Assembly (NCBI GenBank): GCA_003249025.1
Contig: QBMH01000005.1
Location: forward strand, 1 to 64,000
Source of the DNA: Leptolyngbya sp.
GTDB lineage: Bacteria; Cyanobacteriota; Cyanobacteriia; Leptolyngbyales; Leptolyngbyaceae
Length of the DNA stretch: 64,000 nucleotides
Direction of reading: 5' to 3'
Shown: positions 1 to 64,000 of the stretch, one piece after another
Layout of the letters: every line of letters begins with the position of its first letter
How positions within the stretch are numbered: position 1 is the stretch's first letter
Made by a program: the position numbers and the translations under genes
Notes under the pieces: model-generated
The model's input: only the letters and a program-made list of their open reading frames with translations
The model's database searches: none
What the model was told of the DNA's origin: nothing

Positions 1-1
1 C

Positions 2-280
2 CTTCGACAGGTTGGCATTGAACTTCAAACCGCTCTGCGTTCCAATATGCAGGACTCTCGCGATCCTGCCTGGGTTAAGTTACTCCAACGAATGCGACGA
101 CTCATTGAAACGGTCATTGGTCAATTAGTAGAGCGCTTCAGGGTTGAAAAGGTCTGGGCACGAGACCGGTGGCACTTAACCAGTCGCCTCAACCGCAAGC
201 TGTTGGCTCATACCCTCTGTCGTTGGCTCAACCGTCATAGCGATGAACCGTTGCAGTTCGACCAGCTTGTGACACAGTAG
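2..280 (+). CDS. IS982-family transposase, C-terminal part (runs off left edge)
   Basis: The reading frame is open from base 2, so the gene begins outside the window; only about 92 C-terminal residues are visible. The stretch with WARDRWHLTSRLNRK followed by LLAHTLCRWLN resembles the end of IS982-family DDE transposases, where the last catalytic acidic residue lies in the IETVIGQL-type helix (ETVIGQLVERF here). The stop is at 278-280, and the element's right terminal repeat should lie between there and about 315, but I could not define it. Whether the element is intact cannot be judged. Family assignment comes from motif memory, not a search. Confidence 0.75.
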   Translation, partial: LRQVGIELQTALRSNMQDSRDPAWVKLLQRMRRLIETVIGQLVERFRVEKVWARDRWHLTSRLNRKLLAHTLCRWLNRHSDEPLQFDQLVTQ

Positions 281-315
281 TTTTAGTCGCACATCGCGTA
301 AATCAGGTGTAAATT

Positions 316-945
316 ATGAAATTTACTGACTATCAAGACTTTCATCAGGTTCGAGCAGACTATCAAATTAAATATCAAGAAATAGAATTCGTATCTGAAT
401 GTTGGACAGATGTATCAATTATTTTTGATATAGACTTTGACTTTCATAAAAACTGTTCCAACATTGATCAATCCGATATAGCTCGACGAGAACTCATGAT
501 TTTGCCCGTTCTCAAAGAACTGTACCAAAATTGTAGTGGGATTAAAGGAAAGCCAGGATTTTGGGTGCAAAGCAAACTTGAACTAGATGAAAAGCTCTCT
601 GGAACAGTTGACTATATATTTACTGCTCAATCTGAACTCAGTAAAACTCTTCTGAGTCTGCCCATTCTGATCTTAATCACTCAAGCTAAATGTAATAACT
701 TTGAGCAAGGTTGGGGACATTGCCTTGCTGCACTCGTTACCGCAGATCACCTCAATCATCATTCTCGCCCCGTTTACGGCATTATTACTGATGGCAAGCT
801 ATGGGAATTTAGACGGTTACACAATCAGGTTTTCACAAAAAATTCAGCTAGCTATACCATCACTGATTTGGACAAGCTATTTTGTATGCTCAACGGGTTA
901 TTTAGCCTAGCCACTCAAGATTTAAGGGTCGAAATCACACCATGA
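316..945 (+). CDS. Hypothetical protein, PD-(D/E)XK nuclease-like
   Basis: The protein has 209 residues, no signal peptide and no membrane segment. A segment GTVDYIFTA followed by LILITQAK and then GWGHCLAAL resembles the D...(E/Q)xK core of cyanobacterial restriction-fold proteins that read DY..., P.L..VEAK, G..QC.A. Here the usual Glu is Gln (TQAK), which some active family members tolerate. It overlaps the next gene by four bases (ATGA), so the two are probably co-translated. Nuclease activity is inference; the family is known for many uncharacterised cyanobacterial members. The IS982 remnant immediately upstream makes recent rearrangement plausible. Confidence 0.6.
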   Translation: MKFTDYQDFHQVRADYQIKYQEIEFVSECWTDVSIIFDIDFDFHKNCSNIDQSDIARRELMILPVLKELYQNCSGIKGKPGFWVQSKLELDEKLSGTVDYIFTAQSELSKTLLSLPILILITQAKCNNFEQGWGHCLAALVTADHLNHHSRPVYGIITDGKLWEFRRLHNQVFTKNSASYTITDLDKLFCMLNGLFSLATQDLRVEITP

Positions 946-1520
946 CACAAGCACTCGAACAACGAATCTACACCCCTGATGAGTATCTTGAACTTGAACT
1001 TGCATCTGAAACCCGCAGTGAATACCGCAATGGAGCCATTATTTCTATGACTGGGGGAACGCCTGATCACAATGAGTTGGCAATTAACCTTGCAGCCTTC
1101 TTTAAATCTGTTTTGCGAGGCAAGCCTTACCGGATTTTTGGAGCCGATCAACGGTTGTGGATTCCCGATCGCAATCTCTACATATACCCCGATGTCATGG
1201 TGATCGAAAAACCCCTACAGCTTCAAACAGGGCGCACTGATACCGTCATAAATCCTTGCTTTATTGCTGAAGTGCTGTCTAAATCAACCCAAGATTATGA
1301 CCACGGCGAAAAATTCTCTGCCTATCGTACTATTGACAGCTTCCGCGAATATCTTCTGATTGATCAGTACAACATCCACATAGAACACTATGTCAAGACT
1401 GCTGCTAATCAATGGCTGCTATCAGAATATGATGATCCGAATATCACATTGTCCTTGAGTGCGTTTGAAGCTCACATCGAAATCATTGATCTCTATGAAA
1501 ATATTGATATTGATGCTTAA
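942..1520 (+). CDS. Uma2-family (DUF820) putative endonuclease
   Basis: This 192-residue protein has the layout of the Uma2/DUF820 family, which is greatly expanded in cyanobacteria and has a restriction-endonuclease-like fold. Seen directly: YTPDEYLELE near the N-terminus, an ExRxEYRNGAI strand, YPDVMV (catalytic Asp), and AEVLSKST followed by HGEKFSAYR (Glu and the distal Lys of the PD-(D/E)XK site). The length is normal for the family. The start overlaps the stop of the upstream PD-(D/E)XK-like gene. No cellular role is established for the family; links to mobile DNA are often suggested but not shown here. Confidence 0.85.
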   Translation: MTQALEQRIYTPDEYLELELASETRSEYRNGAIISMTGGTPDHNELAINLAAFFKSVLRGKPYRIFGADQRLWIPDRNLYIYPDVMVIEKPLQLQTGRTDTVINPCFIAEVLSKSTQDYDHGEKFSAYRTIDSFREYLLIDQYNIHIEHYVKTAANQWLLSEYDDPNITLSLSAFEAHIEIIDLYENIDIDA

Positions 1521-1594
1521 TAAAATAGTGAGGGCGACTCTGTACGAGACGGCAAAGCCGAACGCGGCGGCATAACAAGTCATTGCATGGGTCG

Positions 1595-4500
1595 TTACAT
1601 TGCAAACTGTAATTGAGAGCCTTGGTCTGTTTTAATCACTTCAATGCGAGACTGAAAGGCTTCTTTAAAGTGGGGAACGTGGGTGACGGTGAGAATGCAG
1701 GCGAAGTCGGAGGCGATCGCGTTGATGGCAGAAATCAGGCGATCGCAGCCTTCGACATCTTGGGTGCCAAACCCTTCATCGACGATCAACATTTGCAGTG
1801 CAGTGCCCGATCGCTGCGCCAAAAATCGGGCTAGTGCTAGCCGAATCGCAAAGTTAACCCGAAAGGCTTCCCCGCCAGAGTAGGTTTCGTAGGGGCGCGT
1901 TCCTTGGGTGTCGGCAATTACAATGTCTAGTGTTTCGCTCCACTTAGCCTGTTTCAGCTTTGCCTTAGAGCTAGCGCCCGACCGTTGCGTAATAAATTGA
2001 ATATGCAGTTGATTGGCGCTGAGCCGTCCTAAAATCCGGTTGGTTTCGGCTTCAAGCTGGGGCAGGGCGTTTTCAATCATCAATGCCTGGATGCCATTTT
2101 TACCGAATGCCTGAGCGACTTCTTGATAAACACGCTGTTGATGCGCCAGTGCTTGAAGCTGTAGGGCGATCGCGGCTTGCTGTTGAGTTAAAATGGCAAG
2201 CTGTTGCCGTTGCTGCTGGAGCCGACCTAACGCTGAAAGCTGTTGGTCTAACTCGCTGCGACGGATTCTGATACGGTTTTCTGTGGCATCAATGAAAGAA
2301 CGGCGATCGCAAGTCTCTTGAAGTTGCTGTTGGAGCGTCTTAATTTGTGCTTGAGAGATTTTAAGGCTACTTTGACGCTTGTTTAAGCTAGAGTTTAAGT
2401 CTGCGAATCGACGCTGAAATTGCGGATATTGCTGCTGATATTTATAAAGCTCTTGGTAGTGCAATTGATAAGGTTGAGCTTGTCTTAGAGCGACTCGCAA
2501 AGCGTTGTGCTGATCTAAGTCATAGCCAATGTCTGCAAGCTGTTGATTAAAGTGCGCTAAAGCAGTTGCATAGTCTATTGTAAATTGCTCAATTTGGCTT
2601 TCTAATTCAACCTGTTGAGCCTGAAGTTCGGGTTGCCGCTGGGCAAGGTTTGCCTGACGCTGCCGTGCCTGTTTAATTTCTGCCTGTTTAATTTCTGCCC
2701 ATCGCCAGCGATCGACTTGTCCGCGTGCCAAGGCGTGATCTTTTTCGTCATAGTTTAGCTGGTGCAGGCGATGATCAATTTGCGCCAACTCTTCGCTGAG
2801 ATCTGCGGCATAGTTCCCCATATTCAGCGTATGTTCTAACTTTGCCGCTTCCATTTCAAGCTGGCTCAGGTTTGCCTGACCCGAAATGGTGGATTGCAAT
2901 TGTTCTTGGAGTTGCCCTCGGCGTTCTAATACAGTGGTGTATTCGCCTAAGTCTTTGTCTACTTCGCGATATTCCTGTCGCAAAATCTGAATTTCTCGCT
3001 CCGAGGCGGCGAGTTGCTCTCGAATGACCCAAATCTCTTGCAAGATGTCTGATCGCGTGGTCTGGTGCTTTTCTAAGACCAAACTCCAGTGATGCTCATC
3101 CAAGGGGCGATCGCACAGCGGACAGGGAGGATAAGTGTGACCCATCTCTTCAGGATTAGCAACCTCTTGCTTTAGCCAATAAATCTTCTGATCCACCTCT
3201 GCCAGTTGGGTTTCATAGTCGCGCTGTCGTTCTTGCAGTTTCTCCATGAAGTTGCGTCGCTCTACGCCTTTTTCCCGCACTTGCTGCAAATAGTTGCGCT
3301 GGGATTCTAGCTGGGCAATGCGATCGCTGACCGACATAACTGCCTGCTGCAATTCGGGCTGGCGCTTTTGTTGATGGCTAAGTTGATGGGCGGAAGCGCG
3401 CAGTTCTTCCAGCCGTGCCGACAATCGAGTATGGCTACGATCAAGCTGTTGCTGGATCTGTTGACGGCGCTGGAATAAAGGGGCTGCCTGGAATTGAAGC
3501 TGATCCAGCCGGGTTAAATCAGTCCGGGATTGCTGTAATTCTTTTAGCGCTTTTTCTACCTCTGGGGCTTTACGGAGACTATGTTGAATTTCTTGCTCTT
3601 GCTGAGTTAGGGCTTCAAGCTGTGCCTGGGTATGCTGAAGGTGTCGATCCAGTTCGGTAATTTTTTCCTGCTGTTGCTGCTGATACTGCTGTTGTTCGGT
3701 TTGAACCCGTTGATCAGTTTTGAATTTGGCAGAGAACTGTTCTTCTTGTAACTGCAAAGTCTGAAACTGGAGATAGCCAGCCGCGATCGCCTCGGCTTGT
3801 CGTAATAAGGCTTCTATTTCTTGCTGCTGCTGCTGAGTGGCTGCAAGTTCCTGTTGAAAGCGCTGACAGTCTTGCTCCAGGTTTTTTTCTTGCTGCTGCT
3901 GCCAAGTGAGCTGTTGCTGCCAAGTGAGGCGCTGCTGCTGGCTGACCTGAAGCGCTTGCAGCATGGCTTCATCTTCGATTTGCTGGCGTTGCATCTCCGC
4001 CAAGGTCGCTTCTGCGATCGCCTGCTCTGTTGCGATCGCGGTTTGTTGCTGCAATTGTTCTGCGATCGCCGCCAAATTGCGTTCCAGCAGATCAACTTGT
4101 CCTTTTAGCTGCCGCGATTGATCTTTCGCCTTTTCCGCCAACTCATCATATTGATTGAGCTTGAGTAAATCTGCCAGAATTTGTTTGCGTTCCGTTGGGC
4201 GCTTCACCATGAACTCATCGGCTCGACCTTGCCGCAGATACGCCGAATTAATGAAAGTGTCGTAATCCAGCTTCAAATGCTCCACAATTAACTGCTGCGT
4301 TGCCCGAACGCCCTTCGCTGTCAGCGATCGAAAGCGAAGAGAAGAAGTTGAATTTTGTTCGCGTAGCGTTGACCTAGGAGATATTTTGAGTTCTAAGTTT
4401 TGAGTTTCATCTTCCGACCCTTGCCCCCTGACCCCTGGCTTCTGTCCCCTTGCCTCTTCCATCGCCACTTGAAATTCTAGCGTTGTGCCTTGAGCGCGTT

Positions 4501-4762
4501 GACGAGTGCGAAGAATGCGATAGGTGTGCTGATTGGTCGTAAAGATGAAATCGACTTGCACTTCTTGGGTGCCCATGTGGATGACATCATCTTCAGAGGT
4601 GACGCGGCTTTCACCCCAAATCACCCAAGCGATCGCTTCCAGCAAGGAGGATTTTCCGGCTCCGTTGGCACCACAAATGCAAGCCGTGTGCAACCCTTGA
4701 AAATCTAAAGTGGCTGCTTGATAGCTGAGAAAGTTTTTAAGAACAAGCCGCTGAGGAATCAT
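1595..4762 (-). CDS. sbcC: SbcC/Rad50-type exonuclease subunit
   Basis: ATPase subunit of the SbcCD (Mre11-Rad50-like) nuclease, which processes hairpins and blocked DNA ends. The 1055-residue protein has a Walker A GANGAGKSS at residues 31-39, a long Gln-rich coiled coil, a zinc-hook CPLC near residue 546, a second coiled coil, an ABC signature SGGEAFR near 960 and a Walker B LIVDEGFGTQD near 990. The N-terminal ATPase lobe is interrupted around residues 101-141 by a low-complexity segment unlike the family and encoded by intergenic-type repeat DNA (separate entry). Family sequence resumes at SLTAKGVRATQQL. No sbcD is adjacent. The frame stays open, so the protein may still work. Confidence 0.93.
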   Translation of the reverse strand: MIPQRLVLKNFLSYQAATLDFQGLHTACICGANGAGKSSLLEAIAWVIWGESRVTSEDDVIHMGTQEVQVDFIFTTNQHTYRILRTRQRAQGTTLEFQVAMEEARGQKPGVRGQGSEDETQNLELKISPRSTLREQNSTSSLRFRSLTAKGVRATQQLIVEHLKLDYDTFINSAYLRQGRADEFMVKRPTERKQILADLLKLNQYDELAEKAKDQSRQLKGQVDLLERNLAAIAEQLQQQTAIATEQAIAEATLAEMQRQQIEDEAMLQALQVSQQQRLTWQQQLTWQQQQEKNLEQDCQRFQQELAATQQQQQEIEALLRQAEAIAAGYLQFQTLQLQEEQFSAKFKTDQRVQTEQQQYQQQQQEKITELDRHLQHTQAQLEALTQQEQEIQHSLRKAPEVEKALKELQQSRTDLTRLDQLQFQAAPLFQRRQQIQQQLDRSHTRLSARLEELRASAHQLSHQQKRQPELQQAVMSVSDRIAQLESQRNYLQQVREKGVERRNFMEKLQERQRDYETQLAEVDQKIYWLKQEVANPEEMGHTYPPCPLCDRPLDEHHWSLVLEKHQTTRSDILQEIWVIREQLAASEREIQILRQEYREVDKDLGEYTTVLERRGQLQEQLQSTISGQANLSQLEMEAAKLEHTLNMGNYAADLSEELAQIDHRLHQLNYDEKDHALARGQVDRWRWAEIKQAEIKQARQRQANLAQRQPELQAQQVELESQIEQFTIDYATALAHFNQQLADIGYDLDQHNALRVALRQAQPYQLHYQELYKYQQQYPQFQRRFADLNSSLNKRQSSLKISQAQIKTLQQQLQETCDRRSFIDATENRIRIRRSELDQQLSALGRLQQQRQQLAILTQQQAAIALQLQALAHQQRVYQEVAQAFGKNGIQALMIENALPQLEAETNRILGRLSANQLHIQFITQRSGASSKAKLKQAKWSETLDIVIADTQGTRPYETYSGGEAFRVNFAIRLALARFLAQRSGTALQMLIVDEGFGTQDVEGCDRLISAINAIASDFACILTVTHVPHFKEAFQSRIEVIKTDQGSQLQFAM
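4340..4461. repeat. Intergenic-type repeat inserted in frame in sbcC
   Basis: The stretch combines three elements usually seen between cyanobacterial genes. One is a CCCCTGACCCCTGG-like tract. Another is an AAGTTTTGAGTTT motif. The third is a 26-bp element at 4359-4384 (TCGCGTAGCG, five differing bases, TAGGAGATAT) matching 24621-24646 in the phytyltransferase gene at 21 of 26 positions. It adds about 40 residues to SbcC without breaking the frame. Boundaries are approximate because they rest on where the protein stops looking like SbcC. Confidence 0.65.
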
Positions 4763-4918
4763 ACGGTAGGCAGTTTCGATGCTACACAGTTTTAGCGTAG
4801 CAGTACGATTGAACTTTAGTACGGTCGATCTTTAGTTTAACTGCACTTTTTTAACGATTTTTTGCCAAACTTACTCAATTTTTTGGATGATTAAACTCAA
4901 TTTTGGCGATCGCTCGAC

Positions 4919-5464
4919 TCAACTTTTTAATTGATAAAATGTTAATGCTGTATTTCCATAAGTTTTTTGACGGCATACTTCTAAGGGTGTTGGAGTGGAG
5001 AAATCCGATCGCTTTGGATTGTGTTCTACTGCCAATTCACCGTTTGCAGCCAGCAGGTTATAGTCTGCGATCTCGTCCAGCACGGGTTGATATAACTCGC
5101 TGGCATAGGGTGGATCAAAATAAATCAGATCGAATTGCTGTCCCGATAAGGTGGGCAGTTTTTTGATCACATCGCCGCGAATCAATTGAAAAGTTTGTCC
5201 CTCTGTCGCCACCTGCTGCCAGTTTTGTTCAATCACAGACCAAGCGCGAGACGATTGTTCAATCCCTACAACAAGTGAAGCACCACGACACAGCGCTTCT
5301 GCACCCATGGCACCACTGCCAGCACACAGATCCAGCCAGCGACACTGAGCGATCGCTCCTTGCCACATGTTAAACACTGCTTCCCGCACCATCGATTGAG
5401 TCGGGCGAGTATCTTTGCCCGACAGCGTTTTAAGGGCGCGATTGCCATAGATACGGAGAGTCAT
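4919..5464 (-). CDS. rsmD: 16S rRNA (guanine966-N2)-methyltransferase RsmD
   Basis: Rossmann-fold SAM-dependent enzyme that methylates the exocyclic N2 of G966 in 16S rRNA during 30S assembly. The 181-residue length is normal. Visible motifs are an RPTQSMVREAVFN N-terminal signature, the SAM-binding LDLCAGSG at residues 44-51, and the N-methyltransferase catalytic motif DPPY at 117-120, preceded by FDLIYF. The start overlaps the stop of hisH by four bases, so hisH and rsmD are likely transcribed together, although the pair has no obvious functional link. Confidence 0.94.
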   Translation of the reverse strand: MTLRIYGNRALKTLSGKDTRPTQSMVREAVFNMWQGAIAQCRWLDLCAGSGAMGAEALCRGASLVVGIEQSSRAWSVIEQNWQQVATEGQTFQLIRGDVIKKLPTLSGQQFDLIYFDPPYASELYQPVLDEIADYNLLAANGELAVEHNPKRSDFSTPTPLEVCRQKTYGNTALTFYQLKS

Positions 5465-6132
5465 TTAATTGCCGCGATCGGGGTGCCGCCTACTAGCTGA
5501 CCGCTTTCAACTAACTTGACAAAATTTGCCAAGATTTGTAGCCCATCCGTAGAGGATTTTTCAGGATGGAACTGGACTGCCATCAGATTTTCACGGGCGA
5601 TCGCAGCGGTGACGGTTTGGCTGCCGTGGGTGATGGTGGCGGCTTGCAGGGTGAGATCAATCGGCGCAACATAGTAAGAATGGACGAAGTAGACCCAGGG
5701 ATGCGCGGGAAGCTGCTGCCAAAGTGCCAGATCTGGCTGGCTGAAATCCAACTGGTTCCAGCCCATGTGGGGAATGGTAATGCCGGGTTCGTGGGTAAAG
5801 CGTTGGACGGTGCCAGGAATAATGCCCAAACCCGGTTCCTGCCCTTCTTCGCTGGAGTCAAATAAGATTTGCAAGCCCAGACAAATGCCCAAAAAAGGTT
5901 TGCCGCTGGAGATCGCCCGTTTAATCGGGGCTTCCAACTGGCGCGATCGCAGGTGTTGGACAGCCGGATCAAAGGACCCGACACCGGGCAACACGATCGC
6001 GTCGGCTTGGTCAATTGCGAGGGGCGAATCGGTAATATGGGGGGTTGCGCCTGCTTTTTCCAGCCCTTTGCAGGCAGAGTGCAGATTGCCCATGTCATAA
6101 TCCACTACGGCGATCGTCGGCATTTCTTGCAT
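5461..6132 (-). CDS. hisH: Imidazole glycerol phosphate synthase, glutamine amidotransferase subunit HisH
   Basis: HisH hydrolyses glutamine and passes ammonia to HisF in step five of histidine biosynthesis. It is a class I amidotransferase: the nucleophile lies in GICLGLQ (Cys84 from the longer start), and the His/Glu pair lies in QFHPEKSS (His189, Glu191). The N-terminus VVDYDMGNLHSA is typical. Two ATGs are possible, at 6132 and 6123; the second gives the usual MPTIAVVDYD start. The gene lies upstream of and overlaps rsmD. hisF is not in the window, and hisA lies 26 kb away, so the pathway genes are scattered as is usual in cyanobacteria. Confidence 0.95.
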   Translation of the reverse strand: MQEMPTIAVVDYDMGNLHSACKGLEKAGATPHITDSPLAIDQADAIVLPGVGSFDPAVQHLRSRQLEAPIKRAISSGKPFLGICLGLQILFDSSEEGQEPGLGIIPGTVQRFTHEPGITIPHMGWNQLDFSQPDLALWQQLPAHPWVYFVHSYYVAPIDLTLQAATITHGSQTVTAAIARENLMAVQFHPEKSSTDGLQILANFVKLVESGQLVGGTPIAAIK

Positions 6133-6238
6133 CCTTTGTGACCTTCGTCAGTAAAATTGTAATCTGAATAACAAACTCTTGCTTTCCTTGGCGATGAAAC
6201 CAGTCAGCACTCGCGATCTCCCAATCAAAGGATGCTCA

Positions 6239-6355
6239 CACCAGTTTAAAGTTGAAATGCGATCAACGATTCTCTAAAAACGCTATTGCTTCGTTGTTTT
6301 GGAACTCAAAATCACATCAAAACTCTTAGCTCCCAATTCAAAACTCAAAACTCAA
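6239..6355. repeat. Intergenic repeat, copy 1, with CAAAACT iterations
   Basis: The left part (about 6239-6300, from CACCAGTTTAAAGTTGAAAT) aligns without large gaps to 15682-15740. The right part is iterations of CAAAACT (6318-6358). The same order, diverged unit then CAAAACT iterations, occurs in the second copy, so this is one composite repeat rather than chance. It lies in the leader of the pyroglutamyl-peptidase-like gene and can extend its reading frame artificially upstream. Confidence 0.55.
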
Positions 6356-6378
6356 AACTATCTTCTAATCACCGCCCA

Positions 6379-6894
6379 ATGTCCATTCTGCTCACAACCT
6401 TCGACACCTGGAAACCGCATCAACCCTCTAACTCGTCAGATGATTTGATTGCCGAGTTGGTGTGGCGTAAGTTATTGCCACGCCACACTCACCTATCCCG
6501 AAATATTCCGGTCGATTTTCAGCTTGCCCCGGAAAAAGTGTTGGCTGTAGTGGAGACCTTGCAGCCCGATCTGATTATTTGCTGTGGCATGGCAGAAAAG
6601 CGATCGCGCCTCACCATCGAAGCCAACGGCAAACACCAAGGCGAGATTTTGTATACCAGCATTCCCTTAAAACCTTTAGTTGAACAGACCCAATCCACGA
6701 GAATTAGCCACAACACCGGGCGTTTTGTCTGCAACTATTTATATTATTCAGTCCTCAAACATATTCAATTACATCAGCTTAAAACCCAATGCCTGTTTGT
6801 GCATGTGCCGCCGTTGAAACCGGAAAACTTAGAGATGACTGTACAAGATTTTTCAACCATCCTAAAACTGCTTCAACCCATCGCAGCGAGTTAG
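6379..6894 (+). CDS. Pyroglutamyl peptidase (peptidase C15)-like protein
   Basis: The family removes N-terminal pyroglutamate from peptides in the cytoplasm. From the ATG at 6379 the protein has 171 residues, somewhat short for the family (about 200). The catalytic triad appears complete: Glu81 in RSRLTIEAN, Cys118 in GRFVCNYLYY and His142 in LFVHVPPLKPEN, in the order of C15 enzymes. An upstream in-frame start at 6286 exists, but it would translate the CAAAACT repeat, so I reject it. Substrate preference cannot be read; cyanobacterial members are divergent and could act on other peptides. Confidence 0.8.
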   Translation: MSILLTTFDTWKPHQPSNSSDDLIAELVWRKLLPRHTHLSRNIPVDFQLAPEKVLAVVETLQPDLIICCGMAEKRSRLTIEANGKHQGEILYTSIPLKPLVEQTQSTRISHNTGRFVCNYLYYSVLKHIQLHQLKTQCLFVHVPPLKPENLEMTVQDFSTILKLLQPIAAS

Positions 6895-6914
6895 TTTGAA
6901 TCGTTCTATTACCT

Positions 6915-8300
6915 ATGTCTATGTTATCGATTTTATCTGCTGTTCTGCTTGCCCAAGCCGCTCCTGCTCCGGTTTCCAAAGAAGTCAAAGTGCCCCAAGT
7001 CGTGCGAGTATTGCCCGGAAAGCTAGATTCTGTCTTGGTATTTAACAGCAACAGCCCAGAGTTGGTGCAAACCGAAGGCATTTTGCTGTCTACCTTTCCG
7101 CCTGCTGGCAAACGCACCCCCGCTGCCCATTTGAATCTGCCATTGCAAGGGCGCTTTGACGTATTTGCTCACCACATTGCTAAAGCTAAAACAGCGGATG
7201 ATTTGAGGACGCTGTATCTGGGGGTGCTGCTGCATAATCCTGGTGGCAAACCCGTGACGGTGGATGTTTTGCAAGCCGCTAGCTATTTGAGTCAGCCCGA
7301 TGCGCCTTTTATCGATCTGCCCGCCTATGTGGATAATCCCTTGGGCACAGTGTTTGCGGGACCGGGGAGCCGCGCCATGGTGGATATTTTACGGGGAAAA
7401 CGACCGGAAGGTTTTCCGGCTCAGATTGTGATTCCACCGGGTGAGAGCCGGATGCTGCTGAATTTGCCGATTCCAGTGAAGGAGCTACAGCCGCCAATCA
7501 ATGGGCGATCGACCCTGATGCGTCTTTCTAGCAATGCCCCCGTTTATGCGGCTAGCTTAGCGCTGTTTGCCCCCACTGATGCGACTGGAACAGAACGCGC
7601 TCCCACAGTGGCAGAATGGCAAGCAGTGGTAGATTTTGGCAAACTGGCGGAACCTCGCGATAAAACGCCCACACCACCCGATCAGACCAAGGGACAGATT
7701 ATTTATGGGCGCGTGGCAGGGGTGGCAAAAGGATCACGCTGGGTGACTCAGGTGGTTGATCCTCCCGGCATTCAACTCAACAATCCGGCAACTTGGTCGC
7801 TCACTATTCCCCCAGCCGGACAAGCGTTTTCCTATGGACTGAGTACCTTGCTGCGGGGCACTTTGGGCACGGGGCAAAATCAAACCGCACGAATGGTAGC
7901 GCGTTATCCCGATACGGCGTATCAAGCCCATGGGAATTATGCGATCGAATATAACCTGACGCTGCCCTTGCAAAATCTCACGAATCAAACTCAAACCGTC
8001 GCAATCATGCTAGAAACGCCAATCAAGGAAGACCAGCCCAAGGATGGCAATCTACGGTTTTTGGAACCCTTACCGCGTCAAGTCTTTTTTCGAGGAACCG
8101 TGCGGCTGCGCTATGTGGACGATCGGCACCTTCCCCAAATCCGCTATGTACATCTGGTGCAGCGACGCGGACAGCAGGGCGAACCCCTAGCCGTGATGAC
8201 GATGAAACCGGGCGATCGTCGCCTTGTTCAATTCGATTTCCTTTATCCCCCCGACTCCACCCCACCGCAAATCCTCACGGTTAAAACCTTAAAGGAGTAG
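6915..8300 (+). CDS. DUF3370 domain protein, secreted
   Basis: This 461-residue protein belongs to a family seen mainly in cyanobacteria (DUF3370). It begins with a short hydrophobic signal-like segment (LSILSAVLLAQAAPA) and then consists of beta-rich sequence. Family-like stretches include VVRVLPGKLDSV, LLHNPGGKPVTVDVLQAASYL and IPPGESRMLLNLPIPV. The function is unknown; the layout fits a periplasmic or cell-surface protein. It starts 20 bases after the peptidase-like gene on the same strand, so the two may share a transcript. Confidence 0.82.
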   Translation: MSMLSILSAVLLAQAAPAPVSKEVKVPQVVRVLPGKLDSVLVFNSNSPELVQTEGILLSTFPPAGKRTPAAHLNLPLQGRFDVFAHHIAKAKTADDLRTLYLGVLLHNPGGKPVTVDVLQAASYLSQPDAPFIDLPAYVDNPLGTVFAGPGSRAMVDILRGKRPEGFPAQIVIPPGESRMLLNLPIPVKELQPPINGRSTLMRLSSNAPVYAASLALFAPTDATGTERAPTVAEWQAVVDFGKLAEPRDKTPTPPDQTKGQIIYGRVAGVAKGSRWVTQVVDPPGIQLNNPATWSLTIPPAGQAFSYGLSTLLRGTLGTGQNQTARMVARYPDTAYQAHGNYAIEYNLTLPLQNLTNQTQTVAIMLETPIKEDQPKDGNLRFLEPLPRQVFFRGTVRLRYVDDRHLPQIRYVHLVQRRGQQGEPLAVMTMKPGDRRLVQFDFLYPPDSTPPQILTVKTLKE

Positions 8301-8421
8301 AGGATAAAAGTTAAAAAGAGGTGTCCGTCCCAACCTTGATGGCAGTAGTAATTCTCTCTACAAGAGCATTTTGCGAAACATCCTTGCAGAGAGATGCGAT
8401 TGGTTTATGTCTCCAAGGCTT

Positions 8422-9789
8422 TTATTCCTCTTCGTCTCCGTAATCCTCCTCGCTTTCCTCTTCCTCGCTTTCCTCTTCCTCCTCGCTTTCCTCTTCCTCG
8501 CTTTCCTCTTCCTCGCTTTCCTCTTCCTCCTCGCTTTCCTCTTCTTCTTCTTCCTCGCTGCTATCTTCTATTTCTTCTTCATACTCCTCGCTTTCTTCCT
8601 CACTAGATTCTTCCTCTGAGTATTCTTCGGTCTCTTCGTAGCTAGATTCCACGGTTTCAGTCGATTCTTCAGACTCTTCAGTTTCCTCCGAGTATTCTTC
8701 AGAAGTTTCTTCTGAGTATTCTTCAGAAGTTTCTTCTGAGTATTCTTCAGAGGTCTCTTCACTTTCCTCGTAGTCAGCGTCTACGGTTTCAGTCGATTCC
8801 TCATATTCTTCAGAGTCGTCAGTTTCTTCCGCTTCATCACTCGACTCATCCTCGTACTCGACATAATCGTAGGTATAAGCTGATTCTGTATCTGTATCTT
8901 CTGGTTCATCGCCAAACAGGTCGAAAATCGCATCCGCAACGGCAAAATCGTCTTCGACCCATACGCCCTGACTAAAATCTAGATCGCTCACCGCACGGAC
9001 TGCCCATAGCTCCTGACAGAACTCAGGATTAGTCATGTAGCTATAAGGCACATAGCAGTAGCCCTTTTCGCCCCAGTCTTCGCCCCAAGAATTACGCACG
9101 ATGAACGCTTGCGATTGGTCAGAATAACCCACGCACAGCATGGCGTGCCAGCCGTGTTCTGCCCGTCCTTGTTCAGAAGGGTCAGGCACCGGAACAATGC
9201 CGCGCTTTTGGGCTTTGTCAAACGAATGGAAAAGCTTTAGTCCTAGTGCAAAGGGAAAGCCTTCTGCAAGACAACTCTTCATGGCGGTTAGGTCACACTC
9301 AATTTCTTGAGCTTCTTGCACCAAAAAATTACGGGCTTCTCCGTAGGCGGCATCGTTGGGTTTCACGTTAACTTGAGTTTCATCGTATGCCCAAGTTGCT
9401 TCGCTACAGGCTCCATGTTCTTGCAGCACTTGAATGGCAGAGACAATCATGCAACCGACATCTTCTTTGCTGTTTTCGTAGGCACGGGCGTTGTAGTAAA
9501 TAAACAAGCGGCTGACATCGCCAGCACTGCCATTTGCCCGTTTTGCGAGATATTCGTAGGCTCCAGCCATGGAGTTGGCAACACAACTGCTGAGTTGAGA
9601 TTGGTTTTCAACGGCGGTCATGTAGGGGCGTAAATCAACGCGGGGAGGCAATTGGTTAGACTGGAAGCGATCGCTAGAGTATTTTTGAGAGTTTGGTGGT
9701 TTTTTGCCATTGGCGGGTTGAAAGCCACCAAATTTAATCGTTTGTCCGGTTGTGCGATTGGTCAGGGTCGTGATTTTATGACGTGCCAT
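8422..9789 (-). CDS. C1 (papain-like) cysteine peptidase with acidic repeat tail
   Basis: Residues about 45-285 form a C1 peptidase domain. Gln63 (oxyanion hole) and Cys69 lie in NQSQLSSCVANS, His215 in EHGWHAMLCVGY and Asn233 in VRNSWGEDWG, so all four catalytic positions are present. There is no signal peptide or recognisable propeptide, which suggests a cytoplasmic enzyme or unusual export. Residues about 295-455 are almost purely Glu, Ser, Thr and Tyr and include three tandem 8-residue units (SEETSEEY). The tail should be disordered and strongly negative. Related bacterial C1 proteins exist, but I know no function for the tail. Confidence 0.88.
   Translation of the reverse strand: MARHKITTLTNRTTGQTIKFGGFQPANGKKPPNSQKYSSDRFQSNQLPPRVDLRPYMTAVENQSQLSSCVANSMAGAYEYLAKRANGSAGDVSRLFIYYNARAYENSKEDVGCMIVSAIQVLQEHGACSEATWAYDETQVNVKPNDAAYGEARNFLVQEAQEIECDLTAMKSCLAEGFPFALGLKLFHSFDKAQKRGIVPVPDPSEQGRAEHGWHAMLCVGYSDQSQAFIVRNSWGEDWGEKGYCYVPYSYMTNPEFCQELWAVRAVSDLDFSQGVWVEDDFAVADAIFDLFGDEPEDTDTESAYTYDYVEYEDESSDEAEETDDSEEYEESTETVDADYEESEETSEEYSEETSEEYSEETSEEYSEETEESEESTETVESSYEETEEYSEEESSEEESEEYEEEIEDSSEEEEEEESEEEEESEEEESEEEESEEEEESEEEESEEDYGDEEE
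8690..8760. repeat. 24-bp tandem repeat in the peptidase tail
   Basis: Three head-to-tail 24-bp units (8690-8713, 8714-8737 and 8738-8760, the last with a few changes) encode an acidic octapeptide. Because 24 is a multiple of three, copy number can vary by slippage without frameshift. The wider region 8440-8620 is also built from degenerate TCCTCT triplets. Confidence 0.85.
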
Positions 9790-9928
9790 GGAGTTGTGTG
9801 GGTAAAATTCCAGTGATCTGCTTCTGGTATTCCCAAAACCGATTCTGAACTCCCACAGGGGATTTTAAAGAATCTTTGCTTAACTGGAATGGCTTTACTG
9901 TTTGAGCAATACGCAACAGCAAAGCAAT

Positions 9929-10420
9929 TCAGTCCATTTCTGCCGACTCAAGCTTGAACTGGGCTTTTTCGGCAACCAGAGTTAGATAGTTTGAAGAAGC
10001 TCGCGAGGGTTCATAAACCGCTTTTTCCCATTCGCTGACGGTTTGTTGGCGGATGCGGAGTTCTTTGGCAAAGCTTGCTTGGGTTAACCCCATGTGCGAT
10101 CGCAAGGCTTTGACCAATTCTCCGTTCCACTGAATTTCGTCATTTACACGCTGCACTCTATAGACTTGAGGCGGCTTGTGAAAAGTAACCTGTTCATCCA
10201 AAAAATTTAAATCTTTGACTAAATAGCCTGCACCCATCCAAGCAGTTGCTTGCAGCGCTCCTTTGCTACGATTGCTCCACCAGGCTCGATTGTGGCGGGC
10301 AGATTCGGGTAAGGGCGCTTCCATGAGCGTTTCAATCTCAGCAAAGGTTAGCACTACTTCCGGGCGATCGCACTGCTGTAAATACTCTAGCAATGGCTGA
10401 TATTTGCTTCCACCCTTCAT
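9929..10420 (-). CDS. HTH (XRE/Cro-like) regulator with N-terminal unknown domain
   Basis: The 163-residue protein has two parts. Residues about 1-75 (KYQPLLEYLQQ, LTFAEIETLM, LPESARHNRAWWSNR) resemble a small domain found in many uncharacterised bacterial proteins. Residues about 100-155 form a helix-turn-helix of the Xre/HigA type (RSHMGLTQASFAKELRIRQQTVSEWEK). I chose the ATG at 10420; an in-frame TTG at 10438 lacks a ribosome-binding site. Target genes are unknown. It could regulate the adjacent peptidase gene or the divergent channel gene, with which it shares a 217-bp intergenic region. Confidence 0.75.
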   Translation of the reverse strand: MKGGSKYQPLLEYLQQCDRPEVVLTFAEIETLMEAPLPESARHNRAWWSNRSKGALQATAWMGAGYLVKDLNFLDEQVTFHKPPQVYRVQRVNDEIQWNGELVKALRSHMGLTQASFAKELRIRQQTVSEWEKAVYEPSRASSNYLTLVAEKAQFKLESAEMD

Positions 10421-10637
10421 AAACCCATTCCACGACAAGTCATAAATAACGGCGATCCTGATTCACTAAGTGTTTTTTCACCTAAATGGAATCGTCTCAT
10501 TATAGAGACACTTGATAAAACCGCTGAATCCAGCCACTCCATGGAACAGAACGGCTGAGTAAAATCGCGATCGCAGACCTCCGTCTTTAAAAATCCGGCA
10601 CAATAATCGAGTATTGTTCTCATCACTTTTCCTCCCC

Positions 10638-12104
10638 ATGCAGTGGTTCCTCACTCAAATTCAAGGATTATTCATTAACCTCTCCCAGATTCTTTCCACC
10701 CCCATTTTTGAAATAGGTGGAAACCGATATTCCGTCAGCCTAATCACCGTCCTTTTGCTGATTCTCATCGGTGTATTTTGGATATCCCACGCGGTTAGCA
10801 GTTGGATAAAACGAGGCGTATTGACTCACCTAGGCTTCGATCGCGGCACCCGCGAAGTCGTCACCGCGTTCATTCGTTACCTGCTCACCTTTCTAGGGCT
10901 GATCATCGTTTTGCAAACCGCAGGCGTAAACCTCAGTTCCTTAACTATCTTTGCGGGTGTGATTGGGATTGGGGTTGGCTTTGGGCTACAAAATCTTGCC
11001 AGCAACTTCATTAGCGGTTTAACACTCCTGCTAGAACAACCCATTCGCGTGGGCGATTTCATCCAGGTTGGCGATCTATTGGGCACCGTCGAAAATATTT
11101 CGATTCGCTCCACCAAAGTTCGGACTCAAGATGGAGTCTTTGTGATTGTGCCGAATATGAAGTTCGTTGAAAACCACGTCGTGAACTGGAGCCATACCGA
11201 CCCCCGTTGCCGGATTCATGTGCCAATTGGGGTTGAGTATGGCATTGATACGCTGGTCGTATCCGAAGCGCTGCTAAGCTGTGCCCGTCAGGAACCTAGA
11301 GTATTATCGAGTCCATCTCCTAGAGTTTGGTTTCGTGCGTTTGGGGAGAGTGAGTTAAAGTTTGAGCTATTAGTATGGATTGACCAACCCGCCGAAAGTG
11401 AACCGATCAAAAGCGCTCTAAACTTTTTGATCGATCAAGAGTTTCGTCATCGCGGCATCCAGATTCCCTTTCCGCAGCGAGAGCTATACATTCACAATCT
11501 GGATAAAATCACCGCGTCAATACAGCAAAACGGCAATAGCGATCGCAGTTATACAAAGCCTTCCCCTGCGGAAGCATCTCCCAGTGAGGTTAAAAAGGCA
11601 CCGATTTCTCCTAATAATTTAACGCTTCGTACTTTGCTCAGAAAGATTAACTATTTTGACCAGTGTTCAGATGCAGAACTATTGCAATTGATTGAATATG
11701 GCTATCGTCAGATTTATCCGATAGATCAAATTGTTTGCGAGGAGGGCGATCCAGGAGAATCGTTCTACATTATTTTGAAAGGATCGGTGGAAATTTTTTC
11801 TCGGCGCGTGGAACAGTACATCGCGACTTTGAATGAAGGGGAGTTTTTTGGTGAAATGTCTTTGCTCATGGGAATTCCGCGATCGGCATCGATTCGCACC
11901 TTAGAAGACTCCGTATTATTCATTATTGAGCGCAACGACCTCCAGCGACTGCTGACGAGCCATCAAGGGTTGGCTGACCAAATCGCTCAAAAGTTAATGG
12001 AGCGTCAACAAATACTACGGGACATGGGCATCTTGTCAGAATTTTCTGAAGAAACCCCGCTGCTGCGAATCCGGAAGCGCCTACAAACCTTGTTTGGCAT
12101 TTAA
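10638..12104 (+). CDS. MscS-family channel with C-terminal cyclic nucleotide-binding domain
   Basis: This is a 488-residue inner-membrane channel of the bCNG type. Two or three membrane helices lie within residues 20-95. They are followed by the MscS pore helix and beta domain (VIGIGVGFGLQNLASNF, then EQPIRVGDFIQVGDLLGTVE and IVPNMKFVENHVVNWS). After a linker rich in Ser and Pro comes a cyclic-nucleotide-binding domain (about 340-465) with the phosphate-binding cassette FFGEMSLLMGIPRSAS, including its key Arg. The family is gated or modulated by cAMP and is poorly mechanosensitive in studied members. The start is the ATG at 10638; the upstream TTG at 10614 is less likely. The gene stands alone. 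Confidence 0.92.
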   Translation: MQWFLTQIQGLFINLSQILSTPIFEIGGNRYSVSLITVLLLILIGVFWISHAVSSWIKRGVLTHLGFDRGTREVVTAFIRYLLTFLGLIIVLQTAGVNLSSLTIFAGVIGIGVGFGLQNLASNFISGLTLLLEQPIRVGDFIQVGDLLGTVENISIRSTKVRTQDGVFVIVPNMKFVENHVVNWSHTDPRCRIHVPIGVEYGIDTLVVSEALLSCARQEPRVLSSPSPRVWFRAFGESELKFELLVWIDQPAESEPIKSALNFLIDQEFRHRGIQIPFPQRELYIHNLDKITASIQQNGNSDRSYTKPSPAEASPSEVKKAPISPNNLTLRTLLRKINYFDQCSDAELLQLIEYGYRQIYPIDQIVCEEGDPGESFYIILKGSVEIFSRRVEQYIATLNEGEFFGEMSLLMGIPRSASIRTLEDSVLFIIERNDLQRLLTSHQGLADQIAQKLMERQQILRDMGILSEFSEETPLLRIRKRLQTLFGI

Positions 12105-12208
12105 ACGATAGAAGTCTTTGCAAAACTTTCGGATCACTGGTCAGTGGATATGGAATAATTAACAGGTTTTAAGATCCTGCATTTCTCCTCACACTCTTCA
12201 CACTCACT

Positions 12209-12580
12209 ATGAATCAGTTCCTCCGGCTTTTACTCCTCACGCCAGCGGCGTTTTCATCCGTGTTGTCATTGGTCATGGTTAGACCTGCTCATGCTGCGAA
12301 TGCAGGCTGGGTTCAGGTTTCTAAAGATACCGCTTGTTTACATGTCGTTGCCCATACAACAACCCAATTTACCTGTAGGCGTGTCAATTCTGAAGCTACG
12401 AAGGTCTTTGATATTACTAAATCTGCTGTCAATGCGCGGGATGCTGCCGAAATCAATACTGTCACATCAACGGTGTTTGATCTAACAGATGAGGAGAGTG
12501 ATGCCGCGATCGCTCTGTTTGGGTGCGATTGTCCGGCTTGTACGCGATCGCTGCGCCAGCTTCGCAGTATGCTTTCGTAG
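12209..12580 (+). CDS. Small secreted protein with clustered cysteines, unknown function
   Basis: The protein has 123 residues. The N-terminus is a clear signal peptide, with cleavage predicted after AHA near residue 29. The mature part has five cysteines: TACLHV, FTCRR and a C-terminal GCDCPAC cluster. In the oxidising periplasm these could form disulphides or hold a metal. I do not recognise the family. It sits between the channel gene and the SufE-like gene on the same strand, with about 100-bp and 70-bp spacers. Confidence 0.65.
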   Translation: MNQFLRLLLLTPAAFSSVLSLVMVRPAHAANAGWVQVSKDTACLHVVAHTTTQFTCRRVNSEATKVFDITKSAVNARDAAEINTVTSTVFDLTDEESDAAIALFGCDCPACTRSLRQLRSMLS

Positions 12581-12652
12581 ATCACTGAATCCATTGCGCG
12601 TTAAGGTAGTAATAACTCATGTTTGTGGCGCGATCGCGCTCCTAGTGTTCTA

Positions 12653-13123
12653 ATGTCTACCTCTTCTGTGCCACTGCCGCCCATTTTAGAGAAAATTGTT
12701 CGTCGTTTACAGCAAACAACCGATCCGAAGCGGCGCTACGAATATCTTCTCTGGCTTGCCAAACGCTTGCCAGAACTTCCAGAGTCACAAAAAACGGCTG
12801 AGAATAAAGTTCCAGGATGTGTGTCTCAGGTTTTTATTGTCGCTGAACTGGTAGATGGAAAAGTCACGTTTCAGGCAGACTCCGACGCTCAATTAACCAA
12901 AGGGTTAGTAGCGCTGCTGGTGGAAGGGTTGAATGGTTTAACTCTCCAAGAAATCTCCCAACTTACTCCTGATTTCATCAAAGACACGGGTTTAGACGTT
13001 AGCCTCACGCCTTCTCGCGCCAATGGGTTTTACAACATTTTCCAAACGATGCAGCGTAAAGCGCTCCTGTGTCAGTTAGAACTGTCTATGCAATCGGTGG
13101 CTCCGGCTGATGAATCTACATAA
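12653..13123 (+). CDS. sufE: SufE-family sulfur acceptor
   Basis: SufE accepts persulfide sulfur from the cysteine desulfurase SufS and stimulates it during iron-sulfur cluster assembly. The 156-residue protein contains RRYEYLLWLAKRLPELP and the acceptor-cysteine motif VPGCVSQV (Cys about residue 56), followed by a helical SufE C-terminus ending SRANGFYNIFQTMQRKA. The start is the ATG at 12653; the frame also opens with a TTG 30 bases upstream that looks unused. No suf genes lie next to it, which is common for cyanobacterial sufE. Confidence 0.9.
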   Translation: MSTSSVPLPPILEKIVRRLQQTTDPKRRYEYLLWLAKRLPELPESQKTAENKVPGCVSQVFIVAELVDGKVTFQADSDAQLTKGLVALLVEGLNGLTLQEISQLTPDFIKDTGLDVSLTPSRANGFYNIFQTMQRKALLCQLELSMQSVAPADEST

Positions 13124-13129
13124 TTGCGG

Positions 13130-13636
13130 TTAGTGATGAATTTCTAGGCTGAAGGTGTATTGCCCAAGCTGGAGGCGATCGCAGCGAAGCTCATACTCCA
13201 GCAACAGGTAAAAGGGCAGCGGATTGCCTTTTACATGCAGATTGCGGGTGAAGTTGCGTAACCGAAACTCACGATTGGGATACACTGCATCATCTTGCAA
13301 GAAATAGCGGCTTAGCCCTAAGACTCCTGGTTCAAACAGATGGCGGTAGCTAAACTGCCCATTCCCTTGCATCGTCATTGTCACACGGTAAGGAGAAAAT
13401 TCGATCCACAATAGACGCGGTGTAGGAACAGCGGTGGTTGTTAAGGTGCTGATGGCAGAAGCTTCTAACGCCTGCGATCGCGTATCCCAATCCATTACCA
13501 GCGGCTCTGTCAGGACAAGATGATAGCGATCGTTCTCTTTTTGATAAAGTGTGCCAACCGTCTCTAGCTCTGAAATCAGCAAGCCATCGGCAGAGCTAAA
13601 AGATAAATGAATCGGTCGGCGAAGTTGAGTCAGCAT
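13130..13636 (-). CDS. Conserved cyanobacterial hypothetical protein
   Basis: The protein has 168 residues, no signal peptide and no membrane helices. It is rich in beta-strand-like, aromatic sequence (LLWIEFSPYRVTMTMQGNGQFSYRHLF) and lacks any catalytic motif I recognise. It ends 6 bases from the end of sufE (convergent) and is divergent from aroA with only 56 bp between the starts, so the two genes may share a control region. Existence is supported by a long open frame with cyanobacterial codon use and an internal HIP1 site; function unknown. Confidence 0.65.
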   Translation of the reverse strand: MLTQLRRPIHLSFSSADGLLISELETVGTLYQKENDRYHLVLTEPLVMDWDTRSQALEASAISTLTTTAVPTPRLLWIEFSPYRVTMTMQGNGQFSYRHLFEPGVLGLSRYFLQDDAVYPNREFRLRNFTRNLHVKGNPLPFYLLLEYELRCDRLQLGQYTFSLEIHH

Positions 13637-13692
13637 GGTAATTAAGCGGTAGGATTACTAACGCAGTTCAAATGGCAGTCTAGCCGATCCCC

Positions 13693-15072
13693 ATGGCAGT
13701 TACCCAGAGAATTACCCTTAATCAAACGGAATATCATCACCACCTGACAATTATTTCTCCATCTTCCGGGCTTTCGTTGCAAGGGCGGATTCAAGTGCCA
13801 GGGGATAAATCCATTTCCCATCGGGCGTTGATGCTAGGGGCGCTGGCAGAGGGCGAAACGGTGATTCACGGATTGCTGCTAGGAGAAGATCCCCGCAGTA
13901 CCGCCAGTTGCTTTCAGGCAATGGGGGCAGATATTTCAGCGCTCAACAGTGACGAAGTGCGAGTGCGCGGGATTGGCTTGGGGAAACTCATAGAACCGCT
14001 GGATGTGCTGAATGCAGGCAATTCTGGAACGACACTGCGGTTAATGTTAGGCATCTTGGCTTCCCATCCAGGGAGATTTTTTACGATAACGGGAGATGGA
14101 TCGCTGCGATCTCGACCCATGTCGCGGATTGTTCAGCCGCTACAGCAAATGGGTGCTGAAATTTGGGGACGAAAAGATGGCTCATTGGCACCTTTAGCCG
14201 TGAGAGGGGAAACCCTACGCCCAATCCACTATCATTCCCCGATCGCCTCTGCCCAGGTAAAGTCCTGCATCTTACTAGCAGGGCTGATGACAGAAGGAAA
14301 AACAACCGTTACAGAACCCGCACTCTCGCGGGATCATAGCGAACGGATGCTGAGTGCTTTTGGTGCCGAAATTATTGTTGATCCAGAAACCTGTAGCGCT
14401 ACGGTTGTCGGACGATCAACCCTCCGGGGGCAAACCGTTGTTGTGCCGGGGGATATTAGCTCAGCGGCGTTTTGGCTCGTTGCTGGGGCGATCGTCCCCG
14501 GATCGGATCTCACCATTGAAAATGTGGGCGTGAACCCAACCCGCACGGGCATTTTAGAAGCCCTGGCGCTGATGGGCGCAGACATTACTCAGGAAAATCT
14601 GCGGGAAGTCGCCGGAGAACCGGTGGCAGACCTGCGAGTGCGCTATCGGCAAGGGCAGAACGGTATGCCGCTGCAAGCCTGCACGATTGAGGGCGACTTA
14701 ATTCCTAAACTAATTGATGAAGTGCCTATTTTGGCAGTGGCGGCAACGTTTGCCAAGGGCACAACCATCATTCGAGATGCAGCAGAACTGCGCGTGAAGG
14801 AAAGCGATCGCATTACTGTCATGGCAACTCAACTGAATCAGATGGGAGCCAACATTACCGAACTCCCTGAGGGCATGGAAATTGTCGGTGGCACGCCCCT
14901 AATGGGAACTGAAGTAGATAGCCACACCGATCACCGGATTGCCATGAGCTTGGCGATCGCCGCCCTGACTGCCCAAGGAACCACCACGATTCAACGGGCA
15001 GAAGCCGCCGCCATTTCCTATCCATCGTTTGTGGAAACCTTGCAACAAATCGTGCAGCCATCGCAACACTGA
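13693..15072 (+). CDS. aroA: 3-phosphoshikimate 1-carboxyvinyltransferase (EPSP synthase)
   Basis: This enzyme joins phosphoenolpyruvate and shikimate 3-phosphate in the shikimate pathway to aromatic amino acids and quinones. Two-domain EPSP synthase motifs are visible: [18 protein letters not shown] (substrate-binding Lys and Ser), [15 protein letters not shown], and the PEP-binding LRVKESDRI near residue 365. The length of 459 is normal allowing for an N-terminal extension of about 25 residues. The product also feeds homogentisate for the tocopherol genes 10 kb downstream, though nothing indicates co-regulation. Confidence 0.96.
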
Positions 15073-15245
15073 TTAAGTTTTACTAAAACATGTAATTTTT
15101 TTCGAGAAAATCTCAGCTTTCAATCATCTTTCTATAAGCTGATATGAATTCATCAAAGCCATCAAGATTTATTGGGTGGCAGCCGTAACAACATTTTGTA
15201 TTTTGTTCAACTTTAGTCAATTTATTTTTAACTAAGGAGTTAAGC

Positions 15246-15617
15246 ATGACAGTTTCCCAGAGTCAAGCTATCAGCCAATCAGACTACGGCTTAATGCTAA
15301 AAAGCTTTTTATTATGGACTGGAATTTTAACCGTATGCTTGCTAATCGCCGGGTTTCCTATTGGAATTCTGATTGTTACGGTTGGTTCTTTGCTGGCAAT
15401 GGTGCTGCATGAGATCTTGCCAGGAATGAGTTTAGTAATGATTGTGGGTAGCTTTATTACAGTCCAGCTAATCGGGGTAATGGTTGCAGCGGCAATGCTC
15501 ACCCTGAAAGGAACACACCCCAGTGATGTCACTTGGTTACCCTGGTTAAGTGGTCAGTCTAATCCCCAAAATTATTCAGTTTATGCAGCTTGCCCACTCA
15601 CCTGCGAAATTAAGTAA
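15246..15617 (+). CDS. Small membrane protein, unknown
   Basis: The 123-residue protein has three hydrophobic segments (about 20-42, 47-70 and 75-95), so it should be an integral membrane protein. The C-terminus is short and polar, with two cysteines. A strong ribosome-binding site (AAGGAG at 15234-15239) precedes the ATG, and a strong intrinsic terminator follows 25 bases after the stop, so the gene is a well-defined single-gene transcription unit. I do not recognise the family. Confidence 0.7.
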   Translation: MTVSQSQAISQSDYGLMLKSFLLWTGILTVCLLIAGFPIGILIVTVGSLLAMVLHEILPGMSLVMIVGSFITVQLIGVMVAAAMLTLKGTHPSDVTWLPWLSGQSNPQNYSVYAACPLTCEIK

Positions 15618-15641
15618 ATAATAAACTTTTGTAGCTAAGTT

Positions 15642-15669
15642 AAAAAGCCTGGTTAAACCAGGCTTTTTT
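15642..15669 (+). terminator. Rho-independent terminator
   Basis: A perfect hairpin, AAAAAGCCTGG then TTAA then CCAGGCTTTTT, ends in a run of six T residues. It lies just after the small membrane protein gene. Its A-rich left arm means it could also work in the other direction for the minus-strand gene ending at 15764. Confidence 0.9.
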
Positions 15670-15680
15670 CATAGATTCCT

Positions 15681-15757
15681 ACACCAGTTTGAAATTGAAA
15701 GGCGACAGATATTTTTTGAAAACGGCACTGCTTCTTTACCTCAAAACTCAAAACTGT
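15681..15757. repeat. Intergenic repeat, copy 2
   Basis: Diverged second copy of the unit at 6239-6355. Both share ACACCAGTTT, TTGAAA, a GCGA core and TGCTTC in the same order and spacing, and both end in CAAAACT iterations. It lies between a terminator and the 3' end of the minus-strand gene at 15764. Confidence 0.5.
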
Positions 15758-15763
15758 ATCACG

Positions 15764-16159
15764 TCATCGCATAGAGAACCGATAACCTGTGTACTGGTCT
15801 CCTTCATAAAGAACAACTAACCAGGTTTGAGGTTCAAACTCAAGCGGATACACGTCCCGTTGGGCGATCGCTCCCGCCCGAATAGGCAAACTCGAAAGTT
15901 GACAATACGGCTCTTTTACAATGTCGCGAATGCGTTGTTTTTTGTCGCCTTCTGGCACTGCCAATACCTGCACCAACTGCTTTTTAGATAGCACTGCGCT
16001 AGATTGAACGACTTGTTGACAGGCTTCACCGATATTTTTACGTCCACCAAGGGAAGGCAAGCCGCCAAACTGATCGACCAACAAGCCGATCGCAAGCAAC
16101 AGAGAACCACCTGTCATGATTCGCTTGGAAGTCAATCGCCCAGATTCGGGATTTTCCAT
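15764..16159 (-). CDS. Conserved membrane-anchored hypothetical protein
   Basis: The 131-residue protein has one N-terminal hydrophobic segment (about 15-32, GGSLLLAIGLLVDQFGGL) and a soluble C-terminal part with two cysteines and a TWLVVLYEGDQYTGYRF ending that I associate with cyanobacterial proteins of unknown role. A good ribosome-binding site (AGGAGGAA) precedes the ATG at 16159. It lies 25 bases downstream of the larger membrane protein gene at 16185-17405 on the same strand, so they probably form an operon. Confidence 0.68.
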   Translation of the reverse strand: MENPESGRLTSKRIMTGGSLLLAIGLLVDQFGGLPSLGGRKNIGEACQQVVQSSAVLSKKQLVQVLAVPEGDKKQRIRDIVKEPYCQLSSLPIRAGAIAQRDVYPLEFEPQTWLVVLYEGDQYTGYRFSMR

Positions 16160-16184
16160 TTGTTCCTCCTAAAGTTTGTCACCG

Positions 16185-17405
16185 TTAAAGTTTGCCGCCA
16201 ACGAGAAATCCTATCATCATCAAAAATAGACGGTAGTAGGGAAGCCATCCCGCTTTGGGAGCGCAGAACACAAGATAGACAGCCGAGATCGCTGGAGCCA
16301 GCGTCAGCATCAGAAAAATCGGTGAAAGCAGGGGAAATGCGGCAATCACATATCGAGAGGCGACCCGAACGATCGCAGCAGTGGCAATCCATAGAGCCGC
16401 ATCACCGATGCGATTGATCGGTTGGCGTGGTAACTCTAGAGATCGTCCATCGCGCAACCGTCCGCGCAATTCTCGTAAATAACGGCGGAGCGTGATAGGT
16501 GGCGAAGAAGAATGAGAACGGGGGCGATCGCGCAGTAAATTCTGATTAGCAGCAACGCTTTTATTCCAGGTGGGGGCACACTCAGTTTTAGGGGTCTGCG
16601 ATGGCTCTCCATCCCGAAGCTCTCTAGGCGAACCGTTCCACGCTTGAGTGGGCGAATGGCTTAAGGGCGATGATATTGGAACCGAAGGTTGCAGGATCGA
16701 AGATTGCCCATGAAGACGATTGGCTGTCTCAGAGGCACGGGGCACTTCTGAGGACGCGATCAAAGAACCTGCTTCATTCAGATGTAAACCCAGTTCATGC
16801 AAGCGTTGCTGAATGCTTCCCTTCTGAAACGTTAAGCTTTCCACCTCCTGTTCTGCGATCGAAGTTGGAGATTGCCACTGATTTTTAATGGGTTGAATGG
16901 GTGGTAATTGCTGATTTACCTGCCGTTCAACCAATGGAGTTGAGGCTGCCGATTGGGTTGCAGGCTGCGTTGTTAAATTGGCAGGACTGCTATTTGCGCT
17001 TCCCGGAGGGATTCCTGTAGAAAGCGTCGCTGACGGTTCATAAATCGCGTCTTTACTAGCGCGATCAGCAAGAATTTGATGAAGTCGCTTTGCATGATCT
17101 TCAAGTCGTTTCAACTCATCTGCATACTGGTAGGGCGGAGTTGATTGACTCTGCCGAACTGTTTTAAACGGTTTTTTGCTGCCCGTAGCAGCTCGTGTTT
17201 TTCCTTCCGTTGCACTTCGCTGCTTACGTTTAGAGGCAGTATAGGAAAGACGTTCATCTTCAGTAATGGTATTTTGAATAGGCATTGGCACCACATTGCT
17301 ATCCTCCTCTATCGGCGCAGAACCATACTCATCTGAATAAAGCTGCCGTGCTAAAGGATGATGAAAGGGTAGGGATGACTGAATCCGTGGTTTTTGTTCT
17401 TCCAT
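16185..17405 (-). CDS. Conserved membrane protein with disordered N-terminal region
   Basis: The 406-residue protein has a long Ser/Pro/Gln-rich, probably disordered region (about 1-310) containing short predicted helices, one of them near LKRLEDHAKRLHQILADR. The C-terminal 90 residues hold two or three hydrophobic helices (AALWIATAAIVRVASRYVIAA, then LLSPIFLMLTLAPAISAVYLV and a final segment). I chose the ATG at 17405; the open frame continues upstream to 17492 but reads Cys-rich sequence unlike a real N-terminus. It appears operonic with the following small membrane protein. Function unknown. Confidence 0.65.
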   Translation of the reverse strand: MEEQKPRIQSSLPFHHPLARQLYSDEYGSAPIEEDSNVVPMPIQNTITEDERLSYTASKRKQRSATEGKTRAATGSKKPFKTVRQSQSTPPYQYADELKRLEDHAKRLHQILADRASKDAIYEPSATLSTGIPPGSANSSPANLTTQPATQSAASTPLVERQVNQQLPPIQPIKNQWQSPTSIAEQEVESLTFQKGSIQQRLHELGLHLNEAGSLIASSEVPRASETANRLHGQSSILQPSVPISSPLSHSPTQAWNGSPRELRDGEPSQTPKTECAPTWNKSVAANQNLLRDRPRSHSSSPPITLRRYLRELRGRLRDGRSLELPRQPINRIGDAALWIATAAIVRVASRYVIAAFPLLSPIFLMLTLAPAISAVYLVFCAPKAGWLPYYRLFLMMIGFLVGGKL

Positions 17406-17604
17406 AGTTGAGGATGACCACCTGTGCAAACAACGGGTGCTTGCAGCATTAGTACACCGCAGACACCCACAAATTAAGTACAAGTGTACCATGATTTTGA
17501 TCTAAAATGATCTCTTGAGAAATCAGTTTTACTGAAGCATCGCCCTTCATCCTGTTGCCTTGTCTAACCTCCACTGCTAAATTTCCTCTTTAAAAGTGAA
17601 TCTT

Positions 17605-19104
17605 ATGACCCTCACTGCCGCTCCAATCCACCTGCCTGTTCTAGATGAGTTGATTGATGGGTTACCCAACATTTCAGGTTGGGAAGATATCCTCGAAACT
17701 GTCACCAGCCAGCAAACACCAGTATTTTTGCCAATCACAAATCTACAGCTTGGGTCAATAAAATCTGCCTTTGCGATCGCCCTGCACATGCACCAGCCCA
17801 CCATTCCCGCCGGATGGAATGGCGCGTTGATCAATAACTTGCAGCAGATGTTTGAGCATCCTAACGAAGGCGACAACCACAACGCGGACGTATTTGCCTG
17901 GTGCTACTCCCGCATGGCTGACTTCATTCCCGAACTGGTGTCGCAAGGCTGCAACCCCCGCGTCATGCTCGATTATTCTGGTAATTTGCTGTGGGGCTTG
18001 CGGCAAATGGGGCGCGGCGATGTGCTGGATAACCTGAAACGGATTACCTGCGATCGCACCTATCAGCCCTACGTGGAATGGCTGGGCACGATGTGGGGAC
18101 ATGCTGTGGTGCCTTCCACGCCAATTCCTGATATCAAGTTACACATCCAAGCTTGGCAGCATCACTTTGCCGCGATTTTTGGCTGGGATGCGATCGCCCG
18201 TGTCAAAGGCTTTTCCCCTCCAGAAATGCACCTGCCCAACCATCCCGATACGCTCTATGAATTCATCAAAGCGCTGAAAGAATGCGGCTATCGCTGGATG
18301 ATTGTCCAAGAACACTCCGTTGAAATCCTCTCAGGCGAATCGTTAGGCGATAAACATTTGCCTCATCGCTTGATTGCGCGGAACTCCACTGGCGAAACCA
18401 CCAGCCTAACGGTGTTGGTCAAAACTCAAGGATCAGACACTAAACTGGTTGCCCAAATGCAGCCCTACTACGAAGCCAAATCTCAGTCTCGCGATCGCAG
18501 TCTCAGCGGTATCTCCATTCCGCCATTGGTCACCCAAATCAGCGATGGCGAAAACGGCGGCGTGATGATGAATGAGTTTCCCTCTGCCTTCAAAAAGGTG
18601 TGGCATGAAATGGGGCAAAACCCCGATGTTGTGGGCATGACGGGCACTGAATATTTGGAACTAATTGAAGCGGCTGGAGTCAATCCTGAAGATTATCCCA
18701 CCTGTCAACCAGCAGGTCAGCACCAAATTTGGCAGCGTGTTTCACCGGAGAGCGTTACTCCTGCCGCAGTAGCAGCCGCGATCGCCGATGCCAAACAAGC
18801 TAACCCCAACTTTCATATGGAAGGCTCCTCTTGGACGAGTCACATGAGTTGGGTACAAGGCTATGAAAACGTCCTCACACCCATGAATCAACTCAGTGCC
18901 CGGTTTCACGAAAAGTTTGATCCACGGTTCACCAAGCAACCCAATCAGCCCGATCAAATCCCTACTACCCGCACTGCTGAATACCGCCAAGCCCTACTCT
19001 ATAATCTTTTGCTGCAAACCAGTTGTTTCCGCTATTGGGGACAAGGCACTTGGACTGATCACGCCCGTTCCCTGTTTGAAAAAGGCATGGAAACCATTGG
19101 ATAA
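17605..19104 (+). CDS. Glycoside hydrolase family 57 protein
   Basis: GH57 enzymes act on alpha-glucans (amylase, branching and 4-alpha-glucanotransferase activities). This 499-residue protein has the first conserved motif ALHMHQPTIPAGW (about 60-72), a large (beta/alpha)7-type domain, and a candidate nucleophile Glu in GFSPPEMHLPNH (about residue 206). The ending CFRYWGQGTWTDHA is characteristic of a cyanobacterial subgroup whose substrate is not established. The start is the ATG at 17605; a GTG lies nine bases upstream. Its last 81 bp are duplicated at 19936-20016. Confidence 0.88.
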   Translation: MTLTAAPIHLPVLDELIDGLPNISGWEDILETVTSQQTPVFLPITNLQLGSIKSAFAIALHMHQPTIPAGWNGALINNLQQMFEHPNEGDNHNADVFAWCYSRMADFIPELVSQGCNPRVMLDYSGNLLWGLRQMGRGDVLDNLKRITCDRTYQPYVEWLGTMWGHAVVPSTPIPDIKLHIQAWQHHFAAIFGWDAIARVKGFSPPEMHLPNHPDTLYEFIKALKECGYRWMIVQEHSVEILSGESLGDKHLPHRLIARNSTGETTSLTVLVKTQGSDTKLVAQMQPYYEAKSQSRDRSLSGISIPPLVTQISDGENGGVMMNEFPSAFKKVWHEMGQNPDVVGMTGTEYLELIEAAGVNPEDYPTCQPAGQHQIWQRVSPESVTPAAVAAAIADAKQANPNFHMEGSSWTSHMSWVQGYENVLTPMNQLSARFHEKFDPRFTKQPNQPDQIPTTRTAEYRQALLYNLLLQTSCFRYWGQGTWTDHARSLFEKGMETIG

Positions 19105-19128
19105 GTCATTAGAAAAGGAGTACTGACT

Positions 19129-19881
19129 ATGAAACTTCTCAAATTGCCCTGGTTGATGGCTTACGCTGGGATCGTTCTGTTGGCTTGCCAAAGCTGGACG
19201 CTTCCAGGATGGGCAGATTCCCCTCCTGCTGTGCAGACGAGTGAACAACTAGCAGGTACGTGGCAGGTGGAGTTGGGTGATCAGACGGGCATGATCGTCA
19301 TTACTCCAACAGGTCAGGTTTATATCCTTAATAAAACGGCTGAAGGAGAGATGAAGGCGGTTGAAATTGGTCGAGTTGTTCAGAAGCTCTCACCAACGGC
19401 GACGCTGCCGTCTAATGCTAAAGTTACCAGCTTGGCTGAGCGATTTATCCAACAGTCCATTCAGGCGAAACAATCAGAAGCAAAGCAATATATCGGTTCC
19501 ATGAATCGGTCAGAGCAGGCTCTTTTTCTGGAAACCGATCGCTTCACAACAAGCTTAAATGCCTTAGGGTTCGGTATCAAGCCTGAAACTGAAAATTACC
19601 GCTATCGTATTTTTCTACTGCAAAACCCGCGTACAAACAGACCTGAATTTAAAAAGGCGGTTTGGTCGATCGCACTGCCAAAGAAGCCAAACTTGAAGAG
19701 CTATGCAGGAGTTGTTTGGGTGACAAATACCACTAAAACGAACGAAAGCACAACTGCCACTATTCTCTGTGAATCCAATCAGCCGACAGCGCAGATCCCT
19801 CCAGCACCAACCTTTCAGTCAGGCGAAAATGGGCTAGAGGCTAACTGTCCCAAGGGTTTTTCTCTTTTACAATTACGATAG
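19129..19881 (+). CDS. Secreted type IV pilin-like G/H family protein
   Basis: The 250-residue protein has an N-terminal signal sequence (MKLLKLPWLMAYAGIVLLAC), possibly a lipoprotein box ending at Cys20. The C-terminal half matches the pilin G/H-like domain common in cyanobacteria: KQYIGSMNRSEQALFLE, then LGFGIKPETENYRYRI. It lacks the N-terminal methylation motif of true pilins. The ribosome-binding site AAAAGGAGT precedes the ATG. It begins 24 bases after the GH57 gene and is followed by a duplicate of the GH57 tail, so it looks inserted or duplicated into this position. Confidence 0.78.
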   Translation: MKLLKLPWLMAYAGIVLLACQSWTLPGWADSPPAVQTSEQLAGTWQVELGDQTGMIVITPTGQVYILNKTAEGEMKAVEIGRVVQKLSPTATLPSNAKVTSLAERFIQQSIQAKQSEAKQYIGSMNRSEQALFLETDRFTTSLNALGFGIKPETENYRYRIFLLQNPRTNRPEFKKAVWSIALPKKPNLKSYAGVVWVTNTTKTNESTTATILCESNQPTAQIPPAPTFQSGENGLEANCPKGFSLLQLR

Positions 19882-19935
19882 GGGTGATAGATCTCAATCT
19901 ACGCCGGAAAAGTAGACAGGAACGATTGCCCCTTT

Positions 19936-20016
19936 TGCTTCCGCTATTGGGGACAAGGCACCTGGACTGATCACGCCCGTTCCCTATTTGAAAAAGGCAT
20001 GACCGCGATTGGCTGA
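19936..20016 (+). pseudogene. Duplicated GH57 3' end (81-bp remnant)
   Basis: These 81 bases align without gaps to 19024-19104, the last 27 codons of the GH57 gene including the stop. The first 69 bases differ at only three or four positions, and the encoded ending is CFRYWGQGTWTDHA... with GMTAIG in place of GMETIG. No start or upstream GH57 sequence is present. The rest of the 19882-20197 gap (316 bp) shows no gene; a direct repeat of TTGCATGACT lies at 20181-20202, just before the histidine kinase start. Confidence 0.85.
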
Positions 20017-20197
20017 AAAGAAATTATATCTCTAGAGATAGATCACAGGATCGGACATTGGATAGAAGATCTAATGTGGCGGAATGCTAGTGGAGCCGCG
20101 TGTATGAGTTCAGAAAACGCTGCATAATAAAACGAGCTTTTCTCCTAAGAACCTTCTACATCAGGCATCCTATCCTACAATTGCATGACTCAATTGC

Positions 20198-23100
20198 ATG
20201 ACTGAAGCCCTGCCGAAACCAACTGTGATGAATGACGCATTCAATTCGATAGATGAAACTTCCCTAGAAAATCTAGAAGCAATTCCTATAGGGATGCCTG
20301 TGCCAAGCTTCGCTAATGCTTCACCAATCACTCCTCTGCTTCCCGACGAAACTGCCCGATTAAAAGCACTCAAACGCTACAACATTCTGGATACACCGCC
20401 GGAACTAGCGTTCGATCGCATTACCTCCTTGGCAGCCCGTTTATTTGATGTGCCGATCGCCCTCGTTTCGTTAATCGATGCATCAAGAGGTTGGTTCAAG
20501 TCTTGCTACGGCTTCGACCTGCGGGAAGTGCAGCGAGATGCCACCATTTGCAGCTTAGTGCTTCTATCTGATGAAGTTTTAGTCATTCCCGACACGCGAC
20601 AGGACGATCGCCTCACCTGTAATCCATTTGTGCAAAGCGAACCGGGACTACGCTTTTATGCAGGTGCCCCATTGATTACTCAGGATGGTTTCAACTTGGG
20701 CACCCTCTGTTTATTAGATACAAAACCGCGCCAACCTTGGACCAGCGAACAGCAGGCAACTTTAGCTGATCTGGCTGCCGTAGTGATGGATGCCCTAGAG
20801 CTACGCTTAGCGACTCACAAAATTTCTCAAATTGATACAGCATTAGTAGAGGTGACTAAAAGTGTTGCCGTTGTGGTCGGTGATGCATTTTTTGAGATCT
20901 TAGTGCAACGTTTTACAAAAGTGCTGGGAGTCGATTATGCCTACATTGGATTAATTCAAGACAATGACCCAGAGGTAATTCGCACGATCGCCACCTGTGC
21001 GAAAGGCGAAATCATCGATAACTTTGACTATTCGCTGCGGCATACCCCCTGCGGAATGGTGATCCAAGAGCGAAAATTATGTTGCCATCCCCATAGTGTT
21101 CAAACCTTGTTTCCCCATGCGCCCTTACTGGCACCTTTGGGCGTGGAGAGCTATGCAGCAATTCCGATCTTTGACTCGGCTGGCATCCCGCTGGGAGTTT
21201 TAGGCATCATGCATAGCAAGCCGTTGGAAACTGTGCAGCTTGTAGAATCCCTGTTGACGATTTTTGCGCTTCGGGTTGCCACCGAACTAGAGCGTCAGCA
21301 GACCGAAGCCGTTCGACAACAATCACAACGAAATTTAGAACATCAGGTGATCCAGCGAACCGCCGCCCTCTCTAAAACTAATCAATTATTGTCGTTAGAA
21401 GTGATCGATCGCCAGCAAGCCGAAGCGGCCCTGCAACAAGAACAGGAAGTGCTGAAGGTGCTGCTAGATAAGGTGCAGGCAGGGATTGTTGCTTGCAATG
21501 CTGAGGGCATTTTGACCTTGTTTAATCAAGCAGCACGAGACTTTCATGGCTTGCCAAAGCAGTCTTTACCACCGGAAAAATGGGCAGAGCATTATGACCT
21601 CTACCTGCCGGATGGCAAAACTCGGATGGATAAACGGGACATCCCGCTATTTCGGGCATTGCAAGGAGAGATCGTCAACCAGGTTGAGATGGTGATTGCA
21701 CCCAAGCAGGGCATCGCGCGATCGCTGGTGGCGAGTGGAAAAACCCTCACCGATGACCAAGGCAACAAACAGGGCGCAGTCGTGGTGATGCATGACATTA
21801 CCGAGCGCAAGCAGGCAGAAGCAGTGCGCTTACGTCTTGCAGAAGAACGGACAGAGCTAATCCAGCAGCAAGTTCAAGAACAGACCGCCCGCTTAAAGGC
21901 TGAAGCAGAACAGCGGCGATCGGCATTTTTAGTAGAAATTAGCACGGCGCTGTCTGCTTCACTAGACTATGAATCGACCTTGACCAACGTTGCCAATCTG
22001 GTGGTGCCTTATTTTGCAGATTGGTGCGCGATCGACCTGGTGCAAAATCAATCAATTGAGCGAGTTGCAGTCGCTCACTGTGATCCAGAGAAAGTGAAAT
22101 TAGGCTGGGAACTCCATCGAAAATATCCTAAACAGTTGACTGATGCGGAGGGAGTTTCTAAGGTGCTGCGAACGGGACAGGCTGAAATCGTAGCGGAGAT
22201 TCCAGAAGGGGCGATCGCGGCAACTGCCAAAAGTGCCGAGCATCTGCAAATTTTATCTGAACTCGGCTTAAAGTCTTGTATTATCTCGCCGCTAATCGTT
22301 CGGGGACAGATTTTGGGCGCAATTTCCTTTGTGACGGCTGAATCCGATCGCCGATATAGTCAGGCTGACTTAGCGTTGGCAGATGATATTGTTCATCGCG
22401 CTGCCATTTCGATCGATAATGCCCGACTTTATCGAGACGCTCAACAGGCACAACAAGCCGCCGAACGAACCACCGAACGTATTGCTCGGCTTCAATCCGT
22501 TACGGCTGCATTTTCTGAGTCGGTGACTCCTGCCCAAGTGGCTGAGGTGATCGTCGATCAAGGAATTGCGGCTTTGAATGCTAACTTTGCCATGGTTGCG
22601 CTGCTCGATGAAATCACCAGCGAACTAGAAGTCGTGCGGGTCGTTGGTGGTGGTGGTGCCCTAGATGAGAAGTGGCAGCGGTTTTCGCTCCAGGCTCCTG
22701 TGCCCCTCGCAAAAGCGGTGCGAACGGGGCAACCCATTTGGGCAGAACCCTCGGAGGTTCGAGCCGTCCATTATCCACACTTGGCTGACATGTATGCCCA
22801 ACAAAATTTTGGTGCCTGGATTTCTATCCCGCTCATGGTCGAAGGTCGGGCTTTTGGCGGCATCTCCTTAGGGTTTAACAAACCGCAGCAGTTGGATGAA
22901 GAGCAGCAAACCTTTATTCTGTCGCTTGCCCAACAATGTGCCCAAGCGATCGCCCGTGCTCATCTTTATGAATCTGAACAAATCGCCCGGAATGATGCAG
23001 TTCGCGAAGCAGCCCGTAGTGCCAAGGCAAACCGCGTCAAAGATGAGTTTCTGGCGGTGTTGTCTCACGAATTGCGAACGCCCCTGAACCCGATCTTGGG

Positions 23101-24226
23101 CTGGGCAGGTCTTCTTCGCACCGGCAAATTAGATACGGCAAAAACAGCCCATGCCTTAGAAACAATTGAGCGCAATGCCAAACTGCAAACTCAATTGATT
23201 GAAGATTTGTTGGATGTGTCTCGCATTTTGCAAGGCAAGCTTCAGTTAAACATTGCGCCTGTAAATCTGGCATTTACCATTCGATCAGCGCTTGAAACCG
23301 TGCAATTAGCCGCAGACGCAAAGGGAATCGAACTCAGAACCGAGATAGAAGAAGATAGCACCACTATAAAACACGCTTCATCTATTGCGGCTCACCCTTC
23401 ACGACTGATGGTTTTAGGAGATTCAGTGCGGCTCCAGCAAATAATTTGGAACTTGCTCACCAATGCTATCAAGTTTACGGATGCGGGTGGTCAAGTAAAA
23501 ATTCGGCTAAGCGCCAGCGATCGCCATGCTCAGATTCAAGTCATAGATACGGGCAAAGGCATTCATCCAGATTTTTTGCCCCATGTATTTGAATACTTTC
23601 AGCAAGCTGATTCAACCACAACTCGTCAGTTTGGCGGATTAGGATTAGGGCTGGCGATCGTTCGTCACTTAGTGGAGTTGCATGGCGGGACGGTGCAAGC
23701 AGATAGTTTGGGAGAAGGCAAAGGCGCTACCTTTACCGTCCAGCTAACGCTATTAGAAAGTCAGAAATTGGCATCTGAGGATGATGCAAACAATCTTTCT
23801 TTTTCAAGCTCCTCTTTTCCCCCACCCCTGGATGGAATTCGAGTTTTGCTGGTGGATGATGACGCAGATGCACGAGATTTAGTCGCGTTTATCTTAGAAC
23901 AAGCAGGGGCGATCGTCACCGTGGTAGATTCCGCGATCGCCGCTTTAAAGTGCTTCTCCCAAGTAAAACCAGACTTGCTGATTAGTGATATTGGGATGCC
24001 AGGAAAAGATGGCAACGGACTGATTCAAGAGATTCGCACCCTGCCCCCTGCCGAAGGTGGACAAGTTCCCGCGATCGCCCTGACTGCCTATGCCGGAGAA
24101 ATTGATCAGCAGCAAGCCATCGCCGCCGGATTTGAAAGGCACATGACCAAACCTGTCGATGCGGAAGCATTGGTGCAGGCGATCGCGCAGTGGGTCAACC
24201 CGTCTACAGGGCAATCGGGGCAATGA
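20198..24226 (+). CDS. Hybrid sensor histidine kinase with multiple GAF and PAS domains
   Basis: A 1342-residue cytoplasmic sensor. Domains in order: GAF (about 50-205), GAF (225-375), coiled coil, PAS (415-545), coiled coil, GAF (585-745), GAF (765-925), HisKA with DEFLAVLSHELRTPLNP (phospho-His about 957), HATPase with NLLTNAIKF and DTGKGI plus GGLGLGLAIV, and a receiver with VLLVDDD (about 1216), phospho-acceptor Asp in ISDIGMPG (about 1263) and MTKPVD. No transmembrane segment is seen. I did not see the Cys-containing chromophore motif of phytochrome-type GAFs clearly, so the ligand is unknown. Its 3' end overlaps the convergent phytyltransferase gene by 23 bp. Confidence 0.93.
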   Translation: MTEALPKPTVMNDAFNSIDETSLENLEAIPIGMPVPSFANASPITPLLPDETARLKALKRYNILDTPPELAFDRITSLAARLFDVPIALVSLIDASRGWFKSCYGFDLREVQRDATICSLVLLSDEVLVIPDTRQDDRLTCNPFVQSEPGLRFYAGAPLITQDGFNLGTLCLLDTKPRQPWTSEQQATLADLAAVVMDALELRLATHKISQIDTALVEVTKSVAVVVGDAFFEILVQRFTKVLGVDYAYIGLIQDNDPEVIRTIATCAKGEIIDNFDYSLRHTPCGMVIQERKLCCHPHSVQTLFPHAPLLAPLGVESYAAIPIFDSAGIPLGVLGIMHSKPLETVQLVESLLTIFALRVATELERQQTEAVRQQSQRNLEHQVIQRTAALSKTNQLLSLEVIDRQQAEAALQQEQEVLKVLLDKVQAGIVACNAEGILTLFNQAARDFHGLPKQSLPPEKWAEHYDLYLPDGKTRMDKRDIPLFRALQGEIVNQVEMVIAPKQGIARSLVASGKTLTDDQGNKQGAVVVMHDITERKQAEAVRLRLAEERTELIQQQVQEQTARLKAEAEQRRSAFLVEISTALSASLDYESTLTNVANLVVPYFADWCAIDLVQNQSIERVAVAHCDPEKVKLGWELHRKYPKQLTDAEGVSKVLRTGQAEIVAEIPEGAIAATAKSAEHLQILSELGLKSCIISPLIVRGQILGAISFVTAESDRRYSQADLALADDIVHRAAISIDNARLYRDAQQAQQAAERTTERIARLQSVTAAFSESVTPAQVAEVIVDQGIAALNANFAMVALLDEITSELEVVRVVGGGGALDEKWQRFSLQAPVPLAKAVRTGQPIWAEPSEVRAVHYPHLADMYAQQNFGAWISIPLMVEGRAFGGISLGFNKPQQLDEEQQTFILSLAQQCAQAIARAHLYESEQIARNDAVREAARSAKANRVKDEFLAVLSHELRTPLNPILGWAGLLRTGKLDTAKTAHALETIERNAKLQTQLIEDLLDVSRILQGKLQLNIAPVNLAFTIRSALETVQLAADAKGIELRTEIEEDSTTIKHASSIAAHPSRLMVLGDSVRLQQIIWNLLTNAIKFTDAGGQVKIRLSASDRHAQIQVIDTGKGIHPDFLPHVFEYFQQADSTTTRQFGGLGLGLAIVRHLVELHGGTVQADSLGEGKGATFTVQLTLLESQKLASEDDANNLSFSSSSFPPPLDGIRVLLVDDDADARDLVAFILEQAGAIVTVVDSAIAALKCFSQVKPDLLISDIGMPGKDGNGLIQEIRTLPPAEGGQVPAIALTAYAGEIDQQQAIAAGFERHMTKPVDAEALVQAIAQWVNPSTGQSGQ

Positions 24227-25217
24227 GACAGGCGATCGGAAATAGCAAATATTCTAAAAAAAACAGCTTCCAAATGAACTGGTAAAAGTGGCTAGTGGAA
24301 ACTTTGTCGCCTAAATCGACCTGAAAACTACGGAGCCACAAAATTCCTAGCAATGCTAAATGGGTTGAAATTAAAAAGGGATTATTCACACCCGGAAGAC
24401 GGGCGAAACCTGCCAGAATCATGCCAACATAGCTGGCAGTAATCACCCAACACGCTATGTAAAAAACCTTTTTTTGCCCTAATTTGAGGGTGAAAGTGCT
24501 GATGTTGTATTGCCGATCGCCTTCCATGTCGGGCACGTCTTTGAAAATGGCGATCGCAAAGGTAAACACCACGACGAAGGCAGTCAGCGCCCAAACGGAG
24601 GGGGGAATGACGAAGGGTATTCGCGTAGCGTCTCCGTAGGAGATATGGCGAGTGGCGAGTTGGGACTGAAAGTGGAGAAACAACCCTAGGTTGACGATGA
24701 TGCCGCGCACGGTGAAGATGCAGAGAGATGCCCAGAAAGGGAAGCGTTTCAGCCGAATGGGGGGGAGGGAATAGGCGGTGCCAATCAGGAGGCTAATGCT
24801 AACCATTGCCAAAAGGTAGGGACTTTGCAATGCAGCGATCGCGATCGCCAAAATCCCCATCACCACAACAATCACAACGCCCTGCTGCCGGGAAAATTCA
24901 CCCGATGCTAACGGTAAGCCCGGTTTATTGATGCGATCGATGTCTACATCTTCAAGCTGGTTTAGTCCAACAATGTAAACGTTGCCACTGAGACAAGCGA
25001 GTAAAGCAGGAAGAAGAAAGGAAAAAGGGGAAAAGAAAGAGGAAGAAGGGAAAAGGGATTGCCCACTTTCGGCGATCGCGATCAGATACAGTGCCAACAC
25101 ACTTAAGCTGGTGCCGATGATGGTGTGTGGACGCGAAAATTTCCAAAACGCTTTGAACCATGAGATCGGCTGCTTGACGAACTTAAGCGGCACGCCAGAT
25201 TTTATCTCTAATTTCAT
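24204..25217 (-). CDS. hpt: Homogentisate phytyltransferase (UbiA family)
   Basis: This membrane prenyltransferase condenses homogentisate with phytyl diphosphate, the committed step to tocopherols. It has eight or nine hydrophobic segments and the two Asp-rich motifs NQLEDVDIDRINKP and KDVPDMEGDRQY, the latter in the form typical of the phytyl/homogentisate group. The start is the ATG at 25217, preceded by GAGGAAG; a GTG sits 12 bases upstream. Two stretches look foreign to the family: a Ser/Phe-rich insert about 50-70 and LATRHISYGDATRIP about 187-201, the second encoded by repeat DNA. It follows the gamma-tocopherol methyltransferase gene on the same strand. Confidence 0.92.
   Translation of the reverse strand: MKLEIKSGVPLKFVKQPISWFKAFWKFSRPHTIIGTSLSVLALYLIAIAESGQSLFPSSSFFSPFSFLLPALLACLSGNVYIVGLNQLEDVDIDRINKPGLPLASGEFSRQQGVVIVVVMGILAIAIAALQSPYLLAMVSISLLIGTAYSLPPIRLKRFPFWASLCIFTVRGIIVNLGLFLHFQSQLATRHISYGDATRIPFVIPPSVWALTAFVVVFTFAIAIFKDVPDMEGDRQYNISTFTLKLGQKKVFYIACWVITASYVGMILAGFARLPGVNNPFLISTHLALLGILWLRSFQVDLGDKVSTSHFYQFIWKLFFLEYLLFPIACLIAPIAL
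24621..24646. repeat. 26-bp palindromic repeat inside the phytyltransferase gene
   Basis: TCGCGTAGCG is followed by the inverted repeat TCTCCGTAGGAGA (24631-24643) and TAT. It matches 4359-4384 in sbcC at 21 of 26 positions. Read on the minus strand it encodes a YGDATR-type peptide, which is the familiar translation of this cyanobacterial repeat. Confidence 0.75.
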
Positions 25218-25295
25218 ACTCTTCCTCACTCCTCAGATCTCGACTTTCACTCGTCCTATAGTCCTAATAGTGCGTTTTGCAAGGCTCAACACACC

Positions 25296-26204
25296 CTACG
25301 CAACTACGCCAACATCTCTCGCCTCTTGCCCCTCGCCTCTTGCCTTCTCGCCGCACAACAGCCCAAACCGAATCAGCCCCCGTTGATAGCCACGCTGCAT
25401 CAAACCGAGGGAGAGCGCCGCTTGAATAGTGCCCCAACCGGAGAGCAGCAGCCCAAAAATAGAGGCAGGCGTGATAGCAGAATCGATCACCACATCCCAA
25501 AAGGGGGCGACGGCGGTAGACCAGTCTGCGGTGCGGATGTTTTGGAAGGAGAGCGATCGCGCCATTGCTTCATACTCTGGCAGCGAAACCACATAAGGCA
25601 AGCAGTAAACCCGGTAAATATCTTCTAAATGCTTTCGTTCATCGGCAGTCAGCGATTGCTGATTGGTTGGGCGGTGACACCAAGTGACGAATAAAAAGGT
25701 GCCTCCTGGCTTCAGTACGCGGTAGCATTCTTGCAAAAACTTTTCTTTGGTGGGCATATGTTCCCCACTTTCCAGCGACCAAATGAAGTCGAACGAGTTA
25801 TCGGCAAAAGGCATGTTCAATGCGTCGGCAACCAAAAATTGAGCCGAGGCAGATGGGGCAACCGAGGTTGGGGCGAGTCCGGCATCTTTTGCCCGTTGGG
25901 TTGCCCGATTTGCCTGCACGGGACTCAGGGTAATGCCAGTGGCAGTTGCCTGAAATTTTTCGGCAAGATAAAGCGTACTCCCACCAATGCCGCAGCCCAC
26001 ATCTAAAATATTTTCTGCTTGCTGAATGTCTGCCCAATGCAGCAATTCTTCAATTAAATCAATTTGGGCTTGGCGACGCTCTTTTTTTTGCGTGCCGTCT
26101 TCCCCATAGTATCCATGGTGCATATGCTCTCCCCAGGTCTGTTCCCACAGCCCGGAGGAGGCATCGTAAAACTGTTGAATGCGTTGATTGAGCGTCAAAG
26201 TCAT
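25296..26204 (-). CDS. Gamma-tocopherol methyltransferase
   Basis: SAM-dependent methyltransferase making alpha-tocopherol from gamma-tocopherol, the last step of the pathway. Characteristic sequence includes FYDASSGLWEQTWGEHMHHG, the SAM motif ILDVGCGIGGSTLYLAEK (about 66-83), WSLESGEHMP and CHRPTNQQSLTADERKHL, closely resembling Synechocystis Slr0089. The last 15-20 residues (EKARGEGQEARDVGVVA) and an internal APTSVAPSASA stretch are low-complexity additions. The gene lies 78 bp upstream of hpt on the same strand, forming a probable two-gene tocopherol operon. MPBQ methyltransferases are related, but this sequence fits the gamma-TMT group better. Confidence 0.9.
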   Translation of the reverse strand: MTLTLNQRIQQFYDASSGLWEQTWGEHMHHGYYGEDGTQKKERRQAQIDLIEELLHWADIQQAENILDVGCGIGGSTLYLAEKFQATATGITLSPVQANRATQRAKDAGLAPTSVAPSASAQFLVADALNMPFADNSFDFIWSLESGEHMPTKEKFLQECYRVLKPGGTFLFVTWCHRPTNQQSLTADERKHLEDIYRVYCLPYVVSLPEYEAMARSLSFQNIRTADWSTAVAPFWDVVIDSAITPASIFGLLLSGWGTIQAALSLGLMQRGYQRGLIRFGLLCGEKARGEGQEARDVGVVA

Positions 26205-26292
26205 AGAGCTAAAATCATAGAAAAAGGGCGATCGCCAAACGAGGGCGATGTTGGATTTTAAACAACAGCCTACATGCTATCCCCTGCTCACT

Positions 26293-26994
26293 TTACAACT
26301 TCCAGGTGACATTTCCTTTTTCATCGTCAACCCGCACTGTAATCGGTTTAGTAGTGCCTTTTTGATCCGTCACCTGACATTTGAACGTATCACCCGGCTT
26401 TACCACTCGAAGTTTGCCACCGCAGTTGGTTTTCACTTCAATCTGAAACTGAGCTTTAATGCCTTTTTGAATCGTTTGCTCTAGTTTGGGTAAGACCAAT
26501 AAGCCTTTGGTACTCCATTGCAGTTCACTTTTTTGAGTCGGACTGGGGAGTTGAGTTTTGGGAGTGGGTGCGATCGCCATCTTTGGTTTTGCGCCAGCCT
26601 GAGGAGGTAAAACAAACGGGGTTGCTTTGGGGCGAAGCGCCACTAAGAAAGTCTGATTTGCTGCCATTGCCTGACAGTCGAACGGTTTCCCATCCTCCGG
26701 GTTGGCAGTCACCGGGCAGACGATGGATTGAACAGGAATCCCCGATTTTTTGGTCACTTCTGTTTTCAGCCGATATTCCAACGCTTTGGTAGCGGCAGGT
26801 TTTTGGGCGATCGCTGTTGCACTGGGCGTAACCAAGGGACTCGCCGCCACGATGGATGAAGGTGACGCAGTTGGGGCAGTTCCTAAGAGCGATCGTGACT
26901 CAGTGCATCCCACCAGCCCCACTAGCAATCCAGCGATGCTCAGTTGAGCAATCCATAAAAAATTCATAGGCAACTCAGTCAATCTTGAACCCAT
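26293..26994 (-). CDS. Lipoprotein with two DUF4333-like domains
   Basis: This is a 233-residue exported protein. A hydrophobic N-terminus ends in the lipobox-like LVGLVGC (Cys about residue 30), followed by an Ala/Ser/Pro/Thr linker. Two similar domains follow, each pairing a helix such as LKTEVTKKSGIPV or LEQTIQKGIKAQFQIEV with a Cys-containing beta part (IVCPVTANPEDGKPFDC; TNCGGKLRVVKPGDTFKC). This matches the DUF4333 pattern of paired cysteines. Starts at 26994 and 26967 are both ATG; the longer one adds an Arg that suits a signal peptide. Function unknown, presumably in the cell envelope. Confidence 0.75.
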   Translation of the reverse strand: MGSRLTELPMNFLWIAQLSIAGLLVGLVGCTESRSLLGTAPTASPSSIVAASPLVTPSATAIAQKPAATKALEYRLKTEVTKKSGIPVQSIVCPVTANPEDGKPFDCQAMAANQTFLVALRPKATPFVLPPQAGAKPKMAIAPTPKTQLPSPTQKSELQWSTKGLLVLPKLEQTIQKGIKAQFQIEVKTNCGGKLRVVKPGDTFKCQVTDQKGTTKPITVRVDDEKGNVTWKL

Positions 26995-27161
26995 TTACTG
27001 AAACAACATTTGTTGACTAAAATCACAAAACCACCCTAGCTTATGCCATGCCCTGTCAACGAGAATTTTTCTGGACAGTGTAACTAGACAGCGTAAAAAA
27101 TGGAAAATGCGAAATTAAAGGTGCAAAGATAAAATACTTTGAATAATTGCGTAATCAGTTC

Positions 27162-28508
27162 ATGACAGTTTCTCGCACCATTTGTTTAGGCTTTCTTGCG
27201 GTGATCGGAGCAGGAACGCTGCTCCTCAGCTTACCCATTTCCACCACCAGCGCAAACTGGGATTGGAACAACGTCCTCGTAGGTTTGTTTACGGCAACCT
27301 CGGCGGTCTGCGTAACGGGGCACATCATAGTCGATACGGGCACCTATTTTTCCACCGTAGGGCACTTTTTTATTGTGGCGCTCATTCAGATCGGCGGCTT
27401 GGGCTACATGACCGCCACCACCTTTTTGCTGTTGCTGCTAGGGCGACGGATGGGGCTGCGGAACAAAGTTGCCGTCCAACAAGCCCTCGATCGCACCGAA
27501 ATTCACGGAGCCAGTCAATTAATCCGCTCCATCATCGCCACTACATTGTTGTTCGAGCTAACGGGTGTCTTTCTGCTGCTGTTTGTGTTTGTGCCTCAAT
27601 ATGGCTTAGATAAGGGCTTATGGCTATCTATTTTTCATAGCGTTAGCGCTTGGAACAATGCTGGATTCAGCGTTTTTTCAGATAACCTCACGGGCTATCA
27701 AGCCTCGCCTTTGATTAATCTCGTCATTCCGGGGCTGATCATTTTTGGCGGAATTGGCTACGAAGCAATTTTCGAGATGTATCTCTGGTTGCGAGCACGC
27801 TTAACCCGCCAGCAGAAACGCATGATCTTTTCGCTCAATTTCAAAGTTGCGGTGAGCACCACATTGATTTTGCTGACTTTAGGGACGATCGCCTTCTTCC
27901 TCGTAGAAAGTCAAAATTCCAAAACATTGGGCGTGATGGATCTGCCGACCCGGTTGATGACGGCATGGTTTCAATCAGCCACCTCTAGAACCGCAGGCTT
28001 TAACACAATCGATGTCGGCAAAATGACCACCGCAGGGCTATTTATCACCATTGCACTGATGTTTGTAGGGGGCAGTCCAGGCGGCACCGCAGGCGGCATC
28101 AAAACCACCACTTTACGAATTCTGACCAGTTGCACCAAGGCAGTGCTACAGGGAAAAGAGGAAGCGCAGCTTTATGATCGTCAAATTCCGACGACGCTGG
28201 TGTTGAAAGCCGTTGGGGTCACCGTCGGCTCTATGGCAGCGGTAATTGTGATCACCATTTTGATTTCCCTGTCCGACCCAGAATACAATTTCATCCAGAT
28301 TTTGTTTGAAGTGGTATCCGCCTTTGGCACGGTGGGCTTATCCACTGGCATCACCTTAGATGCTGGCTTTTCGGTATTTGCCAAGCTAATGCTAGTCGTG
28401 ATGATGTATATCGGACGGGTTGGGGTGTTGCTGTTGATGGCGGCGCTGTTGGGCGATCCCAAGCCGAGCTTTGTGCGCTATCCCGAAGAAACGTTGTTAG
28501 TCGGCTAA
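27162..28508 (+). CDS. ktrB: KtrB/TrkH-family potassium (Na+-dependent) uptake channel subunit
   Basis: Membrane subunit of a Ktr-type K+ uptake system. The 448-residue protein has the four pseudo-repeated M1-P-M2 units with filter Gly residues in TATSAVCVTGH, SAWNNAGFSVF, SATSRTAGFNTID and SAFGTVGLSTG. A GGSPGGTAGGIKTTT segment corresponds to the intramembrane gating loop. The start is the ATG at 27162; the frame also contains a TTG at 27147. No ktrA (regulatory RCK subunit) is adjacent. The gene is divergent from the DUF4333 lipoprotein gene. Confidence 0.94.
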   Translation: MTVSRTICLGFLAVIGAGTLLLSLPISTTSANWDWNNVLVGLFTATSAVCVTGHIIVDTGTYFSTVGHFFIVALIQIGGLGYMTATTFLLLLLGRRMGLRNKVAVQQALDRTEIHGASQLIRSIIATTLLFELTGVFLLLFVFVPQYGLDKGLWLSIFHSVSAWNNAGFSVFSDNLTGYQASPLINLVIPGLIIFGGIGYEAIFEMYLWLRARLTRQQKRMIFSLNFKVAVSTTLILLTLGTIAFFLVESQNSKTLGVMDLPTRLMTAWFQSATSRTAGFNTIDVGKMTTAGLFITIALMFVGGSPGGTAGGIKTTTLRILTSCTKAVLQGKEEAQLYDRQIPTTLVLKAVGVTVGSMAAVIVITILISLSDPEYNFIQILFEVVSAFGTVGLSTGITLDAGFSVFAKLMLVVMMYIGRVGVLLLMAALLGDPKPSFVRYPEETLLVG

Positions 28509-28528
28509 AAAGAGGAGCCAAACTGGAG

Positions 28529-28566
28529 TCAAAGAAGCGCTCGCGCTCGTCCTGTGCTTTCTTTGA
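28529..28566 (+). terminator. Hairpin after ktrB, possible terminator
   Basis: A 10-bp stem (TCAAAGAAGC pairing with GCTTTCTTTGA, one bulged T) encloses a 17-base loop and starts 20 bases after the ktrB stop. It lacks a T tract, so termination is uncertain. The rest of the gap to 28753 contains a possible membrane-peptide frame on the minus strand but no convincing gene. Confidence 0.35.
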
Positions 28567-28753
28567 AGAGTCTCAGTGAACGAGCGATCGCGACCAGTCC
28601 TACCGAAATGATCGCGTCACCCCAATCACGCGCACCAATCCGGTGATACCGCTGACCAGCATTGAGATGAGGATGGCGATCGCCAAAATCACCGCTGTCG
28701 GAGAGTCGGATCGGATGATAGATGTGGGATCAATCGGGGCGATCGCACGATCT

Positions 28754-29389
28754 TTACTTCAACCAAGCGAGTGACTGTAGAACTTTTTCCAATTCCAAGG
28801 GCGTAATACTGCTATTTTTTCCACATTTATAATTCTCCTGATAATACTGAGAACCAGAAGAAACCGCGTTGTAATAAGGAGAACGCCCCGACCCTGACAT
28901 TGCTGGAAAGCTAGATAATTCAGCCTGTGGAATTTTCAGTTGCTCTGGCTTAGGAGTCTTTCCTAACTGTTGTCGAGTCGGGATTCTGCCACTACCGCGA
29001 ATCGGATTAAATCCAATCGTAACTTCGCCTAAAAGTTTTGTTTTGGTGGTGAACTGAAACTCGTCATCGCCACCACCACCCCCACCACCAATCGCATTAA
29101 TCAGCAAGCAAGTATTTGTAGGGTCACGATAGACGATGCTGTAATAGGGACCTTCCCGGCAAAGACCTTGGCGAGGCATATTTGTAGGACACCGTTCTGC
29201 GATAACTTGAGAAACTTTAAAGCCACGCGGAACATAGGTGGGGACAGCAATTTGAATGCCCAATGCTTTTAAGGATGCGCGCTGAGCAGCACTTAAACCA
29301 CTGGGTGCATCTTGAGCCGCAGCCAAAACACTTGAGTTCACTAATCCGGTAACGATTGATGTGTAGATACTGAGTCTAATAAACATCAT
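28754..29389 (-). CDS. Secreted hypothetical protein
   Basis: The 211-residue protein has a signal peptide (hydrophobic segment ending SSVLAAAQDA near residue 27). The mature part contains IAVPTYVPRGFKVSQV, a run of seven glycines (IGGGGGGGDDEFQF) and four cysteines. It resembles cyanobacterial secreted proteins of unknown function that begin with a short Leu/Ala helix and a PTYVPxGF motif. No catalytic motif is visible. It sits alone, with 408 bp of non-coding DNA upstream. Confidence 0.68.
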   Translation of the reverse strand: MMFIRLSIYTSIVTGLVNSSVLAAAQDAPSGLSAAQRASLKALGIQIAVPTYVPRGFKVSQVIAERCPTNMPRQGLCREGPYYSIVYRDPTNTCLLINAIGGGGGGGDDEFQFTTKTKLLGEVTIGFNPIRGSGRIPTRQQLGKTPKPEQLKIPQAELSSFPAMSGSGRSPYYNAVSSGSQYYQENYKCGKNSSITPLELEKVLQSLAWLK

Positions 29390-29797
29390 TTGAACCCGAT
29401 TTAAACAAACCTTACCTTCGTACAGACTATCAGCCTATTGTATCAATCCGCTTCAACCAAATTTTTATATGGCGATCGCAGTCTGCACTGGGAGGTGAGA
29501 AGCTCAGATTACCTTGCTTTTACTAAAAAAAGAGGCGATCGCGACGTTGAACTTCAGATTGCAAATTCGGTGATTACAGCTTACTGTTGTATCCCTGATC
29601 TTTAAGGCTCTATCTACTAAAGTTTCATGACTACATTCAACAAAAAAACTCACAATTATTCTTAGACATCGCAACCCATTAATGAACCTCCAAGTGCGCG
29701 TCTGCCGGTGGATCTCTGGGGCAAAACGTCAGGAATTCATGTTAATTGATGCAGCACAACGTTAGTTTGCGCTACTACTAGAATGTAGAAAATTTGT
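29390..29797. other. Intergenic region without recognised gene
   Basis: 408 bp between the ATPase gene's 3' end and the start of the secreted-protein gene, both on the minus strand. It contains one GCGATCGC at 29535, the last before a stretch of about 3.3 kb without any. I saw no tRNA, strong hairpin or open frame with family resemblance. Confidence 0.6.
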
Positions 29798-31405
29798 TCA
29801 TGCCTTCTCTCTAATGGTCTTTTTGTTGGATCTAGTCGGTTTGCGAGACTCTTGCATCGAAGATAACTGGAATATAGGAAATGATCTCACATCTTTTGCA
29901 AGAACAGGTTTAGGTTCTTCAGAAAATAAATTTATACTTCTTGCGGTACGTATACCTACGTAAAAACCATAATCCAACATGAGAGCCATATAACGTCGCC
30001 CAACTTCACTAGGAGTAATACCAGCGTGTAAAATATGTAGAAGACGTAAGGCAATTAACTCTTCAATCTTGTGAAAAGTTGAGTTTTCATTTTGGATTTC
30101 CACGAGAAAAACGTTCTTACGCTGCTCAGTCACACAAAATTGCTGAATAGCCTTTAAAATCTTATTAATCTCCTCATATTTACTTGAAGCATCAAGCTTA
30201 ATATCTCTAAGTTTCTCATCAGTCATTTCAGATGCGGATGCATTCACACTGCTAACAGATACTTTTTTCTGATCTCTCACACTTGATTCACTGATTGCTT
30301 GTGAGAATAAATAGAGCGCATCACGCGGCACACCTGCTGATACCCAAACTAAGCGATCTATCACCCCATCTCCGCAAACATAATCTATACTAGGAAGCCC
30401 ACAATAAACTGCATGTGAGTTCAAAATTTCTTGAATATGCCGTTTTGATTTATCTGGCATAGTCAAGTTGTAGTCTAGCCGAATTACTTGAATATCGCCT
30501 GGTGTTTCAAGTCCTTGACGCGAAGAAGGATCTCGTAGCTTGACAAATTGCTCAATCCCAGAAATTTTTAAGAAAACTTGGTTGCCTCGACAAATAGAAT
30601 ATAGCTTGTCTAATAAAATTGGCTGAAGTGTTTCAACAACAACGTGTATATCATCCAGAAAAATAAAAACACTGCCACACTGTGACGCGATCTTACCAAA
30701 AGCTCGTCTTATTCGAGGAAGCAGTCGGTTAAGATGCTCAATACCTTCCTCCTCATTTTTATCAAGAACAGCTTCAAGATTTGGCAAGAATGCCTCAAAG
30801 CCAGCTTGATTAGATACATAGTCTTGAAGTTGATTAATGATATCAATTAGCACTTCCGCTATGGTTCCGATATCATTACGTCCACTATATGTTTGTATAT
30901 TCACCCAAGCATAAGGAGAGTTTGACTGACGTAAACTATGCATTAGATAAGCTAGCAAGCTTGACTTACCTGCGCCTCTTCTTCCATAAACAATATGATT
31001 ACTTTGGCTAACAATCTGTTCTTCATCTCCAGAAACTGACCTTATATATCGAGTGAAAAAATCATCGGCGAAGCTGTGTTGAGTCGCCGTAAGACTTTCA
31101 GACAAAATTGTTCTCAAAAATTGTGTTTCTGGTAATTGAAGCCGATTATTAGGACGTAGAGATCTTTTCTTTATTGTTGTTCTTTGCTTATATGGATTTT
31201 CTTCAGATAATGCATTTAAACTTTGCTGTAGTAATCCAAAGAAACGATCTGTCGGATTGCCTAAATAAATGATTAAATAATCGCTTTCTGAGCGTTCTTT
31301 TAACTCATATTCAACATGAATCAGGCGAGTTAGCTTCTTGAATTGATTTATGACTTCATCTAAATACTTTTGCTGATCCTGCTGGGTTACTGCATTTAAG
31401 CTCAT
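29798..31405 (-). CDS. P-loop ATPase (AAA/STAND-like), partner of the HEPN-like protein
   Basis: The 535-residue protein is an ORC/STAND-like ATPase. After an N-terminal region (1-125) come Walker A YGRRGAGKSS (about 140-149), Walker B VFIFLDDIH (246-254), a lid region ending in VWVSAGVPRDALYLFSQAI, and a C-terminal helical part resembling a winged helix (EELIALRLLHILHAGITPSEVGRRYMALMLDYGFYVG). There is no effector motif of its own. Its ATG overlaps the stop of the upstream HEPN-like gene (ATGA), so the two are co-translated and probably act together. Low GC and lack of HIP1 sites suggest horizontal origin. A defence role is inference. Confidence 0.78.
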   Translation of the reverse strand: MSLNAVTQQDQQKYLDEVINQFKKLTRLIHVEYELKERSESDYLIIYLGNPTDRFFGLLQQSLNALSEENPYKQRTTIKKRSLRPNNRLQLPETQFLRTILSESLTATQHSFADDFFTRYIRSVSGDEEQIVSQSNHIVYGRRGAGKSSLLAYLMHSLRQSNSPYAWVNIQTYSGRNDIGTIAEVLIDIINQLQDYVSNQAGFEAFLPNLEAVLDKNEEEGIEHLNRLLPRIRRAFGKIASQCGSVFIFLDDIHVVVETLQPILLDKLYSICRGNQVFLKISGIEQFVKLRDPSSRQGLETPGDIQVIRLDYNLTMPDKSKRHIQEILNSHAVYCGLPSIDYVCGDGVIDRLVWVSAGVPRDALYLFSQAISESSVRDQKKVSVSSVNASASEMTDEKLRDIKLDASSKYEEINKILKAIQQFCVTEQRKNVFLVEIQNENSTFHKIEELIALRLLHILHAGITPSEVGRRYMALMLDYGFYVGIRTARSINLFSEEPKPVLAKDVRSFPIFQLSSMQESRKPTRSNKKTIREKA

Positions 31406-31902
31406 AAGGTAACTCCTCGGCTAATCAGGTATCTGCTTGCATCGCCTAAAAAATTTGTCACGATTAATTCCGCTTCATCCTGTGTAAGCACTAAATCTGA
31501 TTCTATGGCTGTATGGTCATAGTCCGATAGATTTCTATCTTCTCGCAAATCTCGTAGGCGAATTGTGTAGGTACTAGCATTGTCTAGACTGGAAGGTAGT
31601 TCTGTCTTTTTATGGTCATCTACATCTGTTCGGAAAGATCCATTTTCATGAAGATTCACGGCGCGGCGTACATTATATGCCCCATAGTAAAGTCTAGAAA
31701 TCCGTTGTCGCCAGTACTGCTGGGATAATTGTCTTGCAAACGCATGATGTGATTTTCCAAGCTCAAACAGCAGTTTAACATTTACGTTAATCTCACTTTG
31801 GATAGCATCACAGGCAGTAATATCCAAAATATGACGAAGGTTTGCAAGCATCTGATGAGAATTTGACGAAGCCAGTAACAGATGCGGCGATTTTAAACCC
31901 AT
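31402..31902 (-). CDS. HEPN-like small protein upstream of the ATPase
   Basis: The 166-residue, largely helical protein has features of HEPN-fold proteins. An RQRISRLYYGAYNVRRAV helix is followed by a variable loop, LRDLREDRNLSDYDH and a final helix LTQDEAELIVTNFLGDASRYL. Arg123 and His130 are spaced as R-x6-H, within the R-x4-6-H range of HEPN ribonucleases, and the DRNLSDY segment resembles the RxxADY of related families. It is unclear whether it is catalytic. The start is the ATG at 31902, preceded by GGAG at seven bases; a TTG lies just upstream. It overlaps the ATPase gene by four bases. Confidence 0.65.
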   Translation of the reverse strand: MGLKSPHLLLASSNSHQMLANLRHILDITACDAIQSEINVNVKLLFELGKSHHAFARQLSQQYWRQRISRLYYGAYNVRRAVNLHENGSFRTDVDDHKKTELPSSLDNASTYTIRLRDLREDRNLSDYDHTAIESDLVLTQDEAELIVTNFLGDASRYLISRGVTL

Positions 31903-32287
31903 CAAAAAACTCCAGACAATTGCTAGAAAATCAATCTAGTCATTTTAGCTTTTACTACAGGATTAATGGCATTAACTGTACAGTCGTATTTAATGCGATG
32001 CCTCATTTATCTAGAGGCATCTTGAACTTTGAAATTAGGCAAGTAGCTTTCTTAATGAATTGCACCAACAATTAATCAGAAAGTTGACTGTAACGTTTAA
32101 CTTCACTTTTGTAGGCTAACTCTGCTAGCCATGATACTTTGCACTTTCATCATAGTGCCTGACATTTTGGGAATCAAACAAATTTTTTGCAGCTTAAAGC
32201 AATCTCTGAAAGGTTATCTGCGCTCTTACAGCGTAAGTTCAAATATGACCTAATAAAACCTATAAAAAAGTTATTCAATTCTCTATC
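31903..32287. other. AT-rich intergenic region
   Basis: 385 bp upstream of the HEPN-like gene and downstream of hisA (both minus strand). It should hold the promoter of the HEPN-ATPase pair. It is AT-rich with no HIP1 site. An open frame on the plus strand (31842-32075) shows no family resemblance and overlaps the HEPN-like gene's start. Confidence 0.6.
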
Positions 32288-33061
32288 TTAAGCAAAGGCG
32301 GAGGAGCCGAAATCGGGGGGGATATCTTGCCAGCGCCCTTGACCGACGGCGCGGATGGCTTCTTTCAAAGAAACTTCGCCTGTATAGAGGGCTTTGCCGA
32401 CGATCGCGCCCGTTACGCCCAAGGGTTCCAATGACAACAGGCTGAGCAAATCCCGCACAGAACTCACGCCGCCCGATGCAATGATCGGAATTTCGATCGC
32501 CCCTGCCAACTCGCGCAGCGCCTCCAAATTGGGACCTTGCATCGTGCCATCCCGGTAAATGTCGGTGTAAATAATTGCCGCCGCACCCGCGATCTCCATC
32601 CGCTGAGCCAGTTCCGTTGCCAACACTTCCGAGGTTTCAATCCAGCCCCGTGTTGCCACCTTGCCAGCCCTTGCATCAATTCCTACCACAATTTGGTCGG
32701 GGAATTCTTGGCAAAGCTGAGTCACGAGATCCGGCTGCTCGACCGCGATCGTGCCCAAAATAATCCGCCGCACCCCCAAATTCAGCAAGCTGGCAACACT
32801 GGCCCGATCGCGTAAACCGCCCCCGACTTGAACCGGAATATCAATTGCACGGGCGATCGCCTCAATCGCCGCCAAATTTACCGGATGTCCGGCTTTCGCA
32901 CCGTCGAGATCAACCAGATGTAAGAGAGTTGCGCCCTGATCTGCCCATTGTCGTGCCACTGCTACCGGATTTTCATCAAACACCTGCGACTGGGCATAAT
33001 CGCCTTGATACAGGCGCACACACTGTCCTGCGAGTAAATCAATCGCGGGTATTACGTCCAT
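32288..33061 (-). CDS. hisA: Phosphoribosyl-formimino-AICAR ribotide isomerase HisA
   Basis: HisA is a TIM-barrel isomerase for the fourth step of histidine biosynthesis. The 257 residues include the barrel signature [17 protein letters not shown] with catalytic Asp8, VQVGGGLRD, the second catalytic Asp in VVGIDARAG (about residue 130), [15 protein letters not shown] and [10 protein letters not shown]. Length and motif order are normal. It stands apart from hisH. Confidence 0.96.
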
Positions 33062-33231
33062 GTCGGTTCTCTCCTATGCGATCGCACGTTTCCATTGCAA
33101 TAGGTTATGCCACAGAATAGGCGAAAGCCCAAAGAAAAGTTGCTAATTCTGGCAAAACGGATGGTGAAATTTATAATCGTGTGAACTTGGATCAAATTTA
33201 TTTGTCGGATTATTAAGGGAGAACGATCGCA

Positions 33232-34974
33232 ATGCCAAGTCCACTGCTGGTTTTTTATCGCTTTCGCGATCAGAACACGACACCTGCAATTCCAGGCTAT
33301 TTTGCCGTCAGTACCGCTCCCGATAATGTGGAAGACCCAGAATACAATAATCCGCTAGTTCATGCGGGCATTTTGGATGGGGTCGAACTGTTCAACGACT
33401 CGCCCGAAGTCATCATCCGCCAAATTGCCGCTGATCTGGAAGCTGCCAATCAAGGTGCGGAACCTGCGGAACTAGTGATTGCAATTCATGGCTACAACAC
33501 GGATTTGACCTCGGCGAAAGATCGGCATTTGGATACCTGGCGCTATGCAAATCGCCATATTTCTGCTAAAAATGCTGTTTTTTTGGGCTATCGCTGGCCC
33601 TCCGAGCAAGTTCGGTTGAACGGCAAAACGCTCAAAAATGTCGTGACTTCTTTACCTGTTTTACTCAGTACATTTTTGGGTGCAGGCATCCTAGGCATAG
33701 TCCTATTATTCACGGTACATTCGCTGCTTGTCACCTTAATTTCGAGTGTCGCGGTGTTTCTAGCAATCATCACGATCGCCCTGATGTTACTGCGGGTTTC
33801 TGGCTATTTTCGCGATAGTTACCGAGCCACAAACTTTGGCGTTCCAGATTTAGTAGAACTGGTACGTCAACTTGATCAAGCCGTCGAAAATTTGCATATT
33901 CAGCAAGCTGAGCAGGCAGGACAACTTTATGATGCAAAAAATTTCCGCCGGATCAAACTAAATTTTATTGCTCATAGTATGGGCGGTTTTGTGACGACGA
34001 ATGTTTTGCGAATTCTATCGGATGTGTTCGATCGCAAATCCATTGGCACGATTGCGGGCTTTGAGAAAGCGCCAGACAGTGATCTGGGAAACGTCTTTCG
34101 GCTAGGGCGGCTGGTTTTGGTGGCACCCGATATTCCTTTTACTGCGATCATGCTGAGAAGGGCAAATTTTCTCAAATCATCTTTACGGCGCTGTGAGGAA
34201 GCCTATTTGTTTAGTAACGAAGGCGATCTGGCACTCCGAATTGCCTCCACTGCTGCCAACTATTTTAGTTATCCAACCAGTAGCCGCGAGTGGGGGCATC
34301 GGTTGGGCAATGTTACCGTTCGTCCGATGAAGAAAGCCAAAGATCCACAGTATGGAATTGTGAATGGGGCAGAACTTGCTGCCAATCCATTGCAGGTGAA
34401 ATTGTTGCACTATTTAGAAATCAATACCCTGACTAAGCCAGTTTCATTGCAGCAATTAGAAAAAGAAGATAATCCTGATGAAGAATCGATCGCAAACCTA
34501 TTCACCTACTTCGATTGCACCGATTATGTAGATGTCAAAGACGGGACGCAGGGCAGACCCACTAACATTCTTAGCTATCGTTTAGATCGGGATCTGGTAT
34601 CGAATACGATCGCCTACATCCGCCTACTAATTTCTTGGATGAGCGGCAAAATCGACACCCATGGGGGCTATTTCAATGGCAAGCTCACGAAAGACATGAT
34701 TTACAGACTTGCCTTTCTTGGATTTCAGGATTACCTCAAAACGATCGCCGACCCATCTCTATTTACAGAGCCGATGCTGCGAGAACTAGATCAGTCAGGT
34801 CAAGTTATCCCGCTATTGCAAGAATTTTCGGCGTTGTGCGCCAGCAAGCGGATTCAAATCGCCTTATCGCCCGAACGCTACCTAGTCGATGTGATGGGCA
34901 AAGAGCCGACTGCGGTTCGCACTGCAACTTTGCAGGCTCAGCCCGAAGTGCATCAACCTGAACTCAAGGAGTAG
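33232..34974 (+). CDS. Alpha/beta hydrolase with internal membrane hairpin
   Basis: The 580-residue protein begins as an alpha/beta hydrolase. The oxyanion strand LVIAIHGYNTDL lies near residue 85 and the nucleophile elbow IAHSMGG has Ser about 249. Candidate acid and His lie in SNEGDLALRI and EWGHRLG. Two hydrophobic helices (about 137-188) are inserted between strand and elbow, so the enzyme is probably membrane-bound. It resembles the DUF900 hydrolases. The C-terminal 200 residues are unrecognised and contain repeated helical sequence. A good ribosome-binding site (AAGGGAG) precedes the ATG. Substrate unknown; lipase or esterase activity is plausible. Confidence 0.75.
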   Translation: MPSPLLVFYRFRDQNTTPAIPGYFAVSTAPDNVEDPEYNNPLVHAGILDGVELFNDSPEVIIRQIAADLEAANQGAEPAELVIAIHGYNTDLTSAKDRHLDTWRYANRHISAKNAVFLGYRWPSEQVRLNGKTLKNVVTSLPVLLSTFLGAGILGIVLLFTVHSLLVTLISSVAVFLAIITIALMLLRVSGYFRDSYRATNFGVPDLVELVRQLDQAVENLHIQQAEQAGQLYDAKNFRRIKLNFIAHSMGGFVTTNVLRILSDVFDRKSIGTIAGFEKAPDSDLGNVFRLGRLVLVAPDIPFTAIMLRRANFLKSSLRRCEEAYLFSNEGDLALRIASTAANYFSYPTSSREWGHRLGNVTVRPMKKAKDPQYGIVNGAELAANPLQVKLLHYLEINTLTKPVSLQQLEKEDNPDEESIANLFTYFDCTDYVDVKDGTQGRPTNILSYRLDRDLVSNTIAYIRLLISWMSGKIDTHGGYFNGKLTKDMIYRLAFLGFQDYLKTIADPSLFTEPMLRELDQSGQVIPLLQEFSALCASKRIQIALSPERYLVDVMGKEPTAVRTATLQAQPEVHQPELKE

Positions 34975-34994
34975 TGCGGTTAGGCGATCTCGCT

Positions 34995-36635
34995 CTAGCT
35001 TGGCGGCGGCAACTCATCTAGCACCGTAAACCGGACGTGGTTGATTGCTAGTTCTCCAATCGAGACCGTATCTACGGGTTTCCCGTCCGCTGTAAAGGTT
35101 TCAAACGGAATACCCTTGGCGATTTCGGCGTGATACCAGGGTAAGCCCATGAAAAAGCGCGTCGGATACGGACCGCCTTCGCCTGTATCATCGGGGTTCG
35201 ATTCCATCGGCAGCCAGCCATAGCCGGGAATATAGAACTCAATCCACACATGGTTATAGTCGGGTTCTAGGGGCACCATGCGATATTCGGCTTGGGTCGG
35301 ACACTTGTAGCGTCCCACAGTGCGGCAGGCAATGCCATTTAGCCGCGCCAGTGCCAGCAATAACCCCACATATTCACCGCAGGAACCTACCCCGCGCGCC
35401 AGCACGACATCGGGCGGATCGATACGGGGAGTCAGAGCATAGGAGAGGCGATCGTAGACAAAGTTACGAATTTTCAACATCTTCCGCAGGATATTGGTTT
35501 CGGTGCCGATCGCCTCCCGTGCGGCTGCCAAAATCAGCGGCATGTCCATCGACAGTTCATCATCATCCACCAGATACATTGCCTTAAACTCTGGCGACAG
35601 CGCTGGCACCTTATCCACATCATCAAAGGTGAACTGATATTTAATCGCCCGGACTTCCAGCAGCGCCTTCCAACCAAATAAATGACGTTCACCTGGCTTC
35701 AGCGTCTCAAACTGAAACACGGCAACGCGTTGCCCATCCTGAATCTCTTCCATGAAAGGTCGTCCAATCGGTTCCACCGATCGCACTTTTTGGCGATCGG
35801 TTTCAGCAGGCAAGGCAATCCGCCATTCCACCTGGTTCAGACTCACCTCTTCTAAGGGCAGCAGTTCCTCTGCATAGGACATTTCAATCAGATAGCCATT
35901 GGACAAGGCACAGTGAGTTTTAGGATTGTAATGAAACTGCAAGGGATGAACAAAGGTGCGATCGCGAAAAGACACTTCAAAGGGACTATCCAAATTATTG
36001 GGATTGTCGCGAATAAACGCCTCATCTTTGGCGTAGGACACATACAGAATCTCGCTGCCCGTGGTCGGATGGCGATGGAACGCAAGCCCCGTGGGGGATT
36101 CAAAGGGAGTCAACACGGAAAATTTCTGTTCCCCCGTTGCCCGATCCAAGCAATACACCGTTTGCTCCGTGCGATCGCAGATCCACAGTTCTTCTTCTCT
36201 GACCACTAGATTGGCAGAGCCAACCCCAGGCAACGGCAGCCGCGTAATTTCTCGGCGAGAAGCCTGCTCAAAAATATAGATATAGCCTGCTTTTTGTGAG
36301 GCAACATAAATCGTCGATTCCCAAACCCCAACCCCGGTTGCCGGATAGGGTAAGGTGAAAAAATGCTGCAAAGCGAACGAGCCAACTTGGCAAAAGAAAA
36401 CGCTATTATCACGCGCCACCCAAAGTGTGTTTTGCCAAAGCGCTAGCCCTTCTGCTCCAATAAAGTTTTCTACCTGCAACGTGTTTAGGATTGTAGTGTC
36501 ATCGGTCGCGGGATTAATCCTAAGTAAATAGCCACGAATTGAGTCAAGGGCGATGAGATCATCACCCAAAAAGCCAATACCTTGTAAAGCACAGGCAGCC
36601 AAAGGACGAATAGTACGGAGCCAGGGATCTTGCAC
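34995..36635 (-). CDS. Beta-propeller / transglutaminase-like domain protein
   Basis: The 546-residue protein has an N-terminal half of repeated propeller-like blades (residues about 20-215: LALWQNTLWVARDN, GVWESTIYVASQK, VVREEELWICDRT, then LAFHRH followed by EILYVSYAKDE). A middle region follows, then a transglutaminase-like domain with catalytic Cys in GVGSCGEYVG (about 416), His in NHVWIEFYIPGYGW and Asp in MESNPDD. Bacterial relatives act as peptidases or cross-linking enzymes. The start is a GTG at 36635, since an upstream in-frame stop leaves no ATG. No signal peptide is seen, so cellular location is unclear. Confidence 0.8.
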   Translation of the reverse strand: MQDPWLRTIRPLAACALQGIGFLGDDLIALDSIRGYLLRINPATDDTTILNTLQVENFIGAEGLALWQNTLWVARDNSVFFCQVGSFALQHFFTLPYPATGVGVWESTIYVASQKAGYIYIFEQASRREITRLPLPGVGSANLVVREEELWICDRTEQTVYCLDRATGEQKFSVLTPFESPTGLAFHRHPTTGSEILYVSYAKDEAFIRDNPNNLDSPFEVSFRDRTFVHPLQFHYNPKTHCALSNGYLIEMSYAEELLPLEEVSLNQVEWRIALPAETDRQKVRSVEPIGRPFMEEIQDGQRVAVFQFETLKPGERHLFGWKALLEVRAIKYQFTFDDVDKVPALSPEFKAMYLVDDDELSMDMPLILAAAREAIGTETNILRKMLKIRNFVYDRLSYALTPRIDPPDVVLARGVGSCGEYVGLLLALARLNGIACRTVGRYKCPTQAEYRMVPLEPDYNHVWIEFYIPGYGWLPMESNPDDTGEGGPYPTRFFMGLPWYHAEIAKGIPFETFTADGKPVDTVSIGELAINHVRFTVLDELPPPS

Positions 36636-37030
36636 GGCGAACTCGATAGTAGATTAAACGGTTGAGCAAAAGAGGTTTCAGGGATATACTGCGTAAAGCC
36701 AGCCTCTACAAGCAGCATAAAACAGATTCTTCCGAACGCACCATCAAATCATAATTGCATGGGTAGGATTAGAACTGTATCCAGAGGATAGTTGACAGAA
36801 GCTGCCAATCCAGAATCTAGAACGAAATCTAGAAAAAGTTTATTAGGGGAGGCGATCGCGGAAGCCATGGCTGATCGAAAGGGTTAGCTTAACGTTCGGC
36901 TGCCCTTTCCCTAAGCGGAAAGATTCTATCACTCAATTTTTGGCGTTGCTGAATGCAAGTATGGATTTTCAATTGTAGGAGTAGTGTCTTGTGCCTACTG
37001 ATATGGTGAGACTAAAAGGCGTAAGAGAAG
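36636..37030. other. Divergent intergenic region before sucC, with a possible IS-end relic
   Basis: 395 bp between two divergent genes, so promoters for both should lie here. At 36942-36978 the sequence GGCGTTGCTGAATGCAAG, followed by TATGGATTTTCA, resembles the terminal sequence that recurs at insertion-sequence ends in cyanobacterial genomes. No transposase is present. Confidence 0.45.
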
Positions 37031-38224
37031 ATGGATCTACTGGAATATCAGGCAAAAGAATTATTTCGAGCGATGGGCATTCCAGTACTGCCCTCCCAGC
37101 GGATTGAGCGCCCCAAGGATTTAAAAGGGCTGATTATTCCCTACCCAGTGGTGCTGAAATCCCAGGTCTACAGCGGCGAACGCGGACGTGTGGGCGGGGT
37201 GAGATTTGTTGAAAATACGATTGATGCGATCGCTGCCGCTCAAACCATTTTCAACCTATCCATCATGGGGGAATATCCCAAAGTGTTGTTGGCAGAGGCG
37301 AAATATGATGCGGATCAGGAATTTTATCTTGCCATTACCCTAAACCGTTCTGTGCGCCGTCCCGTGTTGTTAGGGTCGCAAAAAGGCGGCATTGACGTGG
37401 AGATGGCGATCGACCAGATGCAACATGTCGTCGTCGAACAAGAATTTTCTGCTTACTATGCCCGCAGACTGGCGCTAAAAATGGGATTAGAAGGCAAGCT
37501 CATTGAATCAGTCAGTTCTGTCGTGGAAAAGATGTATCAGCTTTTTGTGCAAAATGACCTGGATTTGATTGAGATTAATCCCTTGGGCGTTAGTACCACT
37601 GGGGAGGTCATGGCGCTGGATGGCAAAATTAGCGTCAACGACGATGCTTGGGCGCGTCATCCCCATCTAGACGCTTTAATTGCCAAGCTAGAAGGCAGTA
37701 GCCCTCAATCGTCTCCGATGTCTATTGTGCCGATGGAGTCGGACGGGCAAATTGCGATCGTTTGCAATGGCGCGGGATTGACCATGGCAACCATGGATTT
37801 GGTCTATCAAGCGGGTGGCAAGCCGATTAGCTTTTTGAACATTGGTAGTGAAACCCGCGCCGATTTTTCACCCGCTCAGCTAAAACATCATCTTAAAGAT
37901 GGATTAGACCAGCTTACCCAAAACAAACAGGTGAAAGTGGTTTTAATCAATCTGATTAGTAATTTAGTGCCTTGTGATGAAGTGGCAGAGATTATTGCAT
38001 CCTCGGTCAAGCGGCATGTTCCCAAGACTAACTCTTTAAAGAGGATTCGACCGGATACGCTGATTGCTCAGGCAACGCGATCGCCGGCGATGGTGGTGCG
38101 TTTGGTGGGCAGTGAGTGCGAGCGCGCTCAGTCACGGCTGGCATCAAACCAAATCTCTTTACTCGATAATCTGGATGAAGCAGTCACTCAGGCAGTTTCA
38201 CTCGCAAAAGTAGGGCGTGGTTAA
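37031..38224 (+). CDS. sucC: Succinate-CoA ligase beta subunit (ADP-forming)
   Basis: The beta subunit binds nucleotide through an ATP-grasp domain and, with SucD, interconverts succinyl-CoA and succinate. The 397 residues begin LLEYQAKELFRAMGIPVLP and include VVLKSQVYSGERGRVGGV, DLDLIEINPLGV (metal-binding Glu and Asn) and a C-terminal domain with ICxxAG-like sequence IVCNGAGLTMATMD. The sequence is divergent from proteobacterial SucC, as expected for cyanobacteria. It lies 192 bp upstream of the alpha-subunit gene on the same strand. Other acyl-CoA ligases of this fold are possible but less likely. Confidence 0.88.
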   Translation: MDLLEYQAKELFRAMGIPVLPSQRIERPKDLKGLIIPYPVVLKSQVYSGERGRVGGVRFVENTIDAIAAAQTIFNLSIMGEYPKVLLAEAKYDADQEFYLAITLNRSVRRPVLLGSQKGGIDVEMAIDQMQHVVVEQEFSAYYARRLALKMGLEGKLIESVSSVVEKMYQLFVQNDLDLIEINPLGVSTTGEVMALDGKISVNDDAWARHPHLDALIAKLEGSSPQSSPMSIVPMESDGQIAIVCNGAGLTMATMDLVYQAGGKPISFLNIGSETRADFSPAQLKHHLKDGLDQLTQNKQVKVVLINLISNLVPCDEVAEIIASSVKRHVPKTNSLKRIRPDTLIAQATRSPAMVVRLVGSECERAQSRLASNQISLLDNLDEAVTQAVSLAKVGRG

Positions 38225-38416
38225 GTGGAGTTAATCGGGGCGATTGCGATCGCCTGCCAAATCCCACTCAATTTTTTGAAAAAACCTCGCTGACTGTGAT
38301 CAAGATGGCAGCAGAATCTTTAAACCTCCGCAATTCTAAGAATGGGTCTTTTGTGCCCTCTATCTATCCATTGCAGATTTCGTTTTCCACTCCGCATCAA
38401 CGCTATTACTCCTGTC

Positions 38417-39328
38417 ATGAATTTCACCCCCCAGAACAGAGTCCTAATTCAGGGAATTGCAGAACCGTTGGCAACCGTACACGCCTTACACATGAAGAGG
38501 TATGGTACGCATGTTGTGGCGGGAGTTAGCCCAGGGTATGGGGGCACCAAAGTGCATGAAATTCCTGTTTTTGATCTGGTAGAAATGGCATTGTCGGCAG
38601 TGGGCGAAATTGATACGACCATCATTTTTACCCATCCCTATGCGGCGTTGGATGCAGCCCTAGAGGCGATCGCGGCGGGCATTCGGCAAATTGTTCTGAT
38701 TACAGAAGGCATTCCTCCTTTAGATATGGTCAAACTGCTGCGAAAGGCAGAAATGACCGAAACCTTGGTAGTGGGTCCCAATAGCCCTGGGGTGATTGTG
38801 CCAGGGCAATTGCTTTTGGGCATTCACCCCGTTGAATTTTATACGCCGGGTTCTGTTGGTTTAATTAGCCGCAGTGGCACTTTAACCTATGAAATCGCCC
38901 GTGAATTGACCCTTGCCGGACTGGGACAATCCATGGGGGTTTGCATTGGGGGCGACGCAATTATGGGGTCATCCTTTCCCCAATGGCTCGAAATTATGGA
39001 TGAGGATGAGCATACCGAGATTATTGTGTTGGTGGGCGAAATTGGCGGCGATAGTGAAGAAGCAGCGGCTCACTACATTGCAGAGGCGATCGATAAGCCT
39101 GTAGTTGCTTATGTTGCTGGGCAGACTGCCCCGAAAGGGCGGCGCGTAGGTCATGCTGGGGCAATCATTGCCTCCCAGATTTCTACATTGGGTAGCGAAA
39201 TTGGCACTGCTGTCAGCAAAATTACTGCATTTGAACGGGCAAATATCCCAGTGGCAAATTATCCATCCCAAATTCCAACTTTGGTGAAAAAGGCTTTAAG
39301 ATTGCCAACAAAACATTCCAATGTATGA
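38417..39328 (+). CDS. sucD: Succinate-CoA ligase alpha subunit
   Basis: The alpha subunit carries the phosphohistidine and CoA site. From the ATG at 38417 it has 303 residues. Motifs are YGTHVVAGVSPGYGGT, GPNSPGVIVPG and the phospho-His loop GRRVGHAGAI. The CoA-binding loop, usually TGxxG, reads QGIAEPLATVHALHM, a variant I associate with cyanobacterial alpha subunits. The open frame extends upstream to 38342, but that sequence is unlike SucD. It pairs with the preceding beta subunit. Confidence 0.88.
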   Translation: MNFTPQNRVLIQGIAEPLATVHALHMKRYGTHVVAGVSPGYGGTKVHEIPVFDLVEMALSAVGEIDTTIIFTHPYAALDAALEAIAAGIRQIVLITEGIPPLDMVKLLRKAEMTETLVVGPNSPGVIVPGQLLLGIHPVEFYTPGSVGLISRSGTLTYEIARELTLAGLGQSMGVCIGGDAIMGSSFPQWLEIMDEDEHTEIIVLVGEIGGDSEEAAAHYIAEAIDKPVVAYVAGQTAPKGRRVGHAGAIIASQISTLGSEIGTAVSKITAFERANIPVANYPSQIPTLVKKALRLPTKHSNV

Positions 39329-39374
39329 CGTATTCAGGACGTATTCAGACAGGGGGTATAATCTCCAATTTGTT

Positions 39375-40526
39375 TTAACCGCGATCGCTCACGACTTGTT
39401 GCAACAGTTGGGCAATCTGTTGATTCGTTGTATCTAGATTAAATCGTTGGCTGGCTGACTGTTGAGCTTGATGGGCGATCGCGATCGCCTGCCCTGGCTG
39501 GCTATGACACTGTTGGATGATGTCTGCGAGTTTCAGCACATCGCCTGGTGGCGATAACCAGCCAGTTTTACCATGTTCAATCAACTCAATCACACCCCCT
39601 GCTGCCGCTGCGACAATTGGTGTGCCGCACAGCATCGCTTCCACAATCACCCGACCAAACGGCTCTGGGGCAGTGGAAGTGTGGGCAATTAGATCGCACA
39701 TCGTCATCAACTGTGGCACATCTGAGCGGAAGCCCAGAAACCGGACTCGATCGCCCAATCCTAACTGCTCCACTTGTTGATGTAATTGTGCCACAAAGGC
39801 ATCTTCACCAAACAGGGCATCGCCCACGAGCAACGCTACCACATCCACAGGGCAATATTGCAATGCTTCAATCAATACCTGTTGACCTTTCCAGGGAGAC
39901 AACCGACTAAAATGACCCACCACAAAGCGATCGCCTAAACCCAATGTTTGACGCATTTGAGCGGCAACATCGGCGTGATGTTGATATCGCTGAAGATCGA
40001 ATCCGTTGTAAACCACTTTGACGCGATCGCGGTTTCCTCCGGCAGCAATAAATGAAGCTACACTGGCGTGGGAGTTAGCAATGACTAACGATGAAAATCG
40101 GTTTGCTAAGCCAATAATAAGTCTTCGATTGATAGCGCTAAAATGCTCTGAAGAAACAATGTCGTGTAGATGATAGACCAATGGACGATGGGCTAAAAGG
40201 CTAGCGATCGCACCGACGACTAAAGCCTTTTGTGTATTGGCATAAATCACGTCATACTCTCGACTCAACTGGGCAATCTCTCCAATGAATGGCAGAAGTT
40301 GACCTAAGCTACTCAATCCTTTCAGCAAATTGCTATCTTTTTGCACTTGAATCGCTCGCCCGGTTAACACTTGTACTGGAATATCCTGCTGCTCCAAAAG
40401 CTCTCGAAATGAACCGTCTGCTAGTAATCCAACCAGGCAGCGATCGCGATAGGGCTTTGCTACATCCAATAGGCAAAGTTCGGCTCCTCCCGGCTTGCCA
40501 CTTTGATCAAGAAAGAGAATCTTCAT
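39375..40526 (-). CDS. Glycosyltransferase family 4
   Basis: GT-B fold retaining glycosyltransferase of 383 residues, first in the exopolysaccharide locus by position. Seen: an N-terminal KPGGAELCLLDVAK glycine loop, VVYNGFD (start of the C-terminal domain), GHFSRLSPWKGQQVLIEAL and the nucleotide-sugar motif PEPFGRVIVEAMLCGTPIVA. Donor and acceptor cannot be read. It lies just downstream of another GT4 gene on the same strand (27 bp gap), so the two are probably co-transcribed. Confidence 0.9.
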   Translation of the reverse strand: MKILFLDQSGKPGGAELCLLDVAKPYRDRCLVGLLADGSFRELLEQQDIPVQVLTGRAIQVQKDSNLLKGLSSLGQLLPFIGEIAQLSREYDVIYANTQKALVVGAIASLLAHRPLVYHLHDIVSSEHFSAINRRLIIGLANRFSSLVIANSHASVASFIAAGGNRDRVKVVYNGFDLQRYQHHADVAAQMRQTLGLGDRFVVGHFSRLSPWKGQQVLIEALQYCPVDVVALLVGDALFGEDAFVAQLHQQVEQLGLGDRVRFLGFRSDVPQLMTMCDLIAHTSTAPEPFGRVIVEAMLCGTPIVAAAAGGVIELIEHGKTGWLSPPGDVLKLADIIQQCHSQPGQAIAIAHQAQQSASQRFNLDTTNQQIAQLLQQVVSDRG

Positions 40527-40553
40527 TTGAATTCAGATGTTTTACTTCATGAT

Positions 40554-41702
40554 TTAAGCCAGCAAAAACTGCCGTACCTGTTGCGCGATCGCTGTCCAGT
40601 CAAAACGTTGCTTGGCATAGTCGCTGCAAGCGGTTCGCGTGGGTAGCGTTATCTGCCCTGACAAAATATCTGTTAGGGCATGAGCGATACTGTTGGCTCC
40701 ACTCGTTTGAGTAATCAGGTGTGGAGAAAAATCACCAATCACTTCTGGCATTCCACCCACTGGCGTACAAACTACAGGCGTACCACAGGCGAGGGATTCC
40801 ACCAGCACTAAGCCAAACCCCTCCAGCGATTGACTGGGCATGATGGTCAGGTCAGCCGCTTGATAGGCAATGGGTAGATCTTCATCAGGCAGAAAACCAA
40901 GAAACTGAACGTGGTTTTGCAGTTCAAGTTCCTTCGTCTGGTGCTCTAAATCATCTCTTAAAGGACCTCTGCCTGCGATCGCCAGCCAAATATCAGGATA
41001 GGTTTGTTTGACCTGTGCCACAGCCAACAGCAACTTATCTAGCCCCATACGATGGACTAGACGGCGCGGAGTGAATAAGATAAAGCGATCTGGTGACCAT
41101 TCCAGTTTTTCTCGTGCTTGTTGTCGGGTCAAGTTTGGCTGAAAGTGTTGGATATCGACTCCACCCGGAATCACATGAATCTGCTCCCAGGAAATATGAT
41201 ATTCCCGATGCAAGATCTCACCAAAGGCTTTGCTCAACACAATGAAGCGATCGCAGCGCTGGTAGACAGTTTGTTCAATCAGTTTTTTGAATAAAATGCT
41301 TAGTTTGTTACTGCCTTCGCGATCGCTTTCCTGTGCCCAAGGTCCATGAAAAGTACAGGTGACTGGCACATCTTTTGGCAGATGGGGTAACAGAGGCAAC
41401 CCATAGAGCGCAAAGTGCAAATTGATCGCGTCTGGTTGAGATTGAAAGCCACTATTAAATACTTGGTTTGCTGACCAAAGCCGTTTCAATAGAGAAGCTT
41501 CTGATTCAGCTAAATTTGTTAGTTGTAGTGGAAACTTGGATCGGCTTGTGGGTAAGCCGATACCAAAAAGTTCAACATTCGTTTGTAATTTAATTAAATT
41601 ATGGACTAACTCATAAACATAGCGATCGAGTCCACCCGGATTTTTGGGAAACCAGTAATTACCAACAACGGTTATTTGAGTAGAGTGAATTGATGAGTTC
41701 AT
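40554..41702 (-). CDS. Glycosyltransferase family 4
   Basis: The 382-residue GT4 enzyme has a typical N-terminus (NYWFPKNPGGLDRYVYELVHNL), IHVIPGGVDIQHFQPN at the domain junction, LFTPRRLVHRMGLDKLLLAV, and the E-x7-E region LEGFGLVLVESLACGTPVV. The PGGLDRYV start is common in transferases adding sugars to growing repeat units. A truncated GT4 tail begins 21 bases beyond its start codon. Confidence 0.9.
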   Translation of the reverse strand: MNSSIHSTQITVVGNYWFPKNPGGLDRYVYELVHNLIKLQTNVELFGIGLPTSRSKFPLQLTNLAESEASLLKRLWSANQVFNSGFQSQPDAINLHFALYGLPLLPHLPKDVPVTCTFHGPWAQESDREGSNKLSILFKKLIEQTVYQRCDRFIVLSKAFGEILHREYHISWEQIHVIPGGVDIQHFQPNLTRQQAREKLEWSPDRFILFTPRRLVHRMGLDKLLLAVAQVKQTYPDIWLAIAGRGPLRDDLEHQTKELELQNHVQFLGFLPDEDLPIAYQAADLTIMPSQSLEGFGLVLVESLACGTPVVCTPVGGMPEVIGDFSPHLITQTSGANSIAHALTDILSGQITLPTRTACSDYAKQRFDWTAIAQQVRQFLLA

Positions 41703-41722
41703 ATAAGCTTAATCTAAGTACA

Positions 41723-41860
41723 TCAACTAATGACTTGCTGAATAAACTCTAAATATTTCTGAGCAATCTTTTCAGTTGTAAAGTCTTGTACTCGTGCTTG
41801 TAATGTTTTGAAGTCTAGGGGGCGATCAAGCGTTTCGCAAATTGCAGCAGCAAGACTGTC
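41723..41860 (-). pseudogene. C-terminal remnant of a glycosyltransferase
   Basis: On the minus strand this frame reads DSLAAAICETLDRP followed by a helix ending EKIAQKYLEFIQQVIS and a stop, the typical last 45 residues of a GT4 enzyme. Immediately upstream the frame hits stops and no catalytic domain is present. It therefore marks a deleted glycosyltransferase gene. The flanking 41861-41993 stretch carries no recognisable gene. Confidence 0.7.
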
Positions 41861-41993
41861 AGTTTAAGATAAATCGAGTTAGTCCATTACCATGCATGGG
41901 CGGCAAAAAAACTGATCAGTTGATTGTTCATGCTTTAGTACTTTTGCGATGGGCACTATGAATCTGTCTGTCGAGTTTAGGGAGTGAATAAAT

Positions 41994-42758
41994 TTAAATC
42001 CATAACCACGGAAATAGAGTATTGATTGAGCTACGAACCCGAAATTTCCATAAATCATTCGTTGTATATCCTCGGTTATCGGCTCCACGAAATCCTTCGA
42101 TTAAAGGGGTAACTTTAAAGCGACGCACAAACTTAATGTTGGACTGTTGATCAAACCATTTTCTCAGCAGTTCTTCTGCTCCAGAATTGGTAGGTACATC
42201 TGGCTCATTGAGTCTCAGCTTTTGATAAATATTCTGCAAGCATGTTTGATAGGCTTTAGGTGTCCAAGCAATCAAAAAAGTATCAACCCAATGCTTAGGA
42301 AAATTTCTGAAATTACAATAGATTCCAAAGTTGTTAGGTTGTCGGTTAATCAGCTTGTCAATATTTTCTACAATATATCGACCCGTTATCTTCCAAACAA
42401 TAGTATTCTCCGGTTGTCTAGCAATGATTGCGGAATTCTCCATTGCATAGTCAATCAGTTTAAATTCACCATAGGCGCGATCGTAGTGAGGTGGATAGTC
42501 AAGCCCATTAAACACAATGAACTCAACTTGATCGGACAGGTTTCTTTCTTTTACTAGCTTTTCTAAACTAGATATCTCTGAGTTGGAATTTTCAGCAAAA
42601 ACAATTGCATCGCAGCATTGATTCAGTTTAGATAAATAGAATTTGAATGCCTGTTCATAATCTTTTAGTCGTAGGGCTGGATCGGTTCTCTTCAGATTGG
42701 GAACTCCGCTTTTCGGAGTGATTGTTGCTGTTAGTAGTAAAACATTTTTAGTTTTCAT
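41994..42758 (-). CDS. Unrecognised exopolysaccharide-locus protein, possible glycosyltransferase
   Basis: The 254-residue soluble protein has an alpha/beta-like N-terminus (NVLLLTATITPK, then CDAIVFAENSN) and VVWKITGRYIVENI-type sequence (IVWKITGRYIVENIDKL), a KxTGRY pattern I associate with uncharacterised sugar-locus enzymes. It lacks a clear DxD motif. It may be a GT-A-like transferase. Its ATG lies inside the end of the broken GT4 gene upstream (ATGAAAACTAA), indicating former translational coupling. The surrounding DNA is AT-rich. Confidence 0.6.
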   Translation of the reverse strand: MKTKNVLLLTATITPKSGVPNLKRTDPALRLKDYEQAFKFYLSKLNQCCDAIVFAENSNSEISSLEKLVKERNLSDQVEFIVFNGLDYPPHYDRAYGEFKLIDYAMENSAIIARQPENTIVWKITGRYIVENIDKLINRQPNNFGIYCNFRNFPKHWVDTFLIAWTPKAYQTCLQNIYQKLRLNEPDVPTNSGAEELLRKWFDQQSNIKFVRRFKVTPLIEGFRGADNRGYTTNDLWKFRVRSSINTLFPWLWI

Positions 42759-43206
42759 AAGCTCCTTTCAGTGCCATACTTTCAAACAAATCTATGTACT
42801 CTTTGGCTTGTTGCTGCCAACTGTATTTTTCTACAACTTATCTGGCTACTTTGCCCAGCACTTGGCATTTTTGAGGATTATCAGAAAGCACCTGGAGGAT
42901 CTGAAAAAGGCATTTCTCATCCGTTTGATCTGTTAGAACAAAGCCACTTTCAGGGGATACAATCTCTGCGACTCCTGCTGTGGCGCAAACAATCACGGGT
43001 AAGCCGGAAGCCATTGCTTAAAGTACTACCATGCCAAACGGTTCATAGTGAGACGAAAAAATAAACATATCTACGGCTCGCATCAAATGAGAAGTAATGC
43101 CATTTTCTCCCCATAAAGTTCCTAGAACAAATAGAACACTAGGATTTGTATCAGTGGGATCAAAAGAATTAGTTCTCGGACGGAGCGGAGAATTGTATCT
43201 TTGCAT
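42748..43206 (-). pseudogene. Glycosyltransferase family 4 pseudogene with in-frame stops
   Basis: Minus-strand translation gives MFIFSSHYEPFGMVVL, then a stop where GT4 enzymes have Glu, then AMASGLPVIVCATAGVAEI in the same frame. A second in-frame stop follows near 42838, after which the frame reads VVEKYSWQQQAKEYIDLF to its natural end at 42748. The N-terminal domain is missing. Both stops are TAA at positions that could be Glu or another codon one change away (GAA to TAA). The gene is thus a recent, still recognisable pseudogene. Confidence 0.82.
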
Positions 43207-43262
43207 AATTTTTAGTCTGAATAACTATCAAGAAATAATCTAGATTTCAGCACCATTTCTTT

Positions 43263-44711
43263 TCAGGAAGAACTATAAGGCACTTTCATAGGCTTAGACT
43301 CAGAAACCGTTTTCTGAATGGGGAGTAAATTTTGATATCTGTAATATTTGTGCCCCGCGATTGTCATACCTGAGAATCCCCAAAATAGTATTCCGGGAAG
43401 TAGTACTAAAGCGTTATTAAACGGAAGTGTTATTAAGATACTTGGTAGGATTGCGCGAGAAGCATTCATGAAAGGATCAAAACGTATTTCTTGATATGAA
43501 TAGAGAGTGAAAGATATTAGCACGATGCCACTGAGATAAGGCGCTAGCCCAAGCCATCCTAGGGTGGCAATAATATCTAAAACGCCTGCGTCAACAATCC
43601 CTTTACCTCCCATGCCTCGACCTAAAAATTCGGATAATACATTATTTAAGAGTTGAGCATAGATTTCCTGCCGCTCGTTTGCACTTGTATCGCCCTCAGT
43701 ATCTGAGAAAGATTGCAAGCGTACGATGATGGGTTCCGCAAGAGGAGTTGAGATGACTATTGGAACCAAAAAGACACCAATAATTAGAAATATCATGATT
43801 ACTCTTATCTTTAGATTGGGCTTAAGGGTTACCCAAAAACTGAACATTCCTATTAGCCAACCGATCCAGGCTCCCCGAACTTGTGATAAGAGAAACGACA
43901 AGCCCCCAATGACTACTGATGGCAAGATTAAGCTGCCACGGCTCCCAATTGATATTAATAAACACGCCATCATTGCATAGGCAAATGTGAATGGAAAGTT
44001 TAACGTACTCCATACTCGTATCTGCTGTGGTTCAGGCCACCCGCAGCAGAGTTGCAAGTCTTCTGCATTTGCAAGCCAAAATTTATCCCACTCCGGAGCT
44101 ACTAGATATTGGTATATTCCATAAATTCCCATGATTAAGATTGCCCAAACAAACACTCGTTGGGTGTTTTTCTGAAACTTAGGATAGTCCTGCCAGTTCA
44201 CCATCAGATGAACTCCTAAAAAAATACCTGGAAGCCAACTTAAAATGCCTTGGATGACTTGGGGAATTGGATTGCCTTTAACTATTCCCATAAGAAAAGC
44301 ATAAGAAATACTTACAAAAGCCAAGATGAACGGTGTTCCTCCCTGTTGATGTAAGCGTGGCAGTTGTTTGAAGAATGTCACTGCCGTCAGCATGGTTACC
44401 AAATAGGGAGTCAGAATGATAAAGCGCATTCCAGGATTGATAATGCCATTCTGATACTCAACTAGGCGTGAGATGAAAGGAGATAAAAACCAGACCCACC
44501 AGTTGAACCCTAGATACAAAATTGGGTAGCGCAGATACAGAAATACACCGACTGTTAAAGCACCTGCTGGAAAGACTACTTGGAGGATGCTACTGAACCG
44601 AATTAACAGACAAAGAGACACTGGGATAATGAACCCCAAAATTCCTATCCATGCTGCCTGAGGTTCTAAGCTCAATGGGTTCTTTAGTAAGAAAAAGGAT
44701 TTCGCTACCAT
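43263..44711 (-). CDS. O-antigen ligase/Wzy-like polysaccharide polymerase
   Basis: The 482-residue integral membrane protein has about 11-12 hydrophobic segments. The Wzy/O-antigen ligase-type region includes LLSQVRGAWIGWLIG and a large periplasmic loop with RQEIYAQLLNNVLSEFLGRGMGG. In Wzy-dependent pathways such a protein joins undecaprenyl-linked repeat units in the periplasm. Its position between glycosyltransferase genes, and the Wza- and Wzc-like genes later in the locus, support polymerase rather than lipid A ligase. Its start is 3 bases from the stop of the GT2 gene upstream. Confidence 0.8.
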   Translation of the reverse strand: MVAKSFFLLKNPLSLEPQAAWIGILGFIIPVSLCLLIRFSSILQVVFPAGALTVGVFLYLRYPILYLGFNWWVWFLSPFISRLVEYQNGIINPGMRFIILTPYLVTMLTAVTFFKQLPRLHQQGGTPFILAFVSISYAFLMGIVKGNPIPQVIQGILSWLPGIFLGVHLMVNWQDYPKFQKNTQRVFVWAILIMGIYGIYQYLVAPEWDKFWLANAEDLQLCCGWPEPQQIRVWSTLNFPFTFAYAMMACLLISIGSRGSLILPSVVIGGLSFLLSQVRGAWIGWLIGMFSFWVTLKPNLKIRVIMIFLIIGVFLVPIVISTPLAEPIIVRLQSFSDTEGDTSANERQEIYAQLLNNVLSEFLGRGMGGKGIVDAGVLDIIATLGWLGLAPYLSGIVLISFTLYSYQEIRFDPFMNASRAILPSILITLPFNNALVLLPGILFWGFSGMTIAGHKYYRYQNLLPIQKTVSESKPMKVPYSSS

Positions 44712-44714
44712 TGC

Positions 44715-45638
44715 TTACCTACTTTGCCAAGTTTGATATCCCTGCCAGCGTCCCTGCATTGCAGCCACCCATTTTTTTGCTGCTAGCAAACCCTCTTTGG
44801 GAAAAAAGCGCAGGCATTGTAATAATCCGAACGATTGCTGTGTACCAATGATCAAAGACCAGAGGAGAAATACGATCCGTTGAATAGGAGATAGATATTC
44901 TAGAACTGAGATTGTTTCGTTATGCACTGCATTGGTTAAAGCCATAGTGTTAAATGTGTGCCTCTGGTCTTCATCAAATCGTTGGGCTGGATAGTGATCA
45001 ACTGCAACTTTCGGATCATAAATTAGTTTCCATCCCTGCTTTTGAACAGTGAGAGAAAATGCAAATTCGTAGTGAACTTGGGCACCCGTTCCTCTCATGC
45101 GCTCATCGAATTTGAGATTTTTAATAGCTGCCTGCCGAAAGCTCATGTTGACCCCTTTCAAGATATCGACCTCACAAATTTCGTCTACACCAATGTGGTG
45201 ATTGCCGATCGCCCGTCCAAACCAACTCAATTTGCCGACTACAGTTGCAGCACCGTCTTCTAAAATCTCGCCATGGTAAACATAATCTCTACCCCCAACG
45301 CCACCAATCTGGTCATCGGCTAGAAAATGTTTCTCAATCCGTTCAATCCAGTCAGGGTGGGGCACTGAATCATCATCGGTAATGGTCAGAATATCGCCCT
45401 TTAGGGCTGACAGTCCGGCATTCATGGCGGCAACCAAACCAGGGACAGTTACTTCAACGGTTTGTAGCGGCAACTTAAGATGGCTAACTGTTTGCAAAGC
45501 TTCCCAGGTTTCAGTATCAATGTCGCGGATGGCAACAATCAATTGATCAATCGGCCGGGTTTGCTGGGCTAAGGCTTTGAGGCATCGCAGCAGATCGTGG
45601 GGGCGGCGATAGGTGGGGACTAAAACAGTAATTAACAT
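44715..45638 (-). CDS. Glycosyltransferase family 2
   Basis: Inverting GT-A transferase of 307 residues. Seen: VLVPTYRRPHDLLRCLKAL, LTITDDDSVPHPDWIERIE (the DDD metal-binding motif) and a receptor-domain GTGAQVHYEFAF. A hydrophobic helix near residue 255 could attach it to the membrane. It lies between the polymerase gene (3-bp gap) and a GT4 gene (2-bp gap), so it is part of one long transcript. Confidence 0.9.
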   Translation of the reverse strand: MLITVLVPTYRRPHDLLRCLKALAQQTRPIDQLIVAIRDIDTETWEALQTVSHLKLPLQTVEVTVPGLVAAMNAGLSALKGDILTITDDDSVPHPDWIERIEKHFLADDQIGGVGGRDYVYHGEILEDGAATVVGKLSWFGRAIGNHHIGVDEICEVDILKGVNMSFRQAAIKNLKFDERMRGTGAQVHYEFAFSLTVQKQGWKLIYDPKVAVDHYPAQRFDEDQRHTFNTMALTNAVHNETISVLEYLSPIQRIVFLLWSLIIGTQQSFGLLQCLRFFPKEGLLAAKKWVAAMQGRWQGYQTWQSR

Positions 45639-45640
45639 GG

Positions 45641-46759
45641 TTAGGCTAGTTGTTCAAATCTATCAATATAATGTTGAGCCATTTGGCTCCAGCTATGATT
45701 TTCTGCAATCACACGAGCATGAATACCCATTTGTTTTCGTTGAATTGGATGATGGGTTAAATAGAGCATCTCTTTGACCAGAGTTGGAATATCGTCGGGA
45801 TTGGAAATAACAATCCCTGCTTCGGGATCCAACAGTTCGGCGGCAGGAGTTGCAGCACTGGTAATAACTGGAATTCCTGATGCCATTGCTTCTAGTACTA
45901 CTAATCCAAAGGTTTCATAGCGAGAGGGAAACACCAAAAAGTCACTTGTTCGCATGAGGTCAGGAATATCTTGGCGATATCCCAGAAAATGTACCCGGCC
46001 ATCAACAGCCAACTCACGAGCTAACGCAGGATAAGGGCTACCAGTTACGTTTCCAACGACAGCAAGGTGTAACCCGGAAACCTTTACCAAAGCTTTAAGA
46101 ACAGAGTCAAGATTTTTGCGCGAGGAACGGATGTCTCCGGCAAAAATAGCGAGGGGTACTACTTCTGGTAATGCCAAGGCTTTACGATCGCAATGACCAG
46201 GATAAAACTCATTTGTATCGACCCCGTTGTAAATGACCTGGATGCGATCGCTGGCAACGCCAATCTTCTGTAAGTCATCACGCACTTGAGCGGATACAGC
46301 AATAATCTGGCGTGCCTGGGCAAAAGCACGACCTTCCCAACGAGCATTTAAGGCGGTATAAAGCCACTGGTATAGACCATAAGCATCTTTGTGCTGTTGC
46401 CAAACGTGGGCTGGAGAGTCTAACCAGGCACTATGGACGAAATGGGCAGCATTTACGTCTGCGCTTGCCCAGGTAATTGCCCCATTGACCTTAACTAAAT
46501 CGAATTCTCGCCCATGAGCATTAAGCCATTGAGACGACAGACTGGCAAAGCGCAGATTTTTGAGTAACTCTGTGGGCACTTTTCCGACTGAAATTGGCAC
46601 CCAATTGAAACCGGATTGCTTTTGAAGTGACTCGGCAATGTGAGTCGCGACAACGGTTACCTGATGACCACGGCGCAAGGCTTCTTGAGTGACCTCGTAA
46701 TTCACTCGTCCCTGTCCGTCCCCTTTAGCAACCTTGTGAGTAACAATGCACAGTTTCAT
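45641..46759 (-). CDS. Glycosyltransferase family 4
   Basis: The 372-residue GT4 enzyme has KGDGQGRVNYEVTQEAL at the N-terminus, IQVIYNGVDTNEFYPG at the domain junction, and YETFGLVVLEAMASGIPVI with AAELL. Its ATG overlaps the stop of the upstream GT4 gene by four bases (46756-46759), indicating translational coupling. Specificity unknown. Confidence 0.9.
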   Translation of the reverse strand: MKLCIVTHKVAKGDGQGRVNYEVTQEALRRGHQVTVVATHIAESLQKQSGFNWVPISVGKVPTELLKNLRFASLSSQWLNAHGREFDLVKVNGAITWASADVNAAHFVHSAWLDSPAHVWQQHKDAYGLYQWLYTALNARWEGRAFAQARQIIAVSAQVRDDLQKIGVASDRIQVIYNGVDTNEFYPGHCDRKALALPEVVPLAIFAGDIRSSRKNLDSVLKALVKVSGLHLAVVGNVTGSPYPALARELAVDGRVHFLGYRQDIPDLMRTSDFLVFPSRYETFGLVVLEAMASGIPVITSAATPAAELLDPEAGIVISNPDDIPTLVKEMLYLTHHPIQRKQMGIHARVIAENHSWSQMAQHYIDRFEQLA

Positions 46760-47874
46760 TGGTTAAGTGCCTCTTGTAAGACTGCTTCAATCCCATTAAT
46801 GGTCTGGTTTAAGGAAAAGTTGTTGATTACATGTTGACGGCATCGTTGAGGCAGAATGGGGTCGGTATTTCGCCAGTGAAGAACCGCTTTGAGTTTGGTA
46901 TGGAGGTCTATCTCATCTCCAGGCGTAAAGAGCCAATCGCTAAATTCACCAGTTAAAATCTCTGGAATACCACCACTGCGACTACCAAGAGCGGGGGTGC
47001 CACATGCCATGGCTTCGATAATGACGCGACCAAAAGCCTCGAGCCACAGGCTTGGTAACACGGTTACATCGCTCACTTGATAAAGCGATTTTGTATTGGA
47101 AAGGTGTCCTAGAAATCTGACATCATCTTTGATATTGAGGTCATCAGTTAATGCTTCTAATTGAGATATGTATCCCTCCCCAGAAAATAAGGATTTGCCT
47201 GCAATTAGCAATTTTGCTGGAATGGATGACTGCCGCAGTAAAGCAAATGCACGAATGAGGGTTTCGATACCCTTTTCAGTTTCTAGCCGACCAACATAGG
47301 AAATCACTCGCTCTTCGGAAGAGATATCCCAAGCTTTGCGCAGGTCAGAAATATCGTCGGCAATGGCAAAGCGCTCTGGTTCAATACCGTTATAAACAAT
47401 AGAGACTTTATCGCGACGAATGTTGAGGCGATCGCACCAGTCAGTTTTAACAGCTTCTGAAATTGCAATGTAATGGCTAATTCCTAATAAGGTAAGCGAT
47501 TGCTTGAGTCGCTTGAGATAACTATCTTCTGTAGAGGCGTGAAGACGAAGATGGCAGACAAGTGGAATGCCTTGTAGCTGAGATAGTACTCGTCCAAAGA
47601 AGAAATTGTCGTACTGATTGCTGTAAATAATGCTGTTTTGAACGTTTGTAATCTTTCTAACATCGCTCAAAAATCTACTATTAAGCTTATAGCTAGTGAT
47701 TTTAATCAATGCAGTGCAAAACTGCTGATACTTCTCAAGCTGATCGCCCTCTTCTTCGTAAACAAGAGTAATTTGATATCCACGCTCAACTAAAGCTTGG
47801 CAAACATCAAAGAGACTGTGTTCTAAGCCGCCACGCTTACTCGACAAATAACTAGATAGGGCAATAATATGCAT
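46756..47874 (-). CDS. Glycosyltransferase family 4
   Basis: The 372-residue GT4 enzyme starts SSYLSSKRGGLEHSLFDVCQ, has VSIVYNGIEPERF at the domain junction, ISYVGRLETEKGIETLIRAF, and WLEAFGRVIIEAMACGTPAL. It is the upstream partner of the coupled pair and lies 33 bases after the gene ending at 47908. Confidence 0.9.
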   Translation of the reverse strand: MHIIALSSYLSSKRGGLEHSLFDVCQALVERGYQITLVYEEEGDQLEKYQQFCTALIKITSYKLNSRFLSDVRKITNVQNSIIYSNQYDNFFFGRVLSQLQGIPLVCHLRLHASTEDSYLKRLKQSLTLLGISHYIAISEAVKTDWCDRLNIRRDKVSIVYNGIEPERFAIADDISDLRKAWDISSEERVISYVGRLETEKGIETLIRAFALLRQSSIPAKLLIAGKSLFSGEGYISQLEALTDDLNIKDDVRFLGHLSNTKSLYQVSDVTVLPSLWLEAFGRVIIEAMACGTPALGSRSGGIPEILTGEFSDWLFTPGDEIDLHTKLKAVLHWRNTDPILPQRCRQHVINNFSLNQTINGIEAVLQEALNQ

Positions 47875-47907
47875 GGTGCTTTGATTACTTGAGATGGGTC
47901 TAGCAAG

Positions 47908-49005
47908 TTAGCCTGAAACTGCTTCAATAAAACGCGTGGCTGTAGCAACAGGATTGTAATTTTCGCGAACCCATTGCCGTCCTTCAACTGAAATCCTTTC
48001 GAGGCATTCTGGATCATCGCTCAATCGCTCGATTGATTCTTGAACATTATTTAGATCAATCCCAACATAATGCTTCCAGTTTTCAGGCATGGTAGGTAAA
48101 GTAAAGCCATACTTGTCAAAATCTACATGAAAAGCAACTGTTCCAGAAGCAAGAGCCTCCCATAACCGCCAGCTATCCCATTGCACAATACTTCTAGTTT
48201 TAATGCCTGATTTTCCTATAATTCGCTTGGAGAGACGAGCGAGGTTAGTACTTGGATCAACTAAGAAATCGCTTACGAAAAAACCTCCAAAACAAGCGCA
48301 AGCAGCCACCTGCTTAAGGTTTCTATAATAACTGGGATAATGTCTACGAGCAGTTTGGAGCCATTGCAAGTAGGAGTTAGGATCAGAAGGAGGTTGGTTA
48401 AAACCATCTACAGGATTTTCAGTTGGCAGCATTGTTTGAATCTTAGGCAGAAAATCTTTGACTGCGGCAACTCTAACTGAATGGGGGATATTGTTCAGAC
48501 GGAAATTAATCAGCATTGATTTTCTACGCTCTTCAAACTTTAGAATTTCTTCAGTTTCCTTTAAGATTCGATCAGACAATCCAAAAAACCATGGGTAAAA
48601 ATTGGTTGGATAGCGATGACTACTGCAATAGTGAGTCCGAAAAATAAAGTCGAATTGTCGAAAGGCTGGATCCCAAGCAGACGTTCGAGTTCCATCTGAA
48701 GAATCAAAATGAGCAGTAATATACTTTCGTTTGGAATTGAATAAACTTCTAGGGAGGTTATTGCGAAATACCCAAGATTGATTCAATACAACCACGTCAC
48801 AATCTTCAGGAGTTACATGAGAATCGCATTTAAATAAGTACTCATCTTTATCGGCTGACAGCCTCCAATAGTCAACATTGGAATAAAATGGAATATCTAA
48901 TGCTTTCAATCCTTCACCAAGACACACAATATTATGTTGATAAGCTGTATCTTCTGGTAATCCCTGAGGTACACAGTAAAAGAAAATACTTTTTGTACTG
49001 TTCAT
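47908..49005 (-). CDS. Probable glycosyltransferase (GT-B-like) of unassigned family
   Basis: The 365-residue soluble protein has an N-terminal IFFYCVPQGLPEDTAYQHN and a C-terminal segment IVQWDSWRLWEALASGTVAFH, followed by RISVEGRQWVRENYNPVATATRFIEAV. The latter resembles the nucleotide-sugar part of GT-B enzymes (E-A-L-A-S-G and a final VxENY..x.A..F helix). The catalytic motif is atypical. I chose the ATG at 49005; a TTG lies 24 bases upstream. It could be a specialised sugar transferase or a non-catalytic relative. Confidence 0.65.
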   Translation of the reverse strand: MNSTKSIFFYCVPQGLPEDTAYQHNIVCLGEGLKALDIPFYSNVDYWRLSADKDEYLFKCDSHVTPEDCDVVVLNQSWVFRNNLPRSLFNSKRKYITAHFDSSDGTRTSAWDPAFRQFDFIFRTHYCSSHRYPTNFYPWFFGLSDRILKETEEILKFEERRKSMLINFRLNNIPHSVRVAAVKDFLPKIQTMLPTENPVDGFNQPPSDPNSYLQWLQTARRHYPSYYRNLKQVAACACFGGFFVSDFLVDPSTNLARLSKRIIGKSGIKTRSIVQWDSWRLWEALASGTVAFHVDFDKYGFTLPTMPENWKHYVGIDLNNVQESIERLSDDPECLERISVEGRQWVRENYNPVATATRFIEAVSG

Positions 49006-49112
49006 AGTGTTCGCCTCATATGAAAACAAAATATAGGTATTTTACAAAACTAATTAGTGTGACGTGATGATTTTGATATAAGTTTCTCGCTCATCTGAAA
49101 TAGTTAAAAAAA

Positions 49113-50033
49113 TTATCTTACGGTTTCTCCACCCAGTACTAATCTAATTTTCTCAAGCACTGTCACGTAATGAACGAGAGAGAAAATTAGTAGAAAAGAA
49201 ACTTTGTGAGCAAAACTATTTAGTATGTCTTGTTCTTGTGTTTTTTTGTAACCAGATCTCAGAGGTGGTCTGAGCTGTAACAACAGTTTCAGTAACAGTA
49301 GGATTTTATTTCTGGAATACTGATTTTCCATCGTATGAAAACCACCCGTTACTCTAGCTATTTTTCTTCTCAAATCCTTAAACATGTATCTAGCAGGATG
49401 CATAACAGAACTGTCTTCTGCATAAATCACTAAATAACCCGCATTAGAAACCCGTTTGCTCCACTCGCCATCACCGCCAGACTTTAAGGTGTCATCAAAA
49501 AAGCCTAACTCGTCAAAGAATTTCCGATGAGTAAAAAGATTTGCGGTAGCCGCAGAATTATACTTCTGAACATATTTTTCTTGCTGTAAAAAAGTCACGC
49601 TATCATATATCTCTACTAAATTCGGACGTTGAGAATTTTTAAAGAAAATTTCGATTTTTCCAGCAGCTACACCATACTTTGGACTCTTCAATAGAGACTG
49701 AACACCGTTTTGCAACCAACTGTCACATGGAATACAGTCTGAATCAGTAAAAGCAACGATATCACCTTTTGCAGAATTGATACCTCGATTACGAGCAGCA
49801 TACGAACCAGGCTTTTCTTCAATTAGTAAATGAATCCAAGAAAAATCTTTGAGTTCTTTCGATGGATCTTTTACAGACTTATTATCAACTACGATTACCT
49901 CATACAATTCTTTCGGATAGCTTTGCCGTTCCAAAGACTTTAAGCATAAACATAGACGTTCAAAATCATTAAAAACAGGAATAATAACGGAGACGAAAGG
50001 ATAGCTTTTATATTCCACAATGTGTTCATTCAT
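49113..50033 (-). CDS. Glycosyltransferase family 2
   Basis: The 306-residue GT-A enzyme has VSVIIPVFNDFERLCLCLKSL, VIVVDNKS, SYAARNRGINSAKGDIVAFTD followed by SDC (metal-binding DSD), and a receptor region SGGDGEWSKRV. A C-terminal hydrophobic stretch (VSFLLIFSLVHYVTVLE) may contact the membrane. It is separated from the gene upstream by 9 bases. The coding region is AT-rich. Confidence 0.88.
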   Translation of the reverse strand: MNEHIVEYKSYPFVSVIIPVFNDFERLCLCLKSLERQSYPKELYEVIVVDNKSVKDPSKELKDFSWIHLLIEEKPGSYAARNRGINSAKGDIVAFTDSDCIPCDSWLQNGVQSLLKSPKYGVAAGKIEIFFKNSQRPNLVEIYDSVTFLQQEKYVQKYNSAATANLFTHRKFFDELGFFDDTLKSGGDGEWSKRVSNAGYLVIYAEDSSVMHPARYMFKDLRRKIARVTGGFHTMENQYSRNKILLLLKLLLQLRPPLRSGYKKTQEQDILNSFAHKVSFLLIFSLVHYVTVLEKIRLVLGGETVR

Positions 50034-50042
50034 TACAGTGCC

Positions 50043-51113
50043 TCAACTTACTTTAAGGTTATCTAATCTTTTTGCTTCGCAAAGGCGAGCAGCTAGGGTA
50101 TGTGGATCTGAAGGACTGCGACCCATCAAATTAGATTCAAAATCAAAATGATCTGAAAGCTGTTTTTGTAGCCAAGATTCCTGTTCTTTGATGGTTCCAG
50201 GTTTAAATGTCTTTAATACAAATGGAATTTCTAATCCGGTTGGATTGTAAGAAAAAGAATATTTATTAGCTTGCAGGTTTCTGATAAAAGTTTTATCTTC
50301 GATACAGGAAATCGATTTTGCAATTGTATTGCTCTTCCAAATAGAATGATTTGGATAACATTCTTTTAGAATCGCAAAAGCATAAAGATTGAAACTATGA
50401 TAGCCTAGTGACCTTTCATATATATCCTGGTTATGGCTCTTATTTTTAGGCTCTCGAATCCAACGCATGATTTGTTTTTTATAACTAAAATTTCTCATAG
50501 CTACAGAATGCATGATCAATCCATTCGGAGCTATGTCGAGATGAAATAGGATAGTCTCAAGAAAACGCTCTACAGAGTCCTTGACTTCAGCATCGTATTT
50601 TGAGAGAGTCGCGCCGATTGCCCCAAACCATAGTTGTTGGTTGAAAGTGAGATGGATGGGCAAATGTACCCCATCAACACTTACATTTTGCCAAAGTCCA
50701 ATTTCAAAGTTAAAAGGATGAAGTAAAAATACTTCTTTGGCCACAGATATTAGTTGAGGTGTTTCTATAATTGGTGCAGCCGTGATTAACGCATCTAGAG
50801 TCCAAGCTTGGCCAATCAATCCATTGCAAGAATCTTTTTTTGGATTTTTTCGATGCCAGAAGCTATACGACATTGGTCTTGCATGATGACTAAGCAAATA
50901 TGAGGATGCTAGCTGCGCTGCATGCTTAAATCTGTCATCTCCCGATATTTCAAAGGCTTTTGAGAAAGTGATAAGCCAATGAGACGTATTGCGTACAGGT
51001 GTTTCGGCATCTCCGTGAGGACCATTATTACCAGCAGGCATAATACCTGTAGAGGAATCTTGAAGCTTTAAAGCTGAAAACGCACTCTCGCAGATCAAAT
51101 CATATAAGTCCAT
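50043..51113 (-). CDS. Unrecognised helical protein, possible (alpha/alpha)6-barrel sugar-active enzyme
   Basis: From the ATG at 51113 the protein has 356 residues; a TTG at 51173 gives a longer but unlikely start. The helical repeat pattern and stretches such as DAETPVRNTSHWLITFSKAF, GLIGQAWTLDALI and ERSLGYHSFNLYAFAILKE suggest an (alpha/alpha)6 toroid, the fold of several polysaccharide lyases, epimerases and unsaturated glucuronyl hydrolases. I do not recognise the family. It is the first gene of the minus-strand run that follows a 471-bp intergenic region. Confidence 0.58.
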   Translation of the reverse strand: MDLYDLICESAFSALKLQDSSTGIMPAGNNGPHGDAETPVRNTSHWLITFSKAFEISGDDRFKHAAQLASSYLLSHHARPMSYSFWHRKNPKKDSCNGLIGQAWTLDALITAAPIIETPQLISVAKEVFLLHPFNFEIGLWQNVSVDGVHLPIHLTFNQQLWFGAIGATLSKYDAEVKDSVERFLETILFHLDIAPNGLIMHSVAMRNFSYKKQIMRWIREPKNKSHNQDIYERSLGYHSFNLYAFAILKECYPNHSIWKSNTIAKSISCIEDKTFIRNLQANKYSFSYNPTGLEIPFVLKTFKPGTIKEQESWLQKQLSDHFDFESNLMGRSPSDPHTLAARLCEAKRLDNLKVS

Positions 51114-51584
51114 TTTGAAATATCCTATTTCTTGTTTGGATAGAGTTTCAACCAAGGCACATTTTTGAAGCAATATTCTTCAGAGTAAATTAACTGGAAC
51201 AGTACTTTAGGAGGAATAATTGCTCAAGGATCTCTGCTTCCTTAATATCCCTTCTAGACTAAATGCTTTTGTTGGATGCATCAGTTCTCTCCAATTTACT
51301 AAGTTAGCTTTAAAGATCAAGAAGATCTGAGAAGTGATTGATGCTGCTAGAAATTACGTAATTGGTGACCGAAGGCAACTTTTACTGAGTATCATGACCG
51401 CACATGTTAACCCGCCCTTTGTCAGTCTTTGAGACGATCTCCTATGCTCTTTGGGAAACAACATTGTACGGATTAGTTTTGAATGTGAAGGGATATCGGC
51501 TAACTATTTTGTTGAAGAGGGCGTTGGAGCAGCCTCTCCTGCGGAGAATTACGTTATTGATAGTGAAATTAAGCAGGCGATTGC
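51114..51584. other. Intergenic region inside the exopolysaccharide locus
   Basis: 471 bp between the ABC exporter gene's 3' end and the gene at 50043. It should carry the promoter for the minus-strand run 39375-51113. A palindrome TCTCC-TGC-GGAGA lies at 51535-51547. A plus-strand open frame (51404-51592) has no family resemblance and runs into the exporter gene's end; I do not call it. Confidence 0.55.
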
Positions 51585-53438
51585 TTAACTAGATGCATTC
51601 AAGGCTGCATTATTTTGCAGATGGTGATAGTTCCACAGTTTGCCGCGCTGGGCTAGCAACTCCTGGTAGGTGCCCTGTTCGATGATGTGCCCCTGTTCTA
51701 AAACGACGACTTTATCCGCACGCATAATGGTTGATAAGCGATGAGCGATCGCGATTACCGTTCGCCCAACCGATAGCTGCTCAATCGATGCTTGAATCAG
51801 CCGCTCTGAGACCGAATCTAGCGCACTGGTTGCCTCATCCAAAATTAAAATTTCTGGGTTTCGCAGCAATGCACGGGCGATCGCGATTCGTTGGCGTTGC
51901 CCACCCGATAATCGGACTCCGCGATCGCCCAACACCGTATCGAGTCCTTCTGGCATATCTTCAATAAACTCCACTGCATTCGCGAGTTTAGCGGCTGCCA
52001 TCACCTCGACATCCTCAACATCAATGCCATAGGCGATATTGTTGCGTACCGATGTATTGAAAATAAATGTATCCTGGCTGACCATGGCAATCCGCTGCCG
52101 CACCGACGTGATATCAAACTCTCGTAAACTCACCCCATCCAGTTGAATATCGCCTTGAGTGGTGTCATAAAATCGCGGAATCAAGTCAGCCAGAGTCGAT
52201 TTACCTGCACCCGATGAACCCACCAATGCCACGGTTTGCCCTTTAGGAATGGTGAGCGTGATGTTTTGTAATACGAGTGATTCGTCCCCATAACCAAAAT
52301 CTACTGAGACAAACTCGATCGCTCGCTGCAAAGTTGTAAATTGTCGATAACCATTTTGCAGATAGGGCTTGTTGTCGCGGCGCAGTAACTCTTCAATCGC
52401 GTGTAATGATCCTTGCATACTGCCCATAGCGGCAAGACTGCCATTAATTTCCTGAATTGCTGGCACCAGGCGAAACATCAGAAAAATGAACGTCAACAGA
52501 GAACCCACTTGTAAGGCTCCACTACTGACAAACACGCTCATGCCCACCACAATCATGCCAATCAAAATCGTACTGGCGATCGCTTCTGCCAAAGGTCGCA
52601 CAATCGAAATTTGCATAATGGCTTGAACGTTTGTTTCAGCAATTTCATCACTGACGCGATAAAACCGTTGTCGCTCAAACTCCTGAGTGGCAAAGGCTTG
52701 CACCGTGCGGATGCCGTTAATAAACTCAGAAGCGATCGCGGTAAACTGCCCCCGTGCCTGCGACACCGGAAAACTCAATTCCCGCACCCGTCGATTGAAC
52801 GTCGATAAGCCCACCGCCATCAGGCTAAACAACAGTACCGATGCCAGGGTTAGCTGCCACGAGATGGTGATGGCGATCGCGCCATAGACCAATAACACTA
52901 GCCCTTTAGTAAACAAAAAGCTAAACGCACCAATAAAGTTTTGAAGCTGTCCCACTTCTGAGGTCAAGGTGTTGACTAAGCTGCCTGCCTGGGTTTGCCC
53001 AAAAAAACTTAGGCTCAATGATTGCAGTTGCTCAAAGATCTGGCGATATAGGCGATCGACCAGGCGAATTCTTGCCAGACCCATGTAAATTGCTGTCAAG
53101 TAATTGAAGATCGCTCGCACCCAAGTCGAAAGCAAAATTAGCCCAGAGACTCTAAACAATTGTTCCAGGTTCGATCCATTCGATCCCAACACCCAAACAT
53201 CAATCCACTCAATGCCAGAACGTACCGGTTCTGCATTCGGATTCACTAGATTTTGCAAAAACGCCAGCAAAAAACCAATGCCAAATCCCTCAAAAATTGC
53301 CGCTAGCATTGGAAATAGTAACGCTAAAGCCACAATCTGAGGGAAGAATCGAAGCTCCCGTAAAATCAGGCGATTGTCCTGCCAAAAGCGGGTTGCCTTG
53401 AGCAACGGACGTATAAAAGTTGGTAACTTGAACCCCAT
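51585..53438 (-). CDS. ABC half-transporter, MsbA/HepA-type exporter
   Basis: The 617-residue protein fuses a six-helix membrane domain (about 35-340) to an ATPase domain. Motifs: Walker A GSSGAGKST (about 404), Q-loop SQDTFIFN, signature LSGGQRQR (about 506), Walker B ILILDEATSALD and a switch His in AIAHRLST. It resembles MsbA and the heterocyst-polysaccharide exporter HepA, forms homodimers, and would move a lipid-linked glycan across the inner membrane. It lies between the glycosyltransferase block and the initiating transferase gene. No separate Wzx is visible. Confidence 0.9.
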   Translation of the reverse strand: MGFKLPTFIRPLLKATRFWQDNRLILRELRFFPQIVALALLFPMLAAIFEGFGIGFLLAFLQNLVNPNAEPVRSGIEWIDVWVLGSNGSNLEQLFRVSGLILLSTWVRAIFNYLTAIYMGLARIRLVDRLYRQIFEQLQSLSLSFFGQTQAGSLVNTLTSEVGQLQNFIGAFSFLFTKGLVLLVYGAIAITISWQLTLASVLLFSLMAVGLSTFNRRVRELSFPVSQARGQFTAIASEFINGIRTVQAFATQEFERQRFYRVSDEIAETNVQAIMQISIVRPLAEAIASTILIGMIVVGMSVFVSSGALQVGSLLTFIFLMFRLVPAIQEINGSLAAMGSMQGSLHAIEELLRRDNKPYLQNGYRQFTTLQRAIEFVSVDFGYGDESLVLQNITLTIPKGQTVALVGSSGAGKSTLADLIPRFYDTTQGDIQLDGVSLREFDITSVRQRIAMVSQDTFIFNTSVRNNIAYGIDVEDVEVMAAAKLANAVEFIEDMPEGLDTVLGDRGVRLSGGQRQRIAIARALLRNPEILILDEATSALDSVSERLIQASIEQLSVGRTVIAIAHRLSTIMRADKVVVLEQGHIIEQGTYQELLAQRGKLWNYHHLQNNAALNASS

Positions 53439-53576
53439 GAATTTTCCTGGTTTCCTAATCTAAGGTGAGTACTCTCGTTTTTCGCCTTCTCATACTGACT
53501 CAATGCCTAGCTACCGAGTTGCGACATCTTAATAGATGCTTTGCAACCTGCCTAAGCAACAGATTGCTTGGCTTCC

Positions 53577-54515
53577 TTAATAAGCGCCAAACCCAGATAG
53601 CACTTTGGGAATCGTCATCAGCAAAAACTTAAAGTCTTGTCGAATCGACCAGCTATTGAGATAGGTTAAATCGCCGCAGTTGACGATATTCAGATCGATC
53701 AACGTCGATCGCCCCTGCACTTGCCATGCACCCGTGATTCCAGGCAGCGCATTTAACCGCAGCCGTAGGTCTGGACTAATTCGCACGGCATCATACAATG
53801 CCCAAGGACGCGGACCCACTAAACTCATCTCTCCCCGTAATACATTGAATAGCTGGGGCAGTTCATCCAGGCTATATTTCCGCATCCAATAACCCAGCGG
53901 TGTCACCCGTGGATCATGCTTCAGCTTGTGCAATCCTGTCTGAGTCCCCATTACTTGATGATGAAGATGTTCTGCACCCACAGCCATTGTTCGGAATTTG
54001 ATGATCTTAAACAGTTTTCCTCGTTCACCCACACGCCACTGCTCAAAGAAAATCGGTCCCGGAGAGAAGACGGAAATCAACGCGGCTAAACATAGCATTA
54101 GCGGGCTGAGTAGTAGTAGCAAAATCGCTGCTGCCAGCCAATCAACGATTCGTTTAAGCTGCCAATTCCAGGGACGCAGCTTTTGGGGCATGTTGGGAGT
54201 TGAGGATAACCGTAGATAAGCGGGTTTCTTTGCCTGGTGGCAAGCAGTTGCCCAGGACTCTAAACCGATTTCACCCATTGCCAGATCGAGCTTGACTAAG
54301 GCGACGGGAGATCGCTGTAAACAGTTCGTCAACCATTGTTGATCCTGTGGTGAAGGTAATAGGGGTGGCGTTTCATCAGCACAGTCAACAACCAACTTTC
54401 GCTGTCTCCATCTCAATGTGCAAGCCGCTGCACAAGAGTCAATCGGCTGAATCGAATAGTTTGCCTGTGAGTGTTGGGAAAGGTGAATCATGAGTACTAG
54501 GGGACTAAAAGTCAT
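53577..54515 (-). CDS. Initiating sugar-phosphate transferase (WbaP/WcaJ-type)
   Basis: The enzyme places the first sugar phosphate on undecaprenyl phosphate at the inner membrane. The 312 residues contain a N-terminal unknown part, one hydrophobic helix (ILLLLLSPLMLCLAALISV, about 136-155) and the catalytic region with FKIIKFRTM, SLDELPQLFNVLRGEMSLVG and PRP. Two ATGs (54515 and 54491) are possible. Together with the downstream Wzc- and Wza-like proteins it defines a Wzy-type exopolysaccharide pathway. Confidence 0.9.
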   Translation of the reverse strand: MTFSPLVLMIHLSQHSQANYSIQPIDSCAAACTLRWRQRKLVVDCADETPPLLPSPQDQQWLTNCLQRSPVALVKLDLAMGEIGLESWATACHQAKKPAYLRLSSTPNMPQKLRPWNWQLKRIVDWLAAAILLLLLSPLMLCLAALISVFSPGPIFFEQWRVGERGKLFKIIKFRTMAVGAEHLHHQVMGTQTGLHKLKHDPRVTPLGYWMRKYSLDELPQLFNVLRGEMSLVGPRPWALYDAVRISPDLRLRLNALPGITGAWQVQGRSTLIDLNIVNCGDLTYLNSWSIRQDFKFLLMTIPKVLSGFGAY

Positions 54516-54565
54516 AAACTACATGGACCGTTTGCCTAAAACAGTATTAGTCTGAAGTAGACTAA

Positions 54566-56797
54566 CTACTGCTGGTAGTGCCTATCGTTGCGAGTTTGAT
54601 GCGATGCGCCATTTGCTACCACTCCAATCACATTTAATTTGTTCAACATTTGAGTCGTTTGAGCTAACTCTGAGCGCGTGACTCGCTCGATGCGCCCCAC
54701 AATGATTACGCCATTGCAGCAGGCTCCTACCAGCATGGAATCCACCATGCCCAGTACGGGAGGCGCATCCAGCAGAACCAGATCGTAATTCTGTTCAAAG
54801 GTTTCCATCACCTGTCGCATTCGCTCTGAACTTAAAAGCTTAGCGGGATCGGTGGGCGTGGGTCCGGCAGTCACCACTGAAATATTGCTTCGCAGGTTGG
54901 AATCTTGAGTATCCACTTGCTGAGGAATCGGAGTATCGCTGGCTAGCAGGGTAGAAAGTCCGCGATCGTTGGGCAAGTTGAGTAGTTTGTGCAAGCTAGG
55001 GCGACGCAAATCGGCATCAATCAGCAACACTCGTTGATGTAATCGGGCGGCGCTAATTGCCAAGCCTAAGATGATCGTAGACTTCCCTTCTCCCGCTAAA
55101 GCAGAGGTGATAACCAGAGACTTAAAGGGCTGATCCCGGCTGAGTAGCTGAATGTTTTGATAGAGCAAATCGAGCGATTCTCGAAAGGGCTGCCACTGAA
55201 TAACGCGATCGATGCCGGGTGAGAGCGATCGCGTTTTGCTAAACGGCAAACTCAGTAATGGCGCATCATCACCTATTGCTTCAATCGTCAACTCTGGAAC
55301 CATGCCTAAGAGTGGCAGTGGAACTTGCTTTTGCAAATCATCTGAACTATGAACCGCATCATCTGCTGACTCACGAGCAAACGCCGCCGCACCACCCAAC
55401 ATTAACCCTGCCACGGCTCCTACCATCAGGTTTCGGAGCAGGCTCGGTCCTGTTTTTGCACCCAGTTGTGGATTTTCTACCACTTGCCAATCAAATCCAC
55501 CCCGTGCAATTTCTAAACCAATATCTTGTTGCGCCTTAAGCAACTGTTTTAGGGTTTCTTGAGATAACTGCACCTCTGGCTGCAACCGTCCGTACTCGGC
55601 TAATAGCTGTGGAAACCGCACTAATTGCGATCGCAACTGCTGCTGAATGGTATTTAAACTACGCTCTCGTGCTTGCGCCGCTTGAAGATTGACTTGAGAG
55701 TCTATCAGTTGACCCACTAAGGTTTGATCCAAACTGCCAAATTGCCCTTGTGATAGTAGCTGCTCTGCCGTACTGTTACTAATTGCAGAACTCGATCCTA
55801 ACACTCTGCGAATTTCAGTTTGTAGTAATTCTAACTGCCTCTGCCGTTGATTTTTTAATTGCTGTACAAAGGGAGTTTGATCTTTAAACCGAAGTCGCTG
55901 CTGCTCTAGCAATAATTCAGTTTTTTGAATCTCATTTAGTAAGTTTTGATAGCGGGTAGATTGACTTAATCGAGACAGAGCGATCGCATCTTGAGGAGGC
56001 AACGCCAACTGTTGCTGCAAACTTACAAAACGGCTGCGTAAATCTCGAATCTGAACCTGATTGGTTTGTTGTTCTTGCTGAATGCGATATAACGCCTCTG
56101 TTTGAACTTTTGCTTGTAGATCTGGATCAATCAATTCCTGGTTTTGGCGAAACTGCTTCAATGCAGACTCAGCCTGTTGCATTTTATTTTTTATTTGAGG
56201 GAGTTGCTCATTAACAAAAGCAAGTCCTTTGTCAAGTCGTTTCTTTTGCTGCTCTAAGTTGTAATTCAAATAAACTTTTTTTAAAGCTTCTAAAACTTTT
56301 TGAGTTTCAACTGGATCATTGCCAGTATGAACAATTTGAAAAATCTTAGTTGCAACATTTTCTTTGCCCGTTCTTTGCGTAATTTGAATAATACCGATAG
56401 TTCCCTTAAAGCCAGCAACACTGTTGGGATCATCCGGATTGATGTCAGGATAATCCGATTGCAATAAAACCATCGCTTGGCGCAGCAATTCCGAACTTTG
56501 CATCAGATTGATCTGAGTTCCGGTATCAGCCTGAACGTTGGCATCAGAAAATTCATTCTCTAAGCCATTATTTCCGTTGGTTCCGTTTTGCTTGCCTTGA
56601 TAGTTGGATTCAATTAGCAACTGCATACTACTGACATAGGTTGGCGCTTGGCGCATTGTTTGCAACGCGGCAACCCCGATCGCAGCAACCAGCATTCCTA
56701 GCACCCAAAAGCGACGACGCAGCAAAATTGCAAATATCTGCCCATACCCCGCTTCGGACTCGATCGCTGGATTGAAACTGGTCTGAGTTGCCTGCAT
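54566..56797 (-). CDS. Wzc-like chain-length regulator fused to tyrosine-kinase-type ATPase
   Basis: The 743-residue protein has an N-terminal transmembrane helix (about 31-47), a long coiled-coil periplasmic region (about 180-430), a second helix (about 460-475) and a cytoplasmic ATPase: Walker A LAGEGKST (about 562), Walker A' LLIDADLRRPS and Walker B LVLLDAPPVLG. It would control polymer length and link polymerisation to Wza export. The C-terminal tail has a single Tyr (NDRHYQQ) rather than the usual Tyr cluster. It lies just downstream of a GT4 gene. Confidence 0.92.
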   Translation of the reverse strand: MQATQTSFNPAIESEAGYGQIFAILLRRRFWVLGMLVAAIGVAALQTMRQAPTYVSSMQLLIESNYQGKQNGTNGNNGLENEFSDANVQADTGTQINLMQSSELLRQAMVLLQSDYPDINPDDPNSVAGFKGTIGIIQITQRTGKENVATKIFQIVHTGNDPVETQKVLEALKKVYLNYNLEQQKKRLDKGLAFVNEQLPQIKNKMQQAESALKQFRQNQELIDPDLQAKVQTEALYRIQQEQQTNQVQIRDLRSRFVSLQQQLALPPQDAIALSRLSQSTRYQNLLNEIQKTELLLEQQRLRFKDQTPFVQQLKNQRQRQLELLQTEIRRVLGSSSAISNSTAEQLLSQGQFGSLDQTLVGQLIDSQVNLQAAQARERSLNTIQQQLRSQLVRFPQLLAEYGRLQPEVQLSQETLKQLLKAQQDIGLEIARGGFDWQVVENPQLGAKTGPSLLRNLMVGAVAGLMLGGAAAFARESADDAVHSSDDLQKQVPLPLLGMVPELTIEAIGDDAPLLSLPFSKTRSLSPGIDRVIQWQPFRESLDLLYQNIQLLSRDQPFKSLVITSALAGEGKSTIILGLAISAARLHQRVLLIDADLRRPSLHKLLNLPNDRGLSTLLASDTPIPQQVDTQDSNLRSNISVVTAGPTPTDPAKLLSSERMRQVMETFEQNYDLVLLDAPPVLGMVDSMLVGACCNGVIIVGRIERVTRSELAQTTQMLNKLNVIGVVANGASHQTRNDRHYQQ

Positions 56798-56833
56798 AAT
56801 TTCACCCCAATGAAGTGCTAAAGATATAAACGC

Positions 56834-57925
56834 TTAAACGGTCTGATATGACTGCTCTAAAACGCGATCGATCTTGCCAAAAAATGCAGCTTCCGAAAAT
56901 TGGCTAACTGCATGATCGCGAATGTGTTGATAGTTCCAGGAAATGTCGCGTGCCTCCAGCAAGGCTGATTGCAGCGCTTCGGGAGTTTGCCGTTTGAAAA
57001 ACGTGCCAGTTTCACCCGGAATTTGCGTATCCAACACCCCACCCGCCCCATAAGCAACCACCGGGGTTCCGCTGGCATTCGCTTCCACCGGAACCAGCCC
57101 ATAGTCTTCCAGGGCAGCAACGATCACCGATTTCGCCTGTGACATCAATGTGGTCCGTTCTGCATCGCTCACCTGACCCACAAACTGAATGTTGCCCAAT
57201 GCCTGAGCTTGCAGCCGTTCTTTTTCAGGACCATGCCCCATGATGATTAAATTCCAGCCCAGCCAGTTAAAGGCTTCAACAATCACATCCAAGCGTTTGT
57301 AGCTCAGCATTCGAGCAGACACTAGATAAAAATTATCCTTGTTGTCTGAAAATGTGAACTGATTGACATCAATGGGATAGTTCACCACGATCGCTTCTTT
57401 GCCATAAACCTCGCGAATACGTTTCGCAACAGTGCTGGAGTTGGCAATATACAAGTCAGGCTCTTGAGAATACTTCAGGTCATACTGCCGCATGACTTGA
57501 AATATTTTTTCGATGAATGGGTAGAGATTTTGATAGCCGCTAAATTTGCGCAAATAGGTTTGCGTATCCCACAAAAAGCGGGTGACGTTATGGCAAAAAC
57601 AGATGTGCTTAGCATCAGGGCGCTTTCGCACCGATTTTGCAAAACTGGTACTGCTGCTAATGATCAAGTCATAGTCTTGCAAATCGAGGGCACGAAACGC
57701 GGGGTAATAGAAAGGAGCCATCAGCCGAAAGTTTTTTGCGGCTCCTGGGATATGTTGCAACATCGTGGTGTGAACGATGCGATCGCCCAAATCGATCGTG
57801 CGTTCAGGATCGTATAACGAGGTATAGATATCTGCATCAGGAAAGCGTTTACAGAGCAGTTCAAAAACGCGCTCTGCGCCTCCTCGTTGCGTTAAATAGT
57901 CGTGAACTAATGCAATTTTCATCAT
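56834..57925 (-). CDS. Glycosyltransferase family 4
   Basis: The 363-residue GT4 enzyme begins MMKIALVHDYLTQRGGAERVF, contains NVTRFLWDTQTYLRKF, VSARMLSYKRLDVIVEAF and the E-x7-E region EDYGLVPVEANASGTPVVAYG. Similar enzymes near wzc and wza genes are often mannosyl- or glucosyltransferases, but its donor is unknown. It is the first gene of the minus-strand group wzc-sugar transferase-exporter, with start choices at 57925 and 57922. Confidence 0.9.
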   Translation of the reverse strand: MMKIALVHDYLTQRGGAERVFELLCKRFPDADIYTSLYDPERTIDLGDRIVHTTMLQHIPGAAKNFRLMAPFYYPAFRALDLQDYDLIISSSTSFAKSVRKRPDAKHICFCHNVTRFLWDTQTYLRKFSGYQNLYPFIEKIFQVMRQYDLKYSQEPDLYIANSSTVAKRIREVYGKEAIVVNYPIDVNQFTFSDNKDNFYLVSARMLSYKRLDVIVEAFNWLGWNLIIMGHGPEKERLQAQALGNIQFVGQVSDAERTTLMSQAKSVIVAALEDYGLVPVEANASGTPVVAYGAGGVLDTQIPGETGTFFKRQTPEALQSALLEARDISWNYQHIRDHAVSQFSEAAFFGKIDRVLEQSYQTV

Positions 57926-58381
57926 TACTAACCAGCTTGTTTTTCAGATAGTATCTGTGAGTGTTGTCAAGCAGTTTTGCTTTCAATACTCTCTGTATAC
58001 TCTGTTGCTTGAATATAGAAAGATAGCAACAAAATAAGGGCTGGTAGTTGACCTGATTGTTCTTGATGTTAACTAATTAACAAAGGTAAAGTGCGGTTTG
58101 TTTCACACTTCATTAAGTCTTTACTTTCAGGGTTATTTCATTCTAGATTTAAGCAACAAATTTAGGTGTTTTTAGACGTCGTGAGATAGAAGACTTGAAA
58201 CCTAAAATGACGCATTCTCGTAAATACATAAAATGTCAGATTTTAGAATGAAACAGCCCTGCTTTACTTTTCTGATGAAATAGAACTATTGACTGACTGA
58301 TTTCTATGAGTTTGGCAAACTTTTAATCATAAAAAATCTGCCTTGTGGCTATTTTTTATCTGTCTACCTTTTTGCTTTCTA
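57926..58381. other. AT-rich intergenic region between wza-like and GT4 genes
   Basis: 456 bp with no open frame of interest and no GCGATCGC. It should contain the promoter for the GT4/wzc group and the transcription end of the Wza-like gene. No obvious intrinsic terminator was seen. Confidence 0.6.
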
Positions 58382-59881
58382 TTAAAAGCCACCAAAAATT
58401 CTCAGAACCCCTAATATTCCTGTAAAGGGTCCTAAGAAAGCACTTGTAGAATCAAGAAAAGTTGCAAATCCTGTTTTTTTGACAATAATAATGTCATTGT
58501 TTCGCAAAGCTGGATTATTGTTTCCATCGACTCCTCTCGTTAAATCAATTGAAATATCTCGCTTACTAACGGTGCCGTTTGGATTGACTCGAATCAGACT
58601 AACATTACTCATTTTTGCCTTCCGATTAAATCCACCTGCTGTTAAAATTGCTTGGTTTAAAGGCGTATTGGGTTGAATAGAAACCGCGCCGGGTCGTTCA
58701 ACTTCTCCTACCACATTGACGCTGATTCTTTCAGGCGAAAAACTGGCTGTGGCAAGTTCAGAAATTTCGCGATCACTCACCGAAATTGCCTGCGGAATTG
58801 TGACTGTATCTCCATCTTGTAACGGTAAATCTTGCAGAGCATCTCCCGCTTTCAACAACTTCCACAAATCCAATTTCACTAATTGAGGCGTGCCTGATCG
58901 GGTGAATCGTTTCACCTCAATATTGCGAATATCTGCCAGTTGCGTAATGCCGCCTGCCACTTGAATCGCACGAGTAATACTGGGCACTTGCAGCAAGTTG
59001 GGATTAATGAGTTGCGCTCCCTGGGCAACGTTGCCTTCCAACAGGGTATAAGGACCGGGGCGATTCACTTCCCCCACCACCGTAATTTTGAGGGGACGGC
59101 TGTTCCGAGTCGCAAAATTAGCCGACGCTAGCTGTCGGGCTTCGTCCAAATTAACGGTTGCCGTTGCCGGAATGAGGATGCTGTCCCCATCTTGCAGGCG
59201 CAAGTCTTGTCGCAAATCTCCAGCCTGCAATAGTTGCCAGAGATCCACCGTCACCACTTGATCGCCACTGCTCCCAACCGGGCGCACCCGCCGCACTTGC
59301 ACCTGGCGCAGATCAGCGACCTGAGTAACGCCTTCAGCAAGCTGCACCAAGCGAGTCATAGTGGGGATGGTTCCGTCCGTCGATGTGGCAGCAGTCACTG
59401 TATAAGAGCCGGGACGATTCACTTCTCCCGCGATCGCCACCCGAATCGGACGCGCCGCCACTAGATTCACGGTGATCACTGGAATCTGCAAAACAGGCGC
59501 ATACCGAGCCGCAATCGCACTGGATGCTTGTTTGAGCGTTCTGTTTTGTACGCCTACCGCACCCACCAAGGGCATATTAAGGGTGCCGTTGGGCAACACC
59601 GTATATTCACCCGTGATTTCTGGGACGCTAAATACATCAATCTTGACGCGATCGCCGGCTCCCAACAAATAACCGTCGCCTTCGGGTAGCGTTAAGGAAT
59701 TTGTTGTGGACTGTACTTTTGCCGTGCGCTGAGGAACTTGGGCGATCGCGGGTTCTACAATTCCCGGCAGGATCAGTGCCCACACGGTGAGGCACCCCAG
59801 CAGCACTGGAAGCCGCCGACCAAAATAGGTCAACCATTGCAGATAAAGCCGAGGCGTAGAGCGGAGGGTGGAGAGATGCAT
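58382..59881 (-). CDS. Wza-like polysaccharide export protein with SLBB domains
   Basis: Outer-membrane or periplasmic export component. From the ATG at 59881 it has 499 residues with a signal peptide (hydrophobic core about 25-40, cleavage after AIA). A polysaccharide-export domain follows (GDRVKIDVFSVPEITGEYTV, then VLPNGTLNMPLVGAVGV). Three SLBB-type beta-grasp domains come after it, each opened by VAGEVNRPGSYT, VVGEVNRPGPYT or VVGEVERPGAVS. This multiple-SLBB form is typical of cyanobacterial Wza relatives. It would cooperate with the Wzc-like protein. A TTG at 59914 is a less likely start. Confidence 0.92.
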   Translation of the reverse strand: MHLSTLRSTPRLYLQWLTYFGRRLPVLLGCLTVWALILPGIVEPAIAQVPQRTAKVQSTTNSLTLPEGDGYLLGAGDRVKIDVFSVPEITGEYTVLPNGTLNMPLVGAVGVQNRTLKQASSAIAARYAPVLQIPVITVNLVAARPIRVAIAGEVNRPGSYTVTAATSTDGTIPTMTRLVQLAEGVTQVADLRQVQVRRVRPVGSSGDQVVTVDLWQLLQAGDLRQDLRLQDGDSILIPATATVNLDEARQLASANFATRNSRPLKITVVGEVNRPGPYTLLEGNVAQGAQLINPNLLQVPSITRAIQVAGGITQLADIRNIEVKRFTRSGTPQLVKLDLWKLLKAGDALQDLPLQDGDTVTIPQAISVSDREISELATASFSPERISVNVVGEVERPGAVSIQPNTPLNQAILTAGGFNRKAKMSNVSLIRVNPNGTVSKRDISIDLTRGVDGNNNPALRNNDIIIVKKTGFATFLDSTSAFLGPFTGILGVLRIFGGF

Positions 59882-60289
59882 AAATAAAGAGAGGGAGGGC
59901 AAGGGCGATCGCAATCAGTTCCAAGACATAGCGTCAAGAGAAATAGCAGAGTAGATCAATCAGCGTTTAACGAGTTCTCTGTATCGTTGAATTTTTAGAG
60001 AGTCAAACAGAACATTAACTCCCTAATTTCACGCAGGAGAACACGCTCCCCTATTTGTTCGTCCGTAGTTCCCGCTTCTCCGGAGGGTTTTGTATCAGCT
60101 TCTTAAAGTTGCCATCAAGTTTTCGGTGATAAAGCAAAGAAATGCAAAGTTCTGATGAAGATCCTGATTACCAAGTAAACCCGCGAATATCTAAGAGAAT
60201 AGCCTTGCCTTATTTGTGTTCTTTGTTGGTTGACCCATCCAAGCCTATCCATCCACCCTTACCGCATTCGTTCCAGGAGTTTTCACTGT
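59882..60289. other. Divergent promoter region between wza-like and proline-rich protein genes
   Basis: 408 bp separating two divergent genes, so both promoters should lie here. It contains an 8-base palindrome CTCCGGAG at 60078-60085 within a repeat-like CTTCTCCGGAGGG. A ribosome-binding site (AGGAG, 60275-60279) precedes the plus-strand gene. No other feature is clear. Confidence 0.5.
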
Positions 60290-61741
60290 ATGACCAGAGC
60301 ATGGGACTATCCAGGACGAAAGCATCAGGTGATCAAACCAGCCGCTGCCAATGGTCAAATCGCAACGGGCAAAATGCTGAAACCAATGAAATCTAAAAAT
60401 GATGAACAGGTGCCTGCTTTAGGCAGCCAAGAAAAAGGCAGCCAAGAACAGCCACCCGTTCCCTACGATGTTCATACAGAAGGTCCGCTCACCTATTTTC
60501 AGTTTTATTTAGATGAGGTTGTCCAATCTGCCAATGCGGCTGAGCCATCTGAAAAACGGCAATCAATCTCCAAAACCGTATTGCTGGGTACCGGGTTGGT
60601 GGCGGCAACTGTGGTGTCCGGTTTGCTAATTGGAGATGCGCTTAAACCCACTGCCCCTCCAGACACAAAAATACCGCCGCTCAAACCCAAGCAACGGGCA
60701 ATGGTTTCGTTGCCTCGCCCCACTTCAGCGGCTCCCGAAAAACTAGAAGCTCCGCGATTTGTTCCACCATCCCAAAGGCAATCGCAACCCCAAGTAGTTC
60801 CCCAGTCTGTTTCAGCGCCTTATGTTGCCCCACGCCAAAATTCAGTTGATCAGACGACTCCCCAAAGCTTTGCGCCCATGCCCAGTGTGACGCTTACTGC
60901 TGTTCCAGAAACATTGACGGTGAGCCGCAGTTTACCTGCCAAACGCACCATTACAGGCGCTCCGGCTCCCGCTGGCATGAAGCCGTTGGTGCGCCCTACC
61001 TATCAAGAGTTGCCCGACCTGCAACGTCCGCCCCAATCCCCGCTCAACCCTTTGCCTGCTTCTGCGATTCGTGAAACGCTCCCTACGAAAATCGCGGCTC
61101 CAGAGAGCATCAATGGGCAATCTGCCACAGCACCCCCGCCAGTCAACCCGTCTCAACCCTCAGTACCCCCAGCAAATCCTGCATTCCCTATCCAACCCAG
61201 CGCTGAATCTGCCCCGGCAACTCCTCCCCAGGCAGAGAGTGAGCTAACTGCACCCAACCCATCCGTGACTAACCCTACGAATCCCGCAACCGAGCCACCT
61301 CCGTTGAATTCGACCCCTAACGCGATCGAGTCAAAGGTGCCCAATAGCTCGGTCAAAAGCGTGAGTTTGACTGAGGATCGATCTGCGATCGCGTCTTTAC
61401 CCGCACCTTCTGCTCAACTAGTGGGTTCACCGAGTCGCCTGCAAGATTTTGTCACCCTGGCGCGATCGGCATCCGTGGCGAAACCAAGAACGTTTATGCC
61501 CTTGACTCAACAAGCCGCCACAGAAGCAGGGCAATATCAACAGCTTGAACAATTTACCATTCGTCAGGTCGCGTCCCAGGATTACCAAAAAGAGTGGGCT
61601 GCAAGTAGCAAAAGCGCTGACCGTTTCGGCTATCCTGCCTATGGGTTTATTGATTACCAGCGTCAGGTAATTGTCGTTTTAAGCGAACAGCCCCAGGTAA
61701 ACCCAGTTCAATCCCAAAAAGCCACTCTGCCAACCTCATAG
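60290..61741 (+). CDS. Single-span protein with long proline-rich periplasmic region, unknown
   Basis: The 483-residue protein has a short cytoplasmic part (GPLTYFQFYLDEVVQSA), one transmembrane helix (about 98-120, VLLGTGLVAATVVSGLLIG) and about 250 residues rich in Pro, Ser and Ala. A small globular C-terminal domain ends KEWAASSKSADRFGYPAYG. The shape, a tethered extended periplasmic rod, resembles TonB- or PilP-like connectors, though the sequence is not recognised. It is divergent from the Wza-like gene, so a role in envelope passage of polysaccharide is plausible but unproven. The ATG at 60290 follows an AGGAG. Confidence 0.65.
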   Translation: MTRAWDYPGRKHQVIKPAAANGQIATGKMLKPMKSKNDEQVPALGSQEKGSQEQPPVPYDVHTEGPLTYFQFYLDEVVQSANAAEPSEKRQSISKTVLLGTGLVAATVVSGLLIGDALKPTAPPDTKIPPLKPKQRAMVSLPRPTSAAPEKLEAPRFVPPSQRQSQPQVVPQSVSAPYVAPRQNSVDQTTPQSFAPMPSVTLTAVPETLTVSRSLPAKRTITGAPAPAGMKPLVRPTYQELPDLQRPPQSPLNPLPASAIRETLPTKIAAPESINGQSATAPPPVNPSQPSVPPANPAFPIQPSAESAPATPPQAESELTAPNPSVTNPTNPATEPPPLNSTPNAIESKVPNSSVKSVSLTEDRSAIASLPAPSAQLVGSPSRLQDFVTLARSASVAKPRTFMPLTQQAATEAGQYQQLEQFTIRQVASQDYQKEWAASSKSADRFGYPAYGFIDYQRQVIVVLSEQPQVNPVQSQKATLPTS

Positions 61742-62581
61742 CGATCGCTGCCAAAACTGGAGGATGCCCTTAAGAATCGCGATCGCTTGTTGAGGTTGCA
61801 CGATACCAACGCGCACAGCATGAAACACAATTCGGCTGAGTCGATACCACAAGACTTGTGGTCTGGTATGCCGTTCTAGTGCTAGCAAATAGCTAAAAGT
61901 ACTGTGTTGCAGTGTTGATGAAGGATTGCGACTGGTAATTGAAGATGGATAATGGATAACCTGGATAGGTGTGATCACGACTGAATGACCTTCTTGGGCA
62001 TAGCGCCGACAAAAATCGAAGTCCTCATAATACAGAAAATAGGCTGGATCAAACTGGGGGCAGGGGTCAAAGTTTTGCAAGTTGAGCAGCAAACTACATC
62101 CAGTCACCCAGCTTGTGGCAACATAATCAGTGTTTGGATGGATAGATATCTCAGTACAGGCAACAATTTTTCCGGTTTCGGGGACAAACTCACCGCCTGC
62201 AAACCAAATTTTTCCTGATGGCTCGGAGATGATCGTGCCGATGATCGACAGTGTTGGATGAGTTCTACAAAACTGGATGGCTTGGTTGAGGGCGTTTTCG
62301 GGTAGCGTGGTATCGGGATTAATCAACCACACGGTTGCAGCGCGATCGCGCTCATATACCCAGTTCAAGCCGAGATTACACCCACCGCCAAAGCCCAAAT
62401 TTTCCCCAGCTTCTAAAATCAGCACGCGATCGCCTGCCAATTTTGAGCAATCTTCCGCTGGGGAATTGTTGACAATAATCAACTGATATTCGATATCCAC
62501 TCCAATCTGACTCTGTATAGATGCCAGCAACTGGGCGATCAACGCCGTTGAGTAATAGTTAACCGTGATCAGATAAATCAC
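61736..62581 (-). CDS. Glycosyltransferase family 2 (rhamnosyltransferase-like)
   Basis: The 281-residue GT-A enzyme begins MIYLITVNYYSTALIAQLLAS and has LIIVNNSPAEDC, GENLGFGGGCNLGLNW and VWLINPDTTLPENALNQ (NPDT metal motif), a pattern found in rhamnosyltransferases. Its 3' end overlaps the convergent proline-rich protein gene by 6 bp, and its start overlaps the LuxR-type gene's end by four, so it is translated with the regulator. Confidence 0.88.
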   Translation of the reverse strand: MIYLITVNYYSTALIAQLLASIQSQIGVDIEYQLIIVNNSPAEDCSKLAGDRVLILEAGENLGFGGGCNLGLNWVYERDRAATVWLINPDTTLPENALNQAIQFCRTHPTLSIIGTIISEPSGKIWFAGGEFVPETGKIVACTEISIHPNTDYVATSWVTGCSLLLNLQNFDPCPQFDPAYFLYYEDFDFCRRYAQEGHSVVITPIQVIHYPSSITSRNPSSTLQHSTFSYLLALERHTRPQVLWYRLSRIVFHAVRVGIVQPQQAIAILKGILQFWQRSL

Positions 62582-63174
62582 ACCCCGTGCAGCTTTTGTT
62601 TCAAGTAGATATCCTTCATATGCCGCTTAACCGTATTCATAGAAACGAAGAGTTCCGTGGCAATGTCGCGATAGGTAGACCCTAAGCGGTGGAGCCGCCA
62701 CACCTCAGCTTGTCGAGGTGTTAGTTTATATTGATGAATCTCGGCGATCGCCTGATTCCGCGACGTTTGGTTGCAGTCTTCCAATGTGACTAATAAATGG
62801 GGGCTGTGGGTGTCCTCTAACCGAAACCATCGGATTCGCACTCGATACCGAACAGCCAATTCTACGGTAATTTCCGCTTCAAATGTCGTCGGTTGTGCAA
62901 TCGTTGCTTGCCCATCTAGCGTTTGGTGATTGCCAATGAACCTCTGACAAATGCGCCACAGGTTTTGAGGCATGGGTTTTCCCGTCGGTAGCCCAATATT
63001 CAACTGCTGACACATGCGATGGGCACTATAGTTTCCATACAGCCATTCACCACGGGTTGTGACAATCAGCACACCATCCATCAGGTTTTCCACAATGTCC
63101 TGAAGGACGGTGCAGTCTGGTTTGGGCGATCGCGTTTCAACACATTGTGCTACTGGGGAGTTCATTGCTATCAT
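62578..63174 (-). CDS. LuxR-type regulator with PAS-like sensor domain
   Basis: The 198-residue protein has a PAS-like N-terminal part (DIVENLMDGVLIVTTRGEWLY and NYSAHRMCQQLNIGLP) and a C-terminal LuxR-type helix-turn-helix (LTPRQAEVWRLHRLGSTYRD and ATELFVSMNTVKRHMKDIY). There is no receiver domain, so a small molecule or redox state may be the signal. It is translationally coupled (ATGA) to the GT2 gene, suggesting control of the exopolysaccharide locus. Starts at 63174 and 63165 are both possible. Confidence 0.85.
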   Translation of the reverse strand: MIAMNSPVAQCVETRSPKPDCTVLQDIVENLMDGVLIVTTRGEWLYGNYSAHRMCQQLNIGLPTGKPMPQNLWRICQRFIGNHQTLDGQATIAQPTTFEAEITVELAVRYRVRIRWFRLEDTHSPHLLVTLEDCNQTSRNQAIAEIHQYKLTPRQAEVWRLHRLGSTYRDIATELFVSMNTVKRHMKDIYLKQKLHGV

Positions 63175-63433
63175 CTTTCTTTTTCAGGGACTATGACTCT
63201 ATACGGCTGTTCCTGGGAAACTATGCAGCGGCAACCCCCAAGTCAATTAAAGGTGCGAATAGAGAGGCTTGGCGAAAAGATGGCTTTGAGCGGGGAGGTT
63301 CAACGAGTACCCCGCTCGGTCCTCTTTAACGCTTTTTCTACGTCCTTTTCCAAAGCGGGCGGCATCGGGGTAGGCAATGGCTTGATAGAATAGACTTTGC
63401 GTGAAGACGATCCTTTTTTAGAGAACACCCATC

Positions 63434-64000
63434 ATGGCGCAAACCATTGCCGCACTCGATATTCCTAGTTTAGAAGCCGAACTTGCCAGCCAAAGCCCCC
63501 AGAAAATCCTAGAGCGATCGCTGAGCCTGTTTGACACTATTGCAATTTCCTTCAGCGGGGCGGAAGATGTGGTGCTAATTGACATGGCGCACCGATTGAA
63601 TAAAGCAGTCAAAGTTTTTAGCCTGGATACAGGTCGGCTTCATCCTGAAACCTATCAGTTCATCGATCGCGTTAGAAAGCACTACGGCATTGCGATCGAC
63701 ATCCTGTTTCCCGATGCAGCCCAAGTGGAAGAGATGGTCACTGCCAAGGGTCTTTTCAGTTTCTACGAAGATGGGCACAATGAATGCTGCGGCATTCGCA
63801 AAGTTGCTCCACTGCGCCGCAAGCTTTCCACCCTAGATGCTTGGATTACGGGACAACGGCAAGATCAAAATCCTGCGACCCGTGGCAAGGTGCCTGTGGT
63901 GCAAGCAGATACGGCATTTTCAGCAGGAGATCGCTCCTTGGTCAAGTTCAACCCGCTTTCCAACTGGACTTCTGCCGATGTCTGGATGTATATCCGTTCC
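63434..64000 (+). CDS. cysH: Phosphoadenylyl/adenylyl-sulfate reductase, N-terminal part (runs off right edge)
   Basis: The frame is open from the ATG at 63434 to the end of the window (189 codons). The protein reduces APS or PAPS to sulfite in assimilatory sulfate reduction. Seen: [16 protein letters not shown] (P-loop-like), [13 protein letters not shown], and [13 protein letters not shown]. The Cys pair suggests a [4Fe-4S] APS/PAPS reductase; the second Cys pair and the catalytic ECGIH-type tail lie outside the window. Upstream (63175-63433) is non-coding and separates it from the divergent LuxR-type gene. Confidence 0.93.

Follow-up and report, generated by a model that had tools for sequence, protein, structure and literature searches.

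A truncated GH57 gene end beside a gene for a predicted exported Pilin_GH protein in Leptolyngbya sp.: a probable footprint of gene capture

Introduction

How did a gene for a predicted exported protein come to lie between two copies of the end of another gene? The question is raised by a locus of Leptolyngbya sp., located in a 64,000-nt stretch of DNA (contig QBMH01000005.1, positions 1 to 64,000; hereafter the window), where a GH57 gene is followed by an open reading frame and then by a second, truncated GH57 end. An earlier note on this DNA had recorded the second end as an 81-bp copy at 19936-20016, with few changes and with the stop included, and had proposed that it is a footprint of the arrival of a secreted, "pilin-like" gene. 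Here the repeat, the gene that it encloses and the corresponding loci of other cyanobacteria are described, and the possible origins of the arrangement are weighed.

The GH57 locus and its direct repeat

The features of the locus are listed in Table 1. The GH57 end (copy A) and its downstream counterpart (copy B) form a direct repeat of 78 nt, 19023-19100 versus 19935-20012, at an offset of 912 nt, with 70/78 positions identical in an ungapped alignment (90%). The runner-up match of this stretch elsewhere in the 64-kb window reaches 38/78, and the best one on the opposite strand 36/78; a search with the GH57 tail found copy B at 2.1e-10 (92%). In the GH57 frame copy A reads CFRYWGQGTWTDHARSLFEKGMETIG and copy B reads CFRYWGQGTWTDHARSLFEKGMTAIG, each closed by its stop. 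The two copies differ at 10 positions over 81 nt, confirming the copy as it had been recorded: three differences fall in the first 66 nt (22 codons) and are all synonymous third positions, and seven are found in the last 15 nt. No start codon was found upstream of copy B in its open frame, and the stretch ahead of it, 19882-19934, shows no GH57 similarity above chance.

Copies A and B are the only pair of direct repeats of at least 40 nt in the window, apart from a low-complexity region at 8421-8847. The latter is made of imperfect repeats of the TTTCCTCTTCCTCGC type, and its minus-strand reading would give a Glu/Ser-rich stretch. A dispersed repeat of about 55 nt, with a consensus near GGGATTCCTGTGGAAAGCTTCGCTAACGTTTCACGAATC and copies 77-82% alike, is present within coding regions of both genomes of the genus that were compared, at 16996-17052 and 20279-20336 of the window and at 4968-5020 and 18701-18757 of a congener locus (L161); one of these copies is part of the N-terminus of the histidine kinase. 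The GH57 gene itself is intact, and its start is likely the in-frame ATG at 17605.

Table 1. Features of the GH57 locus (positions in the window)
Feature	Position	Strand	Basis
GH57 gene, intact, 502 aa from GTG	17596..19104	+	PF03065 E=9.9e-07; 91% amino acid identity with the congener G001
Copy A, last 27 codons of GH57 with TAA stop	19024..19104	+	direct repeat, translation
Spacer with AAAAGGAG ribosome-binding-like site	19105..19128	+	sequence
Probably acquired gene, 250-aa predicted exported protein, C-terminal Pilin_GH domain	19129..19881	+	PF16734 E=1.9e-30
Stretch between the probably acquired gene and the right-hand joint	19882..19934	+	no GH57 similarity
Copy B, truncated GH57 tail, codon 477 to TGA stop	19935..20016	+	repeat, tail match, translation
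GH57-kinase intergenic flank, native	20017..20197	+	alignable in part with that of the congener (TCTAGAGATAGAT ... GATAGAAGAT)
Histidine kinase gene (GAF, PAS, HisKA, HATPase, receiver)	20198..24226	+	Pfam; 78.7% DNA identity to G001 C449

The gene between the copies

The gene enclosed by the two copies starts 24 nt past the GH57 stop, behind the AAAAGGAG site, and this spacing, together with the site, gives it a position resembling that of a second gene in an operon. The Pilin_GH domain (PF16734) of its product covers residues 115-241 and scores 106 bits against a curated cut-off of 28.9. The N-terminus, MKLLKLPWLMAYAGIVLLACQSW, carries a lipobox-compatible signal, MKLLKLPWLMAYAGIVLLAC (VLLAC), and lacks the GFTLIELL-type prepilin motif that is present in homologues (L084-L086). 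The description as "pilin-like" thus holds for the domain and fails for the N-terminus, where a lipobox-like sequence takes the place of a prepilin leader. Identity as a canonical type IV pilin was considered and rejected, since neither a prepilin leader nor an N-terminal helix of GFTLIEL type is found.

The best full-length relatives of the protein are 33-39% identical to it, and those with similar extra N-terminal regions (L033, L034, L038) 33-36%. No close relative of the gene was found among about 390 cyanobacterial genomes, which gave only short, domain-level DNA matches. A donor with GH57 followed by this gene was likewise not found, and the retrieved loci of the protein's relatives contain no GH57.

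Comparison with a congener

One further genome of the genus (G001) was compared. Its locus consists of the GH57 gene (91% identity at the amino acid level, 88% at the DNA level) followed directly by the same histidine kinase; there is one GH57 tail, with neither an inserted gene nor a second tail. Among the arrangements that the earlier note had suggested looking for in related genomes, the congener therefore represents GH57 alone, and this state, without the gene and without the second tail, supports the idea that the repeat records the arrival of the gene. The sequence 3' of copy B partly aligns with the GH57-kinase intergenic region of the congener, whereas the sequence 3' of copy A does not; copy B is therefore the one contiguous with the native flank. 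In principle the difference between the two genomes could also be due to a loss in the congener, the only one compared; an insertion in the lineage of the present genome is favoured, because the other members of the family that were searched have no second downstream tail.

The native flanks of the two genomes are of unequal length, the distance from copy B to the shared motif being 18 nt, versus about 135-200 nt in the congener. The congener's intergenic region also contains a hairpin-like inverted repeat, TGAAGAGTAGATA ... TATCTACTCTTCA (L003, about 3080-3150), which is missing from the window.

Gene-end remnants in other cyanobacteria

Searches with the tail of GH57 and with its complete protein sequence covered 390 genomes from the class, of which about 300 have GH57. 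Remnants of GH57 downstream of an intact GH57 gene and on the same strand were found in three further cases, all in distant cyanobacteria. In G164, GH57 and its remnant are separated by a PIN-domain gene with a small ORF behind it, likely a toxin-antitoxin pair; the remnant comprises 120 nt at 92% and a further-upstream piece of GH57, and thus carries an internal deletion. The differences between the intact gene and the remnant of this genome are mostly synonymous (6 of the 8 codons), and the remnant retains the family-typical D where the intact gene has E. A truncated Uma2-type gene, covering only profile positions 94-168 of 172, adjoins the remnant on the opposite strand (L172, 4440-4715), another sign of gene turnover at that place. 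The remnant of G151 (148 nt at 80%) has lost its stop and is decayed; the intervening gene is the usual neighbour in two congeners, indicating that this remnant marks a break of synteny and not a simple insertion. In G389, a fragment of the GH57 body, 140 nt at 81%, is found beyond about 1.4 kb.

As a control, aroA was taken from the same window and searched in 386 genomes; owing to cross-matches of murA type, only genomes with at least three matches were examined. The remnant footprint was found again in G111 (83% over 253 nt, with one ORF between) and in G364 (97% over 276 nt), where small genes intervene and a MazF-like ORF follows further on; G207 has a local duplication of the tail without cargo. 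Two successive aroA 3' remnants are present downstream of aroA in G364 (contig 86, 45500-54000; L188), and 368 nt of the cargo-tail unit recur there at 94.6%, as if genes had been added stepwise at the aroA end. Since aroA shows the same footprint twice, we no longer consider GH57 a special hot spot; the gene-tail remnant is a general scar of gene capture and is not specific to GH57. Every remnant seen lies downstream of the intact gene, presumably reflecting selection that keeps the promoter-proximal copy intact.

Age and origin of the second tail

Over the first 66 nt, copy B is intermediate between copy A and the tail of the congener: three changes separate A from B, two separate B from the congener and five separate A from the congener, all of them synonymous and none private to B. 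In the last 15 nt copy A is the nearer to the congener, with 3 differences versus 6 for copy B. The dS of GH57 between the window and the congener is 0.52, and about 14 changes would be expected in 66 nt if copy B had been neutral for half of that divergence. All three tails carry the genus-typical DHARSLFEKGM, where the other relatives listed are mostly of YAREL type. Orthologues vary at the very end of the protein, and the TAIG that precedes the stop of copy B resembles the terminal AAIG and VAIG of other genera.

The simplest reading of these comparisons is that tail B would be no long-decayed remnant, having probably served until recently as the end of a functional GH57 gene of the same genus. 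On the same reading, tails A and B would derive from two lineages joined by recombination, rather than from an old duplication in which one copy decays; indeed, the 10/81 differences and their orthologue-type pattern suggest two lineages. As for which tail is the resident one, copy B may be favoured by its contiguity with the native flank and by the first 66 nt, and copy A by the last 15 nt. A test for mosaicism of GH57 against the congener, with dS calculated in six segments, gave no clear breakpoint. The earlier proposal that a diverged GH57 tail came in together with the gene agrees with these data in that the divergence would predate the juxtaposition of the two tails; its direction may have to be reversed, and copy A may be the imported tail, because it is copy B that adjoins the native GH57-kinase flank.

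Proposed mechanism and alternative explanations

In the reading that we prefer, with a probability of roughly 0.7, recombination with its anchor in the 3' end of GH57 brought the gene at 19129-19881 into the genome, and copy B is the tail that was displaced or truncated in the process. The donor, a lineage within the genus, would have had the gene 24 nt behind a GH57 3' end, and this segment would have been joined to the resident copy by homologous recombination within GH57. Closure of the other side would have needed no homology, taking place either directly or through a circularised fragment integrated by a single crossover; the result would be an intact GH57 upstream, with a truncated tail beside the native flank. 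In this one-sided event copy A would come wholly or partly from the donor, and copy B would be wholly or partly the displaced tail of the resident, most likely without a function. A stretch of 78 nt offers little length for homologous recombination, so the two sequences may at first have overlapped further.

The earlier note had also envisaged a tandem duplication. A duplicated GH57 unit, or an old pair of GH57 paralogues around the acquired gene, could have left the present arrangement if the second copy later lost its body and kept its last 27 codons; the internally deleted remnant of G164, with its upstream piece, and the body fragment of G389 indicate that longer second copies did exist in those genomes. 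In the window, however, no other piece of GH57 remains ahead of copy B, whose first 22 codons are undecayed and would require a very recent loss of the body, and none of the family genomes searched has two adjacent full GH57 copies. Such an origin is unlikely. When mobile elements integrate into the 3' ends of genes such as icd, the target stays intact with a tail that the element supplies, and the old tail comes to lie at the element's far end. The remnant of a site-specific integrative element with the GH57 3' end as its attachment site, supplying A and displacing B, would accordingly give the picture expected; nevertheless, the insert of about 0.9 kb contains no integrase, the window has no tRNA gene, and the remnants vary in length (78, 148 and 120 nt plus the additional piece), that of G389 deriving from the gene body, all of which makes this origin very unlikely.

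Copy B keeps its reading frame, with only synonymous differences over 22 codons, as might be expected of a functional element, be it a 3' UTR, a terminator, a promoter or a small ORF. Scans of copy B, however, gave no Rfam match and no promoter- or terminator-like site, its frame lacks a start codon, the congener manages without it, and the parallel copy of G151 has decayed. According to the earlier note, such an element would be indicated if distant cyanobacteria had the arrangement too and selection acted on their second copy. The arrangement does recur, with cargo and lengths that differ from case to case, and these differences, the decay of some copies (G151) and the aroA cases do not indicate a functional element; we regard it as extremely improbable. 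Least credible of all is an error of assembly: the genome is a draft of 407 contigs, but A and B differ at 10/81 positions, so that neither is a collapsed copy of the other, and the region is internal to a 68-kb contig. The genome, in which the 1-kb stretch occurs once, is 99% complete with 0.37% contamination.

Relation to known systems

The proposed capture at the GH57 end resembles what has been named "insertion with long target duplication" (Nobusato et al. 2000), which, in the accounts given in PMC1643837 and PMC3031569, emerged from the comparison of two strains of Helicobacter pylori and concerns mainly restriction-modification genes. As in those accounts, where the insert is absent from a relative and is flanked by long, variable direct repeats of the target, the insert described here is absent from the congener, and the 78-nt sequence found at both of its ends is single there. 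Compared with the cases described in those accounts, the cargo is a predicted exported Pilin_GH protein and the repeat is a gene end; moreover, the two copies differ by 12%, which is not what a fresh duplication of one sequence would give.

Single-crossover integration of circularised DNA in E. coli produces gene-end duplications of 109-950 bp (PMC3240628), with an intact-length and a truncated copy of the gene end around the insert, as in the window; that precedent is a laboratory plasmid event, while here integration of this kind is proposed. Homology-facilitated illegitimate recombination, known from Acinetobacter, Streptococcus and Pseudomonas, normally deletes resident DNA (PMC3240628). 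It shares with the present locus inserts of about 1 kb, and may share a homologous joint on one side and a non-homologous one on the other: the left joint of the insert lies within GH57, and before 19935 there is no GH57 homology. Unlike the usual outcome of that process, the resident GH57 end is duplicated and not deleted.

Conclusions

The locus presents a probable gene capture in which both joints are visible and for which a relative without the insert is available. It would be a tentative and rather doubtful generalization that the 3' ends of conserved genes are sites at which cyanobacteria repeatedly capture small cargo, such as toxin-antitoxin pairs and genes for exported proteins, by one-sided recombination with DNA of close relatives. 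The truncated tails would then provide a countable record, amounting to about 1% or less of the genomes for each gene searched (for GH57, three cases besides the window in about 300; for aroA, 2/386), all downstream and on the same strand. The kind of footprint is already known, as insertion with long target duplication, and because it recurs at more than one gene it is of some modest use beyond this locus as a capture marker. The similar scars at aroA suggest that gene-tail remnants, if scanned genome-wide, could give the number and age of captures lacking any mobile-element signature.
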